Source of the DNA: Anaerobranca gottschalkii DSM 13577 | GTDB lineage: Bacteria; Bacillota; Proteinivoracia; Proteinivoracales; Proteinivoracaceae | Direction of reading: 5' to 3' | NCBI RefSeq assembly: GCF_900111575.1 | Contig: NZ_FOIF01000017.1 | Span: 1-35,734, forward strand | Length of the DNA stretch: 35,734 nucleotides | Shown: positions 1-35,734 of the stretch, in pieces | How the letters are laid out: each line of letters opens with the position of its first letter | Position numbering within the stretch: position 1 is the first letter of the stretch | Made by a program: the position numbers and the translations under genes | Notes under the pieces: generated by a model | The model's input: the letters and a program-made list of their open reading frames with translations, nothing else | The model's database searches: none | What the model was told of the DNA's origin: nothing

Positions 1-310
1 ATAGCTACTGCTCAGACTGAAGACAAACTATAGACAAAGTCATCATCAGCTGTGGTAATTAAACAAAGATACGATTAAGTTGAGGAGATAGATTTAAGAG
101 CTGATTAGATAAAAGGAAGAAGGGGTGAGGAACAGGACGTTCCGAAAGCTCTATTGAGCCATGGATGGCGAATTAGAGCGGTACCCTTCTTCCTTTTAGA
201 TAGAAGCCTTAAATCTCGACGGAGACTTTGTTAGAATGTTTAATTACCACAGCCTTTAAAAAATGACTTTGTCTACAAACTGAGCAGTAGCTTAAATAGC
301 TACTGCTTAA
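1..310 (+). ncRNA. Candidate large structured RNA (rod with terminal three-way junction)
   Basis: No ORF is credible here, but both halves are complementary along their length. Helices read directly: 3-15 with 280-292 (13 bp), 31-43 with 263-275 (13 bp), 49-64 with 238-253 (16 bp), 79-83 with 216-220 (with one G.U), 91-98 with 208-215 (8 bp), and 111-126 with 182-197 (one bulge). These close a junction holding hairpin 129-133/139-143 and hairpin 148-153/174-179, the latter containing 158-161/166-169. Unpaired segments are purine-rich on the plus strand, and the single wobble pair is G.U only on that strand, which favours plus-strand transcription. The 283-292 arm can instead pair with 298-307, a copy of 3-12, giving an alternative 10-bp hairpin. 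It may start left of the window. Large Clostridial RNA families (for example raiA-type) are possible, but I could not verify membership. A palindromic MITE, or the folded 3' end of the arcC transcript, are alternatives. Confidence 0.5.
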
Positions 311-321
311 ATTTAAAACTT

Positions 322-1272
322 CTAAGGAACAATCATTGTACCGGTTTTTCCTTCTATACCTTCTTTAGCTTTTTCTAATGAAGTAATTAAGGTTTTTCTA
401 CCAGGTTTTGAACCGGCAAATTTGATGGCAGCTTTTACTTTAGGTAACATTGATCCAGGGGCAAAGTGACCTTCATCAATATATTTTAACGCTTCCTCTA
501 TAGTCATTTGATCTAATTCTTTTTGCTCTGGAGTGTTAAAGTTAATAGCTACTTTTTCTACTGCCGTTAAAATAATGAGATAATCGGCATCTAAAATCTC
601 TGCGATCTTTTCAGAAGCTAGATCCTTATCTATTACAGCAGGTACCCCTTTTAGTACACCATTTCCTTCGTCTATTACTGGAACACCGCCACCACCTACT
701 GTAATTACAATGTACCCAGCTTCTACTAATGTTTTCACTATAGGTGCCTCTACCACATCTATTGGTTCAGGAGAAGCTACTACCCTTCGATACCCTCTAC
801 CAGCATCTTCCTTCATAATATAACCTTTTTCTTCCATAAGTTTTTTAGCTTCCTCTGCACTGTAGAAGAAACCTACCGGTTTAGTAGGATTTTTAAAACC
901 TGGGTCATTTTTATCAACTACCACTTGAGTTACAACAGCTGCTATATGTTTTTCTATACCCCGCTTAACCATTTCTTCTCTGATAGCTTGTTGTAAATGA
1001 TAGCCAATGTAGCCTTGGCTCATTGCACCACACTCAGGAAAAGGCATTATTGGAAGATTAGGGTTAACCTGAGCTGCCCCTTCATATGTTGCCACTATCT
1101 GACCTACTTGAGGTCCATTACCATGGGCAATAATTACTTGATGGCCTTCTTCAATTAAATCAACTATAGGCTTAGCGGTGTTTTGGGCAGTAAGCCTTTG
1201 ACTTTCAGCACTTATATCTTTGGGATCTGCCTGTAAGGCATTACCTCCTAAAGCTATAACTATTCTGCTCAT
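322..1272 (-). CDS. arcC: Carbamate kinase
   Basis: Cytoplasmic kinase that uses carbamoyl phosphate and ADP to make ATP, with carbamate decaying to ammonia and CO2; it is the last and energy-yielding step of the arginine deiminase pathway. The 316 residues match the usual ArcC length. Visible family motifs are ALGGNAL (7-13), HGNGPQVG (50-57), the R-rich segment around 158-167, GGGGVPV (193-199), DKDLAS (215-220) and FAPGSMLPKV (270-279), typical of the amino acid kinase fold. The ATG follows GAGGATAAAAG. It is the distal gene of the ten-gene operon, 21 bases after arcB. No clear T-tailed terminator follows; the only hairpins downstream belong to the structured element at the left edge. Confidence 0.96.
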   Translation of the reverse strand: MSRIVIALGGNALQADPKDISAESQRLTAQNTAKPIVDLIEEGHQVIIAHGNGPQVGQIVATYEGAAQVNPNLPIMPFPECGAMSQGYIGYHLQQAIREEMVKRGIEKHIAAVVTQVVVDKNDPGFKNPTKPVGFFYSAEEAKKLMEEKGYIMKEDAGRGYRRVVASPEPIDVVEAPIVKTLVEAGYIVITVGGGGVPVIDEGNGVLKGVPAVIDKDLASEKIAEILDADYLIILTAVEKVAINFNTPEQKELDQMTIEEALKYIDEGHFAPGSMLPKVKAAIKFAGSKPGRKTLITSLEKAKEGIEGKTGTMIVP

Positions 1273-1293
1273 CTTTTATCCTCCTATTAGCTA

Positions 1294-2280
1294 TTATAAA
1301 GTTGCAACCATTACAGCTTTGATGGTATGCATTCTGTTTTCTGCTTCGTCAAAAACTACAGAGTGTTTACTTCTAAACACTTCATCGGTCACTTCCCTAA
1401 TATCTAAGCCCCTTTCTTTAGCCTCTTTAGCCACTTCTGTTTCAAAGTCATGGAAAGCTGGTAAACAGTGCATAAAGATAACATCGGGATTTTCTGTAGC
1501 TTTAAGCATATCCATATCTACTCTAAACTTGGTCAATAGTTTAACCCTATTTTCCATTTGATCTTCTTCACCCATAGAAACCCAGACATCGGTATAGATT
1601 ACATCTGCTCCTTTAAGACTTTCAATGTTATCTGATACTTCAATGATCGCTCCACTTTCTTTAGCCACTTCTTGTACTTTATTTAAAATACTTTCTTCTG
1701 GCCACAATTCTTTAGGACCATAGGCGACATAGTGCATTCCCATTTTTGCACAACCGTACATCCAAGCATATGACATGTTATTTCTAGTGTCACCTACAAA
1801 TACAACTTTTACCTTATTTAATGGTTTGGCTACATGTTCTTCAATGGTTAAAAGGTCTGCTAAAATTTGAGTAGGATGATCAACATCTGTCAATCCATTC
1901 CATACTGGAACACCTGAATATTTAGCTAGATCTTCTACAACCTTTTGTTCAAAACCTCTATATTCTATACCATCATAATATCTACCCAATACTTTAGCTG
2001 TATCTTCTAAAGACTCTTTTTTACCCATTTGGGAACTCTTAGAATCTAAAAAGGTTACATGGGCACCTTCATCAAGGGCTGCAACTTCAAAGGCACATCT
2101 TGTTCTTGTAGAAGTTTTTTCAAATAGTAAAACAATATTTTTCCCTTCTAATGCTTTTGTCCTTATACCTGCCCTTTTTTTAGCTTTTAAATCCTTTGAA
2201 AGATCCAAAAGATACCTAATTTCCTCTTTTGTAAAGTCCATAAGTGTTAAAAAACTTCTTCCCTTTAAATTTACTGGCAT
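1294..2280 (-). CDS. arcB: Ornithine carbamoyltransferase, catabolic
   Basis: Phosphorolyses citrulline to ornithine and carbamoyl phosphate when working in the arginine deiminase route. The 328-residue protein has the carbamoyl-phosphate signature STRTR (57-61), HPTQ (135-138), the ornithine-loop DVWVSMG (231-237) and the catalytic HCLP (271-274). The sequence does not by itself separate catabolic from biosynthetic enzymes; the catabolic label rests on position between arcA and arcC, and on the downstream ornithine-degrading genes in the same transcript. A GGAGG-type site precedes the ATG, and the gap to arcA is 29 bases. Confidence 0.95.
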
Positions 2281-2309
2281 TATTAATTCCTCCTTTTATT
2301 TTTATAATT

Positions 2310-3530
2310 TTATAAATTTTCTCTAATTAATGGCATTGACATACAGCGGGGACCACCTCTACCCCTAACTAGTTCTGAACCTTCAATTTCTATAACTTCT
2401 ATTCCCCTTCTTCTTAAGGTTTCATTGGTATATTCATTACGATCATAGGTTATAACAACTCCTGGCTCAATTGCTAAGGTATTTGTACTATCATTCCACT
2501 GCTCCCGAGCCGCTGTAATTTCTGTACCACCACCACTTTCAATTAATTCCACACTTGGTAGTTTTAATACCTGCTTCAAGGCAGCTTCTAAAGAACTTAG
2601 TGGAGTGATTTTAGGTCCATTTACCCCTTTAGTTAGTAAATATACTTTAATAGAATTTTTAACACCTGGATAAATGGCAAACTGGTCGTAATTTAACATT
2701 GTAAACACCGTATCTAAATGCATATACGCCCTTGTAAAGGGAATTTGAATAACTAATACCTTATCTATTTTAGTCTCTTGGAATAATCTTTGACTTAAAG
2801 TTTCTATCCCCCAAGCCGATGTCCTTTCACTACAACCAATTGCTAAAGTAGTTTCGTTTAATACTAATATATCCCCACCTTCAATACTATAAGGATCAGT
2901 ATAGTTATAATATAGAGGGGTTTCGCTGCTGGTAAATAAAGGATGATACTTGTAAATATAGTGAAGAAACATAGTCTCTCTATTTCTAGCCGGTGTTTTC
3001 ATTTTGTTAATTGATAACCCATTTCCTATAGTCGTTCCAGGGTCTCTAGTAAAGTAAAGATTAGGAATAGGATTTATATAAAATGGATAATCACTCTTCA
3101 CATAATCTACTAGCCTATATTCCCAACTTAAATTAGGTACATCTTCTTTATGTAATCCTTCAATAGCCACTCTTACAACTTTCTGAGGGGGTAATGATAA
3201 AAGATATTCCTTAATTGCCTGTTCTAAATAGGGGTTTGCTAAGTTAGTTCCTTTAATAACATCACTGATAAATTTTTCTTTTACCTCTGCCTTTTCTAAT
3301 ACTTCTTCCAATAGATTTTCATAATAATAAATTTCACACCCTCTATCAGCCATAGTTAAAGCAAAGGCATCATGTTCATTTCTCATTCTCTTTAACCAGG
3401 GGATATCATCAAAGAGTAACTCCTCTAAGTATTGAGGTGTTAGCCGCTCTAATTCCCTTCCCGGTCGGTGTAATAAAACAGCTTTTAGTTTACCTATTTC
3501 AGAATTTACATTTAAAAAACTCTGCTTCAT
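2310..3530 (-). CDS. arcA: Arginine deiminase
   Basis: Hydrolyses L-arginine to L-citrulline and ammonia, the first step of the pathway. The 406-residue length is normal. Catalytic features of the guanidino-modifying (pentein) fold are visible: FTRD (160-163), EGGD (217-220), the catalytic histidine in MHLDTVFTM (H271) and the nucleophilic cysteine near the C terminus in RGGPRCMSMP (C396). It lies 4 bases downstream of orr, so the two are probably translationally coupled. No arginine/ornithine antiporter (arcD) is present in the operon, which makes sense if the ornithine formed is consumed rather than exported. Confidence 0.97.
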   Translation of the reverse strand: MKQSFLNVNSEIGKLKAVLLHRPGRELERLTPQYLEELLFDDIPWLKRMRNEHDAFALTMADRGCEIYYYENLLEEVLEKAEVKEKFISDVIKGTNLANPYLEQAIKEYLLSLPPQKVVRVAIEGLHKEDVPNLSWEYRLVDYVKSDYPFYINPIPNLYFTRDPGTTIGNGLSINKMKTPARNRETMFLHYIYKYHPLFTSSETPLYYNYTDPYSIEGGDILVLNETTLAIGCSERTSAWGIETLSQRLFQETKIDKVLVIQIPFTRAYMHLDTVFTMLNYDQFAIYPGVKNSIKVYLLTKGVNGPKITPLSSLEAALKQVLKLPSVELIESGGGTEITAAREQWNDSTNTLAIEPGVVITYDRNEYTNETLRRRGIEVIEIEGSELVRGRGGPRCMSMPLIRENL

Positions 3531-3534
3531 CCTT

Positions 3535-4602
3535 TCACTCCTTCCCCAGGTATTCTTTTTTTACATATGGTGATGTCATCCCCTGCAAAAGAGCACCATA
3601 ATTAGGTATAAACTCTATTATATCTCCAACCTTTAAATTAGGCCTCTTTGTCACATCTAATAGGAGATGGTCACTACTCCCTCCTAAAATTTCTATTTCT
3701 TTGTCTAAAGGTTCCATGTTTATATCTATATCTTGTCTGCCTAAAGCAACTATTGCCCTTTTATGAATACCCCGATCTTCAAAGATCGGTGTATTTCCGA
3801 AAGCATCTTGCCCTATTTCACCGATAGGAACCGATGGTTTTTCCTTTAGTTCCACAATTTCTCCTACAATTTTAAAGGTATCTAAAAAGGTTTCTGGAAT
3901 ATGTTCCCTTGCAATAGTTTCTCGTCCTAACAATAGACTTTCCCCTAAACGTAAATGGTTGATTTCTTTAGGCATCCTACCTTCAATCAACATTTTAACA
4001 GAACTAGAATTACCCCCTGAGATAATTTTTAAAGGAGTACCTTTGCTTTCCCATTGTTTTTTTAAACTACAGAGTTTTTCTAAGTTATCCTCTGAAGGAA
4101 TAATACCTCCATAACAGGTTAAATTGGTTCCTAAACCCACAACCTCTATATTTTTAAAATTTTCTATTTCTTTTTGTATATATTCTAGGTCAGTAGGCCA
4201 AAATCCTTCCCGTAAATCCCCTAAATCTACCATAAGAATTATTTTATGTTTTTTCCCTACTCTACCGGCAACTTCATTCAATCTTTTTATCGTAGCTAAT
4301 TCTGAGTTTAAAGATGTATCACAATACTCTACTACTTCTTCACATTCCGATAACATAGGAATTCTTAAAAGTAGGGTTTGGACTTTATCTTTAAAATATC
4401 CCTTTAGCTTTTTAATATTTTCAACCCGTGAATCGGCAAGCTCTTTAAATCCCCCTTGAACTAAGGCTTTAGCTACTTCTAAGTCTGCACAAGTTCCCTT
4501 GGTAACAGCACAGGGCTCTATTCCCTTTTCTCTACACAATTTTAATAAAACTTCTCCGTTATGCCGGATTTTAGGTAAATCTATTACTATTTTCGGATAC
4601 AT
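3535..4602 (-). CDS. orr: Ornithine racemase (PLP-dependent)
   Basis: Converts L-ornithine to D-ornithine, the substrate of ornithine 4,5-aminomutase. The 355-residue protein has the alanine-racemase N-terminal barrel pattern, with the PLP lysine expected at K35 in AVTKGT, a barrel run ending in phosphate-binding ISGGNSS, and a C-terminal segment resembling other members of the Orr/AlaR-like family. Family resemblance alone could also fit another amino-acid racemase; the assignment to ornithine comes from its position next to oraE, oraS, ortAB and ord. The ATG follows AGGAGGAAAAAC, and the gene begins 10 bases after the GlmL/MutL-like gene. Confidence 0.9.
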   Translation of the reverse strand: MYPKIVIDLPKIRHNGEVLLKLCREKGIEPCAVTKGTCADLEVAKALVQGGFKELADSRVENIKKLKGYFKDKVQTLLLRIPMLSECEEVVEYCDTSLNSELATIKRLNEVAGRVGKKHKIILMVDLGDLREGFWPTDLEYIQKEIENFKNIEVVGLGTNLTCYGGIIPSEDNLEKLCSLKKQWESKGTPLKIISGGNSSSVKMLIEGRMPKEINHLRLGESLLLGRETIAREHIPETFLDTFKIVGEIVELKEKPSVPIGEIGQDAFGNTPIFEDRGIHKRAIVALGRQDIDINMEPLDKEIEILGGSSDHLLLDVTKRPNLKVGDIIEFIPNYGALLQGMTSPYVKKEYLGKE

Positions 4603-4612
4603 GTTTTTCCTC

Positions 4613-5980
4613 CTACACCTGTAAACTTTCCCTCATGAGATGGACACTTTCCTTTGGATACTTAACACTCATAGCCCCTAATACTGCCATATTATAATGT
4701 CTATCTATTAAGATTTTTGCTTTTTCTCCTGGTAATAACGGTTCCCCTTTAATATTTACCCTCTTTCCTTTAACACCCTTTTCTAAAATTTCACGACCCC
4801 TTTCTAACCTTGTTAAAGCCCCTCCAGTACCAATAATCCACTTAACTACAGTTAGGTCTTTTCCTTCTACTATTTTATAGCGACCTGAAGGTCCATATAA
4901 AACCTTTAACTTCCCTACATGGCGGTTAATAGCTGTTTCCACCGCTAATTTAGTTAGCTCTTCCGATACTTTTTTTTCTTTAGCCGTTGTAGGAATAGGT
5001 TTGATTAAAGTTTTCAACTCTTCTTTATCTACCCCTATATTTTGGGCAAACTTTTCTTTCCCTACAAGGTTAATGATATTTTCACTATTTATATAGACTC
5101 CTAAGTCTCCTTCTACAGTCCTTTTTTCCCTTGGTTCTGGAGCTATTAAAAATCTACTTAATTCTTCACTTCCATCTGTAACTGAGTGGACATCGGTAGT
5201 AGCTCCACCTACATCTATTACTATTAAATCTTCAATTTCTTCACTTAAAGCAATAGCTCCCTTCATCACTGCTCCCGGTGTGGGTATAATTGTCCCTGTC
5301 ACCATTTGCCGGATTTTCTCCATCCCCGGTCCCTTGGTGATGTGCTCTTCAAAAAGCTGTTGAATTACTTCCCTAGCAGGAACGATGTTTAGTTCATCTA
5401 TCTTAGGATAAACATTTTCAATAAGAACTATAGTTTTCCCCTTTTCTTTAAACAATTTTTCTACTTTAGGAGCAAGTTTAATATTGCCACCATAGATAAA
5501 GGGAAGATCTAGAGGAAGAGATGCAAGTTTTTTTGCATTTTCAAAAACTATCTCCTCTTCCCCATAATCTACTCCTCCTGCTAAAAGGACTATGTTAGGT
5601 CCTATATCTATAATCCTCTGTAGGTCATCTTCTTTTAAAGGACCGGCAGTGACATCTCTAATCACTGCCCCGGCTCCTAAAGCCGCCTCCTTGGCAGCCT
5701 TTACTGTCATATCATAAACTAGTCCGTGTACCGTCATCTTCAAACCACCGGCTGCTGAGCTTGTAGCAAACATCTGGGTATAGTCTACTTTTTCTTCCCC
5801 TAAACTTTGGGCCAATTGTTCAAGGGCCATTTCCAGACCTACTGTTACATCCCCTTGATAAACGGTAGTAGGTCCTTGCCCTTGACCTAAAAATTTAGGC
5901 TTGGGGGAGTTCAAGCCCGTAAAAGCATTGATAACAGTGGTAGTACTACCTATTTCTGCAACTAATAAATCAACTTTCAT
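4613..5980 (-). CDS. GlmL/MutL-family ATPase, likely aminomutase partner
   Basis: A 455-residue member of the GlmL family, named for the ORF between the subunits of B12-dependent glutamate mutase. It has an actin/ASKHA-type nucleotide-binding layout: N-terminal EIGSTTTV (10-17), a second acidic glycine motif IVIDVGGATTDVHS mid-protein, and a C-terminal WIIGTGGALT. Homologues sit beside B12 mutases and are thought to act as chaperones or reactivators, an inference from context rather than from settled biochemistry. Here it is between orr and oraE, 18 bases after oraE, so the probable client is the OraSE complex. It is unrelated to the DNA mismatch-repair protein also called MutL. Confidence 0.85.
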   Translation of the reverse strand: MKVDLLVAEIGSTTTVINAFTGLNSPKPKFLGQGQGPTTVYQGDVTVGLEMALEQLAQSLGEEKVDYTQMFATSSAAGGLKMTVHGLVYDMTVKAAKEAALGAGAVIRDVTAGPLKEDDLQRIIDIGPNIVLLAGGVDYGEEEIVFENAKKLASLPLDLPFIYGGNIKLAPKVEKLFKEKGKTIVLIENVYPKIDELNIVPAREVIQQLFEEHITKGPGMEKIRQMVTGTIIPTPGAVMKGAIALSEEIEDLIVIDVGGATTDVHSVTDGSEELSRFLIAPEPREKRTVEGDLGVYINSENIINLVGKEKFAQNIGVDKEELKTLIKPIPTTAKEKKVSEELTKLAVETAINRHVGKLKVLYGPSGRYKIVEGKDLTVVKWIIGTGGALTRLERGREILEKGVKGKRVNIKGEPLLPGEKAKILIDRHYNMAVLGAMSVKYPKESVHLMRESLQV

Positions 5981-5998
5981 CCTTCTCCCCCTTTAAAA

Positions 5999-8191
5999 TT
6001 ATTGTAATTCCCTTCTCTTTTTAACTAAGAAACTAGCTACATGGATACCTTTAGTTCCCCTACCAAAGCCTGCATCCATTCCTTCTTCTACTGCTATATC
6101 ATTAGTTACTTGGGTTCCACCAGCTACTAAGATAATTTTTTCTCTAATACCTTTTTCTTTACATAATTGATGGAGTCTTCTCATGTTTATTCTATGAATA
6201 TCTCCATGGGTAATGATTGTAGAGATCAGGATAGCATCAGCACCTATTTCTATTGCTGCATCCACAGCTTTAGTGACAGATACAGAGGTACCTAAGTAAT
6301 AGCATTGGATACCAAATTTCTCGATACCACCGTGTTTTATATCAATAATTTCCCGCATACCTACAGAGTGCTCATCTTCACCAACGGTAGCTGCTACAAC
6401 TTTCATCGGTTTTTTCTTAATATCCTCTCTGATTTCTTCTTCTGATAAACTAGGAATCTCTTGGGGTATCTTTAACTCTTGGGGATCTATGGCTAACTCT
6501 AAGCGACCTTTAACTTCCACCAATGTACCCTCTGCTGGATGCATCGACTGTTTATGGATAGCTTCTACATCGGTAAGTCCCATTTTTTTAGCTATTTCCA
6601 TTGCTGCATATTCCGCTACCCTTACAGAAGTTGGTAAAAAGATATTCATACTTACATAGCCATCGGCATACCATTCAACCTCTGGAGTTAATAACCCTTT
6701 TTCTCTATGTTCTTTTTTTGCCTCCATCCTTCTTAGGACATTATCTTCTTCATCTAATTCATCGATATAAACAATTTTTTCAGGCTTACATAAAGTACAT
6801 CCATCTATAGCTTCACAAGGTGAATTGTACTGGCTGGGGATATTATTATAGCCAAAATGATGACAAACTGGGGCAAAATAGTCTTTATCCCTTTGGAAAA
6901 TGGTACCACTGCCTATGCCACCATCACCTTTTCTAACAATACCGTCTCCATTTCTTTCAGGGTAATAACCACTATCAACAAAGAACCCTTCTTCTACTGC
7001 TTTGAAGTATCCACCAACTTCGATAATTTCTTCTAGGAAAAGTATTGCCCTTTCCTTCAACTCTCTAACCTTATCTCTTAGTGGTCCATCTTCCCTTAAC
7101 TGGACATAATCTGTAATGGAATCTAAGCCTATTAAAGCCTGTTTAGCAGTATTTATCGCATGGATATTGTTGTAGTGCCATGGCACATTCCTTCCTTCAT
7201 CGGGGGTTATTGTACTTTGTATATCAGCACTGGTTAATCTAGAAATCATTAAGTTTAAAGTATGGCTAACGGTAGCTTCCCTTGTACAGCTCTCCATGTA
7301 TTTTGTGTTCATTTGTGCCCTCATTTTATACTGGTCAAAAAGTTCCCTTAATGCTACGGCATAGGGTAAATCTAAGGCCATACAAGGAGCTGGGGGAGCT
7401 GTTGGTGGAACAGTAGAAAGGCTTATATTTTCTTTTTTCATACCAACTTTAGTAGAAAACATAGCATTAATACCATGCTGTACCATAAGCTCTGGCATTA
7501 CTTTCCACGCTTCCCTAGCTGTAGCATTGGCGTTGTGGGCACCATCGATTTGTAACATATCTGCCGATGCCATTATTTTTTTGGCTACAGCGGCATCTAC
7601 AAAGGAGCGGTACATATTTACATTACGATAGAGAACATTATATTGGGGGTCTTGATGGGCACCATTGATCCCTTCTTCGGCAAATAATACTGCAATATCT
7701 GGTCCTGCTACTCCACTTACGTATGAATGGAGGTTTATAGGACGACCTACTTCATCTTCTATCATGTCTAATGCTTTTCTAGTTGCCCTAATTTGTTTTC
7801 TAGTAATAGGAACACCACCAATTCCTTCAGGAGTTCCTTCTATTAAACCATCATAGTGACTCTGACCTGCTGTTCTAATAACCATGATGTGGTCTGCACC
7901 ATGCCAAGCTGCCATCCGCATCCGGCGAATATCATCTTCAAATCTTCCAGAGGCAATTTCCGATGTAATTACACAATCTGGTTGTGGATCAATATCCCCA
8001 AAGTATTTGGAAGCTGGAAGACCAATACTATTTTTTAGAGGTTGGGATATTTGTTTATAGACAAAGGGACCTACTTGGGTAGGTTTTTCTACCTTTTTTC
8101 TCCAAGTCCAGCCTTTTCTCCTAGGCCTATAACTTTCTAGATCTTTTAGGATTTCTTCTATATTTAATTTTTCGTTTTTGTCTAGATTCAT
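5999..8191 (-). CDS. oraE: D-ornithine 4,5-aminomutase, large subunit
   Basis: Adenosylcobalamin- and PLP-dependent radical enzyme that moves the terminal amino group of D-ornithine from C5 to C4, giving 2,4-diaminopentanoate. The 730 residues comprise a TIM-barrel part (about 60-400) and a C-terminal B12-binding Rossmann domain (about 595-725). The base-off cobalamin motif is DEHSVG at 606-611, with H608 as expected cobalt ligand. K619, eleven residues later, is in the position of the PLP Schiff-base lysine of the family. STIITHGD (657-664) and AGG (690-692) complete the cobalamin pocket. The start overlaps the oraS stop in TAATG, implying coupled 1:1 synthesis of the two subunits. No key residue appears lost. 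Confidence 0.95.
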   Translation of the reverse strand: MNLDKNEKLNIEEILKDLESYRPRRKGWTWRKKVEKPTQVGPFVYKQISQPLKNSIGLPASKYFGDIDPQPDCVITSEIASGRFEDDIRRMRMAAWHGADHIMVIRTAGQSHYDGLIEGTPEGIGGVPITRKQIRATRKALDMIEDEVGRPINLHSYVSGVAGPDIAVLFAEEGINGAHQDPQYNVLYRNVNMYRSFVDAAVAKKIMASADMLQIDGAHNANATAREAWKVMPELMVQHGINAMFSTKVGMKKENISLSTVPPTAPPAPCMALDLPYAVALRELFDQYKMRAQMNTKYMESCTREATVSHTLNLMISRLTSADIQSTITPDEGRNVPWHYNNIHAINTAKQALIGLDSITDYVQLREDGPLRDKVRELKERAILFLEEIIEVGGYFKAVEEGFFVDSGYYPERNGDGIVRKGDGGIGSGTIFQRDKDYFAPVCHHFGYNNIPSQYNSPCEAIDGCTLCKPEKIVYIDELDEEDNVLRRMEAKKEHREKGLLTPEVEWYADGYVSMNIFLPTSVRVAEYAAMEIAKKMGLTDVEAIHKQSMHPAEGTLVEVKGRLELAIDPQELKIPQEIPSLSEEEIREDIKKKPMKVVAATVGEDEHSVGMREIIDIKHGGIEKFGIQCYYLGTSVSVTKAVDAAIEIGADAILISTIITHGDIHRINMRRLHQLCKEKGIREKIILVAGGTQVTNDIAVEEGMDAGFGRGTKGIHVASFLVKKRRELQ

Positions 8192-8556
8192 TACCTTTCA
8201 CCTCCAAAAAGGGCCTTTGCTTTTTCCCATAAACTTTCATCTTCAATTAACCTTTGCCCTGCTTCTAGGTAGTTAATTCCTAAACTTTCCGCTACCTTTA
8301 ATACCACATGACCTGCTCCTTTACCGATAAGGCCATGTTCTATACAACGTTCTACTATAACCTTACAGTCTAAGCTACTAAAACCCATCCTTAGTAAAAC
8401 ACTTCTTTCTACAGCGGGAGATGTGTGGGTATGGGCCAATTCCACCAATGGTGTTGTAATCTGATCTAATAGGGACCAAAATCTCTCCTTTAGTTGTTGA
8501 TCAGTTAAGTCCTTGAGATGTTCTCGCCTTTGGAGATAATTATCTTTTCTTTCCAC
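8191..8556 (-). CDS. oraS: D-ornithine 4,5-aminomutase, small subunit
   Basis: Small subunit of the OraSE heterotetramer; in the characterised enzyme it supports folding and activity of OraE, which binds both cofactors. The 121-residue length fits the family. The sequence is highly charged, begins MERKDNYLQR and contains the conserved-looking stretch RSVLLRMGFSSLDCK in the middle and GAGHVVLKVA near the C-terminal third. It begins 5 bases after ortB and its TAA shares one base with the oraE ATG. Confidence 0.93.
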   Translation of the reverse strand: MERKDNYLQRREHLKDLTDQQLKERFWSLLDQITTPLVELAHTHTSPAVERSVLLRMGFSSLDCKVIVERCIEHGLIGKGAGHVVLKVAESLGINYLEAGQRLIEDESLWEKAKALFGGER

Positions 8557-8561
8557 CTAAA

Positions 8562-9965
8562 CTACTCCTTTCCTGCTAATAATTTTTTTATGTTTTCTAA
8601 ACTAGTATTTAACTCATCTTGTAAAAACTGCCAATCTACCTCTGTAAATCCATTTATATCAAAATTAGCTTTGATATTTTTTAGATAGGTTGACCTCAAT
8701 CTATCCACTGGATATTCCTTCACAAAAAGTTTAGAAGGGTGATCCGGTAAAACTATAGATTTTCCTGGTACACTTTCTCTAGGGTCACCTAAATATACAT
8801 GGATACCATTTTTCATAGCAAAGGAGAGCTGGGCATTTAGGTGTTTTCCAGCCCCGGTATATTCCGTTTCTTGTACTACGATAATTTGATCTTCATCCAT
8901 TTCCCTAGCCAAAGGAATAGCTGCTGCTAAAGAGGTGTTCCCTGCTGGGCCCCTTTCTAGCCCTTCTAATATAGCTAACATTTCTGTTACATAAAAGGCT
9001 TCCCCTTGGGTTACTGTAACATAACGATCCATATATCTTAGTGGTCTTGCTGCATTTTTAGGAACATCGGCCCTATCTGGCCAAGTAGCAAAAGGTACTC
9101 CAAAACCGGTATGACCTGTGGTAAAGGATTTTTTATTAAAATCATTGTCACTAGCCATGTGTAATCCTTCTAAATCTATACTAGCTCCTATTACTTCTGT
9201 ATCATGACATCCCGCCCTTTTAAGGCCTCTAGCTGTTCCAGTCAAGTTACCTCCACCGGCGTGGGTTACCACTACTTTATCAGGTTTTCTCCCTGTCCTT
9301 TCCATAACTTGCTCGGCAATTTCAACCCCTAGTGTTTCAATACCGGCTATACCAAAAGGAGTGTACAATGAAGCGTTAAAATAACCTGTTTCTTCTAAGG
9401 TTCTTAAAAAGACGTAAAAAAGTTCTGGTCCTACTGACAGCTGTAAGACTTCACTGCCATAGGCTTCACAAGCCCTACCTTTTTCCATAATCTCCGGCTG
9501 ATAGACCCCTCTACTATCAAAGGCTTCTTGAACAATAATACAATCTAAACCTTGCATAGCAGCTTGGGAGGCTACCGCTGCTCCATAGTTACCGCTGGTG
9601 GCAGCTACTACCCCTTTATAGCCATTTTTCTTAGCATGATACACCGATACTGCCGCTCTCCTTGCTTTAAAGGAACCGGAAGGATTTGCAGCTTCATCTT
9701 TTAGAAAAATCCTCGCCCCTTTGCCTTTAGGAGAAAGTTTCCGAACTAATTCAGTTATATTTTTCAATTCATAAAGGGGAGTATTACCAACCCCTTGTTC
9801 TTTTTGAATTTCCCTAATTTTATCAAAGGTATAGCCTCCATAGGCCATCATTTTTTCATAATCGAAGGCTAAAGGAGTAATTTGAAATTCCGTGTAATCT
9901 ATACCGATAGCCTTTTTCATTATTTCGTTTTTCCTCGCCATAACCCCTTGATAGCTATTGTCCAT
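8562..9965 (-). CDS. ortB: 2-amino-4-oxopentanoate thiolase, beta subunit
   Basis: PLP-dependent subunit of the thiolase that cleaves 2-amino-4-oxopentanoate with CoA to acetyl-CoA and alanine, the last step of oxidative ornithine degradation. It is a fold-type II PLP protein related to threonine synthase and cysteine synthase: PSGSFKARRA carries the Schiff-base lysine, ATSGNYGAA is the substrate/PLP loop and THAGGGNLTG the phosphate-binding glycine loop. I chose the ATG at 9965 because AGGTG lies six bases before it; GTG at 9974 or ATG at 9971 in the same frame would add two or three residues. The start lies inside the end of ortA, so the subunits are translationally coupled. Confidence 0.94.
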   Translation of the reverse strand: MDNSYQGVMARKNEIMKKAIGIDYTEFQITPLAFDYEKMMAYGGYTFDKIREIQKEQGVGNTPLYELKNITELVRKLSPKGKGARIFLKDEAANPSGSFKARRAAVSVYHAKKNGYKGVVAATSGNYGAAVASQAAMQGLDCIIVQEAFDSRGVYQPEIMEKGRACEAYGSEVLQLSVGPELFYVFLRTLEETGYFNASLYTPFGIAGIETLGVEIAEQVMERTGRKPDKVVVTHAGGGNLTGTARGLKRAGCHDTEVIGASIDLEGLHMASDNDFNKKSFTTGHTGFGVPFATWPDRADVPKNAARPLRYMDRYVTVTQGEAFYVTEMLAILEGLERGPAGNTSLAAAIPLAREMDEDQIIVVQETEYTGAGKHLNAQLSFAMKNGIHVYLGDPRESVPGKSIVLPDHPSKLFVKEYPVDRLRSTYLKNIKANFDINGFTEVDWQFLQDELNTSLENIKKLLAGKE

Positions 9966-10269
9966 GGCCATCACCTGATTTCATAAAATTTTTAATACTT
10001 TCCCTCACTTGAAATAACTGGGGAACAACATCGCCAAAATCATGGGTATATCTGGGATTAGTGTTAGTTAAAATTCCAGTCATTTTTCTACCTATCGCAG
10101 TTTTTATCTCTACTTCTTCACCTACAGAAGCTGGAGTTTCTAAAAAGCCCTTTACTTTAAAATGTAATGGGGTGTTTTGGGTGTCTATAGGGACTTGTGG
10201 GGCCCTTTCTCCCCTAGGTAAAACCTCTTTTGTTATCTCAACATAAGTTCCCTTTGGAATCTTATCCAT
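9955..10269 (-). CDS. ortA: 2-amino-4-oxopentanoate thiolase, alpha subunit
   Basis: Small subunit of the OrtAB thiolase. The 104-residue protein begins MDKIPKGTYV and contains RAPQVPIDTQ, followed by a beta-rich segment FKVKGFLETPASVGEEVEI and GRKMTGILTNTNPRYTHDFG, patterns expected for OrtA. On its own the sequence says little about chemistry; the assignment depends on its pairing with ortB, which it overlaps by about ten bases, and on ord 4 bases upstream. Confidence 0.92.
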   Translation of the reverse strand: MDKIPKGTYVEITKEVLPRGERAPQVPIDTQNTPLHFKVKGFLETPASVGEEVEIKTAIGRKMTGILTNTNPRYTHDFGDVVPQLFQVRESIKNFMKSGDGHGQ

Positions 10270-10273
10270 TAAA

Positions 10274-11311
10274 TCAACTCCTCATTTTTAACATTTTTTC
10301 AAGATCTCCCATAATTGCAGCGGGAACTGGAAGTTCTGCCATGTTTGTTAACCCGGGTTTTGCTTTAATTACGTTGATAATAGAGTTTACTGCCATAGCA
10401 ATTGTTCCGATGCCACCAGGTATTTCTGGTTTAATTGCCATATTGACATTAGGAGTGCCATAAATGTTGATATAGTCACCGGTTTCTACTCCTTCTAGTT
10501 CTGGTAGCACTTGTTGAGGATGTTCTAATTTAATAACTGTTTTACCATTCATTATTCCGTAAGCAATGTGTTTACAACCTGCTACCATTCCGGGATAAAC
10601 TTCAACATATTTAGTCTTTCTATAAACTTTAGAAATTATTGGCTCCTTTGTTTCTTTAATTTCATCTAATTCCCAACCTAATGCTTTGGCTATTAGGGCC
10701 ATAGATTCTGGAAAACCTACATGACCTACTATATAACCTTCTTCTATACCTTTTTTAAATTCTTCTACAGTTGTTCCTACCCCTTGGGTTTTCATCACAG
10801 TGGGACCGAAAGGAGATAGGTCATTGATTCGGGCAGCTTCAATTTTTTCTACATGGGTACAAACACCTGTTAAAGCTATAATCAATGTGTCTAGAACAAA
10901 ACCTGGGTTTATTCCTGTTCCTAGTACCGTCACATTATTTTCTTTAGCTAATCTATCTATTTCTTGTGCTAATTCCCTTTCTTGCTGCTGAGGATAGGCC
11001 ATTTCTTCTGCGATACAAATTACATTTTTACCACTTTCAACAGCTTGTTTAATTTGAGGGAAAACTTCCTTTGTAAAGGAACCGGTGGCAATAAGCACTA
11101 TATCTGCTTCTTTAGCTAGGACTTCTTCAGGATTACTTTCAATAATTACATCCATCCTCTGACCTTCAAAAATTTCTCCTAAAGGTTTACCTACTTTGTT
11201 AGGATCTAAGTCAATGGCACCTACCGATTGAATACCTGATTTCTTGGCTATTAACTCAGCCATACCTCCTCCCATTGCACCTAAACCCCAATGGATTACT
11301 TTAACTGACAT
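10274..11311 (-). CDS. ord: 2,4-diaminopentanoate dehydrogenase
   Basis: Oxidatively deaminates (2R,4S)-2,4-diaminopentanoate to 2-amino-4-oxopentanoate, releasing ammonia and reduced NAD(P). The 345-residue protein starts with a Rossmann motif GLGAMG (9-14) and an acidic end of the second strand, GAIDLDP, which suggests NAD-type binding, as in dihydrodipicolinate-reductase-like dehydrogenases. It is the first gene of the operon; GGAGG lies six bases before its ATG and the sigma-54 promoter about 42 bases upstream. Confidence 0.94.
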   Translation of the reverse strand: MSVKVIHWGLGAMGGGMAELIAKKSGIQSVGAIDLDPNKVGKPLGEIFEGQRMDVIIESNPEEVLAKEADIVLIATGSFTKEVFPQIKQAVESGKNVICIAEEMAYPQQQERELAQEIDRLAKENNVTVLGTGINPGFVLDTLIIALTGVCTHVEKIEAARINDLSPFGPTVMKTQGVGTTVEEFKKGIEEGYIVGHVGFPESMALIAKALGWELDEIKETKEPIISKVYRKTKYVEVYPGMVAGCKHIAYGIMNGKTVIKLEHPQQVLPELEGVETGDYINIYGTPNVNMAIKPEIPGGIGTIAMAVNSIINVIKAKPGLTNMAELPVPAAIMGDLEKMLKMRS

Positions 11312-11352
11312 TTTACCTCCACTCCTTTGTTTAGATTTCTCCCTTTATTTTT

Positions 11353-11369
11353 TGCAAATTTTATGCCAA
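11353..11369 (-). promoter_or_regulatory. Sigma-54 (-24/-12) promoter of the ord-arc operon
   Basis: Read on the minus strand the site is TTGGCATAAAATTTGCA: invariant GG (11366-11367) and GC (11354-11355) separated by exactly ten bases, matching the YTGGCACG-N4-TTGC consensus closely. Transcription should begin around 11342, leaving a leader of about 30 bases before ord. The adjacent sigma-54 activator gene supports the call. Confidence 0.88.
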
Positions 11370-11407
11370 TATTTGAATATCTATAAAATTCTTTATTTGT
11401 GGGGATG

Positions 11408-11429
11408 TTTTGTATTTTGAAAAACAAAA
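11408..11429. promoter_or_regulatory. Candidate enhancer (UAS) for the sigma-54 activator
   Basis: A 22-base A/T-rich inverted repeat (TTTTGT ... ACAAAA with TTTT/AAAA inside; 10 of 11 positions pair) centred about 75 bases upstream of the predicted start site, a normal distance for a sigma-54 enhancer. It touches the terminator of the regulator gene, so part of the symmetry may be coincidental in this A/T-rich stretch. Confidence 0.35.
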
Positions 11430-11465
11430 AAACACCTAAAGAGCAAAATTTTTTGCTTTTAGGTG
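11425..11465 (-). terminator. Rho-independent terminator of the sigma-54 regulator gene
   Basis: Arms 11433-11440 and 11458-11465 (8 bp) plus 11442-11448 and 11451-11457 form a hairpin; on the minus strand it is followed by seven T residues (A-run 11426-11432). It lies 11 bases after the regulator stop and isolates the operon from read-through, leaving it under the sigma-54 promoter. Confidence 0.85.
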
Positions 11466-11476
11466 CAAAATTTTTT

Positions 11477-12856
11477 TCAGATGCTAATCTTATATTTCTT
11501 TAATTTATATTGTAAGTTTTGTCTAGAAATCCCTAATTCCTCAGCTGTTTTAGAGATATTGCCATTTAATTCTTTAAGTTTTTCTGTTATAACCTCTACT
11601 TCCAGTTTTTCTAAAATTTCTGGTAGAGTTTTAGGGGTAGGTTTTGTGTCAGCCCATTGTTGAAGGTGTTTAGGTAAAATATCTATAGTAATTATATGAT
11701 CTTCTGGAAGGATGTTTATAGCACCTTCAATGACATGTTGAAGTTCCCTGACATTCCCTGGCCAGGAATAATTATAAAAAAGGTTCATCACTTCTTTGCT
11801 GATTTTTACATCTTTAATATTGAATTGTTTTTTATATTTATCGATAAAGTATTTAGTTAGAAGTATTATATCACTCCGCCTTTCCCTTAACGGAGGGATT
11901 TCAATATTTACAACTGCCAAACGGTAGTAGAGGTCCTGCCTAATTTTATTATTTCTAACACTTTCCCCAGGCTCTGTATTTGTTGTGGCAATTATCCTTA
12001 CATCAACGGGGATTTCTTTAGTTCCACCTATTGGCCTGACTTTTTTATCTTGTAAAACCCTCAAAAGTTTAGCCTGTAAATCTAGTCCCATTGAATTTAT
12101 CTCATCTAATAAAAGGGTTCCACCATCTGCTTGTTGTAATAACCCTGGCCTATCTACTGCTCCGGTAAAACTTCCCTTTACTGTCCCAAATAGGATCCCT
12201 TCTAATAGAGATTCTGGTAGTGCTGCACAATTTTGAGCTATAAAAGGCTTATTTTTTCTTTTACTAGCGTAGTGGATACTTTGAGCAAAGAGTTCTTTAC
12301 CTGTTCCAGTTTCTCCGTAAATCAATACAGAAGAATCAGTTTTTGCCGCCCTCTTACCGTATTCAATTATTTTTTTAAGTTTTTCACTTTCACCGATAAT
12401 GTTGTTAAAGGTAAAGTTTTCACCTTCTCCTTTTTTATCCTTTGTTGTATAGAGTTGTTGTTGTAAATCGACTATTTTTTCCGCCAATTCTTGTAATCGG
12501 GTAACATCTTTAGAAATTTCCAATACCCCTACAAATTCTCCGTTGTTATAAAGGGGTACTGTTGTGTTAATAGTTACTATCCTTTGACCTTTGTAGTTTG
12601 TATATACTTGAACTTGATCGTAAATTGGTTTTTTAGTTTTAAGTACCCGGTGTATAGTACTAGTTTCTGGGGTGAGGGAGGGAAACATAGCTAAAACATC
12701 TTTATACAATACTTGATGACCTTCCATTCCCTCCATTCGAGCCATTGTTGGATTATAGAAAATGGTTTCTCCCTTTTTATCAACAATATGAATCCCTTCA
12801 TCTATCGAGTTTAAAATGTTTTCAAAGTTAAGTTTTAATATATTATCAAAATCCAT
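11477..12856 (-). CDS. PAS-AAA-Fis sigma-54-dependent transcriptional activator
   Basis: Bacterial enhancer-binding protein of 459 residues. An N-terminal PAS sensor (about 12-118), a short coiled-coil linker (about 118-140), the AAA+ domain (about 152-390) with Walker A GETGTGKE (181-188), the sigma-54 contact loop GSFTGA (228-233, a conservative form of GAFTGA) and Walker B GTLLLDEI (246-253), and a C-terminal Fis-type helix-turn-helix (about 432-456). It lacks a phosphoacceptor receiver domain, so control is probably by a small ligand or redox signal at the PAS domain. It lies immediately upstream of a sigma-54 promoter driving arginine/ornithine catabolism, like RocR-type regulators; the ligand is not determinable here. 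A GGGGGTG site precedes the ATG. Confidence 0.93.
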   Translation of the reverse strand: MDFDNILKLNFENILNSIDEGIHIVDKKGETIFYNPTMARMEGMEGHQVLYKDVLAMFPSLTPETSTIHRVLKTKKPIYDQVQVYTNYKGQRIVTINTTVPLYNNGEFVGVLEISKDVTRLQELAEKIVDLQQQLYTTKDKKGEGENFTFNNIIGESEKLKKIIEYGKRAAKTDSSVLIYGETGTGKELFAQSIHYASKRKNKPFIAQNCAALPESLLEGILFGTVKGSFTGAVDRPGLLQQADGGTLLLDEINSMGLDLQAKLLRVLQDKKVRPIGGTKEIPVDVRIIATTNTEPGESVRNNKIRQDLYYRLAVVNIEIPPLRERRSDIILLTKYFIDKYKKQFNIKDVKISKEVMNLFYNYSWPGNVRELQHVIEGAINILPEDHIITIDILPKHLQQWADTKPTPKTLPEILEKLEVEVITEKLKELNGNISKTAEELGISRQNLQYKLKKYKISI

Positions 12857-12878
12857 TTAATCACCCCCACTAATTTCA

Positions 12879-12884
12879 ATTATA
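12879..12884 (-). promoter_or_regulatory. Possible -10 element for the sigma-54 regulator gene
   Basis: Minus-strand TATAAT about 23 bases before the ATG, with no convincing -35 hexamer at 17-18 bases. It lies after the amidase terminator, where the regulator needs its own promoter. Confidence 0.35.
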
Positions 12885-12910
12885 TCTCAATTTTGAAAAA
12901 TTAACTAGAT

Positions 12911-12953
12911 AAAAATAAAAACAAGATTTCATCTTCTAAGATAAAATCTTGTT
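12911..12953 (-). terminator. Rho-independent terminator of the amidase gene
   Basis: AACAAGATTTTATCTT pairs with AAGATGAAATCTTGTT across a three-base loop (12920-12953, one G.U on the minus strand), followed by TTTTATTTTT. It begins three bases after the amidase stop. Confidence 0.85.
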
Positions 12954-12956
12954 CCG

Positions 12957-13643
12957 TTACTTTTGTAGAAATTCCACTAATCCAGAACAGATACTCCATG
13001 CTAATTTATATTGATATTCTTCCCTTTGGAGATTTTTTCGCTCTTCTGGATTTGATAAAAATCCCGTTTCCACCAGTACCCCAATGATATCTAATTCCCT
13101 GGTTAAATAAAAGTCCCTGGCCTTTGCCTCTCGATGGGTCCCTGTATTAACTTTTAGGTGTTTTTGAATGATATTGGCTAGTTCTTGAGACTGTTCTTTT
13201 TCTTTATCATAAAAGGTTTGGGCACCTTTCCATCTTGGAGATGTTGTGCTGTTAGTATGGATACTTATTAGATAAGCTGCTCCACTTTTTTCAATTAACT
13301 CTCTTCTCTTTAACATATCTTGCTGTTTTTTAGGTCCTGCAGTTGCATCTAAAAAATCTTTGTCTTCTTCTCTAGTCATTACCACACTAAAGCCATTTAT
13401 CAATAATACCTCTTTAACTTTTAAAGCGATTTCTAAATTTATGTCCTTTTCCTTTACATTTTCTACTGTTGTACCTGGGTCATAACCACCATGCCCTGGG
13501 TCTACTGCTACGATAATTTTCCCCTGTGAATCTAAGGCATTTTTCTCTAAAATAGGAGTAGTTGTCTCTGTGTTATCTATACATCCATTTAAAAGGGAAA
13601 CTATTAACATAATGATACAATAGAATGAGATTTTTTTAACCAA
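12957..13643 (-). CDS. N-acetylmuramoyl-L-alanine amidase, lipoprotein (Amidase_3)
   Basis: Zinc-dependent cell-wall hydrolase that cuts the bond between N-acetylmuramic acid and L-alanine. The 228-residue protein has a lipoprotein signal peptide (positive VKK, hydrophobic 6-19, lipobox LLNGC with C21), so it should be anchored to the outer face of the membrane. The catalytic domain begins at about 43: VDPGHGG (H51), the glutamate near 65, SIHTNS (H129) and VETGFLSN (E192) supply the zinc ligands and catalytic glutamate of the Amidase_3/CwlD-like family. Translation starts at a TTG preceded by GAGGGGTG. It is a monocistron by its terminator. Sporulation-type CwlD or a general autolysin are both possible. 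Confidence 0.88.
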   Translation of the reverse strand: MVKKISFYCIIMLIVSLLNGCIDNTETTTPILEKNALDSQGKIIVAVDPGHGGYDPGTTVENVKEKDINLEIALKVKEVLLINGFSVVMTREEDKDFLDATAGPKKQQDMLKRRELIEKSGAAYLISIHTNSTTSPRWKGAQTFYDKEKEQSQELANIIQKHLKVNTGTHREAKARDFYLTRELDIIGVLVETGFLSNPEERKNLQREEYQYKLAWSICSGLVEFLQK

Positions 13644-13697
13644 TTAAATCACCCCTCTTAACCTATTTTCTGTTAAAAAGGGCTTTATTATACTTAC

Positions 13698-13720
13698 AAA
13701 AAACCCGCCAAAGAGAGTTT
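13698..13720 (-). terminator. Weak candidate terminator after the HEPN gene
   Basis: A 6-bp stem (13701-13706 with 13715-13720, one G.U on the minus strand) and an eight-base loop, running into a T-tract on the minus strand. Short but correctly placed 16 bases after the stop. Confidence 0.4.
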
Positions 13721-13735
13721 AGTACATTCTAATAA

Positions 13736-14131
13736 TTATTTAAGCCACTTATCAATATAAGCTTCAATCATATTAATAAACTTTTCGACATTAACCAGTT
13801 GTTTCCTCGCCTCTTCTTTGTTAATGATATAAAAATCTTGATAATCACTTTTAGTTCTAATATCAAAAGCACTAACAATTATTTTATAGTATTCCTTTTC
13901 TATTTTCCCATTAGCAATATAATTTTTATTAAAATATCCTAAAATAGATGAATGCTTTTTAGAATCAAATCTATCATAAGCCAATAATGCCCTTAAAGCA
14001 TGAAAAGCTGCATAATATGACCTATTTACTGACTGTGCGAACATGCTATGCTCAAAATTTATTTTTGCTGTTTCTAAATCTTGTTTAGCCTTTTCTAATC
14101 TATAATTTGATAGATCCCTAACTTTATCCAT
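13736..14131 (-). CDS. HEPN-domain protein (toxin-type partner of the MNT gene)
   Basis: A 131-residue, all-alpha, lysine-rich protein with the HEPN signature RSYYAAFH (R37 to H44, an R-x6-H spacing). This is the PF05168-like type with the YYAAFHA pattern rather than the RX4HXY pattern of the HepT toxins. In paired loci HEPN proteins usually act as ribonucleases or as regulated partners of the nucleotidyltransferase; catalytic activity is not proven for this subtype. I chose the ATG at 14131, nine bases after AAGGGA; a TTG at 14140 in the same frame is less likely. It overlaps the MNT gene by eight bases, showing co-translation. Confidence 0.85.
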   Translation of the reverse strand: MDKVRDLSNYRLEKAKQDLETAKINFEHSMFAQSVNRSYYAAFHALRALLAYDRFDSKKHSSILGYFNKNYIANGKIEKEYYKIIVSAFDIRTKSDYQDFYIINKEEARKQLVNVEKFINMIEAYIDKWLK

Positions 14132-14552
14132 ATATATCAATCCCTTCTCTTTTTATATTTGCAAAGAAAGGAAGTACTTCTGCCCATTCATAAAAATGAT
14201 CATAGTTATTTTCAATTATAGATAGAACTATTCCATATTGAGTTGTTAAATCTACAACAACATCCAGTAACCTACCTTGCTTTCTTTTAATTTCCTCTTC
14301 ATCCATATCTAGCAAGAGCATTATATCTAAATCAGATTCTTCATCATTATCTCCTCTAGCATAAGATCCATATAATAATATTTTCTTTAATTTTTCCCCA
14401 TATATATTTTTTAACCTTTTTTCCAAATCCATTAATAATAAATCTATTTTCCTATTTTGGAAGTTTATCTTCTTTAGCAAGATAACCACCCTTTCCGAAA
14501 TTAACTCGTAATAGCTTTTGAGAAAGTCTAATGAGATGTTAAACTTAAGCAA
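14124..14552 (-). CDS. Minimal nucleotidyltransferase (MNT), antitoxin-type
   Basis: DNA polymerase beta-like minimal nucleotidyltransferase, with GSYARG (62-67) and the metal-binding pair in SDLDI (D74, D76), an intact GSx10DxD motif. Such proteins can transfer AMP to a partner; with HEPN partners this can neutralise the toxin. The longest frame (142 residues) begins at TTG with only a weak GTGAG site, but a good extended -10 lies 30 bases upstream, consistent with it. A start at the internal methionine 41 would give a 102-residue protein of usual MNT length. The N-terminal 40 residues are therefore doubtful. Confidence 0.83.
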   Translation of the reverse strand: MLKFNISLDFLKSYYELISERVVILLKKINFQNRKIDLLLMDLEKRLKNIYGEKLKKILLYGSYARGDNDEESDLDIMLLLDMDEEEIKRKQGRLLDVVVDLTTQYGIVLSIIENNYDHFYEWAEVLPFFANIKREGIDIYG

Positions 14553-14581
14553 AAGAATTTAATCTCACTACTAATATAAAT

Positions 14582-14590
14582 ATTATAACA
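14582..14590 (-). promoter_or_regulatory. Extended -10 promoter of the MNT-HEPN pair
   Basis: Minus-strand TGTTATAAT, a perfect TATAAT with the TGn extension, and no good -35. Predicted start near 14575 gives a leader of about 23 bases to the TTG start. Confidence 0.6.
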
Positions 14591-14597
14591 CAATTTA

Positions 14598-14622
14598 TTC
14601 GAAATAGAGAGTCTAAATCGAA
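14598..14622. promoter_or_regulatory. Candidate operator of the MNT-HEPN promoter
   Basis: A 25-base inverted repeat, TTCGAAATAGA and TCTAAATCGAA around GAG (9 of 11 positions pair), covering the -25 to -47 region of the extended -10 promoter. The position would suit a repressor, as in autoregulated toxin-antitoxin loci. No regulator has been shown to bind. Confidence 0.4.
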
Positions 14623-14830
14623 ACAATTTTTTTAATTTTATAATTCGTTCTGTAGAAGTTAAATTATTTACGTTTGCTCAACTGAAATCTAATCATAAGC
14701 CATTTAAGTACATTAGAAATCGATGTCCCCTTTCTTAATGTATCTAATCAAAGATTCTCGAGCCAGAATGTTCAAAATCAGGCACTAAGAATCATTCATG
14801 TTGTAGAAATGCAGAAGGGAGATGAAAGGA

Positions 14831-14998
14831 ATGTGTAAATCAAATTGCGATCATCCTGAGTTACGTCCAAAAGACGGTAAGTGCAGTAAAGAGCTGATTG
14901 AAAAATGTCATGGCAAGAATAAGAATCACCCATGCAATGAAAAAGATGAAAAAAAGGATAACAAATTCAACTCTGAAATGGACAGAAATCGAGTATGA
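14831..14998 (+). CDS. Small Cys/His-rich peptide, unknown function
   Basis: A 55-residue plus-strand ORF in a stretch otherwise without genes. It begins MCKSNCDHPE, continues RPKDGKCSKELIEKCHG and HPC, and ends in a Lys/Asp/Glu-rich tail. Five cysteines (one each at residues 2, 6, 18, 26 and 35) and three histidines suggest metal binding or disulfides; there is no signal peptide or membrane segment. The ATG at 14831 is preceded by AAGGGAGAT at a good distance; an in-frame ATG at 14822 overlaps that site. The regular spacing of Cys, His and Pro, the ribosome binding site and the hairpin over its stop argue that it is real. I do not recognise a named family. Confidence 0.6.
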   Translation: MCKSNCDHPELRPKDGKCSKELIEKCHGKNKNHPCNEKDEKKDNKFNSEMDRNRV

Positions 14999-15012
14999 TT
15001 TCTGTCCATTTC
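14975..15012 (+). terminator. Perfect 16-bp hairpin over the small ORF stop codon
   Basis: GAAATGGACAGAAATC (14975-14990) and its exact complement (14997-15012) surround a six-base loop. The stop TGA spans the loop and 3' arm. The following bases are AT-rich without a true T-run, so it may be a weak terminator or an mRNA 3'-stabilising structure. Confidence 0.55.
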
Positions 15013-15036
15013 AAATTATTGTTGCCAAATAAACAC

Positions 15037-15067
15037 AAAAAACCCCCGCAAATTTTGCAGGGGTTTT
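15037..15067. terminator. Bidirectional terminator between rpsI and the small ORF
   Basis: A 7-bp GC-rich stem (15043-15049 with 15057-15063), with six A residues on its left and TTTT on its right, so it has a T-tract on both strands. It ends the rplM-rpsI transcript (minus) and would also stop the converging plus-strand small gene. Confidence 0.88.
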
Positions 15068-15078
15068 GTATTTGAATA

Positions 15079-15465
15079 TTAACGTTTGGAGAATTGTGGT
15101 GCACGGCGGGCTTTTTTCAAACCGTATTTCTTTCTCTCTACCATTCTTGGGTCCCTTGTTAAGAAACCAGCTTTCTTTAAAGCAGGTCTGAAGTTAGGAT
15201 CTACTTTAAGAAGAGCTCTAGAGATACCATGGCGAATAGCGCCTGCTTGACCAGAAACACCGCCACCATATACGTTTACTAATACATCAAATTGTCCTAA
15301 TGTTTTAGTAAGTTCTAATGGTTGTTTAACGATAAGTTTTAAAGTTTCTAAACCACCAAAGTAGTTGTCAATATCTCTTTTGTTGATCAATATATTGCCT
15401 TCACCAGGTACTAAACGTACTCTAGCTACAGATGTTTTACGACGACCGGTTCCAATATAAGCCAT
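15079..15465 (-). CDS. rpsI: 30S ribosomal protein S9
   Basis: Head protein of the small subunit; 128 residues. [16 protein letters not shown] at the N terminus and the [12 protein letters not shown] tail are diagnostic; the terminal Lys-Arg reaches the P-site tRNA. It follows rplM by 17 bases and is the last gene of the pair. Confidence 0.97.
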
Positions 15466-15482
15466 TTAGATGTCCCCCTTTC

Positions 15483-15923
15483 TTAAAATCCTCTTGGTTG
15501 CCACATTTCTGGCTGTTGTGCTTCGTGATTGTGGTGTGGACCTCTGTAAACACGGAGCTTTTTAAGCATTTTTCTACCTAATTTGTTGTGAGGTAACATT
15601 CCTTTAACTGCTAGGTAAAGAGCTCTTTCAGGCTTTTCTTTCATTAATACTTCATATGTTGTTGCTTTTAATCCACCTGGATATAATGAGTGTCTGTAGT
15701 GGATTTTATTTTTTAATTTATTACCTGTTAATACAGCCTTTTCAGCATTGATGATGATCACATGGTCACCAGTATCTACATTAGGTGTATAAATTGCTTT
15801 ATGTTTACCCCTTAAGATTGAAGCTACTTCACTAGCCAATCTACCAAGGGTTTTCCCTTCAGCGTCGACAACATACCATTTTCTTTCTACTTCGTTAGCT
15901 TTCGCTAGGAAAGTTGTCCGCAT
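15483..15923 (-). CDS. rplM: 50S ribosomal protein L13
   Basis: Early-assembly large-subunit protein; 146 residues. Recognised by [17 protein letters not shown], the [10 protein letters not shown] strand and the [18 protein letters not shown] segment. The ATG follows GGAGGGAATATCC. It starts a two-gene transcript with its own promoter and an 80-base leader. Confidence 0.97.
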
Positions 15924-16004
15924 GGATATTCCCTCCTTATTTTTTCCAATGTTTTTATAACTTTTACTATGTTTTTTCCGGGGCTCTCGGATTCAAACAT
16001 ACTC
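15924..16004 (-). other. rplM 5' leader, possible L13-type regulatory leader
   Basis: About 80 bases of untranslated leader containing a small GC-rich hairpin (15977-15980 with 15988-15991, seven-base loop) followed by an A-rich stretch. Firmicutes rplM genes are known to carry an L13 leader thought to bind L13 or its partner; membership here is an inference from position and could not be checked. Confidence 0.4.
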
Positions 16005-16010
16005 TAAGAT

Positions 16011-16039
16011 ATTTTAGTATAATTATAGCCTAATGTCAA
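16011..16039 (-). promoter_or_regulatory. Sigma-A promoter of rplM-rpsI
   Basis: Minus-strand TTGACA (16034-16039) and TAAAAT (16011-16016) separated by 17 bases, followed by the leader to rplM. It lies just past the truA stop, giving rplM-rpsI independent transcription. Confidence 0.78.
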
Positions 16040-16063
16040 GTAATTAACCTTAATACAGTACAA

Positions 16064-16810
16064 TTAATAATAAATTTTTTCAAGGATAAGCCCTTGTGGT
16101 GGAGCAGTAGGTCCAGCTTTTTTCCGGTCCTTTGCCCCGATTATTCTAGGAATTTCTTCTGGACTTAATTTCCCCTTACCAATCTCTACTAAGGTTCCAG
16201 CTATTATCCTAACCATATTGTACAAAAAACCGTTTCCTTCAATAAGAAATTTAATATAACTGTTTTCTTCTACCACTTGAAAGGCTGTTATAGTTCTAAC
16301 CGTTGTTTTAGTTGTCGCGCCAGAGCCTCTAAAACTAGTAAAATCATGGGTACCTAAAAAATATTTGGCCCCTTTTTTTATTTCTTCTAACCTAAGAGGT
16401 TGGGGAACATGCCAAGTAAATTCCTTTGTTAAAGGTCTTTGGGCAATATGGTTATCAATTGTATAGCTATATTGTTTTCCCTTGGCGTTATATCTACTAT
16501 GAAAATCTAAACTTACCTTTTCCGCCTCTAAAACCCTAATATCTTTAGGTAAATTTGCATTTATGGCCATGATAAGTCTTTGGGGATCTGGGAGTCTATC
16601 TTTTCTATGTTTAAAATTTACTACCTGACCATTGGCATGAACTCCGGCATCGGTTCTACTGGCCATATGGGTTGTTATTTCTTCTCCAAATATTTTTGAC
16701 AATGCCTTATTAAGGTACTTTTGTATAGTTGGATCATCACTTTTATTTTGCACTTGAAAACCACAATAGTTTGTTCCTTGATAGGCAACTACCAACTTAG
16801 TATTATACAT
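16064..16810 (-). CDS. truA: tRNA pseudouridine(38-40) synthase
   Basis: Isomerises uridines 38-40 in the anticodon arm of tRNA. The 248-residue length is typical. SRTDAGVHA (51-59) carries the catalytic aspartate D54, and KQYSYTI and FTSFRGSG match the RNA-binding cleft of the family. It ends the ECF-transporter transcript, one base after ecfT, the standard order in Firmicutes. Confidence 0.95.
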   Translation of the reverse strand: MYNTKLVVAYQGTNYCGFQVQNKSDDPTIQKYLNKALSKIFGEEITTHMASRTDAGVHANGQVVNFKHRKDRLPDPQRLIMAINANLPKDIRVLEAEKVSLDFHSRYNAKGKQYSYTIDNHIAQRPLTKEFTWHVPQPLRLEEIKKGAKYFLGTHDFTSFRGSGATTKTTVRTITAFQVVEENSYIKFLIEGNGFLYNMVRIIAGTLVEIGKGKLSPEEIPRIIGAKDRKKAGPTAPPQGLILEKIYY

Positions 16811-16811
16811 C

Positions 16812-17621
16812 CTATATCCCCGTCAAGATAACAGTTGTTAATAAAGCTAAAACTCCTAAAAAGGCTAGATAGTCTTTTACTGTGGTTTTCAAAACTTTCA
16901 TCCTCGTTCTCCCTGTACCTCCCCGATAACACCTAGACTCCATAGCCATAGCTAATTCATCTGCCCTTCTAAAGGCACTGACAAATAGTGGGACCAGCAA
17001 AGGTACTAAAGCTTTTGCCCTTTGGAGGATATTCCCTGATTCAAAATCAGCGCCCCTTGCCATCTGTGCTTTCATAATTTTATCTGTCTCTTCTAGTAGT
17101 GTAGGAATAAAGCGCAGGGCAATGGTCATCATCATAGCTAGTTCATGGGCAGGGACTCCCACTTTTTTAAAAGGTGATAATAAACCTTCAATAGCGTCGG
17201 TCAAAGCGATTGGAGAGGTAGTTAAAGTTAGTAAAGAGGTATTCATAACTAGTAAAGCTAATCTTGAAGCCATGAATACACCTTGCCTAACTCCAAATCT
17301 ATCAATAGAAAATCTACCTAGTTGTAGTAAAGTGTCAGTTTCCGGTCCCTTTGTAAAAAATGTATGGATAATCAAAGTAAAACCTATTAAAAACCACAGA
17401 GGTTTTAAGCCTTTAATAATTGTAGAAAAAGAAATTTGTGCGACCCTTACCATTATATACAGTAAAATCAATAACAATAGATAGCCATAAAAGGTGTTTA
17501 TAAAAAACAATGTTGTAATGAGGATGATAGTAATAAGGATTTTTATCCTCGGGTCAAGGTTATGAATAAATGAATCTCCTGGAAGGTATTGTCCAATAGT
17601 AATACCCTTAAGTAGTGACAT
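16812..17621 (-). CDS. ecfT: ECF transporter transmembrane component EcfT
   Basis: Membrane scaffold of energy-coupling-factor importers, linking the two ATPases to substrate-binding S components. The 269-residue protein has hydrophobic segments at about 30-62, 73-90, 110-130 and 245-265, and the two cytoplasmic coupling-helix motifs MARGADFE (about 188-195) and AMESRCYRG (about 226-234), which contact the ATPases. It overlaps ecfA2 by 14 bases. No S component lies in the window, so this is the shared group II module. Confidence 0.95.
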   Translation of the reverse strand: MSLLKGITIGQYLPGDSFIHNLDPRIKILITIILITTLFFINTFYGYLLLLILLYIMVRVAQISFSTIIKGLKPLWFLIGFTLIIHTFFTKGPETDTLLQLGRFSIDRFGVRQGVFMASRLALLVMNTSLLTLTTSPIALTDAIEGLLSPFKKVGVPAHELAMMMTIALRFIPTLLEETDKIMKAQMARGADFESGNILQRAKALVPLLVPLFVSAFRRADELAMAMESRCYRGGTGRTRMKVLKTTVKDYLAFLGVLALLTTVILTGI

Positions 17622-18477
17622 GCTTCCACCTACCTAATATTTTCTTTAATTCTTCTTTAGCTTCTAACCTTTTATAGACCCTTGGATTTACAGGAAAGTT
17701 TAACTCCTTAAGTTTTAACATCAACTGTGTAACTGGCGGAACCTCTAAACCAATTTTTATAAGCTCATCCCTTTTTGCAAACACCTCTTCAGGCTTACCA
17801 TCGGCAAATACTTTGCCACTATCCATGACAATGATCCTATCTACTAGCTCAGCTATTTCATCCATAGAGTGGGAAACTAAGATTATGGTAATTTTTAATT
17901 CTTGATGAAGTTTTTTAAGTTTCCCTAACATATCATCCCTTGAACGTGGATCAAGGCCTGCTGTAGGTTCATCTAATATCAAGTATTTTGGTTCCATTGC
18001 CAGCACTCCCGCTATGGCAACTTTCCTCATCTGCCCTCCACTGAGTTCGAAGGGTGAACGGTCCTTCACTTCATCATAATTTAAATTTACCCATTCTAAA
18101 GATTTTTTTACTTTTTTTAAGATCTGCCTTTCATCATAACCTAAGTTTTTGGGACCAAAGGCTATATCCAATTCCACTGTTTCCTCGAAAAGTTGACTTT
18201 CCGGATATTGAAAAACTAAGCCGACTTTCCTGCGGATATCTTTAAGTTTAGTAGTTTTATCCAAAAGATCTAAGTTATCTACTTTTACCTTCCCTGATGT
18301 AGGTTTAAGTAAACCATTTAGGTGTTGAATTAATGTTGATTTTCCCGAGCCAGTGTGACCAATGAGTCCAATAAACTCCCCTTCTTCAATTTTAATATTG
18401 ACATCTTTTAATGCCACTACTTCAAAGGGTGTTCCCGGTGAATAAATATGTGTTAAGTTTTCCACTACTATGGGCAT
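17608..18477 (-). CDS. ecfA2: ECF transporter ATP-binding protein EcfA2
   Basis: One of two ABC ATPases of the group II ECF module, powering uptake of vitamins or metal ions. Walker A GHTGSGKS (40-47), Q-loop [13 protein letters not shown] signature [10 protein letters not shown], Walker [12 protein letters not shown] and switch histidine SHSMDE are all intact in 289 residues. The C terminus carries the extra dimerisation region seen in EcfA proteins. It overlaps ecfA1 by 10 bases and ecfT by 14. Confidence 0.94.
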
Positions 18478-19301
18478 AAATATTTCACCAACTCTTCCAC
18501 AGTTATAATATCTTTGGGTATATTATAACCTTCTTTGTTTAAGTCATATACCAGTTCTGTTACCACAGGGACATCTAGACCTAATTCCCTAAGCTTTTCC
18601 ACATCTTTAAAAATTTCCTTAGGGGTTCCTTCCATTACAATTTCTCCATTTTCCATTACTATCACCCTATCGGCCAAGGCCGCCTCTTCCATGTGGTGAG
18701 TGATATGGACAATGGTTATCCCCTGCTCTTTGTTTAACCGACTGATAGTTTCCATTACTTCCCTTCTACCTTGGGGATCTAACATAGCAGTGGGTTCATC
18801 TAGACAAATGCATTTTGGTAACATTGCCAGTATTCCAGCTATGGCGATTCTCTGTTTTTGTCCTCCTGATAAGAGATGGGGGGGATGTTTCCGATATCCC
18901 TCCATACGGACTAATTTTAATGCTTCATCTACCCTTTGAATAATAACTTCTTGGGGCAATCCTAAGTTTTCAGGACCAAAAGCCACATCTTCTTCCACAA
19001 TAGTGGCAATTATTTGGTTATCAGGGTTTTGAAAAACCAAACCTACTGTTTGCCTTGCCAGGTAGTAATCTTCTTCACTGGAAATTAACTTTCCTTCAAT
19101 ATAAACTTCCCCTGAATGGGGTTCTAACAAACCGTTGAAATGCTTAGCTAAAGTAGATTTTCCAGAACCATTGTGGCCAATAATTACTACAAATTCCCCT
19201 TCTTCGATAGAAAGATTTACTCCTTTTAAAGCTGCTAATTGGTTTTCTTTATCCTTATTATAGTAATGTACTAAGTTTTTGACTTCTATTATTTTACCCA
19301 T
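18468..19301 (-). CDS. ecfA1: ECF transporter ATP-binding protein EcfA1
   Basis: Partner ATPase of EcfA2. Walker A GHNGSGKS (near 42-49), Q-loop VFQNPDNQI, signature LSGGQKQR, Walker [11 protein letters not shown] and THHMEE are present. I start it at the ATG (19301), ten bases after GGAGG; the TTG six bases upstream is too close to that site. It is the first ECF gene, about 40 bases after the rplQ terminator. Confidence 0.94.
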
Positions 19302-19338
19302 CGACAATAAACCTCCCCCTTTAGGGATGGTATCTTTT

Positions 19339-19415
19339 AAAAAAAGACAGGTATAAACAGTTATCGGTTATAACCGTACCAGCGATTATAACCGTTAACT
19401 GCCCCATTACCTGTC
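19339..19415 (-). terminator. Long intrinsic terminator after rplQ, with palindromic arms
   Basis: Nested arms: 19346-19353 with 19408-19415, 19358-19363 with 19396-19401, and 19365-19373 with 19386-19394, around a 12-base loop. On the minus strand it is followed by seven T residues (19339-19345). It closes the ribosomal transcript before ecfA1. The arms contain the perfect DNA palindrome CGGTTATAACCG. Confidence 0.85.
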
Positions 19416-19432
19416 CGATTTTAGTGCTGACT

Positions 19433-19452
19433 GTAAGGGGAGTTACCCTTAC
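19433..19452 (-). other. Small hairpin at the rplQ stop
   Basis: GTAAGGG and CCCTTAC (7 bp, six-base loop) abut the rplQ stop. There is no T-run, so it may stabilise the mRNA end or assist the terminator beyond it. Confidence 0.4.
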
Positions 19453-19790
19453 TAAATTAATTCAATGATGGCCTGAGGTGCTCCATCCCCTCTTCTTGGA
19501 CCAGTTTTTAGTATTCTTGTGTAACCACCGTTTCTGTCAGCATATTTAGGAGCGATTTCATTAAATAGCTTAGTTACCACAGATTCCTCAAGGATATATG
19601 CTAATGCTTGTCTGCGAGCGTGAAGATCCCCTCTTTTCCCAAGGGTTATCATCTTTTCGACAATTGGACGGATAGCTTTTGCTTTAGCTTCAGTTGTTTC
19701 TATTCTACCTTCTTTTAGTAAAGAAGTAGTAAGACTTCTAAGCAGTGCTTTTCTTTGGTTTGTGGTACGTCCGAATTTACGTAAAACCAT
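19452..19790 (-). CDS. rplQ: 50S ribosomal protein L17
   Basis: Large-subunit protein near the exit tunnel; 112 residues. The start [19 protein letters not shown] and the end [17 protein letters not shown] are family signatures. It lies 14 bases after rpoA, as the last gene of the ribosomal cluster. Confidence 0.97.
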
Positions 19791-19804
19791 CTGTATCCCC
19801 TCCT

Positions 19805-20752
19805 TTACTCTTCTTCTTTCTTAAGGGATAGTCCCAATTCATTTAGCTTTTGAATAACTTCTTCTAAGGATTTCCTACCAAGATTTCTAACTTTCATCAT
19901 TTCAGCTTCAGTTTTTTGAGTTAATTCTTCTACATAGTTAATTCCTGCTCTCTTTAAGCAGTTATATGATCTAACGGAGAAGTCTAACTCTTCAATAGTC
20001 ATTTGGTAGGCTTTTTCCTTTTGGTTTTCCTCTTTTTCAACCATTACTTCTATTTCACTGACAGTATGGGTTAAGTCGATAAATAACTCTAAATGTTCTT
20101 TCAGTATTTTTGCTGCTAGACTAATCGCTTCATCAGGTCTTATACTTCCATCAGTGGTAACTTGTAGAGTTAATTTATCATAGTTTGTAATTTGTCCAAC
20201 CCTGGTATCAGTAACAGAATATTGAACTCTTCTAATAGGAGTAAAGATTGAATCCACAGCAATTAGACCAATTGGATCATTTGGAGATTTGTTTCTGTCT
20301 GCAGGTACATATCCCCTACCTGGAGAAACATTGATATCCATACCTAGCTTTCCACCTTCAGCTACATAAGCTATAATGTGGTCAGGGTTTAGGATTTCAA
20401 CATCATTATCATGGGAGATATCCCCTGCTTTAGCAAATCCAGGACCCTCAAAGTCTAACCTTAATGTTTTAGACTGACCATTGTGGATTTTCAATGAAAG
20501 TTGTTTTAAATTTAGAATTATTTCTGTTGTATCTTCTTTAACACCAGGGATAGTAGAGAATTCATGGAGTACTCCATCAATTTTGACACTGGTGACAGCA
20601 GCGCCAGGAAGTGATGATAGTAATATTCTCCTCAGTGAGTTTCCTAATGTTGTTCCATAACCCCTTTCTAGAGGTTCAACTACAAACTCACCATAAGTGT
20701 TATCTTCTGATAACTTTGTACACTCAATTTTGGGTTTTTCGATTTCTATCAA
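19805..20752 (-). CDS. rpoA: RNA polymerase subunit alpha
   Basis: Platform for RNA polymerase assembly and, through its C-terminal domain, for UP elements and activators. The 315 residues show the N-terminal dimerisation motif [21 protein letters not shown] (about 30-50) and the C-terminal helix-hairpin-helix with [11 protein letters not shown] and [19 protein letters not shown] site precedes the ATG. Confidence 0.97.
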
Positions 20753-20810
20753 AGTTTTACCCTCCCTTTTATTATAAATTTCGGTTACGAGGGCTGCTAG
20801 AACCTAAGCT

Positions 20811-21437
20811 TTACCTTGAGTAAAGCTCAACAATTAGATGTTCTGCTACTGGTACATCAATTTCATCTCTAGATGGAACAGCTAAAACCCTTCCTCTTAG
20901 AGCTTCTACATCTCTTTCTAACCAAGGAACTAGGTTTTGGGTAGCAGCGAATTCCCTTAAATCTTTGAACTTTGGAGATTCTTTAGATTTTTCTTTAACT
21001 TCGATGACATCACCTGGTTTAGTTAAATAAGATGGAATGTCAACTTTTTTACCATTTACAGTAAAGTGACCGTGGGTAACTAGTTGTCTAGCCTCAGTTC
21101 TAGATGTTGCAAATCCTAAACGGAACACTACGTTATCTAGACGACTTTCAAGAATTTGAAGTAAGTTTTCACCAGTAACCCCTTGTCTTCTATTTGCTTC
21201 TTTAAAGTAGTTACGGAATTGCTTTTCTGCAACACCATAAATACGACGTAATTTTTGCTTTTCCCTTAATTGAACACCGTACTCAGAAAGTTTTTTTCTA
21301 TTTTGCCCATGTTGACCTGGGGCATAGTTACGACGATCTACTGCACATTTGGGTGTGTAGCATCTTTCGCCTTTTAAGAAAAGTTTAGTACCTTCTCTAC
21401 GGCAAAGTCTACATACAGCTCCTGTATATCTTGCCAT
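20811..21437 (-). CDS. rpsD: 30S ribosomal protein S4, zinc-binding form
   Basis: Nucleates small-subunit assembly by binding 16S rRNA; also an RNA-chaperone/antitermination factor in other bacteria. 208 residues with an S4 domain (about 95-160). Cysteines 9, 12, 26 and 31 make the C+ zinc site lost in many paralogues. Confidence 0.97.
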
Positions 21438-21463
21438 TTATCCCATACACCTCCTAAATAATA

Positions 21464-21856
21464 CTATACACGACGCCTTTTTGGTGGGCGGCAACCATTA
21501 TGGGGAATTGGTGTTACATCCTTAATCCCGATTACTTCCAAACCTGCTGCTTGTAATGAACGAATTGCAGCTTCCCTTCCGCTACCTGGACCTTTTACAG
21601 TAACGTCAACTTGCTTTAAGCCATGTTCCATTGCCGCTTTAGCAGCTGCTTCTGCTGCAGTTTGAGCAGCGAAAGGAGTGCTTTTCCTAGAGCCTTTAAA
21701 ACCCATAGCACCAGCGCTGGACCAAGAAATAGTGTTACCAGCAACATCGGAAATGGTAACTATTGTATTGTTAAAGGTGGAATGAATGTGGGCAATACCA
21801 CGCTCAATATTTTTCCGCTCTCTACGTCTTGGACGAGTAGAAGTTCTACGTGCCAT
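21464..21856 (-). CDS. rpsK: 30S ribosomal protein S11
   Basis: Platform protein near the mRNA exit; 130 residues. [27 protein letters not shown] and [14 protein letters not shown] are characteristic. Between rpsM and rpsD as usual. Confidence 0.97.
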
Positions 21857-21877
21857 TTGGAGTCCCTCCTTTATTTA

Positions 21878-22249
21878 CTATTTTTTACGTTTTGCACCAA
21901 CAGTTCTCTTTGGACCTTTTCTGGTACGAGCATTGTTTTTAGTGTTTTGACCTCTTACAGGTAACCCCATACGGTGACGGCGTCCCCTATAACAACCAAT
22001 TTCAATCAGCCTTTTAATGTTCATCGCAACTTCGCGACGAAGATCTCCCTCTACCTTATAGTTTTTATCAATTGTTTCCCTTAACCTATTGATTTCATCT
22101 TCAGTTAAGTCTTTAACCCTTGTGTCAGGGTTGATATTCAATTGTTGTAAAATTTGGTTAGAGGTTTTTCTACCTATTCCGTAGATATATGTTAAGGCTA
22201 TTTCTACCCTTTTATCTCTAGGTATATCAACACCAGAAATCCTTGCCAT
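21878..22249 (-). CDS. rpsM: 30S ribosomal protein S13
   Basis: Head protein contacting the P-site tRNA and L5 bridge; 123 residues. [14 protein letters not shown] at the start, GLPVRGQ and a basic C-terminal tail (TVGAKRKK) identify it. Confidence 0.97.
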
Positions 22250-22273
22250 AGTGCTTATGACACCTCCTATTAT

Positions 22274-22617
<344 letters not shown>

Positions 22618-22645
22618 TAGTCCTCAACCTCCTTTTTCCTGACCT

Positions 22646-22903
22646 TTAGTTATCATTTAGTTCAAAGGTACTTATTAAGTGGGCTATCTTTTCATCTGAT
22701 AGATTGTTAAGAACTTCTGTAAAAATCTTTTTGCTAACTGGCAAAATGTGCTTAGGATTTTTAACCTTTGGTCTTTTAATAGTCCGGACTTTGCCGTCTA
22801 CTAAGTAAACCCTTTCATCCTTAACATCTAAAACCAGATATATTTTATCTTTATCCCTACCTTGTTTTGAACGAACTAAGATACCTTTTTGAACGTTGTC
22901 CAT
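22646..22903 (-). CDS. KOW-domain RNA-binding protein (ribosome-associated, uncharacterised)
   Basis: An 85-residue protein with an N-terminal KOW-like beta domain: GILVRSKQGRDKDKIYLVLD, then a basic KVRTIKRPKVKNPKH segment and a helical C terminus. It is found between map and infA in many Clostridia. A role in ribosome assembly or translation is inferred from location and fold. I use the ATG at 22903, nine bases after GGGAGG; the longer frame (22936) would overlap map and lacks such a site. Confidence 0.85.
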   Translation of the reverse strand: MDNVQKGILVRSKQGRDKDKIYLVLDVKDERVYLVDGKVRTIKRPKVKNPKHILPVSKKIFTEVLNNLSDEKIAHLISTFELNDN

Positions 22904-22925
22904 ATGGAGATACCTCCCAGCAGAG

Positions 22926-23678
22926 CTATTCATCAATAGCTGTTAAAATTTCCGGTCCATCTTCTGTGATTACAATTGTATGTTCAAAGTGGGCCGATGG
23001 TTTGTTATCTAAAGTAACTACTGTCCAACCGTCTCTCAATGTCTTTACCCGATGAGTTCCCATATTAACCATAGGTTCAATGGCAAAAACCATTCCTGCC
23101 TTTAGTCTCGGACCTTTACCAGGTATTCCAAAGTTCGGGATTTGAGGATCTTCATGCATACTTTGGCCTATACCGTGTCCAGTATATTCCCTAACCACTG
23201 AGAATCCTCTCTCTTCTACAAAAGTACCGATAGCAGCAGATATATCTGATAACCTGTTACCAGGTACTGCTTTGGAAATCCCTTCGTAGAGAGCTTGACT
23301 GGTTACATCTAACAACCTTTGTACTTCATCTGAAATTTTGCCTACAGGGTAGGTTACTGCAGCATCGCCATAATAACCATTAACCTTAGCACCTATATCA
23401 ATACTAATAATATCTCCATCTTTTAAGGTTTTAACCCCAGGTATTCCATGAACAACTTCTTCATTTATCGATGCACAGATACTAGCGGGGAACCCATGAT
23501 AACCTTTAAAGGCCGGCTCAGCCCCTTGGGCACGGAGGTATTCTTCCACTATATAGTCTAACTCTTTAGTGGATATACCTGGTTTAATATATTTTGCTAC
23601 TTCTTTATGGGCACCTGCGGTTATCCTCCCGGCTTCCCGCAGGTATTCAATTTCCCTTGGTGATTTAATGATTATCAT
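22926..23678 (-). CDS. map: Methionine aminopeptidase, type I
   Basis: Removes the initiator methionine from nascent proteins. 250 residues from the ATG at 23678, chosen because GAGGT lies seven bases before it; an upstream frame extension would lie deeper in adk. The metal ligands of the pita-bread fold are present: H77 (VVHGIP), D94 (SIDIGA), D105 (GDAAVT), [18 protein letters not shown] and FEHTIVI. It overlaps the end of adk by 14 bases. Confidence 0.95.
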
Positions 23679-24327
23679 TACAGCTACCTCGCAAGGCATC
23701 TTTAATGTCATTAAATACTTGGTCTATAGACTGAAGACCGTTTATGGTGACCAACTTGCCTTTTGTTTGATAATACTCGATGAGAGGGGCAGTCTGCCTT
23801 TGATAAACTTCCAAACGCTCTCTAGCAGTATTCTCACTATCATCAGCACGTTGGTAGAGCTCACCACCACATTTATCACAAATTCCTTCTTCATTAGATT
23901 TATTAAACAGGATGTGGTAGGTGGCACCGCAATTTTTACATACCCTTCTACCAGTGAGTCGTAATATTAACTGGTCAAAAGGAACTTCAATGTTAATACA
24001 ATAATTAACAGGAGTGCCTTTTCCTTCTAAGATAGTATCCAAAGCTTTGGCTTGTTCTGTAGTTCTCGGAAAACCATCTAAAAGGAAGCCCTTTTCACAG
24101 TCTTTTCCTTCCAGTCTTTCTTGCACGATACCAATAACGATATCATCGGGAACTAATTGCCCTTTATCCATATACTCTTTTGCTTTCATCCCTAGGGGTG
24201 TTTGATCTTTAAGGGCTTGACGAAATATATCACCAGTAGAAATATGGGGTATACTATAGGTTTCTGCTATGGACACTGCCTGAGTACCTTTCCCAGCCCC
24301 CGGCGGTCCTAATAGTATTAATCTCAT
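23665..24327 (-). CDS. adk: Adenylate kinase, zinc-lid form
   Basis: Interconverts ATP, AMP and 2 ADP. The 220 residues include the P-loop GPPGAGKGT (7-15), GFPRTTEQA for AMP binding, and a long LID domain with a four-cysteine zinc site (C130, C133, C150, C153), common in Gram-positive enzymes. Between secY and map as usual. Confidence 0.96.
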
Positions 24328-24346
24328 TATCCTTGCCTCCCCGGGA

Positions 24347-25630
24347 TTAGCCCATGAAGCCTTTATAGTGCCTCATGAGTAGTTGTGCTTCAATTTGCTT
24401 CATAGTTTCTAAAGCAACACCTACAACAATTAGCAATGATGTTCCTCCAATACCCAATGGGTAGTTAATGAAGCTACTAATTGCAAAAGGTATTACAACT
24501 ATTAAAGCTAAAAATAACGCACCTACTAAAGTTATTCTTGTTAAGATTTTTTCAATATATGCAGAAGTTGGTTTTCCAGGTCTAATACCAGGAATAAAAC
24601 CACCATTTTTCTTCATGTTTTCTGATAGCTCTGCTGGGTTAACAGTGATTGCTGTATAAAAGTAAGCAAAGAACACAATTAACAGAGCCTGTAAAATTTG
24701 ACCTGATACTCTGGAGACATCAAAGAAATTAGCTATTGCTAAAAGTATTGGATTACTCCAGAACTGGCCAATGGTTGCAGGGAATAGTAGCAATGATGTG
24801 GCGAAAATTACAGGTATTACTCCTGCTTGATTAACTTTTAGTGGGATATGGGTTGATTGACCTCCGTACATTTTACGTCCAACAACCCTTTTGGCATACT
24901 GTACCGGAATTCTCCTTTCACCTTCTTGGATAAAGATAATTCCTACAAGTACTACCAATATTACCGCTAGTAGAATCAAAGCATCTAGAATATTAGCTTC
25001 TCCAACCCTAACATATTCAGCAAATTGGAGGATCATGATTGGAAACCTTGAAACAATACCTGCAAAGATAATTAAGGAAATTCCATTACCAATACCCTTT
25101 TCTGTAATTTGTTCCCCTAACCACATTAAAAAGGCAGTTCCTGCTGTTAAGGAAATGACAATAAGGGCTATGGAACCGAATCTCTCCATTGTTGTCATTA
25201 GTCTATAACCTGGAATCATACTCCTAAAGTTTAAACTAATAAAAATACCTTGGATAGTTCCCAAACCTACTGTCAAGTATCTAATTACTTGGTTTAGTTT
25301 TTTCCTTCCTTCTTCCCCTTCTTTTGACCACTCTTCAAAAGTGGGAATTACTACAGTTAGTAACTGAGTAATAATTGATGCATTGATGTAAGGCATTATA
25401 CCCATAGCAAATATTGAGAAGTTAGAAAGAGCACCACCAGAGAAAACATCGAATAATCCGAATAGGCCCCCTCTACTTCCTATCATATCGGCAATTCCCT
25501 TTGCATCAATGCCAGGTACTGGAACAAAAGATCCAAGTCTAAAAACAACTAACATTGCTAATGTAAAGATTATTTTTTTCCTTAAATCTTTTATTTTCCA
25601 AGCGTTCCTCAGTGTCTCCACATATTGCAT
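24347..25630 (-). CDS. secY: Preprotein translocase subunit SecY
   Basis: Channel of the Sec translocon. The 427-residue protein has about ten hydrophobic helices; FRLGSFVPVPGID near the N terminus, the plug region GGLFGLFDVFSGGALSN and the cytoplasmic loops with GERRIPVQYAKR and NPAELSENMKKNGGFIPGIRPG are diagnostic. It begins one base after the rplO stop. Confidence 0.97.
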   Translation of the reverse strand: MQYVETLRNAWKIKDLRKKIIFTLAMLVVFRLGSFVPVPGIDAKGIADMIGSRGGLFGLFDVFSGGALSNFSIFAMGIMPYINASIITQLLTVVIPTFEEWSKEGEEGRKKLNQVIRYLTVGLGTIQGIFISLNFRSMIPGYRLMTTMERFGSIALIVISLTAGTAFLMWLGEQITEKGIGNGISLIIFAGIVSRFPIMILQFAEYVRVGEANILDALILLAVILVVLVGIIFIQEGERRIPVQYAKRVVGRKMYGGQSTHIPLKVNQAGVIPVIFATSLLLFPATIGQFWSNPILLAIANFFDVSRVSGQILQALLIVFFAYFYTAITVNPAELSENMKKNGGFIPGIRPGKPTSAYIEKILTRITLVGALFLALIVVIPFAISSFINYPLGIGGTSLLIVVGVALETMKQIEAQLLMRHYKGFMG

Positions 25631-25631
25631 A

Positions 25632-26072
25632 CTATATCACCTCAACAGTGCCGCCAAGAGCCTCAATCTTCTCAACAGCAGACTTGCTAAACTTATGTGC
25701 CTTTACAGTAAGTTTTACCTCAAGCTCGCCGTTTCCAAGAACTTTTACCCCGTCGGCAATTTTTTTGATAATACCTTTTTCAATTAGTAACTCAGGGGTA
25801 ACTACGGTGTCTGCTGCGAAAGTATTAAGGTCTGATACGTTCACTATTGCCCATTGGGTTTTAAATACGTTAGTAAAACCTCTTTTGGGTACCCTTTGTT
25901 GTAATGGCATTTGTCCACCTTCAAAGCCTGGGCGAACTCCTCCACCACTTCTAGATTTTTGTCCTTTCTGTCCTCTACCTGCAGTTTTACCATTTCCAGA
26001 GCCAATACCTTGGCCTTTTCTTTTAGCTACAGTGCGAGATCCTTTTGCAGGTTTTAATTCATGTAAGTTCAT
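25632..26072 (-). CDS. rplO: 50S ribosomal protein L15
   Basis: Late-assembly protein; 146 residues. A glycine/lysine-rich N-terminal extension ([20 protein letters not shown], about 22-42) threads into 23S rRNA. Followed by a globular C-terminal domain. A longer plus-strand reading frame here is a shadow. Confidence 0.97.
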
Positions 26073-26112
26073 CTACTTTTGCACCTCCCTCTTTTTGGCA
26101 ATGGTGACTTAG

Positions 26113-26298
26113 TTAGTTAACTTCTTCTACTTTTAAAAGATGAGAAATCTTTTCTACCATACCTCTAATTTGTGGGTTGTCTGGTTGTACAACCTCTTGT
26201 TGAAGTTTCTTAAGGCCTAGGGCTTGGGCTACGAGCCTTTGATCTTTAGAGCGGCCGATTAAACTTCTCACCAATTTAATCTTTAGTGATTTAGTCAT
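26113..26298 (-). CDS. rpmD: 50S ribosomal protein L30
   Basis: 61 residues, the normal short bacterial form: KIKLVRSLIGRSKDQRLVAQ and a C-terminal VQPDNPQIRGMV. It sits between rpsE and rplO. Confidence 0.96.
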   Translation of the reverse strand: MTKSLKIKLVRSLIGRSKDQRLVAQALGLKKLQQEVVQPDNPQIRGMVEKISHLLKVEEVN

Positions 26299-26311
26299 TT
26301 CTAAACCCTCC

Positions 26312-26812
26312 CTATCCTAATATTTCATCTACAGTTTTACCGCGAAGCTTCGCTACTTCTTCAGCAGTCTTAAGTTGCTTTAGTCCCGCGATTGTTGCAT
26401 TTACCATATTTAGGGAGTTTGAAGACCCTAAAGATTTAGTTAAGATATCACCTATTCCAGCTAGTTCTAGTACCGCACGTACTGGTCCTCCAGCAATTAC
26501 TCCTGTACCTTCAGAAGCAGGCTTTAATAAAACAGTACCAGCTCCGAATTTACCAATTACCTCATGGGGAATTGTTGTACCTACTATAGGAACTTTAATA
26601 AGGTTCTTTTTAGCATCTTCAATACCTTTTCGGATGGCTTCAGGTACTTCACTAGCCTTTCCAATCCCTGCTCCTACGTGACCTTTACCGTCACCAACAA
26701 CAACCTGGGCACTGAAGCTAAAACGACGACCACCTTTAACAACCTTAGCAACACGGTTTATATTAACAACTTTTTCAGAGAGATCCAATGTACTAGGGTC
26801 AATACGTTTCAT
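26312..26812 (-). CDS. rpsE: 30S ribosomal protein S5
   Basis: Decoding-accuracy protein; 166 residues. The double-stranded-RNA-binding N domain has [12 protein letters not shown] and [15 protein letters not shown]; the C-terminal domain has [14 protein letters not shown] and SLGSSNSLN. Confidence 0.97.
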
Positions 26813-26829
26813 TCGTTCCCCTCCTTTTC

Positions 26830-27189
26830 TTAGAATTCTAGTCCTGCTTCCCTAGCTGCTTCTGCTAGAGCTTTTACACGACCGTGATATATATATCCAC
26901 CTCTATCAAAAACAACGGCTTTGATACCCTTCTCTAAAGCCCTTTGAGCAATTAGAGTTCCTACTGCTTTAGCAGCTTCAATATTTCCGCCTCTACCTCT
27001 AAATTCAGTATCTAATGTTGAGGCAGAAACAAGGGTGTGACCGGTAGTGTCATCTATAACTTGGGCGTAGATGTTTTTCAAACTACGGAAGACATTTAAC
27101 CTTGGGCGCTCAGGAGTACCATGTAAGTTTTTCCGTGCTCTCCTGTGACGTTTTAGCCTTGCAGCATTTTTGCTTACTTTAGTTATCAC
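26830..27189 (-). CDS. rplR: 50S ribosomal protein L18
   Basis: 5S rRNA-binding protein; 119 residues. A basic N terminus ([15 protein letters not shown]), [20 protein letters not shown] and the end [22 protein letters not shown] are typical. Confidence 0.97.
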
Positions 27190-27240
27190 CCAAATTCACT
27201 CCTTTCACGTTTATATAACGTTATATCAGGCAACTAAAAA

Positions 27241-27783
27241 TTATTTCTTACCAGTTTTACCTTCTTTACGACGGACATTTTCACCCTCATAACGAATACC
27301 TTTACCTAAGTATGGCTCAGGCTCCCTTACAGAACGAATTTCTGCAGCAATTTGACCAACTAATTGCTTATCAATACCCCTTACGGTAATTTTATTTTGA
27401 GCTGGTACTTCAAAGGTAATTCCTTCAGGGGCTACAATTTCCACTGGATGGGAATAACCCATGCTTAGTACCAATTTGTTGCCTTGTAATTGAGCTCTGT
27501 AACCTACACCAACAAGTTCAAGGTTTTTAAAGAAGCCTTGTGTTACCCCTTCAACCATGTTAGCAATCAATGTTCTAGTTAAACCATGTAGTGAACGATG
27601 TTTTTTATCATCTGAAGGGGTAGTAACAACCACATTACCTTCTTCAACTACGATATTCAGTTCAGGTGAAAAACTTTTAGTCAATTGTCCTTTAGGACCT
27701 TTAACGGTTACAACATTATTTCCATCTATTTTAACTTCAACCCCTTGTGGGATTACAACAGGTTTTTTACCAATACGAGACAT
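27241..27783 (-). CDS. rplF: 50S ribosomal protein L6
   Basis: Two-domain protein near the factor-binding site; 180 residues from the ATG at 27783, seven bases after AGGAGG (the GTG two codons upstream is ignored). [15 protein letters not shown] and [15 protein letters not shown] are signatures. Confidence 0.97.
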
Positions 27784-27824
27784 GTTCACACCTCCTGTTC
27801 ATCTCGATAAAACAAAGGATGCTA

Positions 27825-28223
27825 TTACCATACGTAGCAGATTACTTCTCCACCAACACCTAATTTTCTAGCAACTTTATCAGTTACAAGTCCTTGGGAG
27901 GTAGAAATTACTGCAATTCCTAAACCACCTAGTACTTTAGGCAATTCATCTTTACCAGCATACACCCTTAACCCTGGCTTACTAATTCTTTTTAAACCAG
28001 TTATAACTCTTTGACGATTTGCACCATACTTTAAGTGTATTCTTATAATCCCCTGTTTATTGTCTTCGATCCACTCGTAATCTTTAATAAAACCTTCTGC
28101 TTTTAAAATTTCAGCAAGATTTCTTTTAATTTTAGATCCAGGAATCTCCACTACAGGGTGTAATGCCATGTTAGCATTTCTTATCCTAGTAAGCATATCT
28201 GCAATAGGATCAGTCATAGTCAT
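27825..28223 (-). CDS. rpsH: 30S ribosomal protein S8
   Basis: Central-domain 16S rRNA binder; 132 residues. [14 protein letters not shown] and the C-terminal [20 protein letters not shown] confirm it. The ATG follows GGAGG by eight bases. Confidence 0.97.
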
Positions 28224-28252
28224 ATTAATTACCTCCTTCCTAAGACTCTATC

Positions 28253-28438
28253 TTACCAGCTGGCTTTTTTAACTCCGGGAATTTCACCTTTATAAGCTAA
28301 TTCTCGGAAACATATACGACACATACCAAAATCTCTTAGGTACGCATGAGGACGACCGCACAGTTTACAACGGTTATATTTTCTAACCTTAAACTTAGGG
28401 GTACGCTTTTGCTTGGCGATCATTGATTTTTTTGCCAC
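28253..28438 (-). CDS. rpsZ: 30S ribosomal protein S14, type Z (zinc)
   Basis: 61-residue zinc-ribbon form with C24, C27, C40 and C43 (RCKLCGRP ... CRICFRE). This is the short C+ version, as opposed to the cysteine-free long form. Confidence 0.97.
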
Positions 28439-28459
28439 TTATCTCCATCCTCCTTTGCA

Positions 28460-29008
28460 TTAGGATCTAAAAGGCATTCCAAAAGCTCTTAACATTTCAC
28501 GAGCTTCTTCATCTGTTTTAGCAGTAGTTACAAATACAATATCCATACCACGAACTTTATCTACTTTATCGTAGTCAATTTCAGGGAAAATTAACTGTTC
28601 TTTAACCCCTAGGGTGTAGTTACCTCTACCATCAAATGCTGTTGGAGAAACACCTCTAAAGTCCCTCACCCTTGGAAGAGCTACATTTAATAATCTGTCT
28701 AAAAACTCATACATTCTTTCGCCCCGTAGGGTTACCTTTGCACCAATGGGCATACCTTCACGGATTTTAAAACCTGCGATAGCTTTTTTAGCTTTAGTTA
28801 CTACAGGTTTTTGACCAGTTATTGCAGCTAAGTCATTTACTGCCCCTTCAAGGGCTTTAGGATTATCTTTTGCTTCACCTACGCCCATGTTAATAACTAT
28901 TTTTTCAATACGGGGCACTTGCATAACACTTTTATATCCAAATTTGTCCATCAATGCTGGAACTATTTCTTTTTGATAAACTTCTTTTAGTCTAGCCACC
29001 TTTGGCAA
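28460..29008 (-). CDS. rplE: 50S ribosomal protein L5
   Basis: 5S rRNA and central-protuberance protein; 182 residues. [35 protein letters not shown] and the end [16 protein letters not shown] are conserved. Confidence 0.97.
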
Positions 29009-29025
29009 CCTCCCTTCTAGGTTAA

Positions 29026-29352
29026 TTACTTATCGATAACCTCATTGCATTTTTTACATTGACGTACTTTTTGACCGTCTTGTAAAAATTTCTTTGCAAT
29101 ACGGGTTGGTTTGTTACAACGAGGACATACTAACATAACTTTTGAGCTGTTAATTGGAGCTTCTTTCTCAATAATACCACCTTGCTGATTTTGGCGGTTT
29201 GGTTTTGTATGTCTTTTTACTATATTTACGCCTTCCACAACAACTCTACTTTCCTTTGGGAAAACGGTTAATACTTTACCTTCTTTACCTTTATCTTTAC
29301 CAGAAAGTACTACTACTTTATCTCCGGATTTGACATGTACTTTAGGAGTCAT
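29026..29352 (-). CDS. rplX: 50S ribosomal protein L24
   Basis: Early-assembly KOW-domain protein; 108 residues from the ATG at 29352, eight bases after AGGAGG (the upstream GTG lies inside that site). [20 protein letters not shown] is the KOW motif; the C-terminal CPRC and CKKC form a four-cysteine ribbon. Confidence 0.97.
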
Positions 29353-29370
29353 ATCATCCACCTCCTTGCA

Positions 29371-29739
29371 TTAGATTACTTCTGGAGCTAATGAAACGAT
29401 TTTCATAAAATCCTTATCCCTTAACTCACGGGCAACAGGTCCGAAAATCCTTGTACCTCTAGGGTTCTTTGCATCGTTTATTATTACGGCAGCATTTTCA
29501 TCAAATTTGATATATGAGCCATCATTACGACGGATACCGTATTTAGAACGAACTACTACTGCCTTAACTACATCACCTTTTTTTACAACACCTCCGGGTG
29601 TTGCTTCTTTAACAGAACACACTATTATATCACCGATGTTAGCGAAACGACGTTTGGATCCTCCTAGTACCCTGATACACATAAGCTTACGGGCTCCGGA
29701 GTTGTCGGCAACATTCAACATTGTCTGTTGTTGAATCAT
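29371..29739 (-). CDS. rplN: 50S ribosomal protein L14
   Basis: Forms bridges to the small subunit; 122 residues, the canonical size, from the ATG at 29739 that follows GGAGG; the longer TTG frame reads through that site. [16 protein letters not shown] and [11 protein letters not shown] are diagnostic. Confidence 0.97.
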
Positions 29740-29775
29740 GGTTTGCCCTCCTTTCAAACTATGAGTTTAAGTTTA

Positions 29776-30033
29776 CTATTTAGCTTTTTCTACAATTTCC
29801 ACTAAACGATATCTTTTATCTTTACTTAATGGACGTGTCTCCATTACTTTTACTATATCGCCAATTCCAGCTTGGTTGTTCTCATCATGGGCTTTAAACT
29901 TAGTGGTTCTTTTAATCATTTTTCCATAAAGAGGATGGCGGACTTTAGTTTCTTCAGCAACAACGATGGTTTTATCCATTTTGTCGCTAACTACTTTTCC
30001 GATACGAACTTTACGGAAATTACGCTCTGCCAT
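29776..30033 (-). CDS. rpsQ: 30S ribosomal protein S17
   Basis: 85-residue OB-fold protein. [27 protein letters not shown] and [16 protein letters not shown] match the family. Confidence 0.97.
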
Positions 30034-30067
30034 AAAATGAGCCTCCTTTCACTCTAGTAGATTAACG

Positions 30068-30271
30068 TTACTGCACATTAATCTTTAATTCTCTTTCCCG
30101 AATTATTGTTTTAATCCGAGCAATATCTTTTCTCACTTGACGGATACGCATTGGGTTTTCCAACTGACCAGTAGCTAGCTGGAATCTTAAGTTAAATAAT
30201 TCAGTTTTTAAGCTATCAAGCTTCTCATTCAACTCTTTTGGGGTTAACTCTCTAATTTCCTTAGCTTTCAT
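30068..30271 (-). CDS. rpmC: 50S ribosomal protein L29
   Basis: 67-residue helical hairpin at the tunnel exit. I start at [10 protein letters not shown] (30271) after AGGTGGTG; GTG codons upstream are in the same frame but overlap the end of rplP further. [19 protein letters not shown] is the signature. It overlaps rplP by 11 bases. Confidence 0.96.
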
Positions 30272-30695
30272 GGTTTTCACCACCTAATTCTTCCCTTTTT
30301 ACGAACTTACATTTAATAGGCAGCTTGTGCATAGCTAATCTCATAGCTTCCCTTGCTACTTCTTCACTAACACCTGCCAATTCAAACATTATTCTACCAG
30401 GTTTAACAACTGCAACCCACTTTTCTGGTGAACCTTTACCAGAACCCATCCTTACCTCTGCAGGTTTTTGAGTTATAGCCTTGTGAGGGAAAATTTTAAT
30501 CCAAACTTTACCGCCCCTTTTAATGTAACGGGTCATTGCAATACGGGCAGCTTCAATTTGTCTATTGGTGATCCAAGATGGTTCAAGGGCTTGTAAGCCG
30601 TATTCACCGTAATCTATTTGGTTTCCACCTTTAGATTTACCTTTAATACCTCCACGATGTGGTCTGCGGTATTTAACTCTTTTAGGCATTAACAT
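30261..30695 (-). CDS. rplP: 50S ribosomal protein L16
   Basis: A-site-region protein required for peptidyl transfer; 144 residues. [36 protein letters not shown] and [14 protein letters not shown] are conserved. The ATG follows AGGAGG by nine bases. Confidence 0.97.
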
Positions 30696-30697
30696 GT

Positions 30698-31381
30698 CTA
30701 TTTTCCTCCTTCCTCAGCCTTTTTAGCTTTCGCTTCAGGAAGAACTTCCCCTTTATAGATCCAAACCTTAACACCGATTTTGCCATAAGTGGTATCAGCT
30801 TCAGCGAACCCATAGTCAATGTCAGCTCTTAAGGTTTGTAAAGGAACATTCCCTTCAGTATACCACTCAGTACGAGCCATATCAGCTCCACCTAGACGTC
30901 CACTTACACTTGTTTTTATACCCTTAGCACCGGCTTTTAAAGTACGGCTAATTGCTTGTTTCATTGCTCTTCTGAAAGCAATCCTTCTTTCAAGCTGTGC
31001 AGCGATGTTTTCTGCAACAAGTTGAGCATCTAAATCAGGATTTTTAATTTCTATAATATTTAAATGTACTTGTTTTTTGTTATTTTTATCTGTATTAACG
31101 AGGTTTTCTAATTGTTTTCTTAGATTCTCAACACCTGCCCCACCTTTACCAATTACCATGCCTGGCTTTGCAGTGTGGATTGTCACTCTAACTCTGTTAG
31201 CGGCTCTTTCAATTTCGATTCTTGATACACCAGAGTTAGCTAAGTTTTTTCTAATATATTTTCTTATCTTTAAGTCTTCATGTAAGGTATCAACATAAGT
31301 TCTTTTATCAGCATACCATTTGGCATCCCAATCGCGAATTATCCCTACACGTAGACCAATAGGATTTACCTTTTGACCCAC
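30698..31381 (-). CDS. rpsC: 30S ribosomal protein S3
   Basis: mRNA-entry protein with a KH type II domain; 227 residues. [12 protein letters not shown] at the start, [12 protein letters not shown] (the GxxG loop) and [15 protein letters not shown] identify it. Its stop is two bases before rplP. Confidence 0.97.
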
Positions 31382-31384
31382 TCA

Positions 31385-31726
31385 CTATCCCTCCTTTTTC
31401 TCCGCTACAACAATAGTAATGTGGCTTGTTTTTTTGTTTATTCTTGTGGCACGCCCTTGAGCCCTTGGCCTAAATCTTTTTAAGGTAGGACCTTGGTCAG
31501 CAAAAGCTTTACTAATATATAATTTGTTTACATCCATATCATAATTATGCTCAGCATTGGCAACAGCAGATTTTAGAACTTTTTCTAAAATAGGGGATGC
31601 TGCCTTTGGAGTAAATTTCAAAATCGCTAATGCGTCAGAAACACTTTTACCTCTGATCAAGTCCAGTACTATGCGGACCTTTCTAGGAGCAATTCTGACG
31701 TAACGAGCAACAGATTTTGCTTCCAT
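31385..31726 (-). CDS. rplV: 50S ribosomal protein L22
   Basis: Exit-tunnel protein; 113 residues. [20 protein letters not shown] and the hairpin [19 protein letters not shown], which lines the tunnel constriction, are present. Confidence 0.97.
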
Positions 31727-31750
31727 TTTCTTTCCTCCTCTCTAGCGATT

Positions 31751-32035
31751 TTATTTTTTGACTTTAGTAGAACGTTCTGCATCTGCGTGACCTTTATAGG
31801 TACGTGTTGGTGCAAATTCACCTAGCTTGTGACCAACCATATCTTCTGTGATGTACACAGGTACATGCTTTCTGCCATCATAAACGGCAATGGTATGACC
31901 TACAAACTCAGGAAAGATAGTAGAACGCCTTGACCAAGTCTTAATTACTTTTTTATCGCCAGCCTTATTCATTTCAACGATCTTTTTCATCAAGTGGTCG
32001 TCGCAAAAAGGGCCTTTCTTTAGAGACCTTCCCAT
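31751..32035 (-). CDS. rpsS: 30S ribosomal protein S19
   Basis: Head protein of 94 residues. [39 protein letters not shown] and [14 protein letters not shown] are signatures. Confidence 0.97.
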
Positions 32036-32070
32036 CTTTTTACCTCCTTATCACCCTATTTCGCCAAAGG

Positions 32071-32901
32071 TTATTTTTTCCTTCTTTTCACAATATATTT
32101 ATCAGAAGCTTTGTTTTTCTTACGTGTTTTGTAACCCAAGGTTGGTTTACCCCATGGAGTTACAGGGCTCTTTCTACCGATAGGCGCTTTACCTTCACCA
32201 CCACCATGTGGATGGTCAACAGGGTTCATTACCACACCACGAACTACAGGTCTTTTACCCATCCAACGGGCACGGCCAGCTTTACCGATAGAAATGTTTT
32301 CATGATCAGTATTTCCAACACGACCAATAGTTGCATAACAGTCTAAGTGGATCAATCTTTCTTCACCGGAAGGTAATCTTACATAACCGTAGTTGCCTTC
32401 TTTTGCCATAAGTTGTGCTTGACCTCCGGCAGAACGAACTAATTGCCCACCTTTACCGATTTTAAGCTCAATGTTATGGATAATAGTACCTACTGGAATA
32501 TTTCTCAATGGTAGGGCATTACCTACTTTAATATCTGCATTAGGTCCAGAGATAACAGTATCCCCTACTTTTAAGCCTAGTGGAGCAATAATATATCTCT
32601 TTTCACCGTCAGCATAGTGTAATAAAGCTATATTTGCAGTACGATTTGGATCATATTCAATAGTAGCTACCTTTGCAGGTATATCTATTTTATTTCTTTT
32701 GAAGTCAATGATACGGTATTGTCTTTTATGTCCACCACCTTGATGGCGAACAGTTAGTCTACCTTGTGCATTTCTTCCCGCTTTTTTCTTGAGGGGTACC
32801 AGCAATGACTTTTCAGGGGTTGAAGTAGTAATTTCTTCAAAAGCAGAAACAGTCATAAACCTTCTCCCTGGGGAAGTTGGTTTAAACTTTTTGATAGCCA
32901 C
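32071..32901 (-). CDS. rplB: 50S ribosomal protein L2
   Basis: Peptidyl-transferase-centre protein; 276 residues. [19 protein letters not shown], and [19 protein letters not shown] with the conserved histidine near the active centre. Confidence 0.98.
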
Positions 32902-32927
32902 AATAATTCCCTCCTTTACAAGAAGTC

Positions 32928-33212
32928 TTATTCAAAAATTTCAATAGGCTTAGACTCTTTAGTCAATTTAACTATAGCCTTTTTCCAATCTGGCCTATAG
33001 CCACTGTATTTGCCCATTCTTTTAAACTTACCTTTCATGTTCATTGTGTAAACTTTTTCCACATCTACATTGAAAAGCTTTTCCACAGCATGTTTAATCT
33101 CAATTTTGTTAGCATTTTTATCAACAACAAAGGTGTATTTACCTTCTGCCATAAGCTCATTAGACTTTTCTGTAATCAGTGGTCTTTTGATGATATCGCG
33201 AGGATCGCGCAT
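32928..33212 (-). CDS. rplW: 50S ribosomal protein L23
   Basis: Docking site for trigger factor and SRP at the tunnel exit; 94 residues. [16 protein letters not shown] and [20 protein letters not shown] are typical. Its start shares one base with the rplD stop. Confidence 0.97.
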
Positions 33213-33835
33213 TACGCAAACACCTCCTCCACTTTTTTTACAGCTTCTTGAGTCATAACTACAGTTTTATGTTTTAATAAGTCATATACATTGATGCTAT
33301 CAGCAACTGCAGTTTGAACTCCTGGTATGTTTCTAGCTGATTTGTAAACAACACTGTCGGGTGTTGCTGTAACAATTAAAGCTTTTCCTTCAACCTTTAA
33401 ATTGTTAAGCATTTTTACTACTTCTTTAGTTTTAGGTGTTTCAAAATTGATTTGATCTACAACAATAAGGTTATTACCTTTAACTTTGCTAGATAATGCA
33501 GAATACATAGCCAACCTGCGAACTTTTTTAGGTACTGTAAAACCATAAGTCCTTGGTTTAGGACCAAAGGCAATACCACCACCTACCCAGATAGGGGATC
33601 TTGTACTACCGTGTCTTGCTCTACCAGTACCTTTTTGACGCCAAGGCTTGCGTCCACCACCTCTTACTTCGCCACGACTTTTAGTAGAGGCAGTACCTTG
33701 TCTTTTAGCTGCTAAGTGAGCTAATACTACTTGATGCATGACTGCTTCATTTATTTCTGAGTCAAATAATTTAGGGTTTAGTTCCATTTCTGAAACTACC
33801 TCACCTAAAATATTGTATACTGACACTTTAGGCAT
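33212..33835 (-). CDS. rplD: 50S ribosomal protein L4
   Basis: Exit-tunnel protein; 207 residues, starting at MPKVSVYNI (33835) after AAAGGAGG; an upstream ATG overlaps that site. The extended tunnel loop has [19 protein letters not shown] and [14 protein letters not shown]. Confidence 0.97.
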
Positions 33836-33863
33836 GTTACATCCTCCTTTCATTAAGACTTAC

Positions 33864-34490
33864 TTAGGCCTTCACTGAATCTTTAATAGAAACCAAAGAA
33901 CCTTTAGTTCCTGGAATTGCACCTTTAACTAAAATTAGGTTTCTTTCTGGATCAACTTTAACAACTTGTAGGTTTTGTACCGTTACTCTTTCTCCACCCA
34001 TTCTTCCAGGCAAAGTTTGTCCTTTAAATACCCTAGCTGGTTGAATTGAGCCTAAAGAACCAGGACCTCTATGATAACGGGAACCATGGGACATAGGTCC
34101 ACGACCTTGGTTATGTCTTTTAATTGCACCGGCAAAACCTTTACCTTTTGAAGTTCCAGTTACATCAACAAATTCTCCTTCAGCAAAAACATCTGCTTTA
34201 ATTTCTTGACCAACCTCGTAAGAAGAAATATCTTCTAATCTGAACTCAACTAAATATTTTTTCGGTGCAACATTGGCCTTTTTAAAATGCCCTTGTTGAG
34301 GTTTGTTTAGTTTTCTTTCTGAAATATCACCAAACCCTAGTTGTATTGCTTCATAACCATCAGTTTCTACTGTCTTTTTTTGTACCACTACACAAGGACC
34401 TGCTTCTATAACGGTAACTGGTACAACTTCACCTTCTTTGGTAAATATTTGAGTCATACCTATCTTTTTACCTAAAATTGCTTTTTCCAT
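33864..34490 (-). CDS. rplC: 50S ribosomal protein L3
   Basis: Early-assembly protein; 208 residues. [12 protein letters not shown], then [16 protein letters not shown] and [19 protein letters not shown], with the glutamine region near the peptidyl-transferase centre. Confidence 0.97.
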
Positions 34491-34555
34491 TGGTTGCCAC
34501 CTCCCTAGTGAAACTTGTTATAAACAGTTTAAAAGACCTCTTCTAAATAGGCCTT

Positions 34556-34864
34556 TTATAGCTTGATTTCGATATCAACACCAGCAGGTAGATCTAGTTT
34601 CATCAGTGCATCTACTGTTTTAGGTGTTGGCTCAAGAATGTCTACTAATCTCTTATGAGTTCTCATTTCAAACTGTTCCCTTGAATCTTTATATTTATGA
34701 ACAGCTCTTAAGATTGTGTAAACACTCTTTTCTGTAGGCAACGGAATTGGACCTGATACTTTTGCACCAGTACTCTTCGCAGTCTCTACAATTTTCTCAG
34801 CAGATTGATCCAAAATTTTGTGATCAAATGCCTTTAGACGGATACGAATTTTTTGAGTTGCCAT
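34556..34864 (-). CDS. rpsJ: 30S ribosomal protein S10
   Basis: Head protein and NusE transcription factor; 102 residues. [22 protein letters not shown] and [29 protein letters not shown] are conserved. First gene of the S10 operon, preceded by GGAGG, a 95-base leader and a sigma-A promoter. Confidence 0.98.
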
Positions 34865-34958
34865 TTTTTAACCTCCTTTTCGCCCATTTTTAAAACGGAC
34901 ATACTCAACGGAAACTATCCTAAACATAGGTAACCTTCCGCTTCATCGCTTGCCACAA
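34865..34958 (-). other. S10 operon 5' leader with an imperfect hairpin
   Basis: Between the promoter and rpsJ. Contains CGGAA/TTCCG (34909-34913 with 34936-34940) and CCTA/TAGG (34919-34922 with 34927-34930) separated by a symmetric five-by-five internal loop. Possible autoregulatory leader; L4-type control is established for gamma-proteobacteria, not shown here. Confidence 0.35.
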
Positions 34959-34965
34959 CATTTCT

Positions 34966-34994
34966 ATTATACTATTTAAAATATCTAAATACAA
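34966..34994 (-). promoter_or_regulatory. Sigma-A promoter of the S10 operon
   Basis: Minus-strand TTGTAT (34989-34994) and a perfect TATAAT (34966-34971), 17 bases apart, in an A/T-rich region downstream of the tuf hairpin. It likely drives the whole S10-spc-alpha transcript, in part. Confidence 0.72.
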
Positions 34995-35050
34995 GTCTTG
35001 ACATTTAAAAAAACTTATATTTAGTACCTTTTACAAAAGAAATTATATGA

Positions 35051-35088
35051 TATTTTGCAGGTTGTAGAAAACTACAACCTGCAAAATA
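35051..35088 (-). terminator. Perfect 17-bp hairpin after tuf
   Basis: Arms 35051-35067 and 35072-35088 pair perfectly around a four-base loop, starting five bases after the tuf stop. The outer stem is A/T-rich but no T-run follows on the minus strand, so termination may be partial, allowing read-through into rpsJ. Confidence 0.6.
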
Positions 35089-35093
35089 CTATA

Positions 35094-35734
35094 CTATTCA
35101 AGGATGTCTACAACAACTCCAGCACCTACAGTTCTACCACCTTCACGGATAGCGAACCTTAGCCCTTGCTCAATAGCAATTGGAGTAATTAACTCAACGG
35201 TGATTTTAATGTTATCTCCTGGCATTACCATTTCAGTTCCTTCTGGCAATGTGATTACACCAGTTACGTCAGTTGTACGGAAATAGAATTGTGGACGATA
35301 ACCATTGAAGAATGGACTGTGACGACCACCTTCTTCTTTAGTTAATACGTAAACCTCAGCAGTAAATTTTTTGTGTGGTTTAATTGAGCCAGGCTTACAT
35401 AATACTTGACCACGCTCTACTTCACTGCGATCAACACCCCTTAGTAGGGCACCGATGTTGTCACCAGCTTGAGCTTGATCTAACATCTTTCTGAACATCT
35501 CTACTCCTGTACATACTGTTTTCTTTGGCTCATCATTAAATCCTACGATTTGTACTTCATCTCCAACTTTGATTACTCCACGCTCTACACGGCCAGTAAC
35601 AACTGTACCACGGCCGGTAATAGTGAATACGTCCTCGATTGGCATTAGGAATGGTTTATCAGTGTCACGCTCAGGAGTTGGAATGTACTCATCTACTGCA
35701 TCCATTAGTTCCCATAATTTACCACACCATTCAC
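35094..35734 (-). CDS. tuf: Elongation factor Tu, 3' part (cut by window edge)
   Basis: Only the C-terminal half is present; the frame is open to the right edge (upstream residues read [17 protein letters not shown]). [22 protein letters not shown] begins domain 2, and [21 protein letters not shown] is the end of domain 3. The GTP-binding domain lies outside the window. Position upstream of rpsJ is the standard str-S10 junction. Confidence 0.97.

Follow-up and report, generated by a model that had tools for sequence, protein, structure and literature searches.

The window, that is, the whole 35,734-nt stretch of Anaerobranca gottschalkii DSM 13577 analyzed here (contig NZ_FOIF01000017.1), carries at 14831..14998 of its plus strand a short open reading frame (ORF) that is, judged by sequence comparison, a real gene and a member of a conserved family of Cys/His mini-proteins of about 40 residues. 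This family, defined here through an alignment (A2) and referred to as the 'CHG' mini-protein family, appears to be undescribed and lacks a Pfam or NCBIfam model. On balance, we consider it probable that the family is partnered with a repressor of the ArsR/SmtB type and often with a transporter, and that the window copy was cut from such an operon. An earlier note on this DNA had read the ORF as an unannotated gene with stem-loops of its own; it is better explained as the last part of an arsR-peptide operon, of metal type, stranded inside an island of ~1.34 kb, and it provides a concrete case of an operon broken in a small island. Gene callers and family libraries readily overlook small Cys/His proteins. 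The present family is conserved over many genera, is without a model in Pfam or NCBIfam, and comes with a concrete hypothesis that involves a palindrome, a transporter and candidate ligands.

The ORF encodes 55 amino acids (MCKSNCDHPELRPKDGKCSKELIEKCHGKNKNHPCNEKDEKKDNKFNSEMDRNRV), and its translation agrees with the five cysteines and the HPE, RPKDGKCS, KCHG and HPC motifs described in the earlier note. The ribosome binding site AAGGGAG (14815..14821, plus strand) is located 9 nt before the ATG at 14831 and is as good as had been stated, whereas a second in-frame ATG at 14822 sits too near to this motif to be the start. Among the ORFs of at least 90 amino acids that were surveyed, all nine on the plus strand overlap minus-strand ORFs, in line with the view that this is the sole credible plus-strand gene. 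The conserved family core corresponds to residues 1 to 39 (14831-14947, plus strand), which are 82% identical to the peptide encoded at locus L018, from an Alkaliphilus sp. MAG. Residues ~41 to 55 (14948..14998, plus strand) form a charged, non-conserved tail that enters a hairpin past the position of the L018 stop codon. The L018 ORF ends at 40 amino acids, and the window's residues ~41 to 55 align with noncoding DNA and the hairpin of L018. The stop has thus been lost in the window, so that the frame continues into the hairpin and the charged tail is created; this tail, previously regarded as part of the protein, lies outside the conserved core. An AF2 model based on four sequences was weak (pLDDT 63.4), with one helix at residues 20 to 27, and places no metal site. 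A genome search retrieved no second copy of the peptide in the A. gottschalkii genome.

The hairpin entered by the tail is perfect, with a 17-bp stem and a 6-nt loop (14974..15013), and has a counterpart after the peptide gene of L018 (4145-4188 of that locus). Folding of 14972-15015 resulted in -25.9 kcal/mol (z -9.0). The hairpin was rejected as a terminator of the peptide gene: a loose scan flags both strands, but the sequence that follows (AATTATTGTT) has no clear T-run. A second hairpin, which does have a T-run (15039..15067, minus strand), is the terminator of rpsI and not the peptide's own. Of the stem-loops that had been assigned to the gene itself, the first is therefore present, and the second belongs to its neighbor. 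At the position of the rpsI terminator, the genome G001, from the same genus, has a hairpin-like segment whose sequence differs.

A query of a species-genome collection with the window peptide alone returned three confirmed relatives (L018, L019 and L020), of which L020 is from Candidatus Lithacetigena, a taxon assigned to its own phylum by NCBI. Within the window's phylum, represented by 398 genomes, a profile made from seven sequences matched 24, including two weak matches, and a profile made from 23 sequences matched 23, among them the window's own genome and a weak match (G017). Two genomes with weak matches and internal stops (G344 and G368) were dropped, and the match in G017 comprises 25 residues. 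Relatives that keep the cysteines, proposed in the earlier note as a check on the gene, thus exist according to both the peptide and the profile searches. The residues C6, C18, C26 and H27 are invariant across the 23 rows of alignment A2, from which three of the loci described below (L079, L082 and L090) were left out, and P9, S19, E21, I23, G28 and C35 are nearly invariant. The window peptide carries all of them; in the L090 peptide, CQG replaces CHG and C35 is absent.

The statement that the peptide belongs to no recognized family was confirmed, as Pfam and NCBIfam gave nothing for it. None of the 23 family members matched any NCBIfam model, and the Pfam search of these members retrieved three unrelated families with one weak member each (best E 0.0024). 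No metallothionein model of Pfam or NCBIfam was matched by any of the 23 members, PADLOC showed 0 matches for the window peptide, and no relative of solved structure was found by sequence. In the portions of the literature consulted, no description of the 'CHG' mini-protein family was found, and three 11-residue strings of the family occurred in none of these papers. A phage or plasmid gene was also considered and rejected: plasmid and phage sequences gave no tblastn match to the window peptide, a second family member was equally without a plasmid match, and a pattern scan of viral contigs matched 5 stretches, none of which was confirmed. Some members deviate from the simple architecture. In L128 (1189-1611), the mini-protein domain is the C terminus of a 140-residue ORF that has a very Cys/His-rich N terminus and comes after an ABC-2-like permease (by eye). 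In genome G035, one ORF holds two tandem mini-protein units (L077, 6026-6211), and a second copy (L082, 5160-5530) is split between two frames, with genes for a PadR regulator and an ABC exporter as neighbors.

The cores of the window and L018 genes differ at 18 of 117 nt, 12 of which are third positions, and 7 of the 39 amino acids are changed, compared with ~12-13 changes expected under random substitution (P 0.0001-0.0024). For the Ka/Ks check suggested in the earlier note, the value depends on the method: NG86 gave 0.086/0.94 (0.09) and YN00 0.107/0.358 (0.30), and dS was saturated in the maximum-likelihood estimate. Since selection was measured across both branches, a recent decay of the window copy may go unseen. 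At position 28, the window retains the Gly of the family where L018 has a Cys. At positions 14-15, the KD of the window is also found in L020 and L076, and the EN of L018 is also found in L089.

Two sets of loci were used to analyze the gene neighborhood. The first set (n = 24) consisted of the loci of 21 convincing genomes obtained with the seven-sequence profile, with the window's own genome excluded and G035 represented twice, plus L018 and L020; the model used for the ArsR scan was built from three of these 24 loci. The second set was found by the peptide profile alone and comprised ~1.5-kb flanks. Of its 13 loci, 12 were kept, since L131 had no peptide ORF above the threshold (L133 was also dropped, both being weak or containing stops); because same-genus and same-genome pairs are included, these 12 loci represent fewer than 12 independent events. 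An ArsR-type gene was present at a distance of up to ~1.9 kb from the peptide gene in 16 of the 24 first-set loci and, with the same model, in 6 of the 12 second-set loci. As a rough scale, the 3 ArsR-like matches in the window's 2.3-Mb genome lead to an expectation of ~0.5% per locus. ArsR was absent from the searched DNA in 8/24 and 6/12 loci (L072, L124 and L125 are near contig ends).

The arsR gene is placed directly upstream of the peptide gene in 10 loci of the first set and in 3 of the second. Among these 10, four overlap the peptide gene, three are within ~20 nt of it, and three share one frame with it, such that arsR and peptide form a single stop-free frame in L084, L085 and L087 (3/24). 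In L090 and L120, both from one genus, the peptide frame runs into that of an ABC ATPase. The joined frames may start internally, and RBS-like sequences are found ahead of some.

A same-strand transporter gene adjoins the peptide gene in 14 of the 24 first-set loci (partly by eye), and no transporter is directly adjoining in the other 10. In the second set, a same-strand transporter gene is located downstream in 5 of the 12 loci (L122, L125, L129 and L130, Pfam-tested, and L120, by eye), and L126 has a MOT1 gene in divergent orientation to the peptide gene. According to Pfam, the first-set transporters include an ABC ATPase with an ABC-2 permease (DrrAB type) at L018 and L089, an ABC ATPase at L074, members of the chromate transporter family at L080 and L084, ArsP_1 permeases at L069, a MOT1 molybdate family protein at L072, and an ABC exporter accompanied by PadR at L082; those at L070, L073, L077, L085, L086 and L090 were called by eye. 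Given these several kinds of transporter, no single substrate is implied. Upstream of the arsR-peptide-ABC operon of L018, on the other strand, there are genes for a serine recombinase (Resolvase/Recombinase) and a RhuM-family protein (3-2906), which are perhaps a sign of mobility.

The ArsR proteins of the 16 loci have one helix-region Cys in common (16/16), and tail cysteines are present in 13/16 and 11/16. The two proteins scanned with NF033788, the model for ArsR/SmtB metalloregulators, scored 76.6 (L018) and 78.3 bits (L020) against a cut-off of 55. With an ArsR neighbor of metalloregulator type, which has an invariant Cys, and with the transporters, the family is, by its context elsewhere, metal related.

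A 24-bp palindrome, TTAATTAAGTAnnTACTTAATTAA, is found upstream of arsR where this gene comes first and upstream of the peptide gene where the latter comes first, just downstream of a -10-like box (by eye). The first analysis covered 26 upstream stretches from 22 loci and the window (L079 and L090 were left out), and the consensus was derived from the same first-set sequences on which it was scored. In 14 of the 22 loci, there is a site reached by at most 5 of 200 dinucleotide shuffles. A 2-nt spacing is used by 11 of the 14, and L083, L085 and L086 pass with a different spacing only. Palindromes were marginal in L077 (7/200) and L084 (13/200), and none above shuffles was detected in L072 (80 nt available), L075, L076, L078, L081 and L082. 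In L069, L070 and L080, the palindrome is absent on the arsR side and present on the peptide side. With the consensus unchanged, 10 of the 12 second-set loci had a best site that no more than 1 in 200 shuffles reached, the better of the two upstream stretches being counted where an ArsR was present. The two that failed were L123 (133/200) and L127 (20/200), and no palindrome was seen on the arsR side of L126, L127 or L132. Upstream of the window peptide, the best site matches 15 of 22 positions and was reached by 84 of 200 shuffles, so that there is no palindrome above shuffles. The window's genome has none at up to 3 mismatches, a search that misses weaker sites such as the many in the family with 4-6.

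The window stretch 14750..15019 (plus strand) is homologous to the arsR-peptide-ABC operon of L018, the part aligned by BLAST being 14766-15014 (78.9%, 251 columns). It contains an arsR remnant of ~24 codons from the 3' end of the gene (ILEPECSKSGTKNHSCCRNAEGR, 14754..14825, plus strand, with the stop at 14823-14825) that matches the L018 tail IETECTKTGSKNHSCCRKEVKKNV in frame. The remainder of an L018-type arsR has no match in the window, and the three ArsR-like matches elsewhere in the genome are distant (30-36% identity). The gene downstream of the peptide is not an exporter but the convergent rpsI. In the window, the operon appears to have been severed: the peptide gene and the 3' end of arsR are left, whereas the palindrome, the exporter and the larger part of arsR are missing.

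The ~1.34-kb island, located between cwlD and rpsI, comprises a HEPN/nucleotidyltransferase pair, the arsR relic, the peptide gene and the hairpin. Its left neighbor encodes a CwlD-like amidase (12957..13643, minus strand; 200 bits versus a cut-off of 221.55) and its right neighbor is rpsI (15079..15465, minus strand), the product of which we take to be ribosomal protein S9. In G001, rpsI and cwlD are neighbors with 56 nt between the BLAST matches, compared with ~1.38 kb in the window. In G002, which is of the same family as A. gottschalkii, other genes are present between rpsI and cwlD, and the junction is thus variable. Exact 11-nt direct repeats of the sequence ACAAAAAACCC border the island on the left (13696..13706, plus strand) and on the right (15035..15045, plus strand), where the repeat overlaps the rpsI terminator; this repeat length was reached by 1 of 300 mononucleotide shuffles. 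The comparison, with one same-genus genome, suggests that the island may have been gained in the window's lineage rather than lost in G001. The pair consists of an MNT-like nucleotidyltransferase (14124..14552, minus strand; PF01909; PADLOC candidate PDC-S09, E 5.7e-26) and a HEPN-domain partner (13736..14140, minus strand; PF05168, E 7.7e-22). The nucleotidyltransferase is below the cut-off of the type VII MntA model NF047752 (29.2 versus 60 bits), and of 41 searched genomes, 5 match at E 1e-6, with 29-36% identity outside the window's own.

Several explanations compete with this reading of the window copy. The likelihood of a chance ORF is practically negligible: the frame is short and matches no family model, but its homologues in 22 other genomes of the 398 (one weak), with conserved cysteines, and the bias of its differences from L018 to third positions led us to reject this option. 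The serious contender, to which we assign somewhat less than an even chance, is a dead relic, namely, an unexpressed leftover whose intact core would reflect a recent arrival. The missing ArsR palindrome, the cut arsR, the absent exporter and the lost stop are consistent with such a relic, as are the promoter-like matches in 13600-15120, which with 9 show no excess over the shuffle mean of 9.4. Arguing against it are the intact RBS and core cysteines, the retention of the family Gly at position 28 where L018 has Cys, and a 278-bp divergent intergenic region that could house a promoter.

The divergent orientation within the same island might suggest that the peptide is a third component of the HEPN/nucleotidyltransferase system. 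We consider this highly improbable, since other loci of the family recurrently adjoin ArsR and transporters with no HEPN/MNT pair noticed by eye, and the L018 DNA match extends into arsR and not into the MNT gene. The island resembles type VII HEPN/MntA toxin-antitoxin systems in the presence of such a pair in it, but on present evidence, the pair does not belong to the system of the peptide. It is unlikely, though less so, that the peptide is a disulfide/thiol redox peptide or a nucleic-acid-binding zinc knuckle that acts as an ArsR co-regulator instead of an ion carrier. The conserved residues, four Cys and one His, could give disulfides or a zinc site, and the frame is joined with that of ArsR in 3/24 loci; however, the alignment has no conserved CxxC pair, there is no solved relative by sequence, and the transporter linkage suits ion handling better.

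In the intact family, the likeliest role of the peptide is to assist an exporter, under the control of ArsR, by binding a metal or metalloid. In this preferred reading, the intact system most likely senses and exports a soft metal or metalloid, with the peptide as ion carrier or buffer. The ArsR protein, with its invariant helix Cys and its Cys tail, would occupy the promoter palindrome and would be freed from it by a soft metal or metalloid ion. The operon would then be expressed and the peptide made, which may bind the same ion via C6, C18, C26, C35 and H27 and carry or buffer it for the exporter (DrrAB ABC, ChrA-like or ArsP-like) and/or the sensor. The window copy lacks an adjoining palindrome or exporter and has an intact core with a C terminus lengthened by read-through. 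The window peptide is thus an orphan, with the core intact and an RBS present, and is without known control. A broader proposal, which we put forward tentatively and regard as rather doubtful, is that the family represents a new class of mini-proteins under ArsR control, which would accompany a soft, toxic metal or metalloid between the sensor and the exporter, either free or joined to the C terminus of ArsR or the N terminus of an ABC ATPase, and which would have spread across bacteria as a swappable module combined with differing transporters, the window copy having been moved and broken together with the HEPN/nucleotidyltransferase island.

The family shares features with several known systems. 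SmtB-SmtA of cyanobacteria consists of an ArsR/SmtB repressor and a metallothionein and is alike in that a regulator of the ArsR family is paired with a gene for a small Cys-rich protein. The present family differs in that it matches no metallothionein model, has four conserved Cys, and has genes that are often on the same strand, overlapping and beside a transporter. The ArsR-ArsD-ArsA/ArsB arsenic operons similarly combine an ArsR-type switch with a small, Cys-containing protein that is the proposed carrier to the efflux pump. ArsD is, however, larger than the mini-protein, and the transporters here are of the DrrAB, ChrA, ArsP_1 or MOT1 types. CmtR, an ArsR protein that senses Cd/Pb (NF047906), is another point of comparison: the L018 ArsR scores 49.1 bits, which is far under the curated 150-bit cut-off of this model, and a tail Cys is a suspected ligand, a comparison based on the metal ligands of CmtR itself.

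Two further observations concern the remainder of the window. Just past cwlD, there is a gene for a sigma-54 activator that resembles PrdR (11477-12856, minus strand; 412 bits versus a cut-off of 795), and the genes beyond it resemble an amino acid degradation cluster (by eye). Far from the peptide, the region 80-227 (plus strand) gives a borderline Rfam match to the TwoAYGGAY RNA, with 44.3 bits versus a gathering score of 43.
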